Program-made: the position numbers and the translations under genes | DNA from: Caulobacter rhizosphaerae | Lineage (GTDB): Bacteria > Pseudomonadota > Alphaproteobacteria > Caulobacterales > Caulobacteraceae | DNA: 64,000 nt | Assembly (NCBI RefSeq): GCF_010977555.1 | Contig: NZ_CP048815.1 | Span: 5,138,501-5,202,500, forward strand | Direction of reading: 5' to 3' | Shown: positions 1 to 64,000 of the stretch, one piece after another | Layout: every line of letters begins with the position of its first letter | How positions within the stretch are numbered: the first letter of the stretch is position 1 | Notes under the pieces: generated by a model | Seen by the model: only the letters and a program-made list of their open reading frames with translations | The model's database searches: none | Told to the model about the DNA's origin: nothing

Positions 1-1
1 C

Positions 2-2857
2 ACCAAGGGTGACATCGCGACGATCGATGGGCCGCTACCTGGAACCGGTGACACCGCCCGCACATACCGCAATGCCATGCGTCAAGTGTACCTGGAGTTG
101 GGGCCAGATCCTGATGGCGCGGGACCTCTGCTCTACCGAGCCAGCCGCACCACTTACGACCTCGACGGCCGGGTCATCTTGGTGGAGGCCGGCACGACAA
201 CCAACCAGTCCGAAACCGCCTTGTCGAGCTTCTCGGCCTTGCAACAGACGGCCACAGCCTATGACAGCCTCGGCCGCAAGGCTTCGGAGAGTCTGCTCAG
301 CGCCACCGGCAAGATCCAGAGTCTGACCCAGTATAGCTATGATACGGCCGGCCGGCTGATCTGCTCGACCGAGCGGATGAACCCGGCCAAATTCGGCGCG
401 ACTGCCGACGCCTGCGCCCTTGGCCCTCCGGGGAGTGACGGCCCCGACCGAATCACGGTGGCCGAGTACGACGCCGCTGATCGTGTCGTGGACGTGGTGT
501 CGGGCTATCTGTCCGGCGCGCAGCGCATCGAGAAGGTGGTCACCTATACCGCCAACGGCCAGGAAGCGACGGTCGCCGACGGCAAGGGCAACCTGACCAC
601 CTACAGCTATGACGGGTTTGACCGTCTGTCGGCGGTCCGGTACCCGAACGCGATCTGCTGCACGAGCTCGACCGGGGACTACGACGCCTATGGCTACGAC
701 GCCAACGGCAATCGCACAGTTTGGCGCAAGCGCGACGGACGGTTCGTCAACTACACTTACGACGCCCTGAACCGGCTGACCTATCGCGACGATCCCAGGG
801 GTTGGTATTATTACGACAATCTGGGGCGTCCGACCTACACCTACTCCGGCGCCTTGGCTGACAAGATCGTCGCTCACTATTTCGACGCGTTAGGCCGTCC
901 GACCTATACCTACGACTATCGCGACGGGACCTGGTTCCCGACCTATACCGGCCATGACCTCGCCGGGAGGCTTACGCAGTTGCAGTGGTCGGATGGCGTC
1001 TACGTCGACTATGACTACGACGTTGCCGGTGACCTGATCGGGGTGCGCGAGAACGGGCCGACCTATCTGGCGGTCCTCGGCTATGACGACCTTGGCCGGC
1101 GCACATACCTTTACCGGGGCAACGGCGTCAACAGCTGGAACACCTACGACGACGCCTCGCGCCTGAACTATCTAAGCCATGATCTGGCCGGGACGGCGCA
1201 AGATCAGATCTGGACCTATACCTATAACGCCGCTGGCCAGATTAAGACGCGTAGCTCATCCAACCCACTCTATGACTGGTCGGCCGCCGCGACGGCCCGC
1301 AGCTATACGATCAATGGGCTCAATCAGGCGGCCGAGGCTGGCTCATCGGTTCTGATCTATGATGGCCGGGGCAACCTGACCAATGATGGCGGCACGGCCT
1401 TCGACTATGACCTCGACAACCGCCTGACCGGCGCGTCCGGCGCTAACAGCGCCACCTTGAGCTATGACCCGCTGGGGCGGCTGGGCCAGACGACGGCGGC
1501 GACTACCACTCGGTTCGTCTATTCTGGCGATGACCTTATTGCCGAGCTTAATTCCAGCAACGTCATCGTTAGGCGTTACGTGCCGGGTCCTGAGGCCGAC
1601 CAACCCCTGGTCTGGTATGAAGGCTCAGGGATCAGCGACCGGCGCTTCCTGCTGGCCGATGAACGCGGTTCGGTCGTGGCCGTGACCAACGCTTCGGGCG
1701 TGGCGACAACGATTAACACCTACGATGAATACGGCATTCCCGCCGCCAGCAACCTCGGCCGCTTCCAGTACACTGGCCAGGTCTGGATCCCGGAGTTGGG
1801 GCTCTACCACTATAAGGCCCGGGCCTATTCGCCGACCTTGGGCCGATTTCTGCAAACCGACCCCATCGGCTACGGCGACGGCATGAACTGGTACGCCTAT
1901 GTCGGCAACGACCCGGTCAACGCGACCGATCCAAGTGGGACGCAGTGCGAGACGACTGGTGTAAACTGTGTTGATGAGATTTTTGTTACGGCCTGCCTAG
2001 AAAGAAAAGGCTGCTTCACGGGCGAACGAGCTCTTCAGATCTGCGGCTTCTCGTGCACTGGAGATCAGGCTCTGAATCGCCTCGCCAGAGATCAATTCGA
2101 TGAGAAATACGGCGGTTACTTCTTGTGCGCGGCGACTTGCGCGATCGGCGCCCCGGAGTTGATTGAGGGCGGGCTGGCTTTGGGCAGCCTATTGAAAGCT
2201 TGCAATTGTTTTGAAGCGGGAACCGAGGTGGCCACGGCGGATGGCCCCAAGGCCATCGAGCACGTCAAGGTGGGAGATCTCGTCCTCTCGCGCGACGAGA
2301 CAACCGGCCTGACTGCCCAGAAATCGGTGGCGGCGCTCATTCCCGGCGAGGAGCGCCAAATCTGGGACGTGACGGTCGCGATCAAGGCGACCAGGCGCGC
2401 ACTGCGCCGCGAGACGATCCACACCACGGAGGAGCATCCGTTCCGCACGGCTGACGGCGTGTGGACGCCTGCCGCCAAGCTAACAGCCGGCGCGAAAGTG
2501 CTGACAGCCTCAGGAGCAGCGACGGTGGTTTCGGTCGTTAGGACCGACCGGGTGGTGCGCACCTACAATCTGGAGATCGAGGACTTCCACACCTACTTCG
2601 TTGGTGAGGGTCAAACTTGGGTGCATAACGCTTGCCCCATTGACCTTGCCGCAGCGAAGAAGCTCGGCTTCAAATTAGATAAGAGCTTAGGTCGTTCTCA
2701 TGGTCAAGATGTGTTTCGCAAAGGTAGGTTAGCAATTTCGCGAGATATCGATGGTCACAATGTGACGGGAGGGTGGAAAATGTTCGAGGTGGTTGGGAAT
2801 AAGCTTAAGAGAATTGGAACATATTCTTCAGATCTCGCAACCAGGTTGAAGCAATAA
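2..2857 (+). CDS. RHS-repeat polymorphic toxin with Hint domain and C-terminal toxin (5' truncated by window)
   Basis: The frame is open to the first base, so the N-terminus lies outside the window; an internal ATG at 77 is not the real start. About 20 YD/RHS motifs (YDxxGR, YDxNGN) fill nt 2-1760. The conserved RHS core boundary follows at about 1795-1935 (LGLYHYKARAYSP, GRFLQTDPIGYGDG, NDPVNATDPSG). A Hint (intein-like) pretoxin domain runs from the catalytic-type Cys in CNCFEAGTEV (nt 2201) to the terminal HN of TWVHNA (about 2629). The last 75 residues (nt 2630-2854, AAKKLGFKLDK, SHGQDVF, GGWKMFEV) resemble the toxin-21 (Ntox21) tail family, a predicted RNase. The RHS shell is known to encapsulate and deliver the tail, often by T6SS or related export. 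The 3' end is visibly more AT-rich than the core, as expected for swapped toxin tips. RHS and Hint calls are strong; the tail family is from memory. Confidence 0.9.
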   Translation, partial: TKGDIATIDGPLPGTGDTARTYRNAMRQVYLELGPDPDGAGPLLYRASRTTYDLDGRVILVEAGTTTNQSETALSSFSALQQTATAYDSLGRKASESLLSATGKIQSLTQYSYDTAGRLICSTERMNPAKFGATADACALGPPGSDGPDRITVAEYDAADRVVDVVSGYLSGAQRIEKVVTYTANGQEATVADGKGNLTTYSYDGFDRLSAVRYPNAICCTSSTGDYDAYGYDANGNRTVWRKRDGRFVNYTYDALNRLTYRDDPRGWYYYDNLGRPTYTYSGALADKIVAHYFDALGRPTYTYDYRDGTWFPTYTGHDLAGRLTQLQWSDGVYVDYDYDVAGDLIGVRENGPTYLAVLGYDDLGRRTYLYRGNGVNSWNTYDDASRLNYLSHDLAGTAQDQIWTYTYNAAGQIKTRSSSNPLYDWSAAATARSYTINGLNQAAEAGSSVLIYDGRGNLTNDGGTAFDYDLDNRLTGASGANSATLSYDPLGRLGQTTAATTTRFVYSGDDLIAELNSSNVIVRRYVPGPEADQPLVWYEGSGISDRRFLLADERGSVVAVTNASGVATTINTYDEYGIPAASNLGRFQYTGQVWIPELGLYHYKARAYSPTLGRFLQTDPIGYGDGMNWYAYVGNDPVNATDPSGTQCETTGVNCVDEIFVTACLERKGCFTGERALQICGFSCTGDQALNRLARDQFDEKYGGYFLCAATCAIGAPELIEGGLALGSLLKACNCFEAGTEVATADGPKAIEHVKVGDLVLSRDETTGLTAQKSVAALIPGEERQIWDVTVAIKATRRALRRETIHTTEEHPFRTADGVWTPAAKLTAGAKVLTASGAATVVSVVRTDRVVRTYNLEIEDFHTYFVGEGQTWVHNACPIDLAAAKKLGFKLDKSLGRSHGQDVFRKGRLAISRDIDGHNVTGGWKMFEVVGNKLKRIGTYSSDLATRLKQ

Positions 2858-3282
2858 TGCGTCGTTTCGGAATGGAATTTTTGGAAAAGCCCCTATCGAG
2901 CCAAGTGCCGCGCGGGTTTTCACCTGCTAAAATATTTCTAGGTAAAGAAACGGAGTTCGTGCATTCTTCCGTCAGAATTTGGGGTCACGGCGACTATATG
3001 TCTCACTGGAAAGAAACATCGATCGGCGTAATTAATAAATCTTCTCCACCTGTATTTTGCTCGTCGGCAGATAATGATGGATTTGATCTATGGATCGCGA
3101 GTAGCGATGGTCGGGCATTGACATTCTACAATTTTGTTTATCCGGCTAAAGCTGTCAAAATTTGTGGATTTATTATCGAAATATCTGACTATAAAGAAAC
3201 AATAACGACCCAGACCCAAAATGCTTCGAGCTGGGTCGTGGAACTTGACTTAGTAGCTAAAGTTGCCGCGTCATGGAGTTAA
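2857..3282 (+). CDS. Putative immunity protein for the RHS toxin
   Basis: This 141-residue protein starts on an ATG that shares one base with the toxin stop codon (TAATG), so translation is probably coupled. It has no signal peptide and no transmembrane segment, and it is much more AT-rich than the surrounding genes. I do not recognise a named family. Its place directly after a C-terminal toxin tip, its size and its base composition are those of cognate immunity proteins in polymorphic toxin loci. A second in-frame ATG lies at 2872, but the coupled start is favoured. The immunity function is inferred from context only. Confidence 0.7.
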   Translation: MRRFGMEFLEKPLSSQVPRGFSPAKIFLGKETEFVHSSVRIWGHGDYMSHWKETSIGVINKSSPPVFCSSADNDGFDLWIASSDGRALTFYNFVYPAKAVKICGFIIEISDYKETITTQTQNASSWVVELDLVAKVAASWS

Positions 3283-3374
3283 CGTAGAGCGGGCCTAGAT
3301 CCGGCAGCGCGCCCCAAGGTCTGCCTTCTACTCCGGCGCCAAATTCGGGACCCGACCCTAGTCGGACCTCGTAA

Positions 3375-3692
3375 CTATCGACGATTTAGGTTCGTCACCA
3401 TCACTTCAGTTGAGGACCGTTCCGCTCGCCCGGTTTTCGCGTCAATAATCACCGCCTCCTCAGTCGGGTCACCCACTCGCCACACTCGTTGAACGATCCA
3501 CTTGCCCGCATCTAAGCCTGCGCGAAGTGGCCGATCTGGCAGTTTTAACTCAGCCCACGTTGAACTCGCGATCACTATGGCGTCCTCGCGAGATCGTACG
3601 AGGTCAGGCTTCGTAGGTTCATTTTGCGAAGCGGACGAGCAGGCCACCAACACGACGGCAGCCGCCAAGGGAAGCAAGACACGGAGCCGCAT
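3375..3692 (-). CDS. Small lipoprotein resembling NTF2-fold immunity proteins
   Basis: The product is 105 residues and starts MRLRVLLPLAAAVVLVACSS, a lipoprotein signal with lipobox LVAC. The ATG at 3692 is chosen over the longer frame from 3749 because AAAGG lies a few bases upstream and the signal peptide starts there. The mature part (REDAIVIASSTWAEL, PLRAGLDAGKWIVQRVWR, EEAVIIDAKTGRAERSS) has the layout of the NTF2-fold immunity family: a helix with AIxIAxxxW, then PfxAxLxxgxWiV, then a strand with IxxxdGk. It is convergent with the toxin/immunity pair. A periplasmic lipoprotein immunity protein would be an orphan here; it could equally be a PepSY-like periplasmic protein. Confidence 0.65.
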   Translation of the reverse strand: MRLRVLLPLAAAVVLVACSSASQNEPTKPDLVRSREDAIVIASSTWAELKLPDRPLRAGLDAGKWIVQRVWRVGDPTEEAVIIDAKTGRAERSSTEVMVTNLNRR

Positions 3693-4080
3693 GTGAGCCT
3701 TTCGATCTTCGAGAAGGCGACATTTTGTCGGGTTCAACCGAGAACTCAATGCCCGCCTTCCCCCCTTCTCGGATGTTGGCGGCGTCCGCTTGTCGGCGTC
3801 CAGCAGTTCAGCGCTACTTGATCAGTTACGCGGCGCTGACCGTAAATCGGCGGGTGTACTCTGTCGGCAGCGCCGCATGGGGGCAGCCACCCTTGACCGC
3901 CTGCCGGTCGCCTGGCTGTGGCTCGGCGTGCGGCTTAAGCCGCTTCAGGGAAAGTCTTCCCACGCTGGTCAGCCGTGGCGCCAGAATTCCCGACTCCGCT
4001 TATGGCTGCTGACTCAGATGTGAATCGCGGCCCTCGGGTCTCGGCTTGCAACCTGCGCTCGAAACCGGAAACTGGCCTGG
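3693..4080. other. Intergenic stretch, no supported gene
   Basis: About 390 bases between the lipoprotein start and the MNT-HEPN gene. Three overlapping short rightward frames exist (3624-3821, 3725-4012, 3790-4023), but none has a convincing ribosome site, recognisable family or signal peptide. The stretch must hold the promoters of the two divergent flanking genes. No clear -35/-10 pair, tRNA or repeat was seen. Confidence 0.4.
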
Positions 4081-4998
4081 ATGAAGCAGAGCCTCGACCA
4101 TCTCCCCGCCGGCAAGCGCCGCGAACTGGAGTTCGTGGTCGAGACCCTGCGCGTGGCTTTCGCCGGCGCCGTGGCGCACCGGACCATGCCGCGCTTTCGC
4201 AATGCCAAGCTGCTCAAGATCATCCTGTTCGGCAGCTACGCTCGTGGCGACTGGGTGGAGGACCCGGTCGGCCGGTACTTCTCCGACTTCGACATCCTCG
4301 TCATCGTCAACCACGAGGACCTGACCGACGTCCCGGAGTTCTGGGCCAAGGCCGAGGAAACGCTGGTCGAAGCCTTGGCCTCAGGCCAGCACCTGCGCAC
4401 CCCCGTCAGCGTGATCTACCACGCCCTCGACGACGTGAATGAGCAGCTGACGCTCGGCCGCTACTTCTTCACGGATATCGTTCGCGACGGCGTCGTGTTG
4501 TTCGAAGAGCCGGGCCATCCGCTAGCGGCGCCGGCGCCGCTGTCGGCAGCGCAAGCGCTTCAGGAAAGTCGGGACTACTACGAGGAGTGGCTCAAGAGCG
4601 CTGACCAGTTTTTTGAGACCGGGCGCGAGCACGTTGTTCGTGGCCCAGATTGGTCCAAGAAGGCAGCCTTCGAACTGCATCAGGCCGCCGAGCGCTACTA
4701 TCACACGCTGTTCCTGGTCCTGACGCTCTACAGCCCCAAGACCCATAGCCTGAACCAGCTACGCAAGCTGGCTGAAGGCCTGGACCCGGCCTTGGCCCAG
4801 GTCTGGCCGGGACAGAACAAGTTCGAGCGGCGATGCTACGAACTGATCCGCGAGGCCTATGTGAAAGCCCGCTACTCGCGCCACTACCACATCACCGACG
4901 AGCAACTGGCTTGGCTGGAAGAGCGGATCGGCGTGCTGCGGGAGATGGTCCGCGAGCGGTGCGAGAAGCGTCTGGCCGAACTCCAGAGCGCCGCCTAG
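4081..4998 (+). CDS. MNT-HEPN fusion protein (minimal nucleotidyltransferase + HEPN domain)
   Basis: This 305-residue protein joins two domains usually encoded by the separate genes of HEPN-MNT toxin-antitoxin modules. The N-terminal half has the pol-beta nucleotidyltransferase signature: GSYARGD (about residues 51-57) and SDFDILVIV (the DxD metal ligands), so catalysis looks intact. The C-terminal half (about 155-300) is helical and HEPN-like, with KKAAFELHQAAERYYHTLF and ARYSRHYHI, the latter containing an R-x5-H candidate RNase motif. In known pairs the MNT partner AMPylates and silences the HEPN RNase. Here both would be on one chain. Its stop overlaps the convergent HTH gene by 4 bases. 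It may be a self-controlled toxin or a defence factor; single-chain fusions of this size also occur as uncharacterised 'nucleotidyltransferase domain' proteins. Confidence 0.8.
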   Translation: MKQSLDHLPAGKRRELEFVVETLRVAFAGAVAHRTMPRFRNAKLLKIILFGSYARGDWVEDPVGRYFSDFDILVIVNHEDLTDVPEFWAKAEETLVEALASGQHLRTPVSVIYHALDDVNEQLTLGRYFFTDIVRDGVVLFEEPGHPLAAPAPLSAAQALQESRDYYEEWLKSADQFFETGREHVVRGPDWSKKAAFELHQAAERYYHTLFLVLTLYSPKTHSLNQLRKLAEGLDPALAQVWPGQNKFERRCYELIREAYVKARYSRHYHITDEQLAWLEERIGVLREMVRERCEKRLAELQSAA

Positions 4999-5225
4999 CG
5001 CTTCAGGCGGACACCGGCGCCGGCGGCGGCGTCGGCCGACACGAACACCACTCCGGCCGCCTCCAGCGTCGATTGCAGCTTGGCGAGGTTGGCGGTGAGG
5101 ATATCGCCCTTGCCGGTCTCGAACCGCAGGATGGTGGAGTCGGCGACGCCCGAGGTTTCGGCCAGCTTGCGGACGCTGAAGCCGACCGCCGCGCGGGCCA
5201 TCCGAACTTGGGCCGGGACTATCAT
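4995..5225 (-). CDS. Small XRE/HTH-3 family transcriptional regulator
   Basis: The product is 76 residues: an XRE-type helix-turn-helix (QVRMARAAVGFSVRKLAETSG, with recognition helix region VADSTILRFETGKG) and a short tail. The ATG at 5225 is preferred (GGTGG just upstream). An alternative ATG at 5264 falls inside a palindrome that is probably the operator. The gene is convergent with the MNT-HEPN gene and overlaps it by 4 bases. A solitary small XRE protein next to a toxin-like gene is typical of an autoregulating antitoxin or repressor, but partnership with the MNT-HEPN protein is inference, because convergent rather than operonic order is unusual. Confidence 0.8.
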   Translation of the reverse strand: MIVPAQVRMARAAVGFSVRKLAETSGVADSTILRFETGKGDILTANLAKLQSTLEAAGVVFVSADAAAGAGVRLKR

Positions 5226-5256
5226 TGCACCACCGGGATTCAATCTATCTTGACGG

Positions 5257-5283
5257 AATTTCATTGACCTAGTCAGTGAATTT
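5257..5283. promoter_or_regulatory. Palindromic operator candidate upstream of the XRE gene
   Basis: A 12-base arm AATTTCATTGAC is followed by a 3-base spacer and the arm GTCAGTGAATTT; 10 of 12 positions pair. It lies 32 bases upstream of the XRE start at 5225, where a dimeric HTH repressor would autoregulate. The region around it is locally AT-rich. The binding protein is inferred. Confidence 0.6.
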
Positions 5284-5322
5284 CAGTCGACTGTAGCGGC
5301 AACAGCATCGAACTCCACTGAT

Positions 5323-5690
5323 TTGAGATCAGCCCGGATCGATCCTTCGCCCTGGGAGCCTAGTTATGCCTGCGGACAGCCGACTTCCTTCTCCCTATCG
5401 CGTCGCGCCATTCTGGGCGCGGCGTCCGCCGCTCCGGTGGCTGTCGGCGCGAAGTCCACCCACGCCAATGCGATCGTCGAACGATGCGGGCAATGGCTGG
5501 CGGCTGACGCCGAGATCGACCGCCTGAGCTTGCGGTGGGCGGAGCTTGATCAGGCTGGCGCTGAGAAGGAGAGCTTAGAGGCGAGACTCAAGCATCTGCA
5601 TCGGCGGCAGGCGCATGGGCTGGAGCAGATCGCCGACATGCATGCCCACGACCTGCGCGCCGTGGCCGGCAAGCTTGTGGTCGTGGCCAG
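5323..5690 (+). pseudogene. Truncated hypothetical protein with Tat-like N-terminus
   Basis: The frame opens with a TTG at 5323. It contains LSRRAILGAASAAPVAVGA, which resembles a twin-arginine or 'SRR' signal, then a helical stretch (DAEIDRLSLRWAELDQ, LEARLKHLHRRQAHGLEQIADM, DLRAVAGKLVVVAS). This pattern recalls phage- and island-associated hypothetical proteins of alphaproteobacteria that continue past the KLVVAA segment. Here the homology-like part stops near 5690 and seven unrelated residues follow to a stop at 5712. I read it as a 3'-truncated gene. The start is uncertain and the family assignment is from memory. Confidence 0.45.
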
Positions 5691-6638
5691 CGTAACCGTC
5701 GTCGACGGATGAAGAACCCCGATACTGGGCGCGTGGAGCCTCGGTTCAACCCCGAAAGCGAGTGGGTCACGGTGGATGCGCCGCACCTCCGCATCGTCAG
5801 CGACGCGCTGTGGGATGCGGCGCGGCAGCGTCAAGACAGCCTGATCCACGTCTACGAGGACAACATGGCCAAGAGCCGCACGGCGGCCGCATCGGCCAAC
5901 CGGCGGCCCAAGACTCTTCTGTCTGGTCTGTTGGTCTGTGGCGTGTGCGGGGGATCGGTGGCCAAGCGCGGGAACAACCGCTTCGGCTGCGTTGGCCACG
6001 TGATGGGCAAGGGTTGCTCCAACAGCCGCACCATCGTCCGCGACGTGCTGGAGGCGCGGGTCATCGCTGGGCTCAAGGATCGCCTCGTCTCGCCCGAGGT
6101 GATCGCCGAGGCCATGCGGGCTTTCATCGAGGAGAGCAACCGCCTCAACCAGCACCGCCGGGCCACGCGGGACGCGGACGTCCAGCGCCTGGAAAAGGCG
6201 CGCAAGGCCCTCGCCGGTATCGTCGCGGCTATCGAGGATGGCGGTTACAGCCGCCCGCTCATGGAGCGCCTGCGGGCTTTGGAGGCCGATGTCGAGACGT
6301 TGGAGGCGCAGATGGCGCAGGCCCCGGCCGATGCGCCGGACGTTCACCCCAATGTCGCTGATCTCTACCGCCGCCGTGTGGAAAGCCTGATCGACGCCTT
6401 GAACCGGTTGGAAGACCGGGATCGGGCGGCGCAGGACCTGCGGGCGGTCATCGACAAAATCGTCCTGACGCCTGGTGACAAGCGGGGTGAGGTGCAAGCC
6501 ACGCTATACGGGGACTTCGAGACCGTCATCGCCTGGGCGATTCAGCGGGACGAGGCCCTGCGTGAAGCTGGCAAGAGCTTCTACGCCGAGCCTTTGTCGG
6601 TTGCGCGCGAAACACGGGCGGGAATGACGGCCAATTAG
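5691..6638 (+). pseudogene. Remnant of a large serine recombinase (catalytic domain missing)
   Basis: Translation from about 5691 (NRRRRMKNPDTG, EWVTVDAPHLRIVSDALW) matches the recombinase domain that follows the resolvase domain in large serine recombinases. It is followed by the zinc beta-ribbon (CGVCGG, then FGCVGHVMGKGC) and the coiled-coil region up to about residue 230. The N-terminal catalytic domain of about 150 residues with the nucleophilic Ser is absent, so the protein cannot recombine DNA. The first ATG is at 5709. It abuts the truncated hypothetical gene at one junction near 5690 and lies 27 bases from the phoB stop, marking the right edge of the accessory island. It is probably what is left of a prophage or integrative element. 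Confidence 0.85.
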
Positions 6639-6665
6639 AGAATCAGGCGGGACCTGGATCCGCCC

Positions 6666-7358
6666 TTAAGCCGCGTCCAAATCCAGCGAATACCCCGCCG
6701 ACCGCACGGTGCGGATCGGGTCGCCGTCCACGTCGCCGTTCAGCGCCTTGCGCAGGCGGCCGATGTGGACGTCCACCGTGCGGGCCTCGACATAGACGTC
6801 CGAGCCCCAGACCGCGTCCAGCAGCTGTTCGCGGCTGAACACCCGGCCCGGGTGCTGCATCAGGTAGTCGAGCAGGCGGAACTCGGTGGGGCCGAGGTGC
6901 ACTTCCTTGCCCTGGCGCTTCACGCGGTGGGCGACGCGGTCGATGACGATGTCGCCGACCGTGATGCGGTCGTCGGCCAGGCCCGGGCGGATGCGGCGCA
7001 GGACGGCGCGGACGCGGGCGGTCAGCTCGATCATCGAGAACGGCTTGACCACGTAGTCGTCGGCCCCGGTGTCGAGGCCGCGGATGCGGTCGCTCTCCTC
7101 GCCGCGCGCCGTCAGCATGATGATCGGCACGTTGCGGGTCTCGGAGCGGCCGCGCAGGCGGCGGCAGACCTCGATGCCGGAGACCTTGGGCAGCATCCAG
7201 TCGAGGATCACCAGGTCGGGGGCGCGCTCGGAGGCCATGGTCAGGGCCTCCTCGCCGTCGCCGGCCACGCCGACGACATAGCCTTCCTTGTCGAGATTGT
7301 AGTGCAGCAGGGTGGCCAGGGCGTCTTCGTCTTCGACCACCAGAACGTACGGAGTCAC
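6666..7358 (-). CDS. phoB: Phosphate regulon response regulator PhoB
   Basis: This 230-residue OmpR/PhoB-family regulator has a receiver domain (acidic pocket VVEDED, phospho-acceptor Asp53 in ILDWMLP, conserved Thr in MLTARGEE, Lys in YVVKPFS) and a winged-helix domain (VHLGPTEFRLLDYL, SREQLLDAVWG, VDVHIGRLRKAL, IRTVRSAGYSL). When phosphorylated by PhoR it binds PHO boxes and activates phosphate-starvation genes. The start is a GTG at 7358: the open frame continues upstream to 7607, but that part overlaps phoU in another frame and is not part of the protein. It is the last gene of the pst-phoU-phoB operon, 17 bases after phoU. Confidence 0.97.
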   Translation of the reverse strand: MTPYVLVVEDEDALATLLHYNLDKEGYVVGVAGDGEEALTMASERAPDLVILDWMLPKVSGIEVCRRLRGRSETRNVPIIMLTARGEESDRIRGLDTGADDYVVKPFSMIELTARVRAVLRRIRPGLADDRITVGDIVIDRVAHRVKRQGKEVHLGPTEFRLLDYLMQHPGRVFSREQLLDAVWGSDVYVEARTVDVHIGRLRKALNGDVDGDPIRTVRSAGYSLDLDAA

Positions 7359-7375
7359 TTGCGCTGGCCCTCTAC

Positions 7376-8065
7376 CTAGTTCGACAGCTCGAGCTTGGGC
7401 CGCTGGGAGATAATCTCCTCGCCGGTCAGCTCGAAATGGATGATCTCGGCGATGTTGGTGGCGTGGTCGCCGATCCGCTCGAGGTTCTTGGCCACGAACA
7501 GCAGGTGGGCGCACGGATTGATCGTCCGGGGGTCGCCCATCATGTAGGTCAGCAGTTCGCGGAAGATGGCGTTGTAGTGCTCGTCGACCTCCTCGTCGCG
7601 GCCCCACACGCCGATGGCGCGCTGCAGGTCCGAGGCGGTGTAGGCGTCCAGCACGTCCTTCAGCCGGCCCTGGACCAGGCGGCCCATGCGCTCGATCGAG
7701 CGGGTCAGGGCGCTCATCGGGTCGGCCTCGGTCAGGATCAGGGCGCGCTTGCCGATGTTCTTGGCCATGTCGCCGCAGCGTTCCAGGCTCATCGAGATCT
7801 TCAGGGCGGCCACGGCGTGGCGCAGGTCCACGGCCATCGGCTGGCGCAGGGCGATCAGCCGGAAAGCCTTGCGCTCGATCTCGCCCTGCAGGGTGTCGAG
7901 CCGCTCGTCGCGGGCCACCACCTGCTGGGCCAGGGGCGCGTCGCGGCGGGCGATGCAGTCGATGGCGTCGGCGACCTGGGCCTCGGCCAGGCCGCCCATG
8001 CGGGTGACCTCGGCCGTGAGGTGGTTCAGCTCTTCGCCGTAGGATTTGACGGTATGTTCGGTCAT
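7376..8065 (-). CDS. phoU: Phosphate signalling/transport regulator PhoU
   Basis: The product is 229 residues with two repeated three-helix PhoU domains, each carrying metal-binding acidic motifs (MSLERCGDMAKNI, and LFVAKNLERIGDHATNIAE). PhoU links the PstSCAB transporter to the PhoR kinase and shuts down signalling when phosphate is plentiful. It lies 16 bases downstream of pstB, as in most bacteria. Confidence 0.97.
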   Translation of the reverse strand: MTEHTVKSYGEELNHLTAEVTRMGGLAEAQVADAIDCIARRDAPLAQQVVARDERLDTLQGEIERKAFRLIALRQPMAVDLRHAVAALKISMSLERCGDMAKNIGKRALILTEADPMSALTRSIERMGRLVQGRLKDVLDAYTASDLQRAIGVWGRDEEVDEHYNAIFRELLTYMMGDPRTINPCAHLLFVAKNLERIGDHATNIAEIIHFELTGEEIISQRPKLELSN

Positions 8066-8081
8066 CGGTTGCTTCCTCCGG

Positions 8082-8930
8082 TTAGCCGAAGCGGCCGGTG
8101 ATGTAGTCTTGCGTGCGGGTGTCGCGAGGATTGGTGAACATCTCCTCGGTCGGACCGCTCTCGACCAGCTTGCCCAGGTGGAAGAAGGCGGTCTTCTGCG
8201 ACACGCGGGCGGCCTGGGCCATCGAGTGGGTGACGATGACGATGCAGAACTGGCTGCGCAGCTCGTCGATCAGCTCCTCGATCTTGGCGGTGGCGATCGG
8301 GTCGAGGGCCGAGCAGGGCTCGTCCATCAGGATCACTTCCGGCGAGACGGCGATGGCGCGGGCGATGACCAGGCGCTGCTGCTGGCCACCGGACAGGCCG
8401 GTGCCGGGCTGGTGCAGGCGGTCGGAGACCTCGTTCCACAGGCCGGCCTTCTTCAGGCTGCTCTCGACGATGGCCTCCAGCTCGGCCTTGCCGGTGGCCA
8501 GGCCGTGGATCTTGGGCCCGTAGGCGACGTTCTCGAAGATCGTCTTGGGGAACGGGTTGGGCTTCTGGAACACCATGCCGACCCGCGAGCGCAGCACCAC
8601 CGGATCGACGCTCTTGGCGTTGACGTCGGCGCCGTCGATCTCGATCGAGCCCGCGACCTTGGCCGAGGGGATGGTGTCGTTCATCCGGTTGATGCAGCGC
8701 AGGAAGGTCGACTTGCCGCAGCCCGACGGGCCGATGAAGGCGGTGACCGACTTGGCCGGCACGTCCAGGGAGACGTCGAACAGCGCCTGTTTCTCGCCGT
8801 AGAAGACATTGACGTCGCGGGCCCGGATCTTGAACTCGGTGGTGGTCACGTGGCCGTGGCCGGCGGGGATGGCGGCCGCCAGGGCGGGCGCGTGAGCGGC
8901 GATCGTGTCGTCGCGGTTTTCGGTCGGCAT
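8082..8930 (-). CDS. pstB: Phosphate ABC transporter ATP-binding protein PstB
   Basis: The ABC ATPase has Walker [11 protein letters not shown]-loop [10 protein letters not shown], signature LSGGQQQRL and Walker [14 protein letters not shown], with the PstB-typical [14 protein letters not shown] region. It energises phosphate uptake through PstA/PstC at the inner membrane. The start is placed at 8930 (MPTENRDD), giving 282 residues; the longer frame from 8978 begins in the pstA-pstB spacer and adds an unlikely 16-residue leader. The N-terminal extension of about 30 residues before the ABC core is longer than in E. coli. Confidence 0.97.
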
Positions 8931-8982
8931 GGCGTGTCCCAGCGAAAGGCAGGAAGCGAGGGGATTGAGAAGGCGCATCAGT

Positions 8983-10284
8983 CTACCACCGGCGTTCGAA
9001 GCGACGGCGCAGGATCACCGCGGCGGCGTTCATGACGATCATGAAGACCAGCAGCACGATGATGGCGGCGGCGGTGCGTTCGTGGAAGGCGCGCTCCGAG
9101 GCGTTCTCCCAGATGAACACCTGGACCGGCAGCACGGTGGCCGAGCTGGTGAAGCTTTCCGGCGCGCCGGGCACGAAGGCGACCATGCCGATCATCAAGA
9201 GCGGCGCGGTCTCGCCCAGGGCGTGGGCCAGCGACAGGATGGCGCCGGTCATCACGCCGGGCATGGCCAGCGGCAGCACGTGGTGGAAGACGGTCTGGGC
9301 CTTGGACGCGCCGACGCCCAGGGCGGCTTCGCGGATCGACGGCGGCACCGCCTTCAGGGCGCTGCGGGTGGCGATGATCACGGTCGGCAGGGCCATCAGG
9401 GCTAGGACCAGGCCGCCGACCAGCGGCGAGCCGCGCGGCACGTGCAGCCAGTTGATGAACAGGGCCAGGCCCAGCAGGCCGTAGACGATCGACGGCACGG
9501 CGGCCAGGTTGTTGATGTTGACCTCGATGACGTCGGTCCAGCGGTTCTTGGGCGCGAACTCCTCGAGATAGACCGCGGCCATCACCCCCACCGGGATGGC
9601 GATCAGGGCGGTGATGACCAGCATCATGGCCGAGCCGATCACCGCGCCCCAGACGCCGGCCTGCTCGGGCTCGGTCGAGTCTGAATTGGTGAAGAACTTG
9701 GTGTTGAAGCCGGCCTTGACGGTGCCGTCCTTCCTCAGGCGGTCCAGCCAGTCCAGCTGCTGGTTGTCGAGCTTGCGGTCGCCCTCGGCGGTCGAGCGCT
9801 TGATCTCGCCCTTGTAGTAGAGGTCGGCGTCGGCCTTGACCGAGCCGGTGACGTCGACGGTCTTGCCGATCAGCGAGTGATCTTTCTTGACCATCTGCAG
9901 CAGCTGGTTGCCGAAGTCGCGCGAGACCAGGTCCTGGACCTTGCTGGACACTGTGCCCAGGTCGTCGTCCTGGACGCCCAGCTTCTTCATCATCGCCTCG
10001 GCGACGATGTAGTCGTAATTGACCCCTTCCAGGGCGCTGGTGTCGATGCGCTCGGGGTTCAGGTAGACCGGCACCGTCAGGGTGTGGGTCTCGAAGGTCG
10101 AATAGCCCTGGACCACGATGCGGCCGACCAGCACGACCAGGAAGATCATGGCGATGACGATCGCCGCGATGCCCTGGGCGCGGAACAGCTTTTCGGAACG
10201 GTGGCGCTTCTTGAGCAGGGCGTCGCGGGCCGACGAGGCCGGGCGAGCGGCGGGGGCGCCGGGGGAAATGGCCGCGTCAGTCAT
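8983..10284 (-). CDS. pstA: Phosphate ABC transporter permease PstA (long alphaproteobacterial form)
   Basis: This 433-residue protein has a first transmembrane segment ([19 protein letters not shown]), a long periplasmic insertion of about 140 residues (the extra domain typical of long PstA, DUF3333), then the permease core with the EAA-type loop ([26 protein letters not shown]). It forms the membrane channel with PstC. Its start overlaps the pstC stop by 8 bases, indicating translational coupling. Confidence 0.95.
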
Positions 10285-11719
10285 ATTGTTCCCGGTACTT
10301 CTGGACGATGCGCAGGGCGATGATGTTCAGGCAGAGGGTGACCACGAACAGGGTCAGGCCCAGGCCGAAGGCCGACAGGGTCTTGGGGCTGTCGAATTCC
10401 TGGTCGCCGGTCAGCAGGGTGACGATCTGGACGGTCACGGTGGTGACGGTGTCGAGCGGGTTGGCGGTCAGCTTGGCCTGCAGGCCGGCGGCCATGGTGA
10501 CGATCATGGTCTCGCCCACCGCGCGGGACACGGCCAGCAGCATGGCGGCCATGATGCCCGGCAGGGCGGCGGGCAGGACCACCTTCTTGACGGTCTCGGA
10601 CTTGGTCGCGCCCATGGCGTAGCTGCCGTCGCGCAGGCTCTGGGGCACCGAGTTGATGATGTCGTCCGACAGCGAGGAGACGAAGGGGATCAGCATGATG
10701 CCCATCACCACCCCGGCCACCAGGGCCATCTGGTTCTGGACCTGCATCAGGTACTGGGCGATTCCGTCCAGCGGGCCGCCGGCCATCTGCTCGCCAATGC
10801 CGTTGAAGAAGGCGCGGAACAGCGGGCCGACGGTCAGGGCGGCGAAGAAGCCGTAGACCACGGTCGGCACCCCGGCCAGGATCTCGAGCAGCGGCTTGAT
10901 CGTCGAGCGCAGGCCGCGGCCGGCGTATTCCGACAGGTAGATCGCCGAGTAGAGGCCGATCGGGGCGGCCACCAGCATGGCGATCATCATGACCAGGAAG
11001 GTGCCGGCGAACAGCGGCACCGCGCCGAACGCGCCGGACGAGGCCACCTGGTCGGCGCGCATGGCGATCTGCGGGGCCCATTCGGTGCCGAACAGGAAGC
11101 TGAGCGGCGAGACGCTCTCGAAGAAGCGCCAGCTCTCGTAGATCAGCGACATGACGATGCCGAGCGTCGTCAGCACGGCGGCGACCGAGCAGGCGACCAG
11201 CACGCCGGCGATCCAGCCCTCCACCCGGTTGCGGGCGCGGAATTCGGTGTTGATGCGCGGCGTGGCCAGCAGGAACCCGGCCAGGGCCAGCAGGCCGGCC
11301 AGGCCCAGGACCGAATAGCTGACGATGCCGTCGATCCGCTTGGCCTCGACCACCTTGGCGTCGAAGGCGGCCTTCAGCGGGCCCTCATAGGCCACCTCGC
11401 TGGGCGCCTGGCCGACGGCGACGGCGCTGACGTCGCTGAAGAACACGTCTTGTCGATCAGGGGTCAGGGCCTGGACAACCGCCGGGCGCTGGGCCTGCAG
11501 CATGGCGTCCTCGACCCGACCGCCGAAGGCCGCGCCCAGCAGCAGCAGCAGCGCCGCGGGGGCGCCGGCCCAGAGGGCGGCGTACAGGCCGTAATAGTTC
11601 GGCAGCGAGTGGAGCTTGGCCGTGGAGCCGCCGGACGACTTCAACGCGCGGCTTCGGCCGGCCATGAACGCCGCGCCGGAGAACAGGGCGAGGAAAAGGA
11701 GCGAGAGCCAGGTCAGCAT
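10277..11719 (-). CDS. pstC: Phosphate ABC transporter permease PstC
   Basis: About 480 residues with an N-terminal extension of several helices, then the permease core with REVERSE-facing EAA loop (LRDGSYAMGATKSETVKKVVLPAALPG) and GETMIVTMAAG. It is the first gene of the pstC-pstA-pstB-phoU-phoB operon. I place the start at 11719 (MLTWLSLLFLALFSG, directly a membrane segment); the frame could begin at 11764. A three-repeat PHO box lies about 95 bases upstream. No pstS gene precedes it, unlike the E. coli operon. Confidence 0.95.
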   Translation of the reverse strand: MLTWLSLLFLALFSGAAFMAGRSRALKSSGGSTAKLHSLPNYYGLYAALWAGAPAALLLLLGAAFGGRVEDAMLQAQRPAVVQALTPDRQDVFFSDVSAVAVGQAPSEVAYEGPLKAAFDAKVVEAKRIDGIVSYSVLGLAGLLALAGFLLATPRINTEFRARNRVEGWIAGVLVACSVAAVLTTLGIVMSLIYESWRFFESVSPLSFLFGTEWAPQIAMRADQVASSGAFGAVPLFAGTFLVMMIAMLVAAPIGLYSAIYLSEYAGRGLRSTIKPLLEILAGVPTVVYGFFAALTVGPLFRAFFNGIGEQMAGGPLDGIAQYLMQVQNQMALVAGVVMGIMLIPFVSSLSDDIINSVPQSLRDGSYAMGATKSETVKKVVLPAALPGIMAAMLLAVSRAVGETMIVTMAAGLQAKLTANPLDTVTTVTVQIVTLLTGDQEFDSPKTLSAFGLGLTLFVVTLCLNIIALRIVQKYREQYD

Positions 11720-11813
11720 GCGTGCGGCGGGGTCTTGCGCGAAGGATGCGGTGGCGACGCCCAACGCGCCGTACCGCCCGCGCCGATCTATGCCGTGCGG
11801 GCGCCGACCTTAT

Positions 11814-11842
11814 GCGACGTTTTGGCGACAGTTTTGCGACAG
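11814..11842 (-). promoter_or_regulatory. PHO box (PhoB binding site) upstream of pstC
   Basis: Read on the minus strand, the site is CTGTCGC, AAAA, CTGTCGC, CAAA, ACGTCGC: two perfect and one degenerate 7-base repeat at exact 11-base spacing. This is the direct-repeat geometry of PhoB sites (CTGTCAT-type repeats with 4-base spacers). It lies about 95 bases before the pstC start and points to autoregulation of the operon by PhoB. Confidence 0.85.
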
Positions 11843-11879
11843 CGTCCGGGAAGGGCGGGTTCGGGGCTTCCGCCCCCCG

Positions 11880-12009
11880 CCGTCATCCCGGGCCTCGTGC
11901 CCGGGACCCCTCCATCCGCCGCAGGTGCGAGGGTGTGGCGCGCCAGCGCGCCGTGGCGTCTCACCGTCAGCTGAACCGGGGATCCCGGGCACGAGACCCG
12001 GGATGACGG
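11880..12009. repeat. Inverted repeat between phoR and the pst promoter
   Basis: Two 27-base arms (11880-11906 and 11983-12009) are reverse complements with one mismatch. Each arm is itself palindromic around CCCGGG. The 76-base middle is not obviously coding. A shorter relative (GTCATCCCGGGCC ... GGATGAC) lies at about 21869-21904 before argB. It is probably a dispersed intergenic element of the genome; as a large hairpin after phoR it could terminate or attenuate transcription into pstC. Confidence 0.8.
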
Positions 12010-12027
12010 TTAGGTGGGGACGACGGG

Positions 12028-13458
12028 CTAGGTGGAAAGCGGCGACGGAGACGTGGCGCCCGCCGATGGGTCCCGGCCGTCACCCCGCGCCATCGGCAGA
12101 TAGACCCCGAACGCCGCGCCCTCGCCCTGCACGCTCTCGACCGTCATGCCGCCCCGGTGGCGGTTCATGATGTGCTTGACGATCGCCAGGCCCAGGCCCG
12201 TGCCCGAACGCTCGCCGCTCTTCTGGCCCTCGACCCGGTAGAAGCGCTCGGTCAGGCGCGGCAGGTGCTCGCGGGCCAGGCCCGGCCCCCGGTCGCTGAC
12301 CCGCAGCGAGGCGTAGCGCTCGTCCACCGCGTGGTCGGGGGTCAGCAGCGACATCCGCGCCGCGCCCGGGTCGCGCGGGGCGGCGGCCATGTCGGCGGTC
12401 AGGCCCGAGAAGATCTCCACCCGCACCACCCCGTCGCGCGGCGTGTACTTGATGGCGTTGTCGACCAGGTTCTGGATCACCTGGACGATCTGGTCGCGGT
12501 CGCCCTCGACCACCGCCGCGCCGCGCGGCGGCAGGACCGGATCGAAGGCCACGGCCTTCTCCTTGGCCTGGGGCGCCAGGGCGTCCAGGACATCGATCGT
12601 GGCCATGGCCAGGTCGACCTGACCCAGCGGGGCGATGTGCTCGTTGAGCTCGATCCGCGACAGGCTCATCAGGTCGTCGATCAGCCGCGCCATCCGCTCG
12701 GCCTGGGCCTGCATGATGCCCAGGAACTTGTCGCGCGCGCCGACATCGTCCTTGGCGTGGCCGCGCAGGGTCTCGATGAAGCCCGACAGCGAGGCCAGGG
12801 GCGTGCGCAGCTCGTGGCTGGCGTTGGCCAGGAAGTCGGCCCGGGTCCGCTCGCTGCGGCGGGCGTCGGTCTCGTCGCTGAGCACCAGCAGCGCCAGGCG
12901 CGACCCGCGCTCGTCGACGCCCAGCGGCGCGCAGTGCGCCGCCCATTCGCGCCCCTGGGCCCCGCCGCCGACATAGTCGACCGAGCGCCGCACGCCGCCG
13001 AACAGGCTTTCGTCCACCGCCTCCAGCACCTGGGGGCTGCGCAGGGCCGAGACCAGCAGCCCGCCGCGCGGCTGCAGCTTGAACAGGTCCCGCGCCGCGG
13101 CGTTGGCGAACACGAACCGCCGGCCGGTCAGGTCGTCGGCCTCCTCGGCGGCGATCACCATCAGCGGATCCGGCAAGGTCTCGAGAATCAGGCCGAAGGG
13201 CGGCGGATGGTCCTGGGCGGCCGGGACGGGCGTCGGCGCGGCGGGATCGGCGGGCCGGTTCAGCGTCCGGCGGGTCAGGACGTAGCCGGCGACGCCGCTG
13301 CCCAGGGCCAGGGGGATGGCCGCCGTGGCGTTGGCTCCGCCCGCCGCCGCCAGCGCCAGCAGGGCGGCGGGCCCGGCCAGGACGGCGCCCCAGACCGCCA
13401 GGGGCGTGCGGATGGCCCCGTCGGAGCGGGCAGACGAAGACGGCGAGGCCATCGGCAT
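12028..13458 (-). CDS. phoR: Phosphate regulon sensor histidine kinase PhoR
   Basis: The product is 476 residues: two N-terminal membrane segments (about 20-65), a PAS-like region (about 88-195), HisKA with FLANASHELRTPLASLSGF (His215) and HATPase with NLVDNAIKYTP, SDRGPGLAREHLP and GTGLGLAIVKHI. It phosphorylates PhoB in phosphate limitation. It is upstream of pstC in the same direction but separated by about 300 bases holding a repeat and the PHO box, so it may be transcribed separately. A second start at 13452 (MASPSS) is possible. Confidence 0.93.
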   Translation of the reverse strand: MPMASPSSSARSDGAIRTPLAVWGAVLAGPAALLALAAAGGANATAAIPLALGSGVAGYVLTRRTLNRPADPAAPTPVPAAQDHPPPFGLILETLPDPLMVIAAEEADDLTGRRFVFANAAARDLFKLQPRGGLLVSALRSPQVLEAVDESLFGGVRRSVDYVGGGAQGREWAAHCAPLGVDERGSRLALLVLSDETDARRSERTRADFLANASHELRTPLASLSGFIETLRGHAKDDVGARDKFLGIMQAQAERMARLIDDLMSLSRIELNEHIAPLGQVDLAMATIDVLDALAPQAKEKAVAFDPVLPPRGAAVVEGDRDQIVQVIQNLVDNAIKYTPRDGVVRVEIFSGLTADMAAAPRDPGAARMSLLTPDHAVDERYASLRVSDRGPGLAREHLPRLTERFYRVEGQKSGERSGTGLGLAIVKHIMNRHRGGMTVESVQGEGAAFGVYLPMARGDGRDPSAGATSPSPLST

Positions 13459-13633
13459 GCGGCAGTCTCGATTTCAGCGAGGGGAGGATTCGGCGAACCA
13501 GATATGGCGCCCTGGGAACGCTTGCGATAGACCGTCAAACGCCTCGTCGCGCGACGCTGTCGGAAAGCACCGCAATTTCGCCGCAACGTGCCGCAATCTG
13601 GGGTCTGGGATTATCTCTAAGGTGTCGTTCGGA

Positions 13634-16600
13634 ATGCAGCGCAAGGTCCTGGTCGCGACAGTCGCAACCGCTCCTCTCCTCGCCATGGCGTTCGGCGCTT
13701 ATGCTGAGACGGTCATCAACACGGCCCGCACGACGCCGATCGCCACCGCGACGGCGACGTCCGCGGGCGCCGCCGATGACGTGAAGGTCGACACCGGCGG
13801 GGGCATCACCCTGACGACGGCCGGCCCGCTGGTCACCTTGAACAGCAACAACAAGGTCACCCTGGGCGGCAACGGCCTGACCACGGTGGGCGTCGACAAC
13901 TCCACCGGCGTCCTGATCCAGGGCGGCACGACGGGCTCAGTGACCAACAACGCCGCCATCGGCCTGACCGAGGACTACACCCCGACCGACACCGACGGCG
14001 ACGGCGACGTCGACGGCGTGTTCGCCAAGGGCGCCAACCGCTACGGCGTCCGCCTGGTGGGCCCCGGCGTGTTCACCGGCGACATCGTCCAGGGTTCGAC
14101 CGGCTCGATCGCCATCGAGGGCAACAATTCGGCCGGCGTCTCGCTGGAAAGCGGCTTGGTCGGCAACCTGACCACCGCCGGCTCGATCACAGTCACCGGC
14201 GACAACGCCTATGGCGTCCATGTCGCCGGCCCGGTCACCGGCAAGGTCACCCAGAGCGGATCGGTTTCGGTGCTGGGCCAGAACGCGGTCGGCGTGGCCC
14301 TGGACGACAACGTGACCGGCGCCTTCGCCATCCAGGGCGCGGTCTCGGCGACAGGCTACCGCTACACCACCCGGCCGGCCGAAACCTCGGTCGTCAAGCT
14401 CGACGCCGACGACCTGCTGCAAGGCGGTCCGGCGGTGCGGGTCGCCGGCGACGTCACCGGCGGCGTGCTGCTGAACGGACCGACGGGCTCCACCGCCGTC
14501 AACGGCACGACGACGACCACCACCACGATCTCGTCCTCGACGACCGGCACGGGATCGATCACCGCCATCGGGGGCGCCCCCGCCCTGCTGATCGGTTCGG
14601 ACACCCGCGCCGTCACCATCGGCGCCGTGGGCGCGGCCGACAACGCCTATGGCCTGCTGGCCAAGGGCGCCATCTCGGCCAACGGCGTCTATGACAAGGT
14701 GGCGGCCACCGGCGTGCAGATCGGCGGCCAGACCGGCCAGACCACGACCCTGGTCGGCGGCGCGCGCTTCGACAGCAGCGTCTCGACCAGCGCCCGCGAG
14801 GCCAACGCCACCGGGGTCAACCTGACGGCCGGCGCGGCGGTCCCGTCGCTGTGGAACCGTGGCGCGATCAGCGCGGTCAGCTCGTCCTACGCCGGCTCGG
14901 GCCTGACGGGCGACGCCCGCGGCCTGGTCGTCAACGCCGGCGCGAACCTGGCCAACCTCACCAACAGCGGCAACATCACGGCCACCCGCAGCGGCGAGAC
15001 GGGCGACGCCATCGCCGTGCTCGACACGTCCGGCACGCTGAAGACGATCACCAACAGCGGCGCCATCATCGCCCAGGTCGCCGCCCCCACCGTCAAGGCG
15101 GACGGCACGACCACCACGACGGCCAAGGCCACCGGCGCGGCGGTCGCCCTGGACCTCAGCGCCTCGACCGGCGGCGTGACCCTGACCCAGGCGGCGCCGG
15201 TCTCGACCACCGTCACCACCACCTATCCCAGCACCGACACCGTCACCACGGCGACCTCGACCTCGACCACCGTCACCCCGACGATCGTCGGCGCGATCCG
15301 CTTCGGTTCGGGCGCGGACACCTTCGACGTCCAGACGGGGAACGTGGTGGGCGACTTGTCGTTCGGGGCCGGCGCGGACACCCTGAACATCGGCGGAAGC
15401 GCGGTGGTGCTGGGCGCGCTGCGCGATTCGGACGGCCAGTTGGCGATCAATGTCGGCAAGGGCTCGCTGGGCCTGACCAACGCCGAGACCATCAACGCCA
15501 CCAGCCTGACCCTGGGCGCCGACAGCAAGATGGTGTTCACCGCCGATCCCAGCGCCAACAACGGCGCGGGAGCCAACACCCACCTGGTGGTCTCGGGCTC
15601 GGCCAACATCGCCTCGGGCGCCCAGATCGGCCTGCGCCTGACCAGCCTGCTGAGCGCCCCGACCAGCTATACGGTGATCACCGCCGGCTCGCTGACCGCC
15701 GGGACGATCAACCAGGACCTGCTGGGCGGCACGCCCTACCTGTACGTCGCCTCCAGCCGCACCGACTCCAACAACGTCTATCTGGACGTCCGTCGCCGCA
15801 CGGCCGCCGAGATCGGCATGAACGCGACCCAGGCCTCGGCCTATGACGCCACCTTCGCGGCCCTGGGCAAGGACACGGCCATCGCCAACGCCTTCCTCAG
15901 CCAGTCGACGAAGGACGGCCTGCTGGGTCTGTACGACCAGATGACGCCCGACCAGGGCGAAGGCTTCTTCGCGGCCCTGCAGGACGTCAACCACGCGATC
16001 TCGACCGCCACCGCCTTCCGCCCCGATCCGGGCGACCGCTACGGGCCCGACAGCCTGTGGATCCAGGAGATCAACACCCTGGTGCGGCGCGACACCGATG
16101 ACACCATGGGGTCGGACACCCAGGCCTTCGGCTTCGTCGGCGGCTACGAGGCCATGGGCGACGCCGGCGGCGCCCTGGGCCTGACCCTGGCCTATGTCAG
16201 CGTCGAGGAGCACGACATCGCCGCCAAGGTGGGCGAGCAGACCACCGGCAACTTCGTTCAGCTGGGCGCCTACTGGCGCCGGTCGATCGGCGGCTGGCGC
16301 ATGAACGTCGGCGGCGGCGGCGGCTATGGCTGGTACGACGGCGACCGGACGTTCAATTCCGGCGACCTGAACGGCGACGGCGCGGCCGACGTCCAGCGCA
16401 GGAACAGCGCCAAGTGGAACGGCTACACCTTCAACGCCTACGCGGGCACGGCCTATGAGGCCAAGTTCGCCCGCCGCTACTTCGTTCGCCCCGAGGCCTA
16501 TCTCAACTATCTCTACCTGGACGAGGGCGCGCGAAACGAGAAGGGCGGCGGCCCCACCGCCACCCCGAACGCCGAAAACGGCTTCGATCAGAACCGCCAG

Positions 16601-16927
16601 AAGCGCAAGTCCGACAGCCTGACCGGCGACGTCGGCGTGGTCTTCGGCGCGGACTACGGCAGAGACCTGTGGTGGCGTCCCGAAGTGCGGGTCGGCTACC
16701 GCCAGACCCTGGCGGGCAAGCTGGGCGACACGGTCTACAGCTTCGCCTACAGCGGCGCCCCCGTCACCACCTTGGCCGCGGCCGACGACAAGGACGGCGC
16801 GGTGACCCTGGGCTTCGCCCTGCGGGCCGGCACCCCCATGTCCTACCTGGCGCTGGAAGCCAACGCCGAGGCGGCCAAGAAGCAGAAGCGCTACAACCTC
16901 AAGCTCACCGGGCGGGCGATGTTCTGA
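13634..16927 (+). CDS. Autotransporter domain-containing outer-membrane protein
   Basis: The product is 1097 residues. It has a signal peptide (MQRKVLVATVATAPLLAMAFGAYA), a long Gly/Thr/Ala/Asn-rich passenger with repeats such as NSGNIT and NSGAIIA (beta-helix type) and a Thr/Ser-rich low-complexity stretch at about 15200-15290. The C-terminal autotransporter beta-barrel covers roughly the last 280 residues (DSLWIQEINTLVRR, FVGGYEAMGDAGGALGLTLAYV, final ...LTGRAMF ending in Phe). The ATG at 13634 is chosen for the signal peptide; the open frame extends to 13316 but there overlaps phoR. It is divergent from phoR and followed by a strong terminator. The passenger function is not recognisable; adhesion or surface structure is a guess. 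Confidence 0.9.
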   Translation: MQRKVLVATVATAPLLAMAFGAYAETVINTARTTPIATATATSAGAADDVKVDTGGGITLTTAGPLVTLNSNNKVTLGGNGLTTVGVDNSTGVLIQGGTTGSVTNNAAIGLTEDYTPTDTDGDGDVDGVFAKGANRYGVRLVGPGVFTGDIVQGSTGSIAIEGNNSAGVSLESGLVGNLTTAGSITVTGDNAYGVHVAGPVTGKVTQSGSVSVLGQNAVGVALDDNVTGAFAIQGAVSATGYRYTTRPAETSVVKLDADDLLQGGPAVRVAGDVTGGVLLNGPTGSTAVNGTTTTTTTISSSTTGTGSITAIGGAPALLIGSDTRAVTIGAVGAADNAYGLLAKGAISANGVYDKVAATGVQIGGQTGQTTTLVGGARFDSSVSTSAREANATGVNLTAGAAVPSLWNRGAISAVSSSYAGSGLTGDARGLVVNAGANLANLTNSGNITATRSGETGDAIAVLDTSGTLKTITNSGAIIAQVAAPTVKADGTTTTTAKATGAAVALDLSASTGGVTLTQAAPVSTTVTTTYPSTDTVTTATSTSTTVTPTIVGAIRFGSGADTFDVQTGNVVGDLSFGAGADTLNIGGSAVVLGALRDSDGQLAINVGKGSLGLTNAETINATSLTLGADSKMVFTADPSANNGAGANTHLVVSGSANIASGAQIGLRLTSLLSAPTSYTVITAGSLTAGTINQDLLGGTPYLYVASSRTDSNNVYLDVRRRTAAEIGMNATQASAYDATFAALGKDTAIANAFLSQSTKDGLLGLYDQMTPDQGEGFFAALQDVNHAISTATAFRPDPGDRYGPDSLWIQEINTLVRRDTDDTMGSDTQAFGFVGGYEAMGDAGGALGLTLAYVSVEEHDIAAKVGEQTTGNFVQLGAYWRRSIGGWRMNVGGGGGYGWYDGDRTFNSGDLNGDGAADVQRRNSAKWNGYTFNAYAGTAYEAKFARRYFVRPEAYLNYLYLDEGARNEKGGGPTATPNAENGFDQNRQKRKSDSLTGDVGVVFGADYGRDLWWRPEVRVGYRQTLAGKLGDTVYSFAYSGAPVTTLAAADDKDGAVTLGFALRAGTPMSYLALEANAEAAKKQKRYNLKLTGRAMF

Positions 16928-16982
16928 TCGACCCGCGACCGCAGGTCCCATCGACTTTCGGTCAATTGTACGCACACTGATC

Positions 16983-17018
16983 AATAGGCCCGCGCTTCGG
17001 CGCGGGCCTATTTCGTTT
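16983..17018 (+). terminator. Rho-independent terminator of the autotransporter gene
   Basis: A perfect 13-base stem (AATAGGCCCGCGC / GCGCGGGCCTATT) with a TTCG loop is followed by TCGTTTT, 56 bases after the stop codon. Confidence 0.92.
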
Positions 17019-17177
17019 TGAATCCAACCGCCTGCCTGCGTGCGGACCCAAGGGTCCGAAAAGGGGCCTGAAGGAAAACTCAAAGCCTTCCGCTCTTATC
17101 TCTATTTAACACGTAGGAATAATCGTCTTTTGTCTCGCTAACGGCGACGCCGGCCAAGGCGTCGAGAGGGGAAAACC

Positions 17178-18647
17178 ATGACCAAGATTCACACGACCGC
17201 CGGGGCCGCCCTGCGCACGGCGCTGATCGCCGGCGCCTCGCTGATCGCCATGACCGGCGCGGCCCACGCCCAAAGCGCCTCGGGGGCGACCCAGACCCCC
17301 GAGCAGCAGCAGGCCCGCATCGAGGCGCTGGAAGCCCAGCTGGAGGCCCTGTCCGGCCAGATCGCCGACCTGAAGGCCGCGACCGCCGCCAGCCTCAAGG
17401 ACGTGCGCACCGCCCAGGCCCAGACCACCGTCAGCATCGCCGGCGGCAAGCCGACCATCGCCTCGGGCGACGGCGCCTTCAGCGCCAATATCCACGCGGT
17501 GATGCAGCTGGACGCCACCTGGTACAACCAGGACAGCGGCCTGCCGGCGACGACCACCGGCCGCGACCTCAACAGCGGCACGAACTTCCGCCGCGCCCGC
17601 CTGGGCGTCGACGGCAAGGCCTTCAAGAACTTCGACTACGGCGTGCTGCTGGACTTCGGCGGCGCGGGCACCGACGGCGCGGGCCAGCTGCAGGAGCTGT
17701 ACCTGCAGTACAACTATGCGCCCTTCAAGGTGAAGGTCGGGGCGTTCGCGCCGAACCTGGGCCTGGAGGACGCGGCCTCGACCAACGGTTCGCTGTTCCC
17801 CGAGCGTCCCTCGGGTTCCGAAGCCACCCGCGGCCTGGCCGGCGCCGACCGCCGCATCTCGCTGCAGGCCCAGGCCGTGGGCGAGCGCTGGCTGATTTCG
17901 GGCGCGGTGACCGGCGCCAAGGCCGGCGACGGCGCCACCTTCGACGAGCAGCTGGGCTATGTGGGCCGCGTCGCCTTCATCCCGTTCAAGGGCTATGACT
18001 GGCTGACCCATGTCGGCGTCAACGCCAGCCGTGTGGCCCAGCCCGCCCAGACCGCCGTAGCCGGCGCCTACCCGATCACCGTGGAAGACCGTCCCGAGCT
18101 GCGCACCGACGGCACCCGCCTGGTCAGCACCGGGGCCATCGACTCGTCGGGCGCTCGCCACTACGGCCTCGAACTGGCCGCCCAGAAGAAGAACTTCCTG
18201 ATCCAGGGCGAGTATTTCGACATCGCGCTGGACCGCCGCAACCGCGCCGCCAATGTCACCGATCCGAAGTTCTCGGGCTGGTACCTCGAGGGCGGCTGGG
18301 TGCTGACCGGCGAGCAGCGCAAGTACAACGCCGCCAACTTCGCCTTCGACGCGCCGGCGATCGACAACCCGTTCGACCCCAAGGCCGGCAAGTGGGGCGC
18401 CTGGGAACTGGCGGCCCGCTATTCGGTGCTGGACCTGAACCACCACGAATATGCGACCATGGCGGCCGACCGGGTGCGCGGCGGCGTGCAGGAGATCGCC
18501 ACCGTCGGCCTGAACTGGTTCCCCAACTCGGTGACCAAGTTCTCGCTGGACTATCTGGACGTCGACGTCGACCGTCGCGACGCCGCCGGGCTCCAGATCG
18601 GCCAGAGCTACAAGGCCGTCAACCTGCGCAGCCAGTACGCGTTCTAA
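17178..18647 (+). CDS. OprO/OprP-family phosphate-selective porin
   Basis: The product is 489 residues with a signal peptide ending MTGAAHAQ, a short coiled-coil ([24 protein letters not shown], about 38-62) and a Porin_O_P barrel ([29 protein letters not shown], final LRSQYAF with terminal Phe). The family forms trimeric anion channels for phosphate or polyphosphate, which fits its place beside phoR/pst. GAGAGGGGAA lies just before the ATG. No PHO box was found before it, so PhoB control is not shown. Confidence 0.92.
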
Positions 18648-18659
18648 GATCGGGCGAAG

Positions 18660-18694
18660 CCACGTCCCTCTCCGTTCGCGAGGGAGGGACGTGG
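18660..18694. terminator. Hairpin after the porin gene
   Basis: An 11-base stem (CCACGTCCCTC / GAGGGACGTGG) with a 13-base loop lies 12 bases after the porin stop. It lacks a T-run, so it could be an mRNA-stabilising or attenuating hairpin between the porin and the binding-protein gene rather than a true terminator. Confidence 0.4.
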
Positions 18695-18778
18695 ACCGAC
18701 GCCCGCGCGGCGTCGCCAGCCAGGGCCAGGCTGGTCGCGAGTATTCAAGATCCACCTTCTCTAGCGAGCGACATCGCC

Positions 18779-19831
18779 ATGACCCAAGATCTCAAGACCC
18801 CCACGCGACGCGGCCTCCTGGGCTCGGGCGCCGCCGGCGCCGCGGCCCTGGCCGTTCCCGCCGCCCTGGCCGGCTCGGCCCACGCCCAGGGCGTCAAGCC
18901 GCTGACCCTGCTGAACGTCAGCTACGACCCGACCCGCGAGCTCTACAAGGACATCAACGCCGCCTACGCCAAGTACTGGAAGGACAAGGTCGGCCAGACC
19001 CTGACCATCAACCAGAGCCACGGCGGCTCGGGCAAGCAGGCCCGCTCGGTGATCGACGGCCTGCAAGCCGACGTCGTCACCCTGGCCCTGGCCTATGACA
19101 TCGACGAGATCGCCGCCAAGGCCAAGCTGCTGCCGGCCAACTGGCAGTCGCGCCTGCCGCAGAACTCCACGCCCTACACCTCGACAATCGTGTTCCTGGT
19201 CCGCAAAGGCAATCCCTGGAAGATCAAGGACTGGGGCGACCTGATCAAGCCGGGCATCGACGTGATCACGCCCAACCCCAAGACCTCGGGCGGGGCGCGC
19301 TGGAACTACCTGGCCGCCTGGGCCTGGGCGCTGAAGCAGCCGGGCGGCAGCCCCGCCAAGGCCGAGGCCTTCGTCGGCGAGCTGTTCCGGCACGTGCCGG
19401 TGCTGGACACCGGGGCGCGCGGCGCGACGACCAGCTTCACCCAGCGCGGCCTGGGCGACGTGCTGCTGTCGTGGGAGAATGAGGCCTATCTGGCGCAGGA
19501 GGAACTGCCGGGCAAGTTCGACATCGTCTATCCGTCGCTGTCGATCCTGGCCGAGCCCCCCGTCGCCCTGGTCGACAAGAACGTCGACCGCCACAAGACC
19601 CGTCTGGCGGCCGAGGGCTATCTGAACTTCCTCTACAGCCCCATCGCCCAGGACCTGATCGGCAAGAACTACTACCGCCCGCGCAACGCCGCGGCCGCTG
19701 CCAAGTACGCCTCGCGGTTCAAGTCCATCCCGCTGGTGACCATCGACGACACCTTCGGCGGCTGGAAGAAGGCCCAGGCCACCCACTTCGCCGACGGCGG
19801 CGTCTTCGACCGGATCTACAAGCCGAAATAG
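18779..19831 (+). CDS. Sulfate-type ABC transporter periplasmic binding protein (Sbp/CysP family)
   Basis: The product is 350 residues and starts with a twin-arginine signal ([11 protein letters not shown] ... SAHAQG). The mature part has Sbp family marks: [67 protein letters not shown] and [13 protein letters not shown]. These proteins bind sulfate or thiosulfate for a CysTWA-type importer. No permease or ATPase of that kind is nearby; the neighbours are a phosphate porin and the pst genes, which lack pstS. The ligand therefore deserves testing. The longer frame from 18392 overlaps the porin and is not real. Confidence 0.9.
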
Positions 19832-19860
19832 GCCCGGCCGCCCACCCCTGCCGACCTTGG

Positions 19861-19898
19861 CGGCGGAAACGCTTGGCGTTTCCGCCGTTCCGGGTTTT
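19861..19898 (+). terminator. Terminator-like hairpin after the binding-protein gene
   Basis: A perfect 12-base stem (CGGCGGAAACGC / GCGTTTCCGCCG) with a 3-base loop is followed, after TTCCGGG, by a short T-run. It lies 30 bases past the stop codon and just before the lovK promoter region. Confidence 0.65.
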
Positions 19899-19910
19899 GC
19901 TCGACCGTCT

Positions 19911-19935
19911 GGAACCCGACTTGCCAGCTGGCGTT
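19911..19935 (+). promoter_or_regulatory. EcfG/SigT-type (general stress) promoter of lovK
   Basis: GGAAC at 19911-19915 and CGTT at 19932-19935 are separated by 16 bases, matching the GGAAC-N16/17-CGTT consensus of alphaproteobacterial general-stress sigma factors. The -10 ends 43 bases before the lovK ATG. lovK is known in C. crescentus to be controlled by SigT. Confidence 0.75.
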
Positions 19936-19978
19936 CTGGGAACTCACGCGGCGGGTCAGAAGGTCGGGCTTCTCACGA

Positions 19979-21097
19979 ATGACGGATATCCTGCGGTCGG
20001 AACGCGCGGCGGAAGACCTGGCCGCCGAGCATGGCGTCGGCGACCCTTTCGCGGCGGCGATCCGCGCCGTTCGCATGGCGATGATCGTCACCGACGCCCA
20101 TCAGCCCGACAATCCGATCATCTTCGCCAACGACGCCTTCCTGGACTTGACCGGCTATAGCCGCGACGAGGTCATCGGCCGCAACTGCCGCTTCCTGCAG
20201 GGGCCCGGCACCGACCCGGCGATGGTCACGCGCCTGCGCCGCGCCGTCGCCGACGGCGAGGACCTCACGATCGACATCCTCAACTACCGCAAGGACGGCA
20301 CGACCTTCTGGAACGCCCTGAGCCTGTCGCCCGTGCGCGGCGCGAGCGGCGGTATCGACTACTTCTTCGGCTCGCAGCTGGACATCAGCGACAAGAAGCA
20401 GGTCGAGTTCGAGCTGGGCGACGCCCGCAGCCGGCTGGAGGCCGCCGTCGAGGCCCGCACCGCCGACCTGACCCAGGCCCTGCAACAGAAGACCGCCCTG
20501 CTCCACGAGGTGGACCACCGGGTCAAGAACAACCTCCAGCTCATCTCGTCCCTGCTGCTGCTGCAGAACCGCCGCGTCACCGACCCGGCGGTCAAGAACA
20601 GCCTGCGCGGCATGCTGGAGCGGGTCAGCGCCATCGCCACCGTCCATCGTCGCCTGTTCCAGAGCGACGACGTCGAGCGCTTCGACGTCTCGGCCTTCGT
20701 GCGCGACCTGGTCAACGACATGATGGGCGCGGCGCGGCGCGAGGACATCAAGGTCCGCCTGGACCTGGAACGCGTCGACATCGCCGCCTCCAAGGCCGCC
20801 CCCCTGGCCCTGGTGATCAGCGAACTGTTCTCCAACGCCCTGCGCCACGCCTTCCCGCCCGAGGCCATGAACGGCCAGGGCGAGATCTTCGTCGGCATCG
20901 CACGCCAGAATGGAGATTTCCGGATCGAAATCACCGATGACGGCGTTGGACAGGAGAGTTCCGCATCGTCGGGCGGATTCGGTCTGACCATCGTCCAGCT
21001 GCTGTGCCAGCAGCTTAAGGCGCGGACCGAGACCACGCCCGCCGACCCCGGGACGCGCGTCGTGGTGCACTTGCCGGTCAATGGCGTTCATCACTGA
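19979..21097 (+). CDS. lovK: Blue-light (LOV) sensor histidine kinase LovK
   Basis: The product is 372 residues. The LOV domain (about 25-140) has the flavin-binding signature GRNCRFLQGPGTDP with the adduct-forming Cys at residue 70, and NYRKDGTTFWN. A HisKA_2/HWE-type dimerisation region has HEVDHRVKNNLQL (His180), followed by an HATPase (LALVISELFSNALRHAF, ITDDGVGQ, GFGLTIVQLL). In C. crescentus LovK with LovR senses light and redox and tunes cell adhesion and the general stress response. All key residues are present. It is followed directly by lovR and preceded by an EcfG-type promoter. Confidence 0.95.
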   Translation: MTDILRSERAAEDLAAEHGVGDPFAAAIRAVRMAMIVTDAHQPDNPIIFANDAFLDLTGYSRDEVIGRNCRFLQGPGTDPAMVTRLRRAVADGEDLTIDILNYRKDGTTFWNALSLSPVRGASGGIDYFFGSQLDISDKKQVEFELGDARSRLEAAVEARTADLTQALQQKTALLHEVDHRVKNNLQLISSLLLLQNRRVTDPAVKNSLRGMLERVSAIATVHRRLFQSDDVERFDVSAFVRDLVNDMMGAARREDIKVRLDLERVDIAASKAAPLALVISELFSNALRHAFPPEAMNGQGEIFVGIARQNGDFRIEITDDGVGQESSASSGGFGLTIVQLLCQQLKARTETTPADPGTRVVVHLPVNGVHH

Positions 21098-21114
21098 AGA
21101 AGGTTGATGTGGTG

Positions 21115-21579
21115 ATGACCGAGCGCCCGCTCGACGTTCTGATCGTGGAAGACGAGGTCCTGCTGGCCACAGAGCTGGAGTTCCTGGTCGAGGAGGTCGG
21201 GTTCCATTCCGTCGGCCTGGCCATGAGCTCGGACGAGGCCGTGGCCCTGGCCTGCGACCTACATCCGGACCTGGCCCTGGTCGACGTCCACCTCCGCGAC
21301 GGCCCCACGGGCGTCGAGGTCGCCCGCACCATCCATAACGACTGCGGCGGGGTGGCCCTGTTCATGACCGCCAACGTCAAGCGCCTGCCCGACGACTTCG
21401 CCGGCGCCTGCGGGGTGATCGGCAAGCCCTATTCCGAACACGGCGTGAAGACCGCCCTGTCCTATCTGACCGTCTGCCTGCGCGAGGGCCAAGCCCCCGG
21501 CCCGCCGCCGATCGGGCTGGAGCTGTCGCCGGCCTATGCCGAGCGCTGGGGCCTCTCGGCCCTGCCCCAAGCCGTCTAG
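21115..21579 (+). CDS. lovR: Single-domain response regulator LovR
   Basis: The product is 154 residues: a receiver domain alone (IVEDE acidic pair, phospho-acceptor Asp57 in ALVDVHL, Thr in LFMTAN, Lys in VIGKPYS) plus a short C-terminal tail. There is no DNA-binding domain. In C. crescentus LovR works with LovK as a phosphate sink that represses the general stress response. AAGAAGG lies upstream; GTG codons at 21109 and 21112 are alternative starts with tighter spacing, and I report the ATG at 21115. The gap to lovK is under 20 bases, so they form an operon. Confidence 0.93.
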   Translation: MTERPLDVLIVEDEVLLATELEFLVEEVGFHSVGLAMSSDEAVALACDLHPDLALVDVHLRDGPTGVEVARTIHNDCGGVALFMTANVKRLPDDFAGACGVIGKPYSEHGVKTALSYLTVCLREGQAPGPPPIGLELSPAYAERWGLSALPQAV

Positions 21580-21581
21580 GC

Positions 21582-21857
21582 ATGGGCGTTCCGCTTGTGG
21601 CTTCCGTTGTCGGCACGGCGGCCGCCCTGCTGTCGATCACCAGTTTCGCCCCGCAGATCGTCAAGATCTGGCGCGAGAAGGACGCCTCCTCGGTGTCGCT
21701 GCGCACCTATGTCGTCACCGTCACCGGCTTTTCCTGCTGGATCGCCTATGGCGTGCTGATCAAGGCCTGGCCGGTGATCGCCTCGAACACCGCCTGCCTG
21801 CTGATGTCCGGCGCGGTTCTGGCGCTGAAGTGGCGATTCAGCCGCGAGGGTGACTGA
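21582..21857 (+). CDS. SemiSWEET-type sugar transporter
   Basis: This 91-residue protein has three predicted membrane helices and the PQ-loop signature [20 protein letters not shown], with the second- and third-helix patterns of bacterial SemiSWEETs ([26 protein letters not shown]). Such proteins dimerise to carry sugars across the membrane. It begins 2 bases after the lovR stop, so it is probably cotranscribed with the light-sensing pair; no functional link is known to me. Confidence 0.88.
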
Positions 21858-21900
21858 GCCCCCTGCCTGTCATCCCGGGCCGGCGGCGCGGAGATCGCGG

Positions 21901-22896
21901 ATGACAATCGAGGTTGAAGACGTGACAGGGGTCCCCACGTCCGCTATCGAGGCCCGCCTTTCGCCTTACAGGACCGCCGCCTTGACCGACGTCGCCGAGG
22001 AAGCGGGCTGGGCCACCGCCAAGACCCTGGCCGAAGCCCTGCCCTACATCCAGATCTACGACCGCGAGACGGTGGTGATCAAATATGGCGGCCACGCCAT
22101 GGGCCAGGAGCAGGTGGCCAAGCTGTTCGCGGCCGACGCCGTGCTGCTCAAGCTGCTGGGCGTCCATCCCGTCGTGGTGCACGGCGGCGGTCCGCAGATC
22201 AGCCGCATGCTCGACAAGGCTGGCGTCAAGTCGACCTTCGTCGATGGCCTGCGCGTCACCGACGAGGCGACGATGGAAGTGGCCGAGATGGTGCTGTCGG
22301 GGGCCATCAACAAGGAAATCGCCAACTGGATCACCCTGGCCGGGGCCGAGGCCGACGTGCGCGGCGTGGGCCTGTCGGGCAAGGACGCCCGGATGATCAC
22401 CGCCGAGAAGGTCACCCGCACCCGCAAGGATCCAGGCAGCAACATCGAGCAGGCCGTCGACCTGGGCTTCGTGGGCGAGCCGACCAAGATCGACCCGCAC
22501 ATCATCCAGGCCTTGCTGACCTCGGAGACCGACTACATCCCGGTGATCGCCCCGATCGGCGTCTCCGAGCAGGGCCAGACCTTCAACATCAACGCCGACA
22601 CCGTGGCCGGCGCGCTCGCGGGCGCCTTGAAGGCCAAGCGGATGCTGATGCTGACCGACATCGCCGGGGTGCTGGACGGCGAGGGCCAGCTGATCCGCCA
22701 GATGACCGTCGCCGAGGCCCGCGGCCTGATCGAGAGCGGCGTGGCCAGCGGCGGCATGATCCCCAAGCTGGAGAACGCCATCCACGCGGTGGAGTCCGGC
22801 GTCGAGGCCGTGGTCATCCTGGACGGTCGCCGTCCCCACGCCATGCTCGTCGAACTGTTCAGCGAGCACGGCGCGGGCACGCTGATCTCGAAATGA
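21901..22896 (+). CDS. argB: Acetylglutamate kinase (arginine biosynthesis)
   Basis: The kinase phosphorylates N-acetylglutamate, the second step of arginine synthesis. Family marks are [70 protein letters not shown] and [14 protein letters not shown]. The ATG at 21901 gives 331 residues, about 30 longer than usual. It lies in the end of a degenerate palindromic repeat (GGATGAC), so it may be fortuitous. A TTG at 21982 preceded by AGGA at 8 bases would give 304 residues, the normal length. The stop overlaps the next start by 4 bases (ATGA). Confidence 0.95.
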
Positions 22897-23573
22897 GCGG
22901 GCTCGACCTGACCCCAGATCTCCGGCACGTCGAGACCTGGCTGTTCGATCTCGACAACACCCTCTATCCGGCCGAATGCGAGTTCATGGCCCTGATCGAG
23001 GGCAAGATGACCGACTTCATGGAGCGGGCCACCGGCCTGCCTCGCGAAAAGGCCCGGGCCATCCAGAAGCGCTACTACACCGAGCACGGCACCACCCTGG
23101 CCGGGCTGATGGCCCATCACGGTATCGAGCCGAAGGAATTCCTCGACGAGGTGCACGACGTCTCGATGGACTGCCTGACGCCCGACCCGGCGCTGCGGGC
23201 GGCGATCGAGGCCCTGCCGGGACGCCGGCTGGTGTTCACCAACGGCTCGCTGGGCCACGCCGACCGGGTGCTGAACCACCTGGGCCTGGCGCACCTGATG
23301 GAGGACGTCTTCGCCATCGAGACGGCCGACTACCTGCCCAAGCCGGCCATGGCCACGTTCGAGAAGGTGGTCGCCCGCCACGCCCTGGCCCCGCCAGCCA
23401 CCGCCTTCTTCGAGGACAGCGAGAAGAACCTCGCCCCCGCCGCGCTGCTGGGCATGACCACCGTCCTGGTCGGCGCCCACGCGGCCGCCTCGACCGCCGA
23501 TTTCGTCCATCACCGCACGCACGACCTCGCCAGGTTCCTGACCTCGGCGCGCCTGAAGGAAGCCTCACGATGA
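22893..23573 (+). CDS. HAD-family pyrimidine 5'-nucleotidase
   Basis: This 226-residue haloacid-dehalogenase hydrolase has motif [11 protein letters not shown], motif II VFTNGS, motif III Lys in [13 protein letters not shown] and motif [14 protein letters not shown]. The DNTLYP form is that of the SDT1/YjjG-like pyrimidine nucleotidases, which dephosphorylate UMP/CMP or related nucleotides. It overlaps argB and dapD by ATGA at both ends, giving a tight argB-HAD-dapD operon. Confidence 0.9.
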
Positions 23574-24415
23574 CCGCCCTGACCCTCGCCGATCTTCAGA
23601 CCGAAGTCGAAGCTGCCTGGGAGGCCCGCGACGGCGTCTCCACCGCCACCACCGGCCCGGTGCGCACGGCGGTCGAGGAGACCCTGCTGATGATCGACGC
23701 CGGCAAGGTGCGGGTGTCGGAAAAGATCGACGGCGAGTGGACCACCCACCAGTGGCTGAAGAAGGCGGTGCTGCTGTCGTTCCGCCTGAACCCCAACAAG
23801 GTCATGCACGCCGGGACCCTGGGCGGGGCGGTGGGCCCGTGGTGGGACAAGGTCCCCAACAAGTTCGACGGCTGGGACGCCCCGCAGTTCGAGGCCGCCG
23901 GCTTCCGCGCCGTGCCCGGCTCGATCGTCCGCCGCGGCGCCTATGTCGGCAAGAACGTCATCCTGATGCCGTCGTTCGTGAACATCGGCGCCTATGTGGA
24001 CGACTCCACCATGGTCGACACCTGGGTGACGGTCGGCTCGTGCGCCCAGATCGGCAAGCGCGTCCACCTGTCGGGCGGCGTCGGCATCGGCGGCGTGCTG
24101 GAGCCCCTGCAGGCCAACCCGACCATCATCGAGGACGACTGCTTCATCGGCGCCCGCTCGGAAGTGGTCGAGGGCGTGGTGGTCGGCGAGGGCAGCGTCC
24201 TGTCGATGGGGGTGTTCATCTCGGCCTCGACCAAGATCGTCGACCGCGCCACCGGCCAGATCCACATCGGCAAGGTGCCGCCCTACAGCGTCGTGGTGCC
24301 CGGCAGCCTGCCCGACAAGAACGGCGGCCCCAGCCTGTCCTGCGCGGTGATCGTCAAGACCGTCGACGCCAAGACGCGATCCAAGACCTCGATCAACGAC
24401 CTGCTGCGGGACTAG
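23570..24415 (+). CDS. dapD: Tetrahydrodipicolinate N-succinyltransferase
   Basis: The product is 281 residues with left-handed beta-helix hexapeptide repeats ([65 protein letters not shown]). The enzyme succinylates tetrahydrodipicolinate in the lysine/diaminopimelate pathway. The start at 23570 forms an ATGA overlap with the HAD gene. The pathway partner dapE is 2 kb downstream. Confidence 0.97.
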
Positions 24416-24425
24416 GCGCGAGGTA

Positions 24426-24524
24426 CCCCCTCAGTCGCTCCGCGACAGCTCCCCAGAGGGGGAGCATCTGGCGCGGACAAGCTCCTCCCCCTTTGGGGGA
24501 GGTGGCCCGGAGGGCCGGAGGGGG
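24426..24524. repeat. Palindromic repeat family A, copy 1
   Basis: The unit starts CCCCCTCAGTCGCTCCGCGA and ends GGCCCGGAGGGCCGGAGGGG, with inner hairpins around AGCTCCCC/GGGGGAG and CTCCCCC/GGGGGAG. Related copies lie at 29431, 32412 and 33853 and a divergent one at 39161. This copy follows dapD and precedes the LRR-kinase gene. Confidence 0.9.
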
Positions 24525-24547
24525 ATCGCCGCGCCGAGGAAAACGCC

Positions 24548-25825
24548 GTGACCGCCACCCTGACCGCCCTGCGCAACGGCGACCTGGCCGGCGCTCGCGA
24601 ACTGCGGCTCCGCGAGCGGCTGACCGCGTTCCCGTCCGAGATCTTCGCCCTGGCCGAGACGCTGGAGGTGCTGGACCTCAGCGGCGGCGCCCTGACCAGC
24701 CTGCCCGACGACCTGGGCCGGCTGACCAAGCTGCGGGTGCTGTTCTGCTCGGGCAACCGGTTCGAGCGGCTGCCGCCGGCCCTGGGCGACTGCCCGGCGC
24801 TGAGCCAGGTCGGCTTTCGCGGTTGCGGCCTGCGCGAGATCCCGGCCGAATCCCTGCCGCCCGCCCTGCGCTGGCTGACCCTGACCGACAACGCCATCGA
24901 CACCCTGCCGGCCGCGCTGGGCGAGCGGCCCTTGCTTCAGAAGCTGATGCTGTCGGGCAATCGGCTGGAGGCCCTGCCGGACAGCCTGGCCGGCCATTCG
25001 CGGCTGGAACTGCTGCGCCTGGCGGCCAACCGCTTCGAGGCCCTGCCCGGCTGGCTGGCGGAGGCCCCGAACCTGGCGTGGCTGGCCTGGGCCGGCAATC
25101 CGTTCGACCATGGCGCGCCGCCGTCCGGGCGGACCGTCGCCTGGTCGGCCCTGCGGCCGGGCCGTCCGCTGGGCGAGGGCGCCTCGGGCCTGGTCCAGGC
25201 GGCCGAGTGGACCGACGGCGCCCAAACCCGTCCCGTCGCCCTGAAGCTTTTCAAGGGGGCGATGACCAGCGACGGCCTGCCCGAGCGCGAGATGGCCGCC
25301 TGCCTGGCCGCCGGCGAGCATCCGAACCTGACCGGCGCCCTGGGCCAGTTGGTCGACCATCCCGACGGCGCCCAGGGCCTGCTGATGGCCCTGCTGCCGC
25401 CGGACTGGCGGGTGCTGGCCGGACCGCCCAGCCTGGAGAGCTGCTCGCGCGACGTCTACGACCCGGCCCTGCGCCTGGACCTGGACATCGCCCTGCGCAT
25501 CGCCCGCGACGTGGCGACCGGCGCGGCCCACCTGCACGCCAAGGGCCTGTCGCACGGCGACCTTTACGCCCACAACATCCTGTGGGACGGCGCAATCGGA
25601 CAGGCCGTGCTCAGCGACCTGGGCGGGGCCTCGTTCCTGCCGAACGGTCCCGGCGACCGGCTGGACCGCCTGGACGTCCTGGCCTTCGGCCGGCTGCTGG
25701 CCGAGTTGCTGGCGCGGGTCGACGGAGCGCCGCCCGCCGCCGTCCAGGGCCTGCTGGCCGACTGCCTCGGCGCCGACGCGCCGTCCCGGCCGAGCCTGGC
25801 GCACGCCGCCAACGTCCTCGGCTGA
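24548..25825 (+). CDS. Leucine-rich-repeat protein with C-terminal protein kinase-like domain
   Basis: The product is 425 residues and starts with GTG. About seven leucine-rich repeats fill residues 35-190 (LEVLDLSGGALTSLPDDLG, LRVLFCSGNRFERLPPAL and so on). A kinase-fold domain follows at about 205-425, with Gly-rich loop LGEGASGLVQAAEW, Lys in VALKLFK, catalytic loop HGDLYAHNILWD and metal motif SDLGGAS (DLG in place of DFG). Key catalytic residues are kept, so it may be an active Ser/Thr kinase. No substrate is evident. It is flanked by palindromic repeats on both sides and is probably its own transcription unit. Confidence 0.88.
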   Translation: MTATLTALRNGDLAGARELRLRERLTAFPSEIFALAETLEVLDLSGGALTSLPDDLGRLTKLRVLFCSGNRFERLPPALGDCPALSQVGFRGCGLREIPAESLPPALRWLTLTDNAIDTLPAALGERPLLQKLMLSGNRLEALPDSLAGHSRLELLRLAANRFEALPGWLAEAPNLAWLAWAGNPFDHGAPPSGRTVAWSALRPGRPLGEGASGLVQAAEWTDGAQTRPVALKLFKGAMTSDGLPEREMAACLAAGEHPNLTGALGQLVDHPDGAQGLLMALLPPDWRVLAGPPSLESCSRDVYDPALRLDLDIALRIARDVATGAAHLHAKGLSHGDLYAHNILWDGAIGQAVLSDLGGASFLPNGPGDRLDRLDVLAFGRLLAELLARVDGAPPAAVQGLLADCLGADAPSRPSLAHAANVLG

Positions 25826-25826
25826 C

Positions 25827-25906
25827 GGGGACACGCCCTTGCGGCGTGTCCCCCGATGAAGAGCGCCGCGCCTGGACGTGGGGACACGCCGCGAGGGCGC
25901 GTCCCC
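25827..25906. repeat. Palindromic repeat family B, copy 1 (convergent gene pair)
   Basis: Two 27-base palindromes (25827-25853 and 25880-25906) of the form GGGGACACGCC ... GGCGTGTCCCC are separated by 26 bases. The unit fills the whole space between the LRR-kinase stop and the convergent cupin stop. Sister copies are at 31707 and 43520. Confidence 0.9.
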
Positions 25907-25908
25907 GC

Positions 25909-26364
25909 CTAGTAAGGGGTTCCGTCCTTCCGCCGATAGAAGTCCTCCCTCGCCCGCGCGACCATGTCGATGTCGCTGTAGGTGCAGGTGTCCTGGCCCG
26001 GCCGGCGCGAGCCCATCTCCAGCAGAACCGCCTCGCGGTCGGAGCGGTTCTCCAGGTGGTGGCCGTTGGCGACGCCGGCCTTGAAGCCCGCGCAGTCGCC
26101 GGCCCGCAAGACGGTCTCGCCGGCGTCATCGACCAGCACCACCTCGCCCCCGACCACCCAGACGAACTCGTCCTCGGCCGAATGCCAGTGGCGCTGGCTG
26201 CTCCATTGGCCGGGCGGCAGGCGCATCAGGTTGACGCCGAACTGGTCCAGCCCCGCGAGGTCGCCCAGGGCCCAGCGCTGCCGTCCCTGGCACTTGGCGT
26301 CGTGAGGCGGCGGATAGTCGGTTCCGACCCGTGTGGGCGCGGCGGGGATGTCGATCTTGGGCAT
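25909..26364 (-). CDS. Cupin domain-containing protein
   Basis: This 151-residue single cupin has motif 1 [20 protein letters not shown] (two His, Glu) and motif 2 [18 protein letters not shown]. The fold and the preserved metal ligands suggest a small metalloenzyme or sugar-binding protein; the substrate is unknown. The start is at 26364 ([10 protein letters not shown]); the longer frame to 26559 overlaps dapE. It is divergent from dapE with 52 bases between. Confidence 0.88.
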
Positions 26365-26416
26365 GGCGGCGTTCTCGGGTTTGCGTCGGGCGTCGGGGGA
26401 GCCTAAAGCCAGCACG

Positions 26417-27571
26417 ATGACCGACGCCAGCCTCTCCCTCGACCCCGTCGCCCTCGCCCAGGCTCTGATCCGCCGTCCGTCGGTGACCCCGGCCGACGAG
26501 GGCGCGATGGACATCCTGCAGCGCCAGCTGGAGACCCTCGGTTTCGCCTGCCGACGCATGAAATTCGGCGAGATCGAGAACCTCTACGCCCGGCGCGGGA
26601 CGGCGCGGCCCAACCTCTGCTTCGCCGGCCATACCGACGTGGTGCCGGTCGGCGACGGCGAGGCCTGGACGGCCGGCCCGTTCGAGGCCGAGATCCGCGA
26701 CGGCGTGCTCTACGGCCGCGGCGCGGTCGACATGAAGAGCGCCATCGCCGCCTTCGTCGCCGCCGTCTCCCGCCTGCCGCGGGATCTGCCCGGCTCGCTC
26801 AGCTTCCTGATCACCGGCGACGAGGAGGGCGTGGCCGAGGACGGCACCGTCCGCGTCGTCCAGGCCCTGGCGGCCGAGGGCGAGGTCATCGACCACTGCA
26901 TCGTCGGCGAGCCGACCAGCGCCAACCTGCTGGGCGACATGGTCAAGATCGGCCGGCGCGGCAGCATCAACGCCTGGATCGCGGTGGACGGCAAGCAGGG
27001 TCACGTGGCCTATCCGCACCGGGCGGCCAACCCGATCCCGGTGCTGGTCGACATCCTCTCGCGCCTGCAGTCGCGCATGCTGGACGAGGGCTACACCGGT
27101 TTCCAGCCGTCGAACCTGGAGGTCACCACGGTCGACGTCGGCAACACCGCCACCAACGTCATCCCGGCCAGCGCCAAGGCCCGGATCAACATCCGCTTCA
27201 ACCCGGCTCACAAGGGCAGGGACCTGGCCGCCTGGATCGAGCAGGAGTGCCGCGAGGCCGCAGAGGGCTTCTCCGGCCGGGTCGAGGCGCTGTGCAAGAT
27301 CAGCGGCGAGGCCTTCCTGACCGAGCCGGGCGCGTTCACCGACGTGATCGTCGGCGCCGTCGGCGACGCCACCGGCCGCACGCCGGAGCTGTCCACCACC
27401 GGCGGCACCAGCGACGCCCGGTTCATCCGCAGCCTGTGCCCGGTGGTCGAGTTCGGCCTGGTCGGCTCGACCATGCACCAGGTCGACGAGCGGGTTCCGG
27501 TCCAGGAGGTCGAGGACCTGGCCAACATCTACCAGGCCCTGATCGGCCGCTATTTCGCGGCCTTCGCCTGA
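26417..27571 (+). CDS. dapE: Succinyl-diaminopimelate desuccinylase
   Basis: This 384-residue M20-family zinc hydrolase has [43 protein letters not shown], a dimerisation domain ([14 protein letters not shown]) and [11 protein letters not shown]. It removes succinate from N-succinyl-LL-diaminopimelate, the step after DapD/DapC. The ATG at 26417 is chosen by family length; the frame extends upstream to 26333. Its stop shares one base with the next gene. Confidence 0.97.
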
Positions 27572-28011
27572 TGGGCCGCGCGGCCCTGGCGAGCTGGCCC
27601 TTCTGGGCGCTGGCCTCGGCGGTGTTCGCGGCCCTGACCGCCATCCTGGCCAAGGTCGGAATCGACGGCGTCGGCTCCAACCTGGCCACGTTCATCCGCA
27701 CCGTGGTGATCCTGGGCTTCGCGGGCCTGATCCTCACCGTGGCCGGCGAATGGCGCGCGCCGGGCTCGATCGCGCCGCGCTCGTGGCTGTTCCTGGTGCT
27801 GTCGGGCCTGGCCACGGGGGCTTCGTGGCTGTGCTATTTCCGCGCCCTGAAGCTGGGCGAGGCGGCCAAGGTCGCGCCGGTCGACAAGCTGTCGGTGGTG
27901 TTCGTGGCGATCATCGCCGCCGTGTTCCTGGGCGAGAAGCTTTCAGCCCTGAACTGGCTGGGCGTGGCCCTGATCGCCGCCGGGGCGGTGCTGGTCGCGG
28001 TGCGGGTCTAG
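27571..28011 (+). CDS. EamA/DMT-family transporter, single-repeat form
   Basis: The product is 146 residues with about four to five membrane helices and one EamA repeat (FIRTVVILGFAGLIL, GLATGASWLCYFRALKLGEAAKVAPVDKLSVVFVAIIAAVFLGEKL, VALIAAGAVLVAV). Proteins of this size act as dimers; they are related to half-length drug/metabolite transporters. It is coupled to dapE and precedes glsA by 2 bases, so it could export or import an amino acid, but the substrate is unknown. Confidence 0.85.
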   Translation: MGRAALASWPFWALASAVFAALTAILAKVGIDGVGSNLATFIRTVVILGFAGLILTVAGEWRAPGSIAPRSWLFLVLSGLATGASWLCYFRALKLGEAAKVAPVDKLSVVFVAIIAAVFLGEKLSALNWLGVALIAAGAVLVAVRV

Positions 28012-28013
28012 CC

Positions 28014-28934
28014 ATGGACGAGCTCTCGATCGCCGACGTCCTGGCCGAGGTGGCCGTGCTGGTGAAGCCGCACTTCGGCAAGGGCCGGCCCGCCGACTAC
28101 ATCCCGCAACTGGCCAGCGTGCCGCCGAGCAAGTTCGGCATGGCCGTGCGGCTGGTCTCGGGCGAGGAGGCGGTGATCGGCGACGCCGACGAGGGCTTCT
28201 CGGTCCAGAGCATCACCAAGGTGTTCTCCCTGGGCCTGGCCCTGAACCGCTTCGGCGACGAGGTCTGGACCCGGGTCGGCAAGGAGCCGTCGGGCACGCC
28301 GTTCAACCACCTGTCCCAGCTGGAGGCGGAAGAGGGCGTGCCGCGCAACCCGTTCATCAACGCCGGGGCCATGGCCGTCTGCGACCAGCTGATGGACGTG
28401 TTCAAGGACCCGCCGGCCCTGGTGCGCGGCTTCGCGGGCTTCCTGGCCGGCGAGAAGGTCGAGATCGACGAGACGGTGGCCGCGTCCGAGCTGGCCAACG
28501 CCTGGCAGAACCGCGCCATCGCCAACCTGATGCGCGGCAAGGGCACGATCAACCACGACCCCGAGGCCGTGGTCGCCGCCTATTGCCGCCAGTGCGCCCT
28601 GACCATGAGCTGCCGCCAGCTGGCGCGGGCCATGCTGCCCCTGGCGGCCGGCGGCTTCTCGCCGATCGTCGAGGAGACCATCTTCCCCGAGCGCCTGACC
28701 CGGCGCCTGAACGCCCTGCTGCTGACGTGCGGCATCTATGACAGCGTCGGCAGCTTCGCCTATCGCGTCGGCCTGCCGGCCAAGAGCGGGGTCGGCGGCG
28801 GAATCGTCGCCATCGTGCCGGGCAAGGCGGCCATCGCGGTGTGGTCCCCGGCGCTGGACCGCTTCGGCACCTCGGTGGTCGGCACGGTGGCGCTGGAGCG
28901 GTTCACGCAGCTGACCAACTGCTCGGTGCTGTAG
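28014..28934 (+). CDS. glsA: Glutaminase
   Basis: This 306-residue serine-dependent beta-lactamase-fold glutaminase has active-site SITK (FSVQSITKVFSL), NPFINAGAMAV, MRGKGTINHDPEAVV, YCRQCALTMSC and KSGVGGGIVAIVPGKAAIAVWSP. It converts glutamine to glutamate and ammonia. It is the last gene of the dapE-DMT-glsA unit. Confidence 0.96.
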   Translation: MDELSIADVLAEVAVLVKPHFGKGRPADYIPQLASVPPSKFGMAVRLVSGEEAVIGDADEGFSVQSITKVFSLGLALNRFGDEVWTRVGKEPSGTPFNHLSQLEAEEGVPRNPFINAGAMAVCDQLMDVFKDPPALVRGFAGFLAGEKVEIDETVAASELANAWQNRAIANLMRGKGTINHDPEAVVAAYCRQCALTMSCRQLARAMLPLAAGGFSPIVEETIFPERLTRRLNALLLTCGIYDSVGSFAYRVGLPAKSGVGGGIVAIVPGKAAIAVWSPALDRFGTSVVGTVALERFTQLTNCSVL

Positions 28935-29012
28935 GGAGCTAACCGCGCTTGGACCCGAGAGGCCTCCCGGGGCGTTGGTGTCGCTCCTCAGTCCTCACGG
29001 GAGCACGGCGAC

Positions 29013-29417
29013 ATGAGCATCTTCAGCACCATCATGGGCAAGATCTTCGGCCACAAGGCCAAGACGGCCCCGACCGCGACGGCGACCAAGCCCGCGCCGG
29101 CCCCCGCCCCGGCCCCGACGCCCGCCGCCGCCCCGGTCGCGCCGGCCCCGCCGCCCCAGCCCGTCGACGTCACCGCCGTGCTCGACGACCTGGCCGCCAA
29201 CGCCGGCCAGAAGCTGGACTGGCGCCATTCGATCGTCGACCTGATGAAGCTGGTCGGCCTGGAGAGCAGTCTCGCCGAACGCAAGGAGCTCGCCGACGAG
29301 CTGGGCTACACCGGCGACAAGGGCGACAGCGCGGCCATGAACATCTGGCTGCACAAGCAAGTGATCCGGAAGCTGTCGGAGAACGGCGGCAAGGTCCCGG
29401 CGGAGTTGGTGGACTAG
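29013..29417 (+). CDS. DUF3597 family protein
   Basis: The product is 134 residues: a short N-terminus (MSIFSTIMGKIFGHKAK), an Ala/Pro-rich linker (about 22-51) and the conserved DUF3597 domain (LDWRHSIVDLMKLVGLESSL, ARKELADELGYTGDKGDSA-type text, AAMNIWLHKQVIRKL). The family often lies with general stress genes and may act at the cell surface or as a LysM partner, but its function is not established. GGGAGCACGGCGAC precedes the ATG. Confidence 0.85.
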   Translation: MSIFSTIMGKIFGHKAKTAPTATATKPAPAPAPAPTPAAAPVAPAPPPQPVDVTAVLDDLAANAGQKLDWRHSIVDLMKLVGLESSLAERKELADELGYTGDKGDSAAMNIWLHKQVIRKLSENGGKVPAELVD

Positions 29418-29430
29418 TCAGCGCGGAAGA

Positions 29431-29535
29431 CCCCTCCGGCCCTCCGGGCCACCTCCCCCAATGGGGAAGGATCTGGGGGCCGCGTTCTCGAGATGCTCCC
29501 CCTCTGGGGGAGCTGTCGCGGAGCGACTGAGGGGG
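29431..29535. repeat. Palindromic repeat family A, copy 2 (inverted orientation)
   Basis: The unit reads in the opposite direction to copy 1: CCCCTCCGGCCCTCCGGGCC at the left and GCGACTGAGGGGG at the right. It fills the gap between the convergent DUF3597 and truA genes. Confidence 0.9.
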
Positions 29536-29538
29536 TCT

Positions 29539-30285
29539 TCACTCCCCCTGGTACCCCACGCCCGTCAGGTACAGCCCGTCGGCCGGGGCCACGGGCCCGC
29601 AGGCCGTGCGGTCCTTGGCCTCCAGCGCCGCGCGGACTTCGGCGGCGGTCCAGCGCCCGACCCCGACCTCGGCCAGGGTGCCGGTCATCGACCGCACCTG
29701 GCGGTGCAGGAACGAACGGGCCTCGAACACCAGGTGGACCTCGTCGCCCACCCGCGACACCCGCGCCACGTCCAGCGTCTTGACCGGCGACTTCGACTGG
29801 CAGGCCATGTCGCGGAAGGTTGTGAAGTCGTGCAGGCCTACCAGGGCCTGGGCGGCCGCGTGCATGGCGTCGGCGTCCATGGCCTTCTTCATGTGCCAGA
29901 CCTTGCCCTGGTCCAGGGCCGGCGGGGCGGGGCGGTTGAGGATGCGGTAGAGGTAGCGCCGCTCATTGGCCGAGAACCGGGCGTGCCAGCCCTCCGGCGC
30001 GACGGCGCAGTCCAGCACGCTGACCGCCTCGCGCATCAGGTGGGCGTTCAGGGCGTTCATCACCGTCTGAGCCGGCCAGTCGCGCTCGAGGTCGACCTGC
30101 ACGACCTGGGCGGTGGCGTGGACGCCGGTGTCGGTGCGGCCCGCCGCCGCGATGCGGATCTGCTGGCCGGTGAAGGCCTTGACCGCCGCCTCGATCGCCC
30201 CCTGCACCGACGGCTGCGCGGCCTGGGCCTGGAAGCCGTTATAAGGCCGGCCGTCGTATTCGATCGTCAGGCGGTAGCGGGGCAT
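29539..30285 (-). CDS. truA: tRNA pseudouridine(38-40) synthase
   Basis: This 248-residue TruA-family enzyme has catalytic Asp52 in AAAGRTDTGVHATAQV, LNRPAPPALDQGKVWH, and RSFLHRQVRSMTGTL. It isomerises uridines 38-40 in the tRNA anticodon stem. It overlaps fmt by one base, and together they form a translation-related pair. Confidence 0.97.
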   Translation of the reverse strand: MPRYRLTIEYDGRPYNGFQAQAAQPSVQGAIEAAVKAFTGQQIRIAAAGRTDTGVHATAQVVQVDLERDWPAQTVMNALNAHLMREAVSVLDCAVAPEGWHARFSANERRYLYRILNRPAPPALDQGKVWHMKKAMDADAMHAAAQALVGLHDFTTFRDMACQSKSPVKTLDVARVSRVGDEVHLVFEARSFLHRQVRSMTGTLAEVGVGRWTAAEVRAALEAKDRTACGPVAPADGLYLTGVGYQGE

Positions 30286-31211
30286 CAGGCCAGGACCGTC
30301 TCGGCCGCCAGCGGGAAGCCGCGCACGAAGACCTCGGCGTCCTGGGCGCCCTTACCCTCGCGCTGGGCCTTGAGTAGGCGGACAGCGCCGTCTCCGCAGG
30401 CGATCAGCAGAGCGTCGTCGAGCGTCGTTCCAGGCGTCCCCTCGCCATCCTCGACCCGCGACAGCAGCGCCTTCACGCGGACCGGCCCCTTCTCCGACGG
30501 CGCCTCGAACCACGCGCCGGGGAACGGCGACAGACCGCGGATGTGGCGGTCGACCTCGGCGGCGGGACGGGTCCAGTCGATGCGGGCCTCGGCGGCCTTG
30601 ATCTTCCTGGCGTAGGTGACGCCGTCCTCCGACTGCGGCGTCTCGCGGGCCGCGCCGCGCTCGATGGCCCCCAGGGCGACGGGCAGCATGCGCGCGCCGA
30701 CGGCGGCCAGCTTGTCGTGCAGGGTCCCGGCGGTCTCCAGCGCGTCGATCCGCACCTGCTCGCCCATCAGCACCGGGCCCTCGTCCAGGCCCTCGCTCAT
30801 CCGCATGACCTGGACGCCGGTCACCGCGTCGCCGGCCATGATCGCCCGCTGGATCGGCGCGGCGCCGCGCCAGCGTGGCAGCAGGCTGGCATGCAGGTTG
30901 AAGCAGCCCAGGCGCGGCGCCTCCAGCACCTCGCGCACCAGGATCTGGCCGAAGGCCACGACCACGGCGGCGTCGAGGTCCAGGGCGCGGAAGGCTTCGA
31001 TCTCCTCGGCGGTCTTCATCGAGGCCGGCGTGCGCACGGGCAGGCCCAGGCTTTCGGCGAAGGCGTGGACCGGCGAGGGCTTGAGGTCGTGTCCCCGGCC
31101 GCGCGGGGCGGGCGGCTGGGAATAGACGCAGGCGACCTCGTGGCCGGCGGCGACCAGCTCGGCCAGGCAGGCGACGGAGAATTCGGGGGTTCCAAGGAAG
31201 GCGAGGCGCAT
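30285..31211 (-). CDS. fmt: Methionyl-tRNA formyltransferase
   Basis: This 308-residue enzyme formylates initiator Met-tRNA. Motifs are [36 protein letters not shown] (the formyl-donor binding loop), [16 protein letters not shown] and the C-terminal OB-fold region ([13 protein letters not shown]). It is coupled to truA. Its usual partner def is 600 bases away in the same direction, separated by a divergently transcribed lipoprotein gene. Confidence 0.97.
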
Positions 31212-31237
31212 GGCGGACGTTTAGACGGCGCAGTCGG

Positions 31238-31269
31238 TCTTAGGAAGGTGGGGTCTTAGGAAGGTGGGG
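31238..31269. repeat. Two tandem copies of a 16-base direct repeat
   Basis: TCTTAGGAAGGTGGGG occurs twice in perfect tandem between the fmt start and the EcfG-type promoter of the lipoprotein gene. It may be a binding site or just a recent duplication. Confidence 0.8.
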
Positions 31270-31281
31270 CGCCACAGAGTC

Positions 31282-31306
31282 GGAACCTCGACCGTAGAGC
31301 GCCGTT
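31282..31306 (+). promoter_or_regulatory. EcfG/SigT-type promoter of the small lipoprotein gene
   Basis: GGAAC at 31282-31286 and CGTT at 31303-31306 are 16 bases apart, an exact match to the general-stress sigma consensus. The -10 lies 31 bases before the ATG at 31338, with a strong AGGAGG ribosome site between. Confidence 0.75.
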
Positions 31307-31337
31307 CTATGGGCGACCCTTTCCAGGAGGAAACGCC

Positions 31338-31697
31338 ATGCGCTCCATCACCCTGTTCGCCGTCGCCGGCCTGGCCGCCCTGTCGCTGGCCGCCTGCTCC
31401 GACGAGCACGCCACCCAGATCAAGGAAGGCGCCAAGGCGGCCGGTTCCGAGATCAAGCAGGCGGCGACCGACATCAAGAACGACCCCGACGTCAAGGAGG
31501 CGGGCACGGCCCTGAAGGAAAGCACCGAGGAAGCCGCCGCCGACGCCAAGGTCGCGGCCGGCCAGGCCGTCGACAAGGCCCAGGAGGTCGGCGCCAAGGC
31601 CGGCCAGGAAACCAAGGAAGCCGCGGCCGACATCAACGCCGACGCCAAGAAGGCCGGCTCGAACGCCAAGAAGGAAGTGCACGAGGCGACGCGGTAG
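31338..31697 (+). CDS. Small Lys/Ala-rich helical lipoprotein, probably stress-induced
   Basis: The product is 119 residues and starts MRSITLFAVAGLAALSLAAC, a lipoprotein signal with lipobox SLAAC. The mature part is one long amphipathic helix of 11-residue-like repeats (KEGAKAAGSEIKQAATDIK, DAKVAAGQAVDKAQEVG) resembling LEA or YtxH-type proteins. Such proteins are thought to buffer stress at membranes. CCAGGAGGAAACGCC precedes the ATG. The EcfG-type promoter supports a general-stress role; function is otherwise unknown. Confidence 0.85.
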   Translation: MRSITLFAVAGLAALSLAACSDEHATQIKEGAKAAGSEIKQAATDIKNDPDVKEAGTALKESTEEAAADAKVAAGQAVDKAQEVGAKAGQETKEAAADINADAKKAGSNAKKEVHEATR

Positions 31698-31706
31698 GAC
31701 GCGGGC

Positions 31707-31802
31707 GGGGACATGCCCTTGCGGCGTGTCCCCAACCCTGGTGCGGCGCGAATTCGGAATGCCCGCGCATGTGATGGGGACACGCCGCAAGGGCATGTCC
31801 CC
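31707..31802. repeat. Palindromic repeat family B, copy 2 (convergent gene pair)
   Basis: Two palindromes of the GGGGACA(C/T)GCC type (31707-31733 and 31776-31802) are separated by 42 bases. They fill the space between the lipoprotein stop and the convergent def stop. Confidence 0.9.
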
Positions 31803-31808
31803 GGCTGC

Positions 31809-32330
31809 CTAAGCCGCCCTACGGGCCTTCTTGACCTTGCTGATCGCCCGGTCGCGCTTCAGGCGCGACAGGTGGTCGATGAACAGCACGCCCTTCAAGT
31901 GGTCCATCTCGTGCTGGATGCAGACCGCGAACAGGTCTTGCGCCTCTTCCTCGACCGCCTCGCCCTGGTAGTTCAGGTAGCTGATCTTGACGCGGGCCGG
32001 ACGCTCGACGGCGTCATAGACCTCGGGCACCGATAGGCACCCTTCCTCGTACGAGAACAGCTCCTCGGACTCCCAGGTGATCTTCGGATTGACGAAGTAG
32101 CGGGGGGCCGGTTCCTCGCCCTCGCGGGCCAGATCCATGACGATGACATTGACCAGCTCGCCGACCTGCACGGCCGCCAGGCCGATGCCGGGGGCGTCGT
32201 ACATGGTCTCCAGCATGTCGTCCATCAGGGCGCGCAACTCGTCGGTGACGGCGGGCACGTCCTTGGAGACCTGCTTGAGGATCGCCAGGTCGGCGGGGTT
32301 ATCGACGGTGAGGATGCGACGGATGGCCAT
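31809..32330 (-). CDS. def: Peptide deformylase
   Basis: This 173-residue metallo-enzyme removes formyl groups from nascent proteins. All three motifs are present: [19 protein letters not shown] and QHEMDHLKG (Cys and two His bind metal). The start at 32330 ([12 protein letters not shown]) fits the family; the longer upstream frame is an artefact crossing the repeat and rmuC. Confidence 0.97.
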
Positions 32331-32411
32331 GATATCGCTCAGGTAAGCGCAGCGCCGTCCGGGGTCAAGGCGACGGAGGGACGCGGCAGGAGGACGCTGG
32401 GGGTGCAAGGG

Positions 32412-32510
32412 CCCCCTCAGTCGCTCCGCGACAGCTCCCCCAAAGGGGGAGCATCTAGCGCGATTAGATCCTCCCCCTCTGGGGGAGGTGGCCCGGAGGG
32501 CCGGAGGGGG
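32412..32510. repeat. Palindromic repeat family A, copy 3
   Basis: The same unit as copy 1 (CCCCCTCAGTCGCTCCGCGA to GGCCGGAGGGGG), with only a few differences. It lies between the rmuC stop and the def start, so it is inside a same-strand gene series rather than between convergent genes. Confidence 0.9.
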
Positions 32511-32518
32511 TCGCGGCG

Positions 32519-33817
32519 CTAAGGCTTGGCCTGCAGCCTGGCAACCGGCGCTTCGGCCGGCGTTTCCGCCAGCTTGACCAGCGGCCGCACGGCGTTCTCC
32601 ACCGGCGCCAGCTCGCCGATCTCCTTGCCCTCGTGGTCGACCGACAGGTCCTCGAAGCGGCGGGCCTGGGTCAGGACCTGGCTTTCCAGCGAGCCGACGA
32701 ACTGGTTGTAGCGGCCGACCGCCGCCTCCAGCGCCTTGCCCACCGAGCCGGCATGGGCCCCCATCACGGCGATGCGCTTGTAGAGCTCGCGGCCCACCGC
32801 GACGATGGCGGCGGCGTTCTTGGCCTGGTCCTCGGCCCGCCAGCCATAGGCGACAGCCTTGCAAAGGGCGAACAGGGTGGTGGGGGTGACCAGCAGCACC
32901 CGGCGGTCCATGGCCTCGGTCATCAGGTCGGGCAGGCGGTCCAGCGCAGCAGCCAGGAAGCCGTCCCCGGGCACGAACATGGCCACGAAGTCGGGCGAGC
33001 CCTCGCTGGCGAACTGGTCCCAGTAGGCCTTCGCCGACAGGCCTTGCATGTGAGCGCGGACGCTGGCGGCGTGGCGGGCCAGGGCGCTTTCCTTCAGGTG
33101 ATCCTCGGTGGCCTCCTGGGCCTCGAGGAAGGCGTTGAGCGAGCACTTGGCGTCGATCACGAAGACCCCGCCGCCCGGCATCTTGACCTTGACGTCGGGC
33201 CGCCGGCGGCCCTCGTCGCTGTCGACGCTGAACTGCTCCTCGAAGTCGAAGCGGGTGTTGAGGCCGGCGGCCTCGAGAACGTTACGGAGAGTCTGCTCGC
33301 CCCAGCGGCCCTGGACCCCCGCCCCACGCCGCAGGGCGGCCGACAGCTTGCGGGCCTCGAACTGGGTGGCGGTCGAGGCCTCCATCAGGGCGGCGATCTG
33401 GGCCTTGAGGCCGCCGGTCTCCTCGGCGCGGGCCTTCTCGACGGCGGTGACCTGGGCCTCGAACTTGGCCAGGGTCTCGGCCACGGGCTTGAGCTGGGCC
33501 TCCAGGCGCTGCTGGCTCAGCAGTTCGCGGCTCTTGAAGTTCTCCTCGGTGCGCTTGATCAGCGCCTCGGCCACGGTGTTGGCGGTCATGGTCGCCTGCT
33601 GGGCGGCCTGGGCGCGGATCAGCTCGCCCTGGGTGGCGGCCTGGTCCTCCAGCAGCCGGGCCCGCTCGTCGGCCTGGACCAGCTTGGCGTTCAGTTCCCA
33701 GGCCCGGGCCTCGGCCCGGCCGGCGCGGCCCATGGCCCAGACGGCGACCGCGGCGGCGGCGACGGCCACCAGCAGCAGGACGAGGGCGAGGATCAGGAAC
33801 GGATCGGAAAAGTTCAT
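32519..33817 (-). CDS. rmuC: DNA recombination protein RmuC
   Basis: The product is 432 residues with an N-terminal membrane anchor ([23 protein letters not shown]), a coiled coil (about 30-150) and the RmuC nuclease-like domain ([63 protein letters not shown]). RmuC limits inversions and recombination at repeats. It is bounded on both sides by family A repeats. Confidence 0.95.
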
Positions 33818-33852
33818 GCTCCGTTCTTAGCCGGAGTCGGGCTCCGGAAGAA

Positions 33853-33952
33853 CCCCCTCAGTCGCTTCGCGACAGCTCCCCCAACGGGGGAGCATCTGGT
33901 CGCGCTAGATCCTCCCCCTTTGGGGGAGGTGGCCCGGAGGGCCGGAGGGGGG
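33853..33952. repeat. Palindromic repeat family A, copy 4
   Basis: The unit is near identical to copies 1 and 3 and abuts the recR stop codon at its right end. It separates recR from the rmuC start. Confidence 0.9.
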
Positions 33953-34555
33953 TCACGCCGGCCGCCTTGCCCTAAGCGCCTGGGCGATCGTCCCGTCGTC
34001 CAGCCAGTCGAGGTCCCCGCCCACCGGCACGCCGCGCGCCAGCATGGTCACCGAGACACCGGTGGGCGCCAGGCGGTCGGCCAGGTAGTGGGCCGTGGTC
34101 TGGCCGTCCACCGTGGCCGGCAGGGCCAGGATGACCTCCTGGATCTCGCTGTTGCTGGCCCGGCCCAACAGTTCGCCGACCCGCAGCGCTTCGGGACCCA
34201 CGCCGTCCAGCGCCGACAGCAGGCCGCCCAGCACGTGGTAGCGGCCCTTGAACGAGCCGCCGCGCTCCATGGCCCACAGCGAACCCACCTCCTCGACCAC
34301 GCACAGCAGACGATTGTCGCGGGTGGCGTCGGAGCAGACGGCGCAGGGATCGGAGGTGTCCAGCGAGCCGCAGACCGAGCAGGTGCGCACCTTGGCCTGG
34401 GCATCGACGATCGCCGCGGCCAGCGGCGCCAGCAGGGTGTCGCGCTTCTTCAGCAGGGCCAGCGCCGCCCGCCGGCCCGAGCGCGGACCCAGGCCCGGCA
34501 GCTTGGACAGCAGGGCGATCAGACGCTCGATCTCGGGTCCGGCGGAGGCGGCCAT
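33953..34555 (-). CDS. recR: Recombination mediator RecR
   Basis: This 200-residue protein has the helix-hairpin-helix ([22 protein letters not shown]), a four-Cys zinc finger ([16 protein letters not shown]) and a Toprim domain ([38 protein letters not shown]). With RecF/RecO it loads RecA at gaps. It is coupled to the small membrane gene upstream; ybaB and dnaX, its usual partners, lie 1 kb upstream on the same strand. Confidence 0.97.
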
Positions 34556-34974
34556 CAGTCGTCCTTGCGCGGCGCGGCCAGCGGTTGGGGTCGCCGGCCG
34601 GCCTCCAGCAGCGGCAGGCCGGCTTCGGTCGGCAGGTAGATGATCTGGTGGCCGCCCTTTTCGGACGTCTCCTGCAGCATCTCGATATAGCGCCAGCGCA
34701 GGTAGCCTTCGGGGCCGCCCAGGCTCTCGGCGATGATCTTGTTGGCCTGGGCCACGCCTTGGGCGCGACGGACTTCGGCCTTGGCGTCGTAGTCGGCCGC
34801 CTCGAACTTGGCCAGGGCCTCCTGCACCCGCACCTGCCGGTTCTGGGTGGCCCGCGCCAGTTCGGCCTCGCCGTGCTTGCGCGCCGCGAAGACGCTGTAC
34901 TGCGGCCAGCCGATCAGCAGGCCGATGATGATGACGAGGATCAGGCCGATCCCCAGCAAACCCGCACCGCGCAT
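34555..34974 (-). CDS. Small membrane protein resembling an SPFH-protein C-terminal region
   Basis: The product is about 139 residues: one N-terminal membrane helix ([18 protein letters not shown]) and a cytosolic helical part rich in Ala/Glu/Lys ([40 protein letters not shown]) ending with [10 protein letters not shown]. This recalls the tail of HflK/prohibitin proteins without their SPFH domain. The ATG at 34974 is chosen because GGGGGA precedes it; 34986 is an alternative. It sits between the DUF4440-like gene and recR and overlaps the recR start. Confidence 0.65.
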
Positions 34975-35014
34975 GTCTTCCCCCATGTCTTCGGACCCGA
35001 TCAAGCCCGGCCCC

Positions 35015-35452
35015 TCAAGGCTTGGCTACCCGGGTGACCTGCGAATAGACCACCCGCCACTGGCCGTCGCGCTTGGCCCAGGTGTCCACGAAGCGCACGA
35101 CCAGGGCGAAGCGCTGGCCGCCGTCGACGCCGGTCATGTTGACCCGGCCGCCCAGCAGGGCGGTGTCGCCGAAGACCTTCTCGACCGGCGCCTCGATCGT
35201 GAACGGGTCGAGCTTGAAGCCGGGCGCCACATAGTCGGCGATCAGCTTGGCCTTGTCCTGGACCTGGCCCGCGCCGTTGACCAGCACGTAGTCGTCGGCC
35301 ACCAGGCGCTCCAGCGCGGCGCGGTCGCCGTTCACCTGGGCCGCGTCATAGGCATGGGCGGCGGCGGCCAGGTCGGCCGGCAGGGGCGCGGCGAGGGCGA
35401 CGGTTGGAACGGCCAAGGCCAAAGTGATCGCGACGGTGCTGAAGTTGAGCAT
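35015..35452 (-). CDS. Exported NTF2-like (DUF4440-type) protein
   Basis: The product is 145 residues with a signal peptide (MLNFSTVAITLALAVPTVALA) and a SnoaL/DUF4440-type cone fold (AYDAAQVNGDRAALERLVADDYVLVNGAGQVQDKAKLI, ALVVRFVDTWAKRDGQWRVVYSQVTRV). The family includes many uncharacterised periplasmic proteins and some isomerases. It is in the dnaX-recR gene series but its role there is unclear. Confidence 0.85.
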   Translation of the reverse strand: MLNFSTVAITLALAVPTVALAAPLPADLAAAAHAYDAAQVNGDRAALERLVADDYVLVNGAGQVQDKAKLIADYVAPGFKLDPFTIEAPVEKVFGDTALLGGRVNMTGVDGGQRFALVVRFVDTWAKRDGQWRVVYSQVTRVAKP

Positions 35453-35475
35453 CTGATCTCCTGGTCCCCTCAGTT

Positions 35476-35602
35476 CCGCTCATCCCGGCGAATGCCGGGA
35501 CCCAGATGGAATGGCTCTGGGCCTGACGCCAAAAGCACTGAGCCCCTCCAATCAGCCAGACCGCTAAGGGATCTGGGTCCCGGCATTCGCCGGGATGAGC
35601 GG
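35476..35602. repeat. Long inverted repeat with 32-base perfect arms
   Basis: Arms at 35476-35507 and 35571-35602 are perfect reverse complements (start CCGCTCATCCCGGCGAATGC), separated by 63 bases. Each arm holds the internal palindrome CCCGGCGAATGCCGGG. It lies between ybaB and the NTF2-like gene; it looks like a MITE-like or REP-type dispersed element. Confidence 0.9.
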
Positions 35603-35627
35603 AGAAGTCAAACCGACGGGCGCATTC

Positions 35628-35957
35628 CTAGAACTTCATGCCCGGCAAACCGCCCATCATGCCGGCCATCGGCCCGGCGGCTTCCTGCATCAACTGGGCC
35701 TGCTTGGCGTCGAGCTTCTTCTTGGCGTCGGCGTGGGCGGCGACGATCAGGTCGGCGATCACCTCGCCCTCGCCCGGCTCGACCAGGCTCTCGTCCAGCA
35801 CCACCTTGGCGAGCTCGCCGGAGCCCTTGAGGGTGACGGTGACCATGCCGCCCCCCGCCGTGCCGTCGACGGTCAGCTCGGCGAGCCGCGCCTGGGCGTC
35901 GGCCAGTTTCTGCTGCATCTCCTGGGCCTGCTTCATCAGGCCGCCGAGGTCTTTCAT
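35628..35957 (-). CDS. ybaB: Nucleoid-associated protein of the YbaB/EbfC family
   Basis: The product is 109 residues (MKDLGGLMKQAQEMQQKLADAQARL, GGGMVTVTLKGSGELAKVVLDESLV, final GGLPGMKF). YbaB/EbfC dimers bind DNA non-specifically. The ATG at 35957 is the family start. It follows dnaX by 59 bases on the same strand, the usual dnaX-ybaB arrangement. Confidence 0.95.
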   Translation of the reverse strand: MKDLGGLMKQAQEMQQKLADAQARLAELTVDGTAGGGMVTVTLKGSGELAKVVLDESLVEPGEGEVIADLIVAAHADAKKKLDAKQAQLMQEAAGPMAGMMGGLPGMKF

Positions 35958-36016
35958 GGGTTCTGCTCCGTTTTTCAAGCTCCCCTTCCCCTTGATGGAA
36001 GGGGGAAGGGAGAGAT

Positions 36017-37870
36017 CTATAAATCCTCGACGTCGTCCGGCTCGATCGACGGCGCCTGGGGCGTCAGGATCGTGCGGACCTCGACGATTTCGGCGCCGGG
36101 AAAGGCGCTGAGCACCGAGGCGACGAACGGGTCGGACTTGATCGCCGCCAGTTCCTCGCGCTCCTCACGCTTCTGGCGCTCGAACAGGCTCTCGGCCCCG
36201 CCGCCGCCCTCGGCCGCCACCAGCCAGGGCTGGCCGGTCCATTCCTTCAGCGCCCGCACCAGCCGGCCGGCCAGGTTGCCGGGCGCGCCGGGGGCCGGTT
36301 CGAAGGTGATCGCGCCGGGCCGGAAGCTGATCGGGCGGACATATTGCTCGACGTCCAGGCGCAGGCCGATGTCGCGCTTTTCGGCGATCAGCTTCACGAC
36401 ATCTTCGAAGGACGCGAGGGTCGGCGCGGCCTGGGCGGCCGGCGCGGCCATCACCCGGGCCTGGGCGTTGACGGCGCCGCCGCCTCCGCCGCCGCCCATC
36501 GAACCGCCGCCGCCCCCACCGCCTGAACCGCCGCCCACCGGCTGACCGTCGCGCAGGGCCTTCAACGCCTCTTCCGGACCGGGCAGGTCGGCGGCGTAGC
36601 ACAGGCGGATGATGGCCATCTCGGCCGCGGCCATGGCGTCGGGCGCGCGGCGCACCTCGTCATGGGCCTTCAGCAGCATCTGCCACAGGCGCGCCAGGGT
36701 CCCGGCCGAGGTCTGGGCGCCGATCGAGGTCAGGCGCGCGGCCTGCTCCTTGGGCATGGACAGGGCATCCGGCCCCAGGGCCTTGGCCACCGAGGCGGCG
36801 TGGCAGTGGTCCAGCAAGTCCAGCATGACCACGGCCGGATCGGCGCCGAACCCCCACAGGGCGCGGAAGCCCTTCAGCGACTCGCCCGGCTTGCCGCTCA
36901 TCACGTTCTCGAACAGGGCGATGGTCTGGCCGCGGTCGGCCAGGCCCAGCATGTCGCGGACCACGGCGGCGGTGACGGTCGAGCCTCGCTCGCCCTGGAC
37001 GATGGCCTGGTCCAGCAGCGACAGGCCGTCGCGCACTGAACCCTCGGCGGCCCGGGCGATCAGCGCCAGGCCGTCCTCCTCGACCTTGGCCCCTTCCTTG
37101 GCGGCGATCTTGCCAAAGTGCTTGACCAGCACGTCCGGCTCGACCCGGCGCAGGTCGAAGCGCTGGGTGCGCGACAGGATCGTCACCGGCACCTTGCGGA
37201 TCTCAGTGGTGGCGAAGATGAACTTGGCGTGCGGCGGCGGCTCTTCCAGCGTCTTGAGCAGGGCGTTGAACGCCGCCGTCGACAACATGTGCACTTCGTC
37301 GATGATGTAGACCTTGTAGCGCGCCTCGACCGGGGCGTAGCGCACCCCGTCCAGCAGCTCGCGCATCTCGTCGACCTTGGTGCGGCTGGCGGCGTCCAGC
37401 TCCAGCACGTCCATGTGCCGGCCCTCGACGATGGCCTTGCAGTGGCGGCCGTCGACGGTCAGGTCGACCGACGGCTGGTGGACGGTGTCGGTCTCGTAGT
37501 TCAGGGCCCGGGCCAGCAGGCGGGCGGTGGTGGTCTTACCCACCCCGCGCACGCCGGTCAGCATGAAGGCGTGCGCGATCCGCCCCGTCGAGAAGGCGTT
37601 GGCCAGGGTGCGGACCATGGCCTCCTGGCCGATCAGGTCCTCGAAGGTGCGCGGCCGGTACTTGCGGGCCAGGACCGTGTAGGCGGCGTCCGGATCCGAA
37701 GGCGCGGACGCGGCTGGAGCCGCGACAGGCGTGGTCACGGCCGGCGGCGGCGCCTCGGGTGCGGCGGCCGGCGGCCCGCCGAAGATGTCGGCGGTGTTCT
37801 CGTCGCGTTCAGCGGGCTCTTCGTCCCACGGCGGCGCGGAATCGGTCGTGAGGTCGTCGTGGTCGGCCAT
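36017..37870 (-). CDS. dnaX: DNA polymerase III subunit gamma/tau
   Basis: This 617-residue clamp-loader ATPase has an N-terminal acidic/Pro-Ala extension (about 1-65), ARKYRPRTFEDLIGQ, Walker A GVRGVGKTT, DEXX box IIDEVHML, sensor motif SRTQRFDLRR and the C-terminal tau part. The zinc-module cysteines of E. coli DnaX are largely lost; one remains in DGRHCKAIVEG. A Gly-rich run lies at about nt 36478-36540, between clamp-loader and tau regions. In C. crescentus the shorter form is made by ClpXP processing rather than frameshifting, and no A-rich slippery site was seen here. The start is at 37870 (MADHDDLTT). Confidence 0.97.
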   Translation of the reverse strand: MADHDDLTTDSAPPWDEEPAERDENTADIFGGPPAAAPEAPPPAVTTPVAAPAASAPSDPDAAYTVLARKYRPRTFEDLIGQEAMVRTLANAFSTGRIAHAFMLTGVRGVGKTTTARLLARALNYETDTVHQPSVDLTVDGRHCKAIVEGRHMDVLELDAASRTKVDEMRELLDGVRYAPVEARYKVYIIDEVHMLSTAAFNALLKTLEEPPPHAKFIFATTEIRKVPVTILSRTQRFDLRRVEPDVLVKHFGKIAAKEGAKVEEDGLALIARAAEGSVRDGLSLLDQAIVQGERGSTVTAAVVRDMLGLADRGQTIALFENVMSGKPGESLKGFRALWGFGADPAVVMLDLLDHCHAASVAKALGPDALSMPKEQAARLTSIGAQTSAGTLARLWQMLLKAHDEVRRAPDAMAAAEMAIIRLCYAADLPGPEEALKALRDGQPVGGGSGGGGGGGSMGGGGGGGAVNAQARVMAAPAAQAAPTLASFEDVVKLIAEKRDIGLRLDVEQYVRPISFRPGAITFEPAPGAPGNLAGRLVRALKEWTGQPWLVAAEGGGGAESLFERQKREEREELAAIKSDPFVASVLSAFPGAEIVEVRTILTPQAPSIEPDDVEDL

Positions 37871-37952
37871 GGCGTGAGTGTAGTGCGCGGAACGGCGCAG
37901 CAAAAGGCTCGCGGCGCGCGCGGGGTCCAGAAGCTGACAGATTTCGGGGAAA

Positions 37953-38049
37953 GGTGGAGACCGGCAGACGACCCGGAGCGAAACTCGTTGTGGCTGCTGC
38001 CTCTCGGCCCTGACCAGGTTGGCGAGGACTCCGCCCGTCGCCGATCTCC
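37953..38049 (-). ncRNA. ffs: Bacterial small SRP RNA (4.5S RNA)
   Basis: On the minus strand the apical part reads CTGGTCAGGGCCGAGAGGCA then GCAGCC, the conserved Ffh-binding hairpin with a GAGA (GNRA) tetraloop and the AGCAGCC internal loop. The flanks GGAGATCGGC and GCCGGTCTCC pair to close a stem of about 95 bases. It is upstream of dnaX on the same strand, a common alphaproteobacterial position. It guides FtsY/Ffh-dependent membrane targeting. Confidence 0.92.
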
Positions 38050-38140
38050 GAGGCCTATATCGCGACTCATCGTGACGGATGCAAGACATGAAGCGCCGGC
38101 TCGTGACGACTCTTCGTCGCGGATGCTTTCTTCGCCGGGG

Positions 38141-38190
38141 CGCATTTTCTTCACGCGAACCGGAATCCACTTCGCTCGAAAATGCTCTAG
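38141..38190. repeat. Dispersed intergenic element, TAGAGC family (copy 1)
   Basis: Read on the minus strand it begins CTAGAGCATTTTCGAGCGAA and continues GTGGATTCCGGTTCGCGTGA before AAAATGCG: an inverted structure around GGATTCCGG. A relative with the same opening is at 59791. It lies between SRP RNA and nudC, ending 9 bases before the nudC ATG, so it may contribute leader sequence. Confidence 0.75.
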
Positions 38191-38199
38191 AGATCCCCC

Positions 38200-39159
38200 A
38201 TGGCCCTTTCGATCATCACCAACACCTTCGCCGGCAATCCGCTCGACCGCGCCAGCGAGCGCCGGGGCGACGAGGCCTGGCTGGCCGAGAAGGCCGCCGA
38301 CCCGCAGTCGCTGGCCGTGGCCATCTGGAACGGCAAGGCGCTGGTCGAGGACGTCGTCGGCCCGGACGGCGAAGAGGGAGAGGGCAAGGTGACGGGCGCC
38401 CAGATCGCCTATCTGCGCGCCGACATGGCCAAGGACCTGGCCGCCACGCCCGAGCGCCTGCTGTTCCTGGGGCTGTGGAAGGACATCGCGGTGTTCGCCG
38501 TCGACCTGGAGGGCGGGGCCGACCCGGCCGAGGGGCCGCTGCAGGGTCTGGGCCGGTTCGAGGAACTGCGCGGGATCGCCGCCACCCTGCCGCCGCCCGA
38601 CGCCGGCATCCTGGCCACCGCCAAGTCGATGTTCGAATGGCGGCGCAAGCACAAGTGGTGCAGCAACTGCGGCCAGGAGACGGCGGTCAGCGACGGCGGC
38701 TGGAAGCGGCTGTGCCCGTCCTGCCAGGCCGAGCACTTCCCGCGCACCGACCCGGTGGCGATCATGCTGGCCCTGCATGGGGGCCGCTGCCTGCTGGGCC
38801 GCCAGGCGCTGTGGCCGCCCGGCATGTACTCGGCCCTGGCCGGCTTCATCGAGCCCGGCGAGACCATCGAGGAAGGCTGCGCCCGCGAGCTGAAGGAAGA
38901 GGCCGGCCTGACCGCCACGGCCGTCCGCTACCATTCCAGCCAGCCCTGGCCCTGGCCCTCGTCGCTGATGATGGGCCTGATGGCCGACGTCGACAGCGAC
39001 ACGGCCGCCCCGGACCAGACCGAGCTGGAAGCGGTCAAGTGGTTCACCAAGGACGAGGCGCGGGCCCTGATCAAGGGCGAGCTGGACGGCTTCTTCGCCC
39101 CCCCGCCCCTGGCCATCGCCCACCAGCTGATCAAGGCCTGGGCGGAGGAAGAGGACTAG
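38200..39159 (+). CDS. nudC: NAD+ diphosphatase / NADH pyrophosphatase
   Basis: This 319-residue Nudix hydrolase has an N-terminal NUDIX-like domain, a zinc ribbon (CSNCGQ ... CPSCQAE), Nudix box GFIEPGETIEEGCARELKEEAGL in positions about 215-237, and the NudC-specific SQPWPWPSS motif. It cleaves NAD(H) and can decap NAD-capped RNA. It is transcribed away from dnaX. Confidence 0.95.
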   Translation: MALSIITNTFAGNPLDRASERRGDEAWLAEKAADPQSLAVAIWNGKALVEDVVGPDGEEGEGKVTGAQIAYLRADMAKDLAATPERLLFLGLWKDIAVFAVDLEGGADPAEGPLQGLGRFEELRGIAATLPPPDAGILATAKSMFEWRRKHKWCSNCGQETAVSDGGWKRLCPSCQAEHFPRTDPVAIMLALHGGRCLLGRQALWPPGMYSALAGFIEPGETIEEGCARELKEEAGLTATAVRYHSSQPWPWPSSLMMGLMADVDSDTAAPDQTELEAVKWFTKDEARALIKGELDGFFAPPPLAIAHQLIKAWAEEED

Positions 39160-39160
39160 A

Positions 39161-39293
39161 TCCTCCCCTGTGGGGGAGGTGTCGGCGAAGCCGACGGAGG
39201 GGGGAGTGATCGGCAGGCGGCCAGATCATGGATCTTCGAGCCCAAGCCTCCCCCCACCGATCGCTGCGCGATCGCCTCCCCCACGGGGAGGGC
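39161..39293. repeat. Palindromic repeat related to family A, divergent copy 5
   Basis: CCTCCCCTGTGGGGGAGGTG at the left and CCTCCCCCACGGGGAGGG at the right surround hairpins GTCGGCGAAGCCGAC and GATCGCTGCGCGATC. It shares the CTCCCC/GGGGAG frame with family A but replaces the CAGTCGCTCCGCG and GGCCCGGAGGG modules. It lies between convergent nudC and the MAPEG gene. Confidence 0.75.
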
Positions 39294-39304
39294 CTTCTTG
39301 GACG

Positions 39305-39724
39305 TCAGCCTCCGAACAGCTTCGCCAGCTCCCGCGCCACCATCCACGCCAGCACCAGCGTCCCGGCCGAGAACGCCAGGAAGCGCAGCAGCACGATGTT
39401 GACGCTGACCTGGATCAGGCTGTGCAGCACCCGCAGGCCCACGAAGGCCCAGGCCAGCCCGACCGCCAGGGCGTCGCCATGGCCGGCGACCTGGATGGCC
39501 AGGGCGGCGGCGTAGAAGATCGTCGGCTGCTCCATCAGGTGGTTGTAGTTGTCGGCCGCCTGGCGGGCGGGCGCCGGCAGGCCGTCCAGGCTCCCGGGAA
39601 AGGCCGCCGCCTGCGGCTTGATCCCGGCCTTGCTCATGGCCGGCAACCGCTGGACGTACATCCACACCCAGATCACCAGCGACCAGGCCACCAGCGCCAT
39701 TACCGGCGCGACCAGCGTGTTCAT
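39305..39724 (-). CDS. MAPEG-family membrane protein
   Basis: This 139-residue, four-helix protein has the family motif DNYNHLMEQPTIFYAAALAI and the C-terminal RVLHSLIQVSVNIVLLRFLAF. Eukaryotic members are glutathione transferases and leukotriene synthases; bacterial ones are mostly uncharacterised. The ATG at 39724 is chosen because GGAGG sits 7 bases before it; the ATG at 39730 is too close. Confidence 0.88.
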   Translation of the reverse strand: MNTLVAPVMALVAWSLVIWVWMYVQRLPAMSKAGIKPQAAAFPGSLDGLPAPARQAADNYNHLMEQPTIFYAAALAIQVAGHGDALAVGLAWAFVGLRVLHSLIQVSVNIVLLRFLAFSAGTLVLAWMVARELAKLFGG

Positions 39725-39815
39725 CGTCATTCCTCCCCGACTCCTTTATTGGAGCCTGGTCGGAAGGTTAGGCGCCGAACGCCCGATTAGCGAAGCTTGC
39801 CGTGACGGCAGCGGA

Positions 39816-40265
39816 TCAGGCGGCGGGCGCGGCCCGCGCCTTCAGCGCCGCGGCGACCGCGCCGAGCAAGAAGCCGACGCCCAACGGCGCCAGCGCCTCG
39901 GCGAGGCCGGGCGCGATCACGAACAGATCGCGAGTGTGCGTCGCCTGCATGGCCCGGACAATGGACAGGGTCGTCAGCAGCGTCGCGAAAAGGCCTGCGC
40001 CCGGCGGCAGCAGGCTCAGGAGCGACAGCAGCGAAGGATCGCTCGTACAACCCTTGGCCAGGCTCATGACGCCGAGCACGGCGATACAGATCCCCAGACC
40101 GGTCAGCAGCAGATAGACCAGCTTGGTCAGGGGTCCCGCCGAAAGCACAAGGATGCCCAACGTCGCCAGCGGATTGGCAGGCATGCCAGCCCAGATTCCC
40201 AGCCCGATCGCTCCCACGAGGAACACGGCCCCGCCCACACCCAAGGCCGTCGGCGCGATCTTCAT
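39816..40265 (-). CDS. Hypothetical membrane protein
   Basis: The product is 149 residues with about four hydrophobic segments (ALGVGGAVFLVGAIGLGIW, LVYLLLTGLGICIAVLGVM, SLLSLLPPGAGLFATLLTTL, LAPLGVGFLLGAVAAALKA). I do not recognise a family. The ATG at 40265 is preferred, with GGGGGA upstream. It stands alone between the MAPEG gene and pheA, on the same strand. Confidence 0.6.
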   Translation of the reverse strand: MKIAPTALGVGGAVFLVGAIGLGIWAGMPANPLATLGILVLSAGPLTKLVYLLLTGLGICIAVLGVMSLAKGCTSDPSLLSLLSLLPPGAGLFATLLTTLSIVRAMQATHTRDLFVIAPGLAEALAPLGVGFLLGAVAAALKARAAPAA

Positions 40266-40337
40266 GCTGTCCCCCATCGGCGCGACCACGCGCCCGAGGC
40301 CAAGCTAGAGCGGAGCGGCGTCGGATTACAACCCGGA

Positions 40338-41186
40338 CTACACCCGGTCCCGGAACGGATCGGCCGGATAGACGCCGAGGATCTCGAACTTCTCGGAGAA
40401 GAACTTCAGCTCGTCGAAGGCCAGGGCCAGGCTGCGGTCCTCGGGGCGGCCGTCGACCTCGGCGTAGAAGAAGGTCGCCGTGAAGTGGCCGCCCTCCATG
40501 TAGCTTTCCAGCTTGGTCATGTTGACGCCGTTGGTCGCGAAGCCGCCCAGCGCCTTGTAGAGGGCGGCCGGCAGGTTGCGGACCTTGAACACGAAGCTGG
40601 TCACGCAGCGATGGGTGAACGGCGGCGGTTCGGGCGTCTTGTCGGCCGTCATCACCAGGAAGCGCGTGGTGTTGTTGCGCGCGTCCTCGATGTCGCGGGC
40701 CAGGATGTCCAGGCCGTAGATCTCGGCGGCCAGGGCGGGAGCGACGGCGGCGCGGGTCGGGTCGGGCTTCAGGGCCAGGGCCTTGGCGGCGCCCGCTGTG
40801 TCGCCGGCGCTCTCGTGGGCCAGGCCGAGCTTCTTCAGGCTGTGGCGGCACTGGCTGAGCGCGATCGGCATCGAGCAGGCGATCTTCACCTGGTCCAGCG
40901 TCACGCCCTTATTGGCCATCAGCTGGAAACGGATCGGCTTGAAGCGCTCGCCGATGATCTTCAGGCCCGAGGCCGGCAGCAGGTGGTGGACGTCGGCGAC
41001 CCGGCCGGCGATCGAGTTCTCGATCGGGATCATGCCCAGCTGGCAGGCGCCGGTCTTGATGGCCTCGAACGCCTCCTCGAACGTGGCGCAGGGCACGGCC
41101 TCGTAGTCGGGGAAATAGGTGCGGCAGGCCTCGTGGCTGTTGGCGCCGGGCTCGCCCTGGAAGGCGATCTTCTTGAGGATGCTCAT
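40338..41186 (-). CDS. pheA: Prephenate dehydratase
   Basis: This 282-residue enzyme makes phenylpyruvate in phenylalanine synthesis. The catalytic domain has IAFQGEPGANSHEA, MIPIENSIAGRV and the TTRF motif in ARNNTTRFLVM. A C-terminal ACT domain (SFVFKVRNLPAALYKALGGFA, NMTKLESYMEGG) gives feedback inhibition. The start at 41186 forms an ATGA overlap with kdsB. Confidence 0.96.
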   Translation of the reverse strand: MSILKKIAFQGEPGANSHEACRTYFPDYEAVPCATFEEAFEAIKTGACQLGMIPIENSIAGRVADVHHLLPASGLKIIGERFKPIRFQLMANKGVTLDQVKIACSMPIALSQCRHSLKKLGLAHESAGDTAGAAKALALKPDPTRAAVAPALAAEIYGLDILARDIEDARNNTTRFLVMTADKTPEPPPFTHRCVTSFVFKVRNLPAALYKALGGFATNGVNMTKLESYMEGGHFTATFFYAEVDGRPEDRSLALAFDELKFFSEKFEILGVYPADPFRDRV

Positions 41187-41938
41187 GCGGTCTTCCCGGC
41201 GGCGCCGTTGCGGTTCGAATAGGCGCGCGCCGCTTCTAGGTCCGAGGGATTGTCGACGGAGATCGGGGCCTCGGCGGCGACGGCCGCGCGCAGGCTGAGG
41301 CCCAGCTCCATGGCCCGCAGCTGCTCCAGCTTCTCGCGCTTCTCCAGCGGCGAGGGCGGAGCGGCGTTGAAGGCTTCCAGCGCCGCGCGGCGATAGCCGT
41401 AGATGCCGATGTGGCGCCAGATCGGCGCGTCGCCATAGAGGGTGGAGCGGGTGAAATAGAGCGCCCGGCCCGACAGGCCGTCCTGCTCCATGGCCAGCAC
41501 AGCCTTGACCACGTCGGGATTGGACCGGTCGGCCGGCGAGGCCTCCGGCGCCACCACGGTGGCGATGTCGCAACCCGGGTGGGCGCTCAGCAGGTCGGCG
41601 CAGGCGCCCAGCACCGACGGCTGCACGAACGGCATGTCGCCCTGCAGGTTGATGACCACGTCGTGGCGGCGGTCCGGGTCCAGCACCTCGAGAGCGGCCA
41701 GGATGCGGTCCGAGCCCGAGGGCAGGGCCGGATCGGTCAGCACCGCCCGGCCGCCGGCCCGCTCGACCGCCTCCACGATCGCCGCGTCGCCGGCCGCCAC
41801 CGCCACCGGCCCGATTCCCGCCGCCTGGGCCTGGCGCAGCACGCGCACGATCATGGGCAGGCCGCCGATGTCGGCCAGCGGCTTGTCCGGGAGGCGAGTG
41901 GCCGCCATGCGGGCGGGAATGACGACGATGGGGTTCAT
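41183..41938 (-). CDS. kdsB: 3-deoxy-manno-octulosonate cytidylyltransferase
   Basis: This 251-residue CMP-KDO synthetase has VVIPARMAATRLPDKPLADI, LPSGSDRILAAL, VINLQGDMPFVQP and HIGIYGYRRAALEAF. It activates KDO for lipopolysaccharide. It is translationally coupled to pheA. Confidence 0.96.
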   Translation of the reverse strand: MNPIVVIPARMAATRLPDKPLADIGGLPMIVRVLRQAQAAGIGPVAVAAGDAAIVEAVERAGGRAVLTDPALPSGSDRILAALEVLDPDRRHDVVINLQGDMPFVQPSVLGACADLLSAHPGCDIATVVAPEASPADRSNPDVVKAVLAMEQDGLSGRALYFTRSTLYGDAPIWRHIGIYGYRRAALEAFNAAPPSPLEKREKLEQLRAMELGLSLRAAVAAEAPISVDNPSDLEAARAYSNRNGAAGKTA

Positions 41939-42096
41939 GAAAGGCCGTTGCGGGTCAAAACCGTTGCTGCCCGGTTGCGCCCCGGGCGGTAGCGTGTAAG
42001 AGACGCGAGCGCAACATGGAGCGCGCGGGGGAAACCTCCGGGCGCGGATTTCGGGCCTGTCGTCAGACGGCCCCCAAGAGGCTGGTAAGGCTTTAG

Positions 42097-42816
42097 ATGA
42101 GCGACCTGACGTTCAACAAGATCGCTGGCGGCGTGCTGCTGACCGGCCTGATCATTTTCGGTCTGCGGGAAGCGTCGGACATCGTTTTCGCCAAGCACGA
42201 GCTTGAGAAGCCCGGCTACGAGATCGCCGTCGCCGAAGAGGCGGGCGAAGGCGGCGCCGCCGCCGAGGTCGCGCCCGACTGGGGCAGCGTCCTGACCCCG
42301 GCCAATGTCACCGCCGGCCAGGCCGTCAGCGCCAAGTGCGCCTCGTGCCACAACTTCACCGCCGAGAACCACACCGGCCCCGGCCTGTTCGGCGTGGTCG
42401 GCCGCAAGCCCGGCACCCACCCCGGCTTCGCCTATTCGCCGGCCATGGTCGAGTACGGCAACAAGAACCCGGTCTGGGACTACGACAAGCTGGACACCTT
42501 CCTGAAGGCGCCGGGCAAGGACGTCTCGGGCACCAAGATGACCTTCGTCGGCCTGAAGAAGCAGGAAGACCGCATCGCCATCATCGCCTATCTGCACAGC
42601 CTGGGCTCGTCCCTGCCGATCCCGGCCCCGAAGCCGGCCGGCGCGGCTCCGGCCGCTCCGGCGGCGGCGGGCGAGGCTCCGGCCGCCGGCACGGCCGCGG
42701 CGGGCTCGGCCCCGGTTCCGGCCGCCGTCGGCGCTGGCGGCGCGGCCACCGGACCGACCCCGGCTCCGAACGCCACCAAGGGCTCGGGCGAAGCGGCCCA
42801 GCGTCCGGGCGGCTAG
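42097..42816 (+). CDS. Membrane-anchored c-type cytochrome (CycM-like)
   Basis: The product is 239 residues with an uncleaved N-terminal anchor (IAGGVLLTGLIIFGL), a class I cytochrome c domain with heme motif CASCH, HTGPGLFGVVGRKPGTHPGF and a distal Met in GTKMTFVGLKKQEDRIAIIAYL, then an Ala/Pro/Gly-rich tail of about 70 residues. It resembles membrane cytochrome c-552 proteins that pass electrons between the bc1 complex and oxidases. A strong terminator follows. Confidence 0.93.
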   Translation: MSDLTFNKIAGGVLLTGLIIFGLREASDIVFAKHELEKPGYEIAVAEEAGEGGAAAEVAPDWGSVLTPANVTAGQAVSAKCASCHNFTAENHTGPGLFGVVGRKPGTHPGFAYSPAMVEYGNKNPVWDYDKLDTFLKAPGKDVSGTKMTFVGLKKQEDRIAIIAYLHSLGSSLPIPAPKPAGAAPAAPAAAGEAPAAGTAAAGSAPVPAAVGAGGAATGPTPAPNATKGSGEAAQRPGG

Positions 42817-42840
42817 CCCACCGGCGCGACCAACGGCAAG

Positions 42841-42873
42841 AGGCCGCGAAGTCCGCTTCGCGGCCTTTTCTTT
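42841..42873 (+). terminator. Rho-independent terminator of the cytochrome gene
   Basis: An 11-base perfect stem (AGGCCGCGAAG / CTTCGCGGCCT) with loop TCCG is followed by TTTCTTT, 25 bases after the stop. Confidence 0.92.
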
Positions 42874-42993
42874 GCCGCCTTTCCAGGCGCCCCCAGACCG
42901 GATGGAACCGCCCGCAGCAAAGCTGCCTTGCGGCCTTTCCCCATTCCGTGAGTAGAGTATCGGACCGCACCGCTTCACCGGAACCGTTCGACC

Positions 42994-43509
42994 ATGACGT
43001 CTCGCCCGCTGGCCGCCGCCGTCCTCGCCGCCCTGCTGATCGCCGCGCCCGCCTCGGCCTTCGCCGCCAAGGCCCCGACCGTGGCCCTCAAGTCGCTGGC
43101 CGACCTGCCCACGCCCCTGCCCTATCCCTATGACGAGAAGGCCGACGCCGAGGCCGACGTGGCCAAGGCGATCAAGACCGCCAAGGCCAAGCACAAGCTG
43201 GTGCTGATCGACCTGGGCGGCAACTGGTGCGGCGATTGCCGGGTGTTCGCCGGCATGATCGAGCAGCCCGACCTCAAGGCCTTCGTCGACAAGCACTACG
43301 AGGTGGTGACCGTCAATGTCGGCCGCTACGACCACAACATGCAGATCCCCGCCCGCTACGGGATCAACAAGCTGAACGGCGTGCCGACCTTCCTGGTGGT
43401 CGACACCAAGGGCAAGCTGGTCAATCCCGACGCCCTGTTCGCCCTGACCGACGCCCGCCACATGACGCCGCAATCGCTGGCCGACTGGCTGGCCCAGTGG
43501 CCGAAGTAG
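42994..43509 (+). CDS. Exported thioredoxin-like protein
   Basis: The product is 171 residues with a signal peptide (LAAAVLAALLIAAPASAFA) and a thioredoxin fold with active site GGNWCGDCRVF (CGDC in place of CGPC) and cis-Pro segment LNGVPTFLVVD. It is probably a periplasmic disulfide reductase or relay, possibly linked to cytochrome c maturation given its neighbour, but that is inference. Confidence 0.88.
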   Translation: MTSRPLAAAVLAALLIAAPASAFAAKAPTVALKSLADLPTPLPYPYDEKADAEADVAKAIKTAKAKHKLVLIDLGGNWCGDCRVFAGMIEQPDLKAFVDKHYEVVTVNVGRYDHNMQIPARYGINKLNGVPTFLVVDTKGKLVNPDALFALTDARHMTPQSLADWLAQWPK

Positions 43510-43519
43510 CCGCGCCGTC

Positions 43520-43598
43520 GGGGACACGCCCTTGCGGCGTGTCCCCAGCCTAGGGCGCCGCGCTCGATCACGGGGACACGCCGCAAGGGCGTGTCCCC
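43520..43598. repeat. Palindromic repeat family B, copy 3 (convergent gene pair)
   Basis: Two 27-base palindromes of the GGGGACACGCC type (43520-43546 and 43572-43598) are separated by 25 bases. They fill the gap between the convergent thioredoxin-like and NlpC/P60 genes. Confidence 0.9.
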
Positions 43599-43606
43599 GG
43601 ACGCGG

Positions 43607-44448
43607 CTAGGGCCGCCGCCACCCCGTCACCCCACCGCCGCCCGCCGCTTCGATCCGGGCCACCGCCTCGGCCAGGGGCTCGATCGCCACGGCCATGTGG
43701 TGGGCGTTGGCGTGCAGGATGGTGTCGGCGTCCAGCAGCAGGGCCACATGCCCCTTCCAGAAAACCAGGTCGCCGCGCCGGCGCTCGGCCTCGGCGACGG
43801 GGGTGAAGAAGGCCAGCTGCAGGTCGGTGTCGCGGGGGACCGCCTTGCCGCAGGCCGCCAGGGCCTGCTGCACCAGGCCCGAGCAGTCCAGGCCCAGCGA
43901 TTCGCGCCCCCCCCACTGGTAGGGCGCGCCCAGATAGCCCTCCGCCACCGCCACCGGGTCGGCCAGGGCGACCCCGACCGGACGAAGGTGGGCGGCGACG
44001 AACCAGCCCGTGCCCTCGCCCCGGGCGAACCGCCCCTCCGCCGCCTCGATGGCGGTAAGGGCGTTCTGCGAGTACAGGCCCACCGGCCGCGACTTGATGT
44101 CGGGCTCGGCGAAGGCGTAGGTGCGCGGGACCGCCACCTGATGGGTGGCTGGCGCGCCCCGGGCGGCCAGGTCGTCCTCGGCGACGAAGCCGACATAGCC
44201 GTCGCGCGCCGCCTGGCCCCAGGCGAAGCCGCCCTTCACCTCCAGCACCTTGAACAGTTCGCCGAACAGCAGCTGGTCCCACTGCTCGGCCATCGGGTGG
44301 GCGGCCTTGCGGAGGGCGGCGGTCGGGACGGCGACCTGGCGCAGGGTCGGGGCCTCGTAGCGCTCGGCGGCGACTAGGCCCTGCAGATCGAGATCGGCCA
44401 GGTCCGGCCGGGCCAGGGTCACCCGGGGGTCGTACGGGCGCGGACCGC

Positions 44449-44452
<4 letters not shown>
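43607..44452 (-). CDS. NlpC/P60 family peptidase with SH3-like domain
   Basis: The product is 281 residues: an N-terminal bacterial SH3-like region (about 40-140) and a C-terminal NlpC/P60 domain with catalytic Cys in LGLDCSGLVQQAL and His in FWKGHVALLLD followed by ILHANAHHM. These are cell-wall peptide hydrolases (dipeptidyl-peptidase VI type). No signal peptide is visible, so it may cut recycled muropeptides in the cytoplasm. The start overlaps the pepA-like stop by ATGA. Confidence 0.92.
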
Positions 44453-45870
<1,418 letters not shown>

Positions 45871-45957
45871 GGACGCGCCCTTGAGGGTGAAAATTATGCT
45901 TAACGATTCCTTGAGGGCCGCGCGCGAGGATGCGGGACCGTCGGGAGATCCTTCTTC

Positions 45958-46794
45958 ATGTGTCGCAAGCGCGCGCTCCTCGCAACCGTTCTTGGCCCCC
46001 TGCTCGCGTCCGGCGTGTGGATGGCGGCGCCGGCCCATGCCGCCGACAAGCCCGCGCCATCCGCTCCGGTCGCCGCGCCCTCCGCCGCCGCGCCTGAGAC
46101 GCCGCGCAAGGCCACGCCCGCCGAACGGGCCGAGGTCCAGCGGGCCGATCCCCTGACCCGAATGGCCTTCTGGTCGAACGAGGTCGAGCGCGATGGTCGC
46201 GACATCGAGGCCGGCGTGGGCCTGTCCCAGGCCCTGCGCGCCCTGGGCCGTTATGACGAGGCGGCCGACGCGGCCGCCCGCGTGCTGATCGTCGCCCCCG
46301 ACAGCTACGACGCCCTGATGGAGGCGGCGCGGGCCAACGTGGCGCGCGGCCAGGGCTTCTACGCCATCGAACCCGGCCGCAAGGCCGCCGCCCTGCAGCC
46401 GCGCGACTGGCGGCCCCTGTCGCTGCTGGGCGTGGCCTACGAGCAGGCCAAGCGCGACGACGAGGCCCTGGCCGCCCATCGCCAGGCCGTGGCGTTGGCT
46501 CCGGCCGAGGCGGTCCCCCTGGCCAACCTGGCCATGCACCTGGCCTCGACCGGCGACCTACCCGGCGCGGAGAAGCTTCTGCGCCAGGCGACGGCCCTGC
46601 CCACCGCCACCATCCAGGTGCGCCAGAACCTGGCCCTGGTGATCGGGCTGCAGGGGCGCCTCGACGAGGCCGAGAGGCTGGCCCGCCAGGACCTGCCGCC
46701 GGAGTCGGTCGACAACAACCTGGCCTGGCTGCGCGCCGCCGTCGGCCAGGCCAGCGCGACCCGGTCGTACGACGCGGTGAAGGCGGGCGGCTAG
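45958..46794 (+). CDS. Exported TPR-repeat protein (TadD-like)
   Basis: The product is 278 residues with a signal peptide (LLATVLGPLLASGVWMAAPAHA), a Pro/Ala linker and about five tetratricopeptide repeats (VGLSQALRALGRYDEAADAAARVL, PLSLLGVAYEQAKRDDEALAAHRQAV, PLANLAMHLASTGDLPGAEKLLRQA). TadD proteins of Tad pilus loci have this design, and the tad genes begin 1.5 kb downstream beyond an insertion sequence, on the opposite strand. TadD membership is inferred from context. Confidence 0.85.
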   Translation: MCRKRALLATVLGPLLASGVWMAAPAHAADKPAPSAPVAAPSAAAPETPRKATPAERAEVQRADPLTRMAFWSNEVERDGRDIEAGVGLSQALRALGRYDEAADAAARVLIVAPDSYDALMEAARANVARGQGFYAIEPGRKAAALQPRDWRPLSLLGVAYEQAKRDDEALAAHRQAVALAPAEAVPLANLAMHLASTGDLPGAEKLLRQATALPTATIQVRQNLALVIGLQGRLDEAERLARQDLPPESVDNNLAWLRAAVGQASATRSYDAVKAGG

Positions 46795-46808
46795 AGGGCC
46801 CGGCGTGC

Positions 46809-46835
46809 GTTTCTTGGCCGCTACCGCCAAGAAAC
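46809..46835. terminator. Hairpin after the TPR gene
   Basis: A perfect 10-base stem (GTTTCTTGGC / GCCAAGAAAC) with a 7-base loop lies 15 bases past the TPR stop. There is no T-run, so its role as terminator is uncertain. It sits 33 bases left of the IS inverted repeat. Confidence 0.45.
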
Positions 46836-46936
46836 CGAGATTGAGAACGTCAGCCCAGGGTGATGGGGTGGACGCCCCCCGACGGCATCTACGTGCCAGA
46901 GTGAGGTGTGTTGAACTTCACTCGAGGGAGGCGCCC

Positions 46937-47962
46937 ATGGGCGAGCTTACCATCATCGGGCTGGATATCGCGAAGTCAGTATTCCAGGCCCACGGAGCCG
47001 ATGCAGCCGGCACGGTTATATTCCGGAAGAAGCTTGGGCGAGGCCGGCTGCTGGCGTTTTTCGCCGGGCAGCCTCGCTGCTTGGTCGCCATGGAGGCCTG
47101 CGCCGGAGCCCATCACTGGGGCCGTGAGCTGGAGGCGCTCGGCCATACGGTCAAATTGATCCCGCCGGCCTACGTGAAGCCCTTCGTGAAGCGGCAGAAG
47201 AACGACGAGGCCGATGCGGAGGCCATCTGCGAGGCGGCCCAGCGGCCGACGATGCGCTTCGTGCCCGTGAAGAGCCGCGAGCAACAGGCCAGCGGGGTGG
47301 TGTTCCGCGCCCGGGATCTGCTGGTGCGCCAGCGCACGCAGATCATGAACGGCCTGCGCGGCCATCTGGCCGAGTTCGGGTATGTCGCCCCAAAGGGGGT
47401 GATGTACGTCCAGCGCCTGGTTGCCGAGATCGAGGATCCCGCGAGCCAACTGCCGCCGGCTGCCCGCGTTAGCCTGCAAGTCATGGTGCGGATGCTGGCC
47501 GCGCTGGAGACGGAGATCGCCAGCCTCGATGCCGAGATCGCCCGTCGCGCCAAGGAGGATCTTGTCGCTCGGCGGCTGATGACGATCCCAGGCATTGGAC
47601 CTGTCACGGCCTCGGCCATGGTCGCCCTGGCCCCGGGAGCAGAGTCCTTCCGCTGCGGGCGGGACTTCTCGGCCTGGTTGGGCCTAACGCCTGTCCAACG
47701 ATCGAGCGGCGGCAAACAGAAGCTGGGCCAGATCACCAAGGCGGGCGAGCGAACCTTGCGACGATTGCTGGTGATCGGCGCCAGCGCCGTGATCAAGCAG
47801 GCGCTCATCCGTGGCGCGCCGCCTGGATCATGGCTGGCGCAGATGCTGGCCCGCAAGCCGCGAATGCTCGTGGCTGTGGCCTTGGCCAACAAGACCGCGA
47901 GGATCATTTGGGCGCTCCTGGCTAGAGGCGGCGTCTACAGGGCTCCGGCGCTGACGGCCTAA
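46937..47962 (+). CDS. IS110-family DEDD transposase
   Basis: The product is 341 residues. The RuvC-like N-terminal domain has IIGLDIAKSVFQAHG (first Asp), CLVAMEACAGAHHWGREL (Glu) and KNDEADAEAICEAA (Asp pair). The C-terminal Transposase_20 domain has LMTIPGIGPVTASAMVAL, FSAWLGLTPVQRSSGGKQKLG and the catalytic Ser region GERTLRRLLVIGASA. The family is RNA-guided: a bridge or seek RNA from the element's non-coding end specifies target and donor. GGGAGG precedes the ATG at 46937. It looks full-length. Confidence 0.95.
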   Translation: MGELTIIGLDIAKSVFQAHGADAAGTVIFRKKLGRGRLLAFFAGQPRCLVAMEACAGAHHWGRELEALGHTVKLIPPAYVKPFVKRQKNDEADAEAICEAAQRPTMRFVPVKSREQQASGVVFRARDLLVRQRTQIMNGLRGHLAEFGYVAPKGVMYVQRLVAEIEDPASQLPPAARVSLQVMVRMLAALETEIASLDAEIARRAKEDLVARRLMTIPGIGPVTASAMVALAPGAESFRCGRDFSAWLGLTPVQRSSGGKQKLGQITKAGERTLRRLLVIGASAVIKQALIRGAPPGSWLAQMLARKPRMLVAVALANKTARIIWALLARGGVYRAPALTA

Positions 47963-48201
47963 CAGCCGCCGGCTCCAGAGGCGTCGAAGCGTAGTCGGAC
48001 GACGGAGGGTATGGCGCACAGTCGGTGAGACGGGATCGGGAAAACCAGGGCTTACCACCGTGCCTCTCTTGAGCACGCTATGGGTGATTTGGACCTGATC
48101 CGCGAACTTCCATACAGGCCAGCGCTGAAGGGCGCACAACAGGCCGGACAGATGGCAGCATCCGATCGAGCGTCAAAGCTTCAAATCCGTCTTGCGCTGA
48201 A
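47963..48201 (+). ncRNA. Candidate guide (bridge/seek) RNA region of the IS element
   Basis: About 240 non-coding bases separate the transposase stop from the right inverted repeat, against only 57 on the left. In IS1111-type elements the guide RNA is encoded at this end. No structure was computed; I see short self-complementary stretches but cannot define RNA ends or guide loops. The call rests on element type and layout. Confidence 0.4.
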
Positions 48202-48243
48202 GGGGGCGTCCACAGATGGTTAGCGGCCTTTCCCAAATAACCT

Positions 48244-48276
48244 CCGTCATTCCCGCCCTTGTGGCGGGAATGACGG
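48244..48276. repeat. REP-like palindrome between the IS and tadC
   Basis: CCGTCATTCCCGCC and GGCGGGAATGACGG form a perfect 14-base stem with a 5-base loop, 30 bases outside the right IS repeat and 70 bases past the tadC stop. It may terminate tadC-side transcription (no T-run) or be an IS target-type palindrome. Confidence 0.75.
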
Positions 48277-48345
48277 ATCAATTTGATGAGCGGAGAATCT
48301 CCGAAACGTCCGACTAGGCTCGTAGGCCGCCCCGGCGCTATCGCC

Positions 48346-49323
48346 CTAGCGTCCCTTCATCACGTCCTGGATCTTGATGATGGCCGGTCCCATGATCACG
48401 ATGAACAGAACGGGCAGGAAGAACACGATCATCGGCACGGTCAGCTTGGCCGGCAGGGCCGCGGCCTTCTTTTCGGCGGCCGACAGGCGCAGGTCGCGGT
48501 TTTCCTTGGCCATCACCCGCAGGGCCGCGCCCAGCGGCGTGCCGTAGCGTTCGGCCTGGATCATGGCGGTGACCACCGAGCGGATGCCGGGATGGTTGGT
48601 CCGCCGGGCCAGGCCCTCATAGGCCAGGCGCCGCTCGGGGAGGTAGCTGAGCTCGGCGGTCAGCAGGCTGAGTTCCTCGGCCAGCTCCATCGAGGCCGAG
48701 CCGACCTCGGAGCCGACCTTGGCGATGGCCGCCTCGATCGACATGCCGCTCTCGACGCAGATCAGCATCAGGTCCAGGGCGTCGGGGAACGCCGCGACGA
48801 TCGACTCGCGGCGCTTCTGGGCGGCGTTGGAGATGTAGATGTTGGGCGCGTAATAGCCCGCCGTCAGGGCCAGAAAGCAGATGGCGATCTTCTGCATCGT
48901 CAGCAGGCCGAAGCCGTTGACGACATAGAGGTAGAACGCCGTCACCACCGCGAACGCGAACGGCATCACGAAGCGGAAGAAATAGAAGGTCGAGACCGGC
49001 TTGGGGCCGCGGAAGCCGGCCTGGGCCAGCTTGTCGACGACCTTGGGATCCTCCAGCAGCCTGGACAGCTGCAGGCGCTCGACGACATTCTTGTACATGC
49101 CCTCGTCGACATGGCGCAGCGAACCGCCGCCGCCGCCCTTCTGGGCCATGGCCTCGCGCGAGCGGCGGCGCAGCTCCTCGCGGCGGTTGGCCACCGACTT
49201 CAGCCGGCCCTCCAGGTTGTTGTTGCTCATCATCGGCGAGGCCAGGGTGACGATGGTGGCGAACACCACGATGGCGATGAAGGCGCTGAACAGGGTCTGG
49301 GGATTGGTGAGCATATGGATCAT
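48346..49323 (-). CDS. tadC: Tad pilus inner-membrane platform protein TadC
   Basis: This 325-residue T2SSF-domain protein has membrane helices near both ends (FSAFIAIVVFATIVTLA, FAFAVVTAFYLYVV, PMIVFFLPVLFIVIMGPAI) and the GspF-like ALDLMLICVESGMSIEAAI. With TadB it forms the platform for the CpaF motor. GGGAGG precedes the ATG. It is the last gene of the cpaB-tadC unit. Confidence 0.93.
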   Translation of the reverse strand: MIHMLTNPQTLFSAFIAIVVFATIVTLASPMMSNNNLEGRLKSVANRREELRRRSREAMAQKGGGGGSLRHVDEGMYKNVVERLQLSRLLEDPKVVDKLAQAGFRGPKPVSTFYFFRFVMPFAFAVVTAFYLYVVNGFGLLTMQKIAICFLALTAGYYAPNIYISNAAQKRRESIVAAFPDALDLMLICVESGMSIEAAIAKVGSEVGSASMELAEELSLLTAELSYLPERRLAYEGLARRTNHPGIRSVVTAMIQAERYGTPLGAALRVMAKENRDLRLSAAEKKAAALPAKLTVPMIVFFLPVLFIVIMGPAIIKIQDVMKGR

Positions 49324-49335
49324 GATCCGCCTCCC

Positions 49336-50316
49336 CTAGAACTTGAAATTGATCATCTTGCGCATCACGAAGATGCCCAGGCTCATCCAGAAGCCCGCGG
49401 CCATCAGCATCAGGTGGCCGCGCGGGTCGCTGAACATCGGCGCCATGTAGCTGGGCGCGACGATCGAGATCAGCGCAACGACGCTGGGCGGCAGGCAGCC
49501 GATGATGAAGGCCGAGGCGATGGCTTCAGCCGACAGGGCCTTGATCTTCTCGACCATCAGCTTGCGGGCTCGCAACACGGCCGACAGGTTGCCCAACGCC
49601 TCGGCCAGGTTGCCGCCGGTCTTGGCCTGGATGGTCAGGACGATGGTGAAGAACCGCAGCTCGTTGGTCGGCATGCGCTCGTACATGCGCTCCAGCGCCT
49701 GGTCCATCGACATGCCCATGCCGGTGTTCTCGACCAGGACGCGGAACTCGCCGGCCAGGGGCTCGGGGCATTCCTTGCCGATGATCTTCAGGCAGTCGTG
49801 GACCGGCAGGCCCGACTTGATGCCGCGCACGATGATGTCGATGGCGTCGGAAAAGGCGTTGGTGAACTTCTTGGTGCGCGCCTTGGCCATCATGCCGACC
49901 ACCCAGCGGGGCAGGCCGAAACCGGCCGCGAAGGCCGCGCCCAGGGCGATGATCGGCATCTGGCGCAGCACCAGCAGCACCAGGCCGACGGACAGGCCGA
50001 TCACCCCGCTGATGATCCAGAACATCCGGACGTTCTCGCCCAGGCCGGCCGCCCTCAAGCGCGCGGCGATGGTCAACGTCGCCTTCTTCTTCTTCTGGTC
50101 CTGTTCCTTCAGGGTCTTGAGGATCTGCTTGCGACGGGCGTCGGGCGTGCTGGCCGCGGCCTTGGCGCGAGCGGCGACGGTCTGGCGGTCGCCGCCCGCG
50201 ATCAGTTGGGCGCGCTTGACCGTCTTGGCCGAGCCGCTGTCGCCGCCGCCGGCCAGCACGAAGCCCAGGCCCGCGATGGTGATGAAGCCGAGGACGCCGG
50301 CGAGGATGAACAGCAT
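49336..50316 (-). CDS. tadB: Tad pilus inner-membrane platform protein TadB
   Basis: This 326-residue T2SSF protein has an N-terminal helix (LFILAGVLGFITIAGLGFVLA), a basic cytosolic region and the GspF motif DAIDIIVRGIKSGLPVHDCL, then two C-terminal helices. It is paired with tadC, 12 bases downstream, and follows cpaF by 3 bases. Confidence 0.93.
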   Translation of the reverse strand: MLFILAGVLGFITIAGLGFVLAGGGDSGSAKTVKRAQLIAGGDRQTVAARAKAAASTPDARRKQILKTLKEQDQKKKKATLTIAARLRAAGLGENVRMFWIISGVIGLSVGLVLLVLRQMPIIALGAAFAAGFGLPRWVVGMMAKARTKKFTNAFSDAIDIIVRGIKSGLPVHDCLKIIGKECPEPLAGEFRVLVENTGMGMSMDQALERMYERMPTNELRFFTIVLTIQAKTGGNLAEALGNLSAVLRARKLMVEKIKALSAEAIASAFIIGCLPPSVVALISIVAPSYMAPMFSDPRGHLMLMAAGFWMSLGIFVMRKMINFKF

Positions 50317-50319
50317 CGC

Positions 50320-51840
<1,521 letters not shown>

Positions 51841-51843
51841 GCC

Positions 51844-53397
51844 CTACTTCTTCCTGAACAGGCTGGAGAGGGCGGACGTCTTCTGGACCGCCGGCGGTTC
51901 GCGGCGGCTGATCAGGCGCGCCAGATGGTCGATGCCCTCGGCCGCCTTCGACTTGGGCGCCACCTCGGCGACCATCTGGCCGTTGTTGGCGGCCTGGCCG
52001 AAGGGCTTGGGATCGAACGGCAGCACCAGGGACGGAGTCAGGCCCAGGGCCTCGCCGAAGTCCTTGACCGGGATCTCGGGGCGGCCGGGCACGCCCACCT
52101 GGTTCAGCACCAGGCGCGGCGGGGCGTCGTTGGGCCGGGCCTGGCGGACCAGGTCGACGATGTTCTTGGCGTTGCGCAAGCTGGCCAGGTCGGGCGTGGC
52201 CACCACCACCAGGTCGTCGCTGGCGATCAGCACCCGGCGGGTCCAGGCGCTCCAGCTGTGCGGCAGGTCCAGCACTACGAAGGGCGCCGCGCCGCGGATC
52301 TTCTGGGTGACTTCCTCGAAGGCGTCGGCGGGGATCTCGTAGTCCTGGTCCAGGGCGCCGGGCGCGGCGAACAGCGACAGGCGGTCGCCGCAGCGGACCA
52401 TCATCCGGTCCATCAGCACCGGGTCCAGGCGGTCGGGCTGGGTCAGGGCGTCGAGCACCCCCTGCAGCGGGTCCTGGTTGAAGTCGAGGCCGGCGGTGCC
52501 GAACGGCAGGTCCAGGTCGACCATCACCGTGGCGACCTGCACGCGCTCGGCCATCGACCAGGCGAAGTTGTGGGCCAGGGTCGAGGACCCGACGCCGCCC
52601 TTGGCGCCGACAAAGGCGATCTGCCGGCCGACGAACGGCGCGGAGGGGTCGGCGTAGAGGCTGGAGATCGCGCGGATGATCTGCAGCGGCCCCTGGGGCT
52701 GGGTGATGTACTCGCTGACCCCGCGCCGCATCAGCTCGCGATAGAGGGCGATGTCGTTGGTCTGGCCGATGACCACGACCTTGGTGCCCGGGTCGCAGAC
52801 CTGGGCCAGGCCGTCCAGCAGGGCCAGCATGCGCGGCGCGGCGTCCAGGCTCTCGACCATCACCAGCGAGGGCGTCGACTGGTTCTGGTAGTAGGCCACG
52901 GCCGCCTCCAGCCCGCCGGGATGGACGATGGTCGAGGCGCGGGCCATCCGCCGATCGGCCGAGGCGGCGTCGACCAGGGCGACGGTCTCGGGCCGCGCGC
53001 AGAAGGCGTGGATGGTGATGCGCGGCACGGCCGCCTCGCCCATGTCGGCGTCGGCGGCGGCGAGGACCTCCTGCACCAGGGCCTGGGTCGAGCCGACCGG
53101 ATGCGCGACCTGCGCGACCGGTTCGGCCGCGTCGATCGGCGCCTGGGTCGCCCCGGCGACGTCGACCTGAGGCGCAGGGGCGGCGACGGGCGCATAGGGC
53201 TCGTAGGGCGCGGCGGGCGGCGGCAGGTCCGCGAACGGCGCGGAGACGGATTCGCGGGGACGCACCGACGGAAAATCGACGAACGGGTCGTCGCCGCCCA
53301 ACCCGGCCGCGGACGGGGTCCCGATCGTGGTCGTGGCGAAATCGTCGTCGGCCTCGAAGCCCAGGTCGAAGGGATCGTGATCGCTGCGCGTGGCCAT
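51844..53397 (-). CDS. cpaE: Pilus assembly ATPase-like protein CpaE (TadZ)
   Basis: The product is 517 residues: a disordered acidic N-terminus (about 1-130), an atypical receiver-like domain (about 135-260) and a ParA/MinD-type domain with deviant Walker A FVGAKGGVGSSTLAH and VATVMVDLDLPFGTAGLDF. CpaE localises the pilus machine to the cell pole. The start at 53397 shares one base with the cpaD stop; the longer frame is not real. Confidence 0.95.
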   Translation of the reverse strand: MATRSDHDPFDLGFEADDDFATTTIGTPSAAGLGGDDPFVDFPSVRPRESVSAPFADLPPPAAPYEPYAPVAAPAPQVDVAGATQAPIDAAEPVAQVAHPVGSTQALVQEVLAAADADMGEAAVPRITIHAFCARPETVALVDAASADRRMARASTIVHPGGLEAAVAYYQNQSTPSLVMVESLDAAPRMLALLDGLAQVCDPGTKVVVIGQTNDIALYRELMRRGVSEYITQPQGPLQIIRAISSLYADPSAPFVGRQIAFVGAKGGVGSSTLAHNFAWSMAERVQVATVMVDLDLPFGTAGLDFNQDPLQGVLDALTQPDRLDPVLMDRMMVRCGDRLSLFAAPGALDQDYEIPADAFEEVTQKIRGAAPFVVLDLPHSWSAWTRRVLIASDDLVVVATPDLASLRNAKNIVDLVRQARPNDAPPRLVLNQVGVPGRPEIPVKDFGEALGLTPSLVLPFDPKPFGQAANNGQMVAEVAPKSKAAEGIDHLARLISRREPPAVQKTSALSSLFRKK

Positions 53398-54113
53398 CAG
53401 TGGACCGCCTTCGAAACAACGCCGTTGGACTGCTCGTCCTTGGCCGACGAGGTGACCTCGCCCTTGCGGTACTTGTCGAGCACGGTCGCGCGGCGGCCGG
53501 AGTCGATCGGGGTCTCGACGCGCGGGCCCAGCAGGTCCTCGGGATTGGCCACCTGGGCGGCCATGTTGGCGGTCACCGCGCATCCGAAGTTCTCGTAGGC
53601 GGTGTTGTCGCGGGTCGCGGCGAGGTTCTCCCAGCCGCCGCATTTCGGGACGCTGGCGGTGAAGCGCAGGAAGCCGACCCTCAGCGGCGCGTCCGGCGCG
53701 CCCCCGGCGTCATAGCCCGTCACCCGGACCTTGGCGGCTGGCGCGCCCATGGCGACCAGGCGCTGGCGGGCGGCCATGGCCATGCGACCGGCGATCTCGC
53801 CGCCGGCCCCGCCGATCGGGGCGTTGACGACGATCTCCCGCGCCTCGGCGGCCATCCAGCGGCCCAGCAGCCCGTCCAGGGCCTGGGTCTGGGCCACCGA
53901 CAGCCCCTCGGCATGGACCGCCAGCTGCACCTCGTCCGGCCGGGAGTCGATATGGACGCGGTCTTCCCATTGCTGGGTTTCGGTGCGCGGCGCGACGGCG
54001 GTTTCGGGACCGGCGGCCGGGGCGGCGCAGGCCGCCAGAAGCGCCAGGACCAGACCCGCGGCGGCCAGTTTCGGGGCCGTCAGGAGCGAAAAGGAAGGAT
54101 GGGGTCGCGTCAT
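53397..54113 (-). CDS. cpaD: Pilus assembly lipoprotein CpaD
   Basis: The product is 238 residues with a lipoprotein signal (AAAGLVLALLAACA, lipobox LLAAC) and the CpaD domain (DEVQLAVHAEGLSVAQTQALDGLL, CGGWENLAATRDNTAYENFGCAVTANMAAQV). It acts at the outer membrane with the CpaC secretin. It follows cpaC by 10 bases. Confidence 0.92.
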   Translation of the reverse strand: MTRPHPSFSLLTAPKLAAAGLVLALLAACAAPAAGPETAVAPRTETQQWEDRVHIDSRPDEVQLAVHAEGLSVAQTQALDGLLGRWMAAEAREIVVNAPIGGAGGEIAGRMAMAARQRLVAMGAPAAKVRVTGYDAGGAPDAPLRVGFLRFTASVPKCGGWENLAATRDNTAYENFGCAVTANMAAQVANPEDLLGPRVETPIDSGRRATVLDKYRKGEVTSSAKDEQSNGVVSKAVH

Positions 54114-54123
54114 GTCCGCGTTC

Positions 54124-55722
54124 TCACTCGATCACATAGCCGACGGGGCCTTGGTAGGCGCGCCCGCTGTTCGCGCCGACCGGCGCCTTGACCACCTTGT
54201 TGAGCCGGCCCAGCAGGGCCGTACTCATGTCGCTCGCCGTCTGCAGGCCGTCGGCGGGGGTCTGCAGGTTCTGCGGCTTGGTCGGGTCGACGATGTAGGG
54301 GGTGATGATGATCACCAGCTCGGTCTCGCCGTTCTGATAGTCGCGCGACCGGAACAGGGCGCCCAGGATCGGCAGGCTGGTCATGCCGGGCAGGGCGTCG
54401 ATGTTCTGCTTGCTCTGCTGCTTCAGCAGGCCGGCGATCATCAGCGAACCGCCCGACGGCAGCTCGACCGTCGTCTCGGCGCGCCGCACCGTCAGCCCCG
54501 GAACGACCAGGCTCGAACCGCCGGTGGACGAGGCCAGGGTGAAGGACCCCAGGCTGGTCAGTTCCGACACCTCGGTCGACAGCTTCAGGGAGATGCGGCC
54601 GCCCGATAGCACGACCGGCGTATAGCCCAGGCCCACGCCGAAGGGTTTGAACTCGATGCTGACCCGGTTGGCGCTGTCCAGGCCGGTCGGAACCGGGAAC
54701 TCGCCGCCGACCAGGAACTTGCCCGCCTCGCCGGACACGACGGTCAGGTTGGGCTCGGCCAGGGTCCGGATCAGGCCCACGCGTTCGAAGGCCTGGATCA
54801 TGCCCTTGCCCGAGTTCAGGCCGGGGCTGCCGACACGGTCGACCCCCACGCAATTGCCGAGGTTGGAGCCATCGACCACAGTGCTGTTGGCGCACTGGGA
54901 CGGCGGGGCGGCGATCGGCTGCTTGGTGGTGTCGCGCGCCCAGCCCCCCAGGGCGCCGCCCAGGAGGCTGTTGTTGACGCCGTAGGTCGGCGCGAAGCCG
55001 AACTTGTACTGGGTCTCGCCCACCTGACCGAGCACGGCGCTGGAATCGACGCCCAGTTGCTTGATCATGTTGCGCTGGACCTCGACGATGCGGACCTTGA
55101 GCATCACCTGGTCCTTGCCGGCGATGGTCAGCATGTTCAGCACGTTTTCGGGCTTGTCGACGAACTTGGCGGCGATCTGCGAGGCCACGCCGGTTTCGTT
55201 GGCGTCGGCGACCGCGCCGGTCAGAATCACGCTGTCGCGGATCGCCTGCACCTGGATGTTGGCGTTGGGCAGCACCCGGCGCAGGGTCTCTTCCAGGGCG
55301 GTGGAGTCCTGCTCGACCCGGATGGCCAGGCTGAGGATCTTGCGGCCCGAGGCGTCGAAGAACACCGCGTCGGTCGAGCCCAGGGCCATGCCCAGGACGT
55401 AGATCCGGCGCGGACCGCGCAGGACCGCGTCGGCCACCGCCGGGTTGGTCACCAGCATGTCGCGCACGTCGACGGGCAGCTCGATGATCGCCGACTTGCC
55501 GCGCGACAGGTTCAGGGTCCGGGCGCCGGACGCGGTGAGGTCGATCCGCAGCACCTGGTCGGCGGGCGGGGCCAGGCTGGCCGTCTCGACGGGACGCGAC
55601 GCGACCCGGGCCGGGGTCCGATACAGATGGGTGCCGGCCGCCGGGCCGTCGGCGAGGGCGGCGGTCGACGACGCCAGGGCCAGGACGGCCGCGAGCGAGG
55701 TGGAAAAGAGCCGGCGGATCAT
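54124..55722 (-). CDS. cpaC: Tad pilus secretin CpaC (RcpA)
   Basis: This 532-residue secretin has a signal peptide (LAAVLALASSTAALA), the pilus N-terminal domain (LSRGKSAIIELPVDVRDMLV, PAVADAVL), a BON-like domain (DSVILTGAVADANETGVASQIA) and the secretin core (LAEPNLTVVSGEAGKFLVGGE, VPGLTVRRAETTVELPSGGSL, LVIIITPYIV). It forms the outer-membrane pore for the pilus. Its start overlaps the cpaB stop (ATGA). Confidence 0.96.
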   Translation of the reverse strand: MIRRLFSTSLAAVLALASSTAALADGPAAGTHLYRTPARVASRPVETASLAPPADQVLRIDLTASGARTLNLSRGKSAIIELPVDVRDMLVTNPAVADAVLRGPRRIYVLGMALGSTDAVFFDASGRKILSLAIRVEQDSTALEETLRRVLPNANIQVQAIRDSVILTGAVADANETGVASQIAAKFVDKPENVLNMLTIAGKDQVMLKVRIVEVQRNMIKQLGVDSSAVLGQVGETQYKFGFAPTYGVNNSLLGGALGGWARDTTKQPIAAPPSQCANSTVVDGSNLGNCVGVDRVGSPGLNSGKGMIQAFERVGLIRTLAEPNLTVVSGEAGKFLVGGEFPVPTGLDSANRVSIEFKPFGVGLGYTPVVLSGGRISLKLSTEVSELTSLGSFTLASSTGGSSLVVPGLTVRRAETTVELPSGGSLMIAGLLKQQSKQNIDALPGMTSLPILGALFRSRDYQNGETELVIIITPYIVDPTKPQNLQTPADGLQTASDMSTALLGRLNKVVKAPVGANSGRAYQGPVGYVIE

Positions 55723-56609
55723 GGGCGAACCGAGATGCTGGAGGTCTGGCCGCCGCGATTGATGCGGACGACGGCGGAATCTTGGGAAGCGACCGCCAGG
55801 CCCGAGGGCCCGCCGAGGTCGGTATAGGCGCGCAGGGTCAGGGTGACCGGACCGGCGGCCTTGGCGCGGGTCAGGGCTTCGGCCTCGACCGGGCCGACCT
55901 CGAGGGTGGCGGTGGAGGCGACGATGGTCTTGGCGTCCTTCTCGGCCGCCGAGGCTTGGTCCAGGGCCAGAACGCGGACGTTCTGGACGACGGTCTCGGC
56001 CACCATCCGCTTGACGCCGCCGGTGTCGCCCTCGCCGACGCTCTGCGCCTCGTGGGCCTGGATGACGTCGACCCGGTCGCCGGGCAGAACGAAGCCGCCG
56101 ACCGCCGTCTCCGAGGTGACCGGCACGGCCATGGCGCGCTTGCCGGGCCCCAGGACCACCGACAGGTAGCCGCCTTCGCCGCCACGGACGATCTTGCGGG
56201 CGGTGATGGGTTCACCGGCCAGGATCGGGTCGCGCACGATCGCGCCCTCGACGGCCCTTTCCGGGGTGACGCCGCCGATCATCGCGCCGGCCGCGTCGCC
56301 GACCGCCTTGGCGGCCTTGGCGGTCGCCTTGGCGGGGACCGGATCGGCGGCGCCGTTGGTTATAAAGGCGGCGTTGATGGTGTCGGACGGCCAGGGCTGC
56401 CAGTCGACGTCGCCGGCGGTCAGGCGATCACCGATGGCCAGGTCGTGCTTGGCGATGAGGACCTGGGTCATGGGCTTGGCCGCGGGGCCGGAGGTCTGGA
56501 CGATCGGCGCGGGCGCGGGCTTGCCGCCCATGGCCTTCTGCATGACCACGGCCAGGCCGATGGCCGCGACGGCGGCGACCAGAACGATCATGACGCGAAG
56601 AGGATTCAT
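55719..56609 (-). CDS. cpaB: Flp pilus assembly protein CpaB (RcpC)
   Basis: The product is 296 residues with an N-terminal anchor (MNPLRVMIVLVAAVAAIGLAVVM), an SAF domain (VLIAKHDLAIGDRLTAGDVDWQPWP) and RcpC-type core (RAMAVPVTSETAVGGFVLPGDRVDVIQ). The start at 56609 (MNPLRV) is the family start, although the frame opens at 56636. It heads the cpaB-C-D-E-F-tadB-tadC operon; a CtrA-like site lies about 115 bases upstream. Confidence 0.94.
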   Translation of the reverse strand: MNPLRVMIVLVAAVAAIGLAVVMQKAMGGKPAPAPIVQTSGPAAKPMTQVLIAKHDLAIGDRLTAGDVDWQPWPSDTINAAFITNGAADPVPAKATAKAAKAVGDAAGAMIGGVTPERAVEGAIVRDPILAGEPITARKIVRGGEGGYLSVVLGPGKRAMAVPVTSETAVGGFVLPGDRVDVIQAHEAQSVGEGDTGGVKRMVAETVVQNVRVLALDQASAAEKDAKTIVASTATLEVGPVEAEALTRAKAAGPVTLTLRAYTDLGGPSGLAVASQDSAVVRINRGGQTSSISVRP

Positions 56610-56721
56610 GCGGTTGGGCTCTAGCGACGAAAACACGGGTCAAGCGGGCCGCCTTCAGGCGATCACGCACGAATCGTCCAATGGCCCTTCTGGCCCCCGT
56701 CTCATGCTCGCGCGCCCATGG

Positions 56722-56736
56722 TTAACAGCGGCTAAA
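56722..56736 (-). promoter_or_regulatory. CtrA-like binding site before cpaB
   Basis: On the minus strand the site reads TTTA, N7, TTAA followed by C, one mismatch from the CtrA consensus TTAA-N7-TTAA(C). It lies about 113 bases before the cpaB ATG in the spacer after cpaA, and resembles the site before pilA. Confidence 0.6.
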
Positions 56737-56791
56737 GGCGGCGCTCCGAAAGGCGGCCCGGCGGCGCGACAGGCTGACGCGGGGCGCGAAC

Positions 56792-57304
56792 CTAGGCGCC
56801 GACGGCCAGGGTCAGGGCGCCCTGCGGGAAGGCGGCCAGGGCTCCGACCGCGATCGCCACGCCATAGGGAATGTCGCCGCCCTGGGCGCCCAGCTTGCGG
56901 AGCCAGGCCGGGCTGCCCGCCAGGACCGGCTCGAACCAGCCCGAGCGCAGGCTGAGGAGGCCCAGGGTCAGGGCGCCGCCCGCCATGCCGGTGACCAGCA
57001 TGAACGGCAGGGCCGCGGGCCAGCCCAGCCACAGGACCGACGCGGCGAACAGCTTGGCGTCGCCGCCGCCGATCCAGCCGGCCGCGAACATGCCCATGCC
57101 GACCAGCAGGGCGACGAAGCCGGACGCCAGGCACAGGCCCAGGGTCGCCAGGGAGGCGCCGCTGACCAGGGCCACCGGCGCGAAGGCCGCGATCAGGGCC
57201 AGGGAGATCCAATTGGGGATCGTATAGCTGGTGACGTCCTTCAGCGCGGCGACGACGACCAGCGCGGGAAAGATCAGCAGCAGGGCGAACTGAAGGGTGT
57301 GCAT
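56792..57304 (-). CDS. cpaA: Prepilin peptidase CpaA
   Basis: This 170-residue, multi-helix A24 peptidase has the two Asp motifs: DVTSYTIPNWISL and GxGD-like WIGGGDAKLFAA. It cleaves leader peptides from the Flp pilins and TadE-type pseudopilins encoded next to it. About 140 bases separate it from the upstream pilin gene; it may be cotranscribed from pilA only by read-through. Confidence 0.94.
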   Translation of the reverse strand: MHTLQFALLLIFPALVVVAALKDVTSYTIPNWISLALIAAFAPVALVSGASLATLGLCLASGFVALLVGMGMFAAGWIGGGDAKLFAASVLWLGWPAALPFMLVTGMAGGALTLGLLSLRSGWFEPVLAGSPAWLRKLGAQGGDIPYGVAIAVGALAAFPQGALTLAVGA

Positions 57305-57443
57305 GGCGGCCTTGCCTGTTCAATCGGCGGCAGTGTGCGCCGATCTCGTGAAGCAATGGTTTCCCGCGTGACGAAATCCGCGCCGCGGTGATGGAACAGG
57401 ACGCTCGGCCTCGCCGCCACGTTCCCGTTCGGTCTACGGTGGC

Positions 57444-57614
57444 TCAGCCGCCCGCGAGTTGGTCGGCGGCGGCTTGGAAGGCGCTCTTCACGTCGCCGCC
57501 GAGGAGGCCGAAGGCTCCGACGGTCGCCAGGGCGATCAGGGCGATGATCAGGCCGTATTCGACCGCGGCGGCCCCGGACTCGTCGTTCAGGAAGGCGGTG
57601 ACAAACTTCGACAT
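57444..57614 (-). CDS. Second Flp-type pilin
   Basis: This 56-residue product begins MSKFVTAFLNDESG, then AAAVEYGLIIALIALATVG and ends AADQLAGG. It has the Flp leader with cleavage expected after the Gly of DESG, the conserved Glu-Tyr of VEYGL, and one hydrophobic helix. It is a clear paralogue of pilA, 82 bases downstream of it, behind a terminator hairpin. It differs in the mature C-terminus and may be a minor pilin or a differentially expressed copy. Confidence 0.92.
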   Translation of the reverse strand: MSKFVTAFLNDESGAAAVEYGLIIALIALATVGAFGLLGGDVKSAFQAAADQLAGG

Positions 57615-57640
57615 GATGGAAGCTCCTCGATCATCGGAAC

Positions 57641-57673
57641 AAAAAAGGCCCCGGCGTGTCCGCCGAGGCCTTC
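57641..57673 (-). terminator. Terminator between the two pilin genes
   Basis: On the minus strand AAGGCCTCGGCGG, ACA and a matching CCGGGGCCTT-type arm are followed by a six-T run. It lies just after the pilA stop and would end or attenuate most pilA transcripts before the second pilin. Confidence 0.85.
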
Positions 57674-57696
57674 TTGTCTTCCTAAGGACGGACGCC

Positions 57697-57861
57697 TTAG
57701 CCGATGGCCGTCGCGGCCGACGTCAGGCGGTTCTTCAGGTTGGTGCCGAGCGTGGTCACCGCGGCGACGATCACGACGGCGATCAGGGCGACGATCAGGC
57801 CGTACTCGATAGCCGTGGCGCCGGATTCATCTTTCAGGAAGCGGGTGACAAACTTCGACAT
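57697..57861 (-). CDS. pilA: Major Flp-type pilin PilA
   Basis: The product is 54 residues: leader MSKFVTRFLKDESG, then mature ATAIEYGLIVALIAVVIVAA and TTLGTNLKNRLTSAATAIG. It has the Flp signature with Glu5-Tyr6 of the mature part. The ATG at 57861 is chosen over the longer frame to 57951 by homology; GGAG lies upstream. In C. crescentus pilA is switched on by CtrA late in the cell cycle, and CtrA-like sites precede it here. Confidence 0.96.
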   Translation of the reverse strand: MSKFVTRFLKDESGATAIEYGLIVALIAVVIVAAVTTLGTNLKNRLTSAATAIG

Positions 57862-57951
57862 GGTGGATCTCCTGGTCAGTAAGTGGATCTGGGCTCCAAG
57901 CCGTGTCGACTTGCTCACCCCCGAAAACACGATCAATTTCGCCCACCTCAC

Positions 57952-57966
57952 TTAATGCTCAGTAAA
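57952..57966 (-). promoter_or_regulatory. CtrA-like binding site before pilA
   Basis: Read on the minus strand TTTA, N7, TTAA (one mismatch to TTAA-N7-TTAA), about 90-105 bases before the pilA ATG. The surrounding 150 bases are notably AT-rich for this genome, as expected for a regulated promoter. Confidence 0.6.
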
Positions 57967-57997
57967 CAGCGAATAGTTTCTCCGAACTTTTTGTTGG

Positions 57998-58028
57998 TTT
58001 ATTTTGGTTTACCATTACTTTCTCTTAA
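57998..58028. promoter_or_regulatory. Two further CtrA-like sites in the pilA/divergent-gene intergenic region
   Basis: On the plus strand TTTA-N7-TTAC (57998-58012) and ATTA-N7-TTAA followed by C (58014-58028) lie close together. Each has mismatches to the CtrA consensus. They could serve pilA (leftward) or the divergent pilus-domain gene at 58172. Confidence 0.4.
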
Positions 58029-58171
58029 CTACGCCATATCGACAGAAGCAAAAACCCCTTATGCGCCAAGGTGTTCTCGAGAGTCGGGAGCAATACACAA
58101 ACATCGAGCTTAGGTCTTTATTGACCATTCTGCGGCATGCTCATCCCGCACCAAGCTGGGAAGACACCTTC

Positions 58172-58600
58172 ATGCGCCGCCTGACTCTCGTCCTCTGCGC
58201 CGGTCTGAGCCTCTCCGTCGCCACCGTCGCCGCCGCCGACAGTCCGTCCGCGCCGCTGTCGATCGGCGCCGGCGGCGCCGCGCGCATCCTGCTGAGCGCG
58301 CCCGTGCGCGACATCGTGGTCGGCGACCCGGCCGTGGCCGACGTCAGCCTGGTCAACGAGCGAACCCTGGTGGTGCTGGGCAAGAAGCCGGGCGCGACCA
58401 CCGTGCTGGCCTTCGACGCCCAGGGACGCGCCCTGGCCGACCGCGACGTGGTGGTCTCCGACATTCCGACCCATGCAGTCATCGTCCAGCGGGGCGCCAG
58501 CACCGCGACCTACGCCTGCGGCGATCGCTGCTCCATGCTGAGCTCCACCGCCCTGCCCGTCGCGCCCGCCCCCAGCGCCGCCCCGGCCGCCATCCCCTAG
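58172..58600 (+). CDS. Exported protein with pilus secretin N-terminal-like domain
   Basis: The product is 142 residues with a signal peptide (LTLVLCAGLSLSVATVAAA) and a T2SS/T3SS pilus N-terminal domain: RILLSAPVRDIVVGDPAVADVSLVNERTLVV matches the design of the CpaC N-terminal region. A Cys pair (YACGDRCSM) and an Ala/Pro tail follow. The ATG at 58172 is favoured by the signal peptide; the frame opens at 58004. It is divergent from pilA and probably assists the secretin. Confidence 0.85.
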   Translation: MRRLTLVLCAGLSLSVATVAAADSPSAPLSIGAGGAARILLSAPVRDIVVGDPAVADVSLVNERTLVVLGKKPGATTVLAFDAQGRALADRDVVVSDIPTHAVIVQRGASTATYACGDRCSMLSSTALPVAPAPSAAPAAIP

Positions 58601-58654
58601 ATTTGGTCTCCTAAACCGCTGATTAGGGACGCGAGGCCTAGACTGCCTGGCCTG

Positions 58655-59257
58655 ATGTTCTTCAAAGACGCTGACGCGGACGCCGCCATGGCCGATCGAG
58701 CCCGACACCATCGCCAGCTTCTGGCCCGCCTGGGCCTGCTGCGCCGCTTCGCTCGCGCCGACGACGGCGCGACGGCGATCGAGTTCGCCCTCGTCGCCAT
58801 CCCTTTCCTGATCCTGGTCTTCGCCATCATCGAGCTGGGCTTCATCTTTCTGGTGTCGATGGGCCTGGAGAACGCGCTGATGGTCGTCGACCGCACGATC
58901 CGCACCGGCGAGCTGCAGACCAACGGCGGCGACGCGGCGAGCTTCAAGCAGGCCGTGTGCGGCGAAATGTCGTGGCTGGGCGGGTCGTGCTCAAGCTCCC
59001 TGACCCTGGACGTCCGCGTCCTGCCCTCGTTCACCCAGACCAGCGGCCTGCCGACGCCGAACCCCACCAACACCTGTTTCGATCCGGGCGGCCCCGGCTC
59101 GATCGTCCTGGTGCGCGGCTATTACAAGTGGCCCGTGATCACGCCGCTGCTGCAGGAGGCCCTCGCCGGCCCGTCCGGTAATCGCCAGATCAGCTTCGCG
59201 GCGGTGTTCACCAACGAGCCCTATTCGCAAACCCTCGTCCCGATCAAATGCCAATGA
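58655..59257 (+). CDS. TadE-family pseudopilin-like protein
   Basis: The product is 200 residues. After a basic N-terminus comes the TadE signature FARADDGATAIEFALVAIPFLILVFAIIELGF in residues about 32-63, similar to a prepilin cleavage site with Glu at +5. Four Cys follow in the exported part (AVCGEMSWLGGSCSS, NTCFDPGG, IKCQ). It is likely a minor pilin processed by CpaA. A start at 58688 is also possible. Confidence 0.9.
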   Translation: MFFKDADADAAMADRARHHRQLLARLGLLRRFARADDGATAIEFALVAIPFLILVFAIIELGFIFLVSMGLENALMVVDRTIRTGELQTNGGDAASFKQAVCGEMSWLGGSCSSSLTLDVRVLPSFTQTSGLPTPNPTNTCFDPGGPGSIVLVRGYYKWPVITPLLQEALAGPSGNRQISFAAVFTNEPYSQTLVPIKCQ

Positions 59258-59793
59258 CCCGGCGCCTCTCCCACTTCTGGCGCGACCGGCGCGGGGTCTC
59301 CGCTGTCGAATTCGCCCTGATCGCGCCCGTGCTGATCCTCTTCTATTTCGGCATGGCCGAACTGACGGAAGCCATGATGGCCCAGCGGCGCCTGAGCCAC
59401 GTGGCGTCTTCGATCGGCGACGTGGTGGCCCGCGACCAGAAATTCACGGACGCCCGCCGCAACGACGTCTTCAGCGCGGGTGCGGTGCTGATGTCGCCCT
59501 TCCCGACCACGACCCTGCGGATGTGCCTGGTCAGCGTCGCCTCCGACGCGACCGGCAAGGACACGGTCGTGTGGTCGGAGGCGTCCAACGCCCCGGCCAA
59601 CTGCCCTGCAAGGGGCGCCGTGGTCGACATCCCCGTCGGCGTGCTGCCGGCCGGCCAGAGCGTGATCATGAGCAGCGCCAGCTACGAATACGATTCGTTC
59701 TTCAAGTTCATCCTGCCCCAGACCCTGACCTTCCGCCGCACCTTCTATCTGAAGCCGCGGCTCTCCGACCAGGTGACCCGCTCGCCCACCTAG
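59254..59793 (+). CDS. TadE/TadG-type pseudopilin-like protein
   Basis: The product is 179 residues with the same kind of N-terminus: FWRDRRGVSAVEFALIAPVLILFYF, a prepilin-like segment with Glu. The exported part has no recognised enzyme motif. The ATG at 59254 overlaps the previous stop as ATGA, so the two TadE-like genes are coupled; 59248 is an alternative. Its stop lies in a dispersed repeat. Confidence 0.9.
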   Translation: MTRRLSHFWRDRRGVSAVEFALIAPVLILFYFGMAELTEAMMAQRRLSHVASSIGDVVARDQKFTDARRNDVFSAGAVLMSPFPTTTLRMCLVSVASDATGKDTVVWSEASNAPANCPARGAVVDIPVGVLPAGQSVIMSSASYEYDSFFKFILPQTLTFRRTFYLKPRLSDQVTRSPT

Positions 59794-59866
59794 AGCATCG
59801 CGCGGAAAAGTGGATGCCGGTTTTCCGCAAAAGCGATGCGAAGACAGAAGTCTAGAGCTTGCTCTA
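59791..59866. repeat. Dispersed intergenic element, TAGAGC family (copy 2)
   Basis: The unit begins TAGAGCATCGCGCGGAAAAG, has an inverted core around GGATGCCGG (GCGGAAAA / TTTTCCGC) and ends TCTAGAGCTTGCTCTAG. It fills the gap between convergent tadE-like and pabC genes and supplies both stop codons (TAG at each end). A relative lies at 38141. Confidence 0.85.
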
Positions 59867-60643
59867 GGACTGCGTCGCCTCGCGCAGGCGTTCGACCAGC
59901 GCGTGGGGACCGAAGGTCTCGCCCTCGAAGCGCCGCGCCGGCCGCACGCCGACCAGGCTGTTGGTCAGGAACACCGCCTCGGCCGCATCCAGGGCCTCGG
60001 CGCCGCTGGCCACCTCGTGGACGTCGACGTCCAGCGCCCGGGCCGCCGCGATCACCCGCCGCCGGGTCAGGCCGTCCAGCACGCCGCAATGGAGCGCCGG
60101 GGTGAACAGCGAACCGCCCGCCACCCAGAACAGGTTGGCCGCCCCCGCGCAGGCCAAGTCGCCATGATTGTTGCGCATCACCGCCTCGTCGGCGCCCGCC
60201 GTCCGGGCTTCGGCGCGGGCCAGCACGTTGTCGACATAGGACAGGGTCTTCAGCCGGGCGGCGGGCGAGCCCTCGTTGCGACGGGTCGAGGCCAGGGCCA
60301 GATCGACCGGCGTGGTCACGACCGCTGCGGCCGCCGCCGTCGCGGCCAGACGCGGAACCGGGGCGGACGGCCGGTCCAGCCCTCGGCCGCCGGAGCCGGC
60401 CGTCAGGGTCAGGCGCACCGCGGCGCGGACCTCGCCCAGGCCCGCCTCGCCCGGCGCGGCGCGGCAGAGCGCGCGGGCCTCGTCCAGGTCGAACACCGGC
60501 AGGCCCAGGGTCTCGCAGCCGGCCGCCATCCGGGCCAGGTGGGCGTCCAGGTGCGGCAGGTCGCCGCCGGTCCACAGCAGGGTCTCGAACAGGCCATCGC
60601 CCAGCAGCAGGCCCCGATCGTCCAGAGGAAAAGCGTCTGTCAT
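59864..60643 (-). CDS. pabC: Aminodeoxychorismate lyase (class IV aminotransferase fold)
   Basis: This 259-residue PLP enzyme has LGDGLFETLLW, KTLSYVDNVLARAEA (PLP Lys in the KTLSY segment), EAVMRNNHGDLACAGAANLFWV and a DGLTRRRVI segment. It makes 4-aminobenzoate from aminodeoxychorismate, for folate. The start overlaps the pabB stop (ATGA), supporting the PabC call over other class IV enzymes. Its stop codon is in the repeat at its 3' end. Confidence 0.92.
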   Translation of the reverse strand: MTDAFPLDDRGLLLGDGLFETLLWTGGDLPHLDAHLARMAAGCETLGLPVFDLDEARALCRAAPGEAGLGEVRAAVRLTLTAGSGGRGLDRPSAPVPRLAATAAAAAVVTTPVDLALASTRRNEGSPAARLKTLSYVDNVLARAEARTAGADEAVMRNNHGDLACAGAANLFWVAGGSLFTPALHCGVLDGLTRRRVIAAARALDVDVHEVASGAEALDAAEAVFLTNSLVGVRPARRFEGETFGPHALVERLREATQS

Positions 60644-61992
60644 CCGCGAGGCGGCTCCATCAGGGCCCGGCGCAGGGCGGCGAACTTGGCTTCGGTCTCC
60701 AGACGCTCGGCGTGCGGGTCGCTGTCGGCGACGATGCCCGCCCCGGCCCTGGCTTCCAAACGCCAACCCTCCCGGTCCTGTTCAAGCCCGACCGTGCGGA
60801 TCAGCACGCTGGACTCCAGCGCCCCGTCCACCCCGGCCCAGAACAGCGAGCCGCAATAGGGGCCGCGCGGCGTCTCCAGTTCCGCGATGACCTTCATGGC
60901 CTGGACCTTGGGCGCGCCGGTGATCGAGCCGGGCGGGAAGGCCGCGCGCAGCAGGTCGGCCGCCGCCAGGCCGGGCGCCAGCTTGCCCGTCACCGTCGAG
61001 ACCAGGTGATGGACGTTGGCGAAGGTCTCGACCTTGAACAGTTCGGGCACGGCGACGCTGCCCGGCGGGCTGACCCGCGCCAGGTCGTTGCGCATCAGGT
61101 CGACGATCATCAGGTTCTCGGCCCGATCCTTGGCGCTGGCCGACAGCTCGGCGATCAGCCGCGCGTCCTCGGCCTGGTCGGCGCCGCGCGGCCGGGTGCC
61201 CTTGATCGGCCGGGTCTCGATCGAGAGGTCGCCGCCCTCGCTCCCTGGCGCCACCTTCAGGAACCGCTCGGGCGAGTTGGACACCAGGGCCCGGCCCGGC
61301 AGGCGCAGATAGGCCGAGAACGGCGCCGGGCTGTCGGCGCGCAGGCGGGCGAACAGGTCGAACGGATGGGCGCCGCCGACCAGCCGCCCGGTCCAGGCGT
61401 GGGCGATGTTGGCCTGGAAGATCTCGCCGTCGACGATGCGCTCGACCACCTGGGCCACCGCCGCCTCGTAGGCCTCGCCGTCGCTGGCGCTCAGCGCCTC
61501 GCACAGCGGGCCGTCGTGCGGGGCGGGCGAGGCGCCGTCCAGCCAGCCCAGGGCCGCCTCGGCCCGGGCCCGGGCGAAGCTCTGCGAGCCGCCGCGGCCG
61601 ATCGCCAGCACCTGGCGCTGCAGGTGGTCGAAGGCCAGCAGGGCCGGATAGCGGGCGCAGGCCAGGTCGGGCCAGCCGGTGCGCGGCAGGTCCAGGCGCT
61701 CGACCCGGTCGCCCAGCTCGTAGGCGGCCAGGCCCACGACGCCGCCCTGGAACGGCGGGCCGTCAGGATCCGTCGCCTGGGGCGGACCGACCAGCTCGGC
61801 CAGGGCCGCGAACGGGTCGCGCGGATCCTCGGAGGTCACGGTCAGCGTGGCGTCCGGCTCGCGCAGCAGGTACGACCACCGCCCCGCCTGGCCGCCGGAG
61901 ATCATGGCGCAGGCGAACGGTTCGTCCCGCCACGGAGCCGCGGCCCAGACCGGGTCGCGCCAGGGGGCGCTGATGAGGACGACGTGACGCAT
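60640..61992 (-). CDS. pabB: Aminodeoxychorismate synthase component I
   Basis: This 450-residue chorismate-binding enzyme has VERIVDGEIFQANIAH, SNSPERFL, the TRPIKGTRPRG motif with the PabB Lys, ENLMIVDLMRNDLARV, VHHLVSTVTGKL, FPPGSITGAPKVQAM and GPYCGSLFW. It makes aminodeoxychorismate with the PabA amidotransferase, not seen in this window. It is coupled to pabC. Confidence 0.95.
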   Translation of the reverse strand: MRHVVLISAPWRDPVWAAAPWRDEPFACAMISGGQAGRWSYLLREPDATLTVTSEDPRDPFAALAELVGPPQATDPDGPPFQGGVVGLAAYELGDRVERLDLPRTGWPDLACARYPALLAFDHLQRQVLAIGRGGSQSFARARAEAALGWLDGASPAPHDGPLCEALSASDGEAYEAAVAQVVERIVDGEIFQANIAHAWTGRLVGGAHPFDLFARLRADSPAPFSAYLRLPGRALVSNSPERFLKVAPGSEGGDLSIETRPIKGTRPRGADQAEDARLIAELSASAKDRAENLMIVDLMRNDLARVSPPGSVAVPELFKVETFANVHHLVSTVTGKLAPGLAAADLLRAAFPPGSITGAPKVQAMKVIAELETPRGPYCGSLFWAGVDGALESSVLIRTVGLEQDREGWRLEARAGAGIVADSDPHAERLETEAKFAALRRALMEPPRG

Positions 61993-62044
61993 CGGCGGGT
62001 GATACCGCCCCGCGCGTCCCGAAGCTACGACTTCGCACGCGAGG

Positions 62045-63484
62045 TCAGGCCTCCCGTTCGCCGCCCTTGACCAGGAACAGCACGCAAAAGCCCATCAACA
62101 GCAGGGCCGCGACCGGTAGGAAGCCGCCGACCTGGCTCTTGAACACCGCCGTGGCCAGGGCCACCAGCAGCGAGCCCAGCCACATCGTCGCCGTGCCCGA
62201 CAGGGCGTACAGCCCGAAGAACGCCGCCGTCTTGTCCGGCGGGCACAGGCGGATCAGCAGGGTGCGGCTGGAGGCGTACTGGGCGGTGACGAACACCGCG
62301 ATCAGCAGGCCCAGGCCCAGATAGATCAGCTCCGGCGCCGTGCGAAACAGCGGCCCGTTCCAGACCGGCGCGTGGGCCGCCGGGTCGTAGGACCAGAGAT
62401 AGAGGATCTTGTCGCGGCCCATGCCCAGGGTGGCGACCAGCACCGCCAGCGAGCCGGCGATCTCCAGCTGCACGGCCTTGCGCGGCCCCAGCGTGCGATC
62501 GAACCAGGGCGCGACCAGGCCGCCGACCACCCCGAAGACGCTCAGCGCTATGCCGTAGGCCAGCATCTCCAGCGCGCCCCACTTCATCAGTCCGGCCGCC
62601 AGCAGCCCGCCGAACACCAGGAGGGCGGTCATGCCGTCGTTGTAGAGCAGGCGTCCGCCCAGGAAGACGGCGATGTCGCGGTGGCCCTTCAGGTCGCCGA
62701 AGATGTCGCGCAGCAGCGCGATCCCCGCCCGCAGGCTGGCCATCCAGCTACGGCCCGTGCGGGCCGCGTCGGGGGTCCACAGGAAGAACGGGATCGCGCC
62801 CAGCAGCAGGATCGCGCCCGACATCGGACCCGAGATCCGGCTGGGCTCGTTCTGGCTGGCGTCGAGCCCGAAAATCGAGGCGTGCGGCACGCCCGGCCAG
62901 TCCACCTGGCCCGGCAGCACCATGCCCCACAGCATGAAGACCAGCAGGGCCACCGACAGGCCGTTGGCCAGCGCATAGCCCAGGCCCGAGATCAGGGCGG
63001 CGCGACCCGGAACCTCGCCCGCCGCGCGACCCAGCAGCGAATTGCTGATCACGTCGCCCCAGTTATAGGCCACGCCCAGCACGATCAGCAGGCCGCTGGT
63101 CGCCATCAGCGGCAGGCCGCCGGCCGGCATGGCCCACCACAGGGCGACCAGGGCCGGGACCATGATCGCGGTCACCAGCCCCAGCATCGGCTTGCGCGGC
63201 CCGTACTGCTCGATCATCGCCCCCAGCAGCGGCGCGGTCAGGGCGGTCAGCACGCCGTAGATCGTCGAGATGTTGGCCACCAGGGCTTGGCCCTTGACGG
63301 GATCGCCGACCAGCACCCGCGAGAAGTAGGGCGAGAAGATGTAGATGGTGATCAGGATCACATAGGGGTCGCGCGCGCCCTGCTGCAGGATCCAGGCGAG
63401 GGCGCCGCGCGGCAGGCCCGACTTCAACGGGGCGACGGGCTCGCCCCCTGCCGGAACCGCCGCGGCGGCCGAGACCTCACTCAT
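62045..63484 (-). CDS. MFS transporter, UMF1 (Atg22-like) family
   Basis: This 479-residue protein has about 12 membrane helices. The N-terminal half has LAWILQQGARDPYVILITIYIFSPYF and NISTIYGVLTALTAPLLGAMIEQYGPRKPML; the C-terminal half has FGLYALSGTATMWLGSLLVAL, a UMF1 hallmark. Eukaryotic relatives export amino acids from vacuoles; the bacterial substrate is unknown. It stands alone between pabB and the phosphatase. Confidence 0.92.
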   Translation of the reverse strand: MSEVSAAAAVPAGGEPVAPLKSGLPRGALAWILQQGARDPYVILITIYIFSPYFSRVLVGDPVKGQALVANISTIYGVLTALTAPLLGAMIEQYGPRKPMLGLVTAIMVPALVALWWAMPAGGLPLMATSGLLIVLGVAYNWGDVISNSLLGRAAGEVPGRAALISGLGYALANGLSVALLVFMLWGMVLPGQVDWPGVPHASIFGLDASQNEPSRISGPMSGAILLLGAIPFFLWTPDAARTGRSWMASLRAGIALLRDIFGDLKGHRDIAVFLGGRLLYNDGMTALLVFGGLLAAGLMKWGALEMLAYGIALSVFGVVGGLVAPWFDRTLGPRKAVQLEIAGSLAVLVATLGMGRDKILYLWSYDPAAHAPVWNGPLFRTAPELIYLGLGLLIAVFVTAQYASSRTLLIRLCPPDKTAAFFGLYALSGTATMWLGSLLVALATAVFKSQVGGFLPVAALLLMGFCVLFLVKGGEREA

Positions 63485-63591
63485 GCTGTTCCACCCTGTT
63501 CACAGGGTCGCCGTCTGGCGCGGCGACTTGGGTGGAGCGTGACTTTGAAACGGGCGTTTGTCACGCCTGTTCGCCGGCTCTTCTTTCTCCG

Positions 63592-64000
63592 TCAGAGCAG
63601 GATATGCGCCCGCACCGCCTCGCGGCCTTGCGCGTCCAGCCCGACCGCCTGCTCCAGATAGCTGTCCAGCGAGCCGTGGCGGGCCTTCATCTCGGCGATC
63701 GCCGCGGCCAGGTAGTCGGCCTCGACGCCCATGGCGGCGCGTACGGCCGCGTCCGACGGCCGGCGGCCCAGCTCGGCCTCCAGCAGGTCGGCGAATACCG
63801 GCCCGCGGCGGGCGAAGCGCGCCTCGTCATTGGTCAGCAGATAGTCGTCGACCAGGTCGTCGTCGGCCACCCCGGCCACGTGGTGGGTCAGGGCGGCCAG
63901 CAGGCCGGTGCGGTCCTTGCCCGCCGCGCAGTGGATCAGCACCGGGCCGCGCGCCGCGGCCAGGGCCTGGAAGTAGCGGCGGAACAGGTCCAGGTGCCGC
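63592..64000 (-). CDS. Tyrosine-protein phosphatase (5' end outside window)
   Basis: The visible part is about 136 residues, open to the window edge. It holds the Cys-phosphatase signature VLIHCAAGKDRTG (HCX5R), which belongs to the atypical dual-specificity/Y-phosphatase-3 group, then DLVDDYLLTNDEAR and a helical tail typical of that group (LTHHVAGVADDDLVDDYL, YLAAAIAEMKARHGSLDSYL). The first GTG in view (63942) is internal, inside the motif strand, and is not the true start. Confidence 0.92.
   Translation of the reverse strand, partial: RHLDLFRRYFQALAAARGPVLIHCAAGKDRTGLLAALTHHVAGVADDDLVDDYLLTNDEARFARRGPVFADLLEAELGRRPSDAAVRAAMGVEADYLAAAIAEMKARHGSLDSYLEQAVGLDAQGREAVRAHILL

Follow-up and report, generated by a model that had tools for sequence, protein, structure and literature searches.

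The window analysed here, a stretch of 64,000 nucleotides from the chromosome of Caulobacter rhizosphaerae, carries at positions 46861–48216 of the + strand a whole insertion sequence of the IS1111 group of the IS110 family. The element is intergenic and flanked by convergent genes, and its neighbours on the − strand at 48346–51840 resemble genes for the assembly of Flp (Tad) pili (TadC, TadB, CpaF-like). The gene and the termini of the element are as follows.

46861–46867, + strand: left terminal extension TGATGGG (7 bp), placed by comparison with relatives
46868–46879, + strand: left sub-terminal inverted repeat, 12 bp, pairing with the right repeat at 12/12 bases
46937 (ATG)–47962 (TAA), + strand: DEDD (RuvC-like) transposase/recombinase of 341 aa, from the open reading frame and profile matches
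48202–48213, + strand: right sub-terminal inverted repeat, 12 bp, pairing with the left repeat at 12/12 bases
48214–48216, + strand: right terminal extension AGA (3 bp), placed by comparison with relatives

The initial annotation of this sequence had described the gene as encoding a full-length DEDD transposase with its motifs, a description that the profile searches uphold: the product contains the Pfam domains PF01548 and PF02371, matches the NCBIfam model NF033542 ‘IS110 family RNA-guided transposase’ with 339.6 bits against a cut-off of 140, and has the C-terminal GL-P----S(t)G motif, as GLTPVQRSSG, at residues 249–258. Residues D10, E53, D90 and D93 were also located; the roles that we assign to them and to GLTPVQRSSG in the transposase are presumed from the family. 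Among transposases of solved structure, those of ISCro4 (E 1e-10) and IS621 (E 6.3e-8) are nearest in sequence, chiefly via the C-terminal half, the N-terminal alignment with ISCro4 being weak (9.4 bits). The element had also been called intact, with which the open frame, the family motifs and a second copy about 300 kb away on the host chromosome, 100% identical (1356/1356; positions 1–1361 of 1362 in another search), all agree. Such an identical copy suggests that the element has moved recently and, together with the open frame and its motifs, argues against a decayed or immobile remnant retained for some host function, a reading that the position between convergent genes would fit but that we consider scarcely credible. 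Two further copies in the same genome (L003 and L004) show 71–72% identity. A more remote relative, about 68% identical over 290 bases, is present at six or more places in another genome of the genus (G018:C1), and among the best 5000 plasmid records none encoding a relative exceeded 80% identity. The transposase frames of the relatives L058, L063 and L068 contained in-frame stops as read by script (1, 14 and 1, respectively).

Relatives were collected by a scan of genome contigs, in which 433 places encoded one; the best 80 of the 433 were kept, and 84 loci were examined, comprising L001–L004 from the element's own genome and L006–L085. Clean ends were obtained in 72/84 loci: in three no pair of repeats turned up within the stretch scanned, and nine were dropped because their ends were judged to be misassigned (L019, L026, L032, L034, L036, L038, L060, L062 and L076). 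A manual shift of one base was applied to L044 and L057. The perfect 12-base inverted repeats noted at the outset are not a product of chance, since similar repeats stand at matching places in the clean-ended relatives. The element that had been drawn from repeat to repeat (46868–48213) is real, but its ends lie further out, because copies found in different sites agree over an additional 7 bp to the left and 3 bp to the right of the repeats. These extensions are consistent across copies, and 7 bp on the left with 3 bp on the right is the published IS1111 convention in the sections of Siddiquee et al. (2024; PMC11187229) drawn on here. The first two bases of the left extension are also the first two bases to the right of the element (TG), and the exact cut was therefore set inside the shared TG by that convention. 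The non-coding lengths had been put at about 240 bases after the gene and 57 before it, and measurement gave the same picture, with 57 nt from the left repeat to the gene and 239 nt from the stop codon to the right repeat. Across the 72 clean loci the stop codon lies 232–278 nt from the right repeat and the start of the left repeat 63–153 nt from the gene, and the longer non-coding region is downstream of the gene in 72/72; the search extended 220 nt upstream of the gene and 520 nt downstream, limits that a much longer upstream region would escape.

This is the IS1111 layout that the initial annotation had recognized, in which a guide-like RNA region lies downstream of the gene. Folding of the right end with covariance from relatives, as had been proposed, uncovered a shared covarying structure, and the two outcomes that had been named as contrary, a right end devoid of conserved structure and an RNA-like part upstream of the gene, were not encountered, the upstream search covering 220 nt. 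The features predicted in this non-coding region (NCR) are listed below.

48009–48014 (GTATGG) with 48110–48115 (CCATAC), + strand: outer stem P1 of the predicted guide RNA, from covariation
48033–48040 with 48094–48101, + strand: predicted seekRNA core stem P2, with 6/8 pairs changed on both sides
48050–48059, + strand: candidate T guide GCTTACCACC, able to pair with the top strand of the target, with 9/10 bases fitting the window's own target
48060–48076, + strand: predicted hairpin between the target guides (GTGC/GCAC), from covariation
48077–48086, + strand: candidate B guide GCTATGGGTG, in the sense of the target top strand, with 7/10 bases fitting the window's own target

RNAalifold, applied to 20 right ends, predicted 43 pairs, in 12 of which both partners had changed. 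A 32-pair structure over 28 sequences had 98.1% of its cells paired against 93.7% in shuffles that ignore relatedness, 11 pairs changed on both sides against 6.5, 48 cells changed on both sides against 15.9 and a covariation of 0.209 against 0.121, with 0/500 shuffles as high on each of these four measures; further pair types numbered 25 against 22.5, and 15/500 shuffles were as high. The rows of both alignments, of 20 and 28, were picked by hand. Sliding the partners by 1–3 columns left 24–42% of cells paired, a control that favours the structure as it had been derived from overlapping sequences. Folded alone, the window copy gave modest z-scores of −2.32 (48026–48106), −0.97 (48011–48117) and −0.99 (48115–48165), and folding of a single sequence is in any case weak evidence for a structure. 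A search of Rfam returned no match.

The T and B guides were first spotted by eye in the NCR. The flank-match test was accordingly one in which NCR positions were left free and the flank lengths and strands had been chosen after the guides were seen; it compares the NCR with the reverse complement of the element's own right flank (T) and with its own left flank (B), for 70 elements (L031 and L075 being left out for short flanks), 51 of them non-redundant. Over these 51 elements, own flanks fitted the own NCR better than did the flanks of other elements, with z of 11.9 (T) and 10.0 (B), and the own-flank score was reached in 0/2000 permutations; in controls with the strands swapped, or with flanks taken about 10 bases outward, z was −0.6 to 1.7. 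The best match lay at the guide offset in 40/51 elements for T (76–95) and in 31/51 for B (103–120); two further T matches and three further B matches lay beyond these offsets, in longer NCRs. Only in 28/51 did an element's own flank pair outscore every other pair. For the left flank of the window copy the best position-free match was CCAGGG at 48045 (6/8) as opposed to 5/8 at the B guide, so the left guide of this copy rests on its kin. The target of L009 fits the window's B guide at 10/10 bases.

A covariation scan of NCR columns against 30 target positions (14,387 cells) was carried out on 68 elements, L059 and L063 also being left out by hand, with an effective number of 34.8. Twelve of the 13 strongest cells lay on two guide diagonals, one joining target positions −5 to 0 with 48079–48085 (B; the window has one extra base, 48081) and the other joining +7 to +2 with 48050–48055 (T). 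The remaining cell paired the core base with 48153, further downstream; the 14th was one off a diagonal and the 15th (target 0 with 48057) on one. The copies L003 and L004 of the same genome carry AATGTCCG and CCTGAGCG at the corresponding guide places, and these fit their own target, CCCTGAG^CGGAC, which is unlike that of the window element (here and below ^ marks the insertion point). Guides thus differ together with targets among copies in one genome, in keeping with the earlier expectation that the element would have a guide and target specificity of its own, and the difference between the window element and L003/L004 reads as a natural re-direction of the guide inside a single genome. Matches between NCR and flank could in principle be an artefact of shared ancestry or composition, with related elements lying beside related host sequences and the NCR being conserved for another reason such as regulation, and it is true that the loci are related, as the effective number of 34.8 of 68 indicates, and that by eye some groups sit in similar repeats. 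An artefact of that kind is at odds with the loss of signal when the flanks are moved outward by about 10 bases or read on the opposite strand, with the arrangement of the strongest cells as two ordered diagonals across the junction and with the joint change of guide and target in same-genome copies, and we think it very improbable. The comparisons support the alternative that the NCR encodes a guide RNA in which the top-strand match lies 5′ of the bottom-strand match.

The site in which the element lies comprises the following.

46849–46860, + strand: left half of the target, GTCAGCCCAGGG, from comparison of sites
48217–48226, + strand: right half of the target, TGGTTAGCGG, from comparison of sites
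48217–48322, + strand: host repeat of 106 bases starting at the insertion point, from its copies in the genome

Comparison of sites indicates that the target of the element is the non-palindromic GGG^TGGnnaGCGG, written out as GGGTGGTTAGCGG. Eleven close-kin sites were available, those of L006–L012 and L039 (at least 76% protein identity), of the own-genome copies L001 and L002, and of a 91% copy, L119, in G026. By hand count GGG stands to the left of the junction in 11/11, TGG to its right in 9/11 and GCGG at +6 to +9 in 9/11, the exceptions being L006 (TGA, no GCGG), L039 (GGG for TGG) and L010 (GTGG for GCGG). In its different location, the 100% identical copy of the same genome also lies at a GGG^TGG core, and the 91% copy L119 retains both guides in a site reading GGG^TGGTGAGCGG. 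The same-locus comparison that had been suggested for fixing the exact ends and target yielded no exact empty site among the relatives' genomes compared. The right flank could be aligned only from 48342–48356 on in G002, G020, G022, G033 and G035, and the left flank in only two (G022 and G033) of six relatives compared, where the intergenic sequence looks unrelated; the left flank at 46780–46866 has no second copy in the element's own genome. Two copies of the host repeat, L098 and L099, were rejected as empty sites, being paralogous look-alikes, L098 having one extra base at the site.

The initial annotation had placed the element between two palindromes and had seen in these a type of target that such elements are known to use. 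Both palindromes are present, at 46809–46818/46826–46835 and 48243–48257/48263–48277, but they were rejected as the target, lying 25 and 26 bp from the insertion point while the sites share non-palindromic bases; the broader idea that the target is associated with a repeat is nevertheless probably right. The palindromes bear also on the idea that the protein recognizes its site as a DNA hairpin and that RNA is secondary, for the right one falls within the host repeat that begins at the insertion point and the repeats near relatives' sites look partly palindromic by eye. With the window palindromes at such distances, with GGG^TGG..GCGG shared by sister sites and with sites that track the guide sequence across groups, we see only a slim chance that hairpin recognition is correct, and RNA-guided choice of the site is the reading that we retain.

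The 106-base host repeat has one full-length copy of 92% identity, at G000:C1:998824–998929, and partial copies elsewhere; the repeat (48217–48322; L098, L099, L100) holds the palindrome TCCGTCATTCCCGCC..GGCGGGAATGACGGA and has many partial copies in the genus. In the element's own genome the exact 13-base target GGGTGGNNAGCGG showed no enrichment, with 7 sites as compared with 9 of its reversed control. A looser motif, GGGTSGNAAGCGGACN{0,1}TT, occurred at 12 sites against 0 for the reversed control in 37 genomes of the genus and was absent, like the control, from the element's own genome (0 against 0); a stricter version that ends in ATT was found in 1/190 genomes of the class as against 2/37 of the genus. 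The motif AAGCGGACN{15,19}NGGGTGG occurred 53 times against 20 for the reversed control in the genus, with no enrichment in the own genome (2 against 3). There is thus moderate support for the target being, apparently, part of a degenerate, genus-level host repeat. As judged by eye, three subgroups of insertion sequences (L003, L004, L031, L033, L042 and L050; L021, L023, L024 and L027–L029; and the group of L001) appear to have their insertion points at three different places in a single repeat motif, GGGTSGNAAGCGGACATT.

Two further features of the right end concern the joining of the element's own termini.

48148–48155, + strand: donor-guide-like segment ACAGATGG, with 7/8 bases equal to the joined ends of the element (..ACAGA/TGA.., the slash marking the join)
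48192–48197, + strand: −35-like TTGCGC, 17 nt before a −10-like GATGAT

The donor-like segment, in which 48153 lies, agrees with the element's own end in 68/68 elements at position −2 and in 65/68 at position 0; its agreement with the first target base is 64/68. Only four changes on the transposase tree underlie these figures (five where the guide base of position 0 is concerned). In the donor scan the first cell had an excess of 0.57, and the second, at 0.36, was level with the cell taken for noise (0.36). These values lend support, short of proof, to the suggestion that the segment recognizes the right end of the element itself together with the core base. For a second donor guide, for the other strand (CCAT, 48110–48113), a search gave no support. 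The first core base differs between the left extension and the right flank (T as against C/G) in 7/68 elements (L020, L023, L024, L027, L028, L029 and L039), as though strand exchange had left a core mismatch that was later resolved.

Joined, the ends of the element would read ..CCACAGA/TGATGGGG.., and the −10-like GATGAT would arise only on such joining, from 48215–48216 and 46861–46864. In 59/72 loci TTG stands exactly 17 nt ahead of the hexamer spanning the joined ends, and among 18 spacer lengths compared, that of 17 nt had the highest mean match to TTGACA (2.86; the next, 2.17, at 18 nt). By analogy with the family, the junction may act as a promoter.

We are highly confident that the element is an autonomous insertion sequence of the IS1111 group and that an RNA guides the recombination by which it moves. 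Our current working model is that the ends join in a circle and so form a promoter, from which the transposase mRNA would be made together with the downstream RNA, the latter being processed to a seekRNA or bridge RNA. The T guide would pair with the top strand of the target and the B guide with the bottom strand, across the insertion point, and this pairing would pick GGG^TGGnnaGCGG, as the sequence covariation supports. A further segment of the RNA may read the element's own right end and core base, a step for which there is support from few independent changes. The DEDD/serine transposase would, as in the family, exchange strands at the xG core, and the circle would be inserted in one orientation.

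Within the IS1111 family, a seekRNA has been described for ISEc11, ISKpn4 and ISPa11 (Siddiquee et al., 2024; PMC11187229). As far as the relevant sections of that report go, the window element resembles these elements in its sub-terminal inverted repeats (11–13 bp in that group), its 7/3-bp extensions, its downstream NCR, its DEDD transposase (330–350 aa, with GL-P----SG) and the natural re-direction between relatives. The top-strand match precedes the bottom-strand match in both, an order that the same sections give for IS1111 seekRNAs and as the reverse of that in IS110. It differs from them in its target and guide and in being known from sequence alone. With the IS621 bridge RNA, in the parts of Durrant et al. 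(2024; PMC11208160) considered, it shares separate target- and donor-reading parts and a shared core, whereas its RNA region is downstream, its target guides are in the opposite order and only one donor strand guide is supported in its clade. Its probable insertion into dispersed host repeats is also a likeness to the REP-targeting elements ISPa11, ISPpu9, ISPpu10 and ISRm19, as presented in the portion of Tobes & Pareja (2006; PMC1525189) used here, from which the window element departs in its host genus and in the more degenerate repeat.

The mechanism, the layout and the guide order are thus already published, and in kind the element is ordinary; what is new is its own guide and target and the covariation of the donor segment in this clade. 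Among the open-access papers listed, as far as titles and the openings of abstracts show, there was no study of this clade; ISfinder and subscription journals lay outside that search, and the element may already be named. By eye, the relatives' guides seem to be for three positions on one dispersed repeat family, GGG^TSGNAAGCGGACATT, ..AAG^CGGAC.. and ..AAGC^GGAC... We put forward, as a proposal whose prospects we hold to be evenly balanced, that in this IS1111 clade one downstream RNA reads both target and donor, its target guides being free to change while a one-strand donor guide tracks the terminal extension, and that guides evolve by moving along the host repeat and not by leaps to unrelated targets. 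Reading of the donor by the RNA had been proposed earlier in one published paper, which in the part referred to here relied on manual inspection of a few elements. The element offers a compact recombinase with a readable guide and two guide variants in one genome, and the set of about 70 natural element–flank pairs in register helps to define which IS1111 guide positions matter and to test whether the IS1111 RNA also reads the donor.
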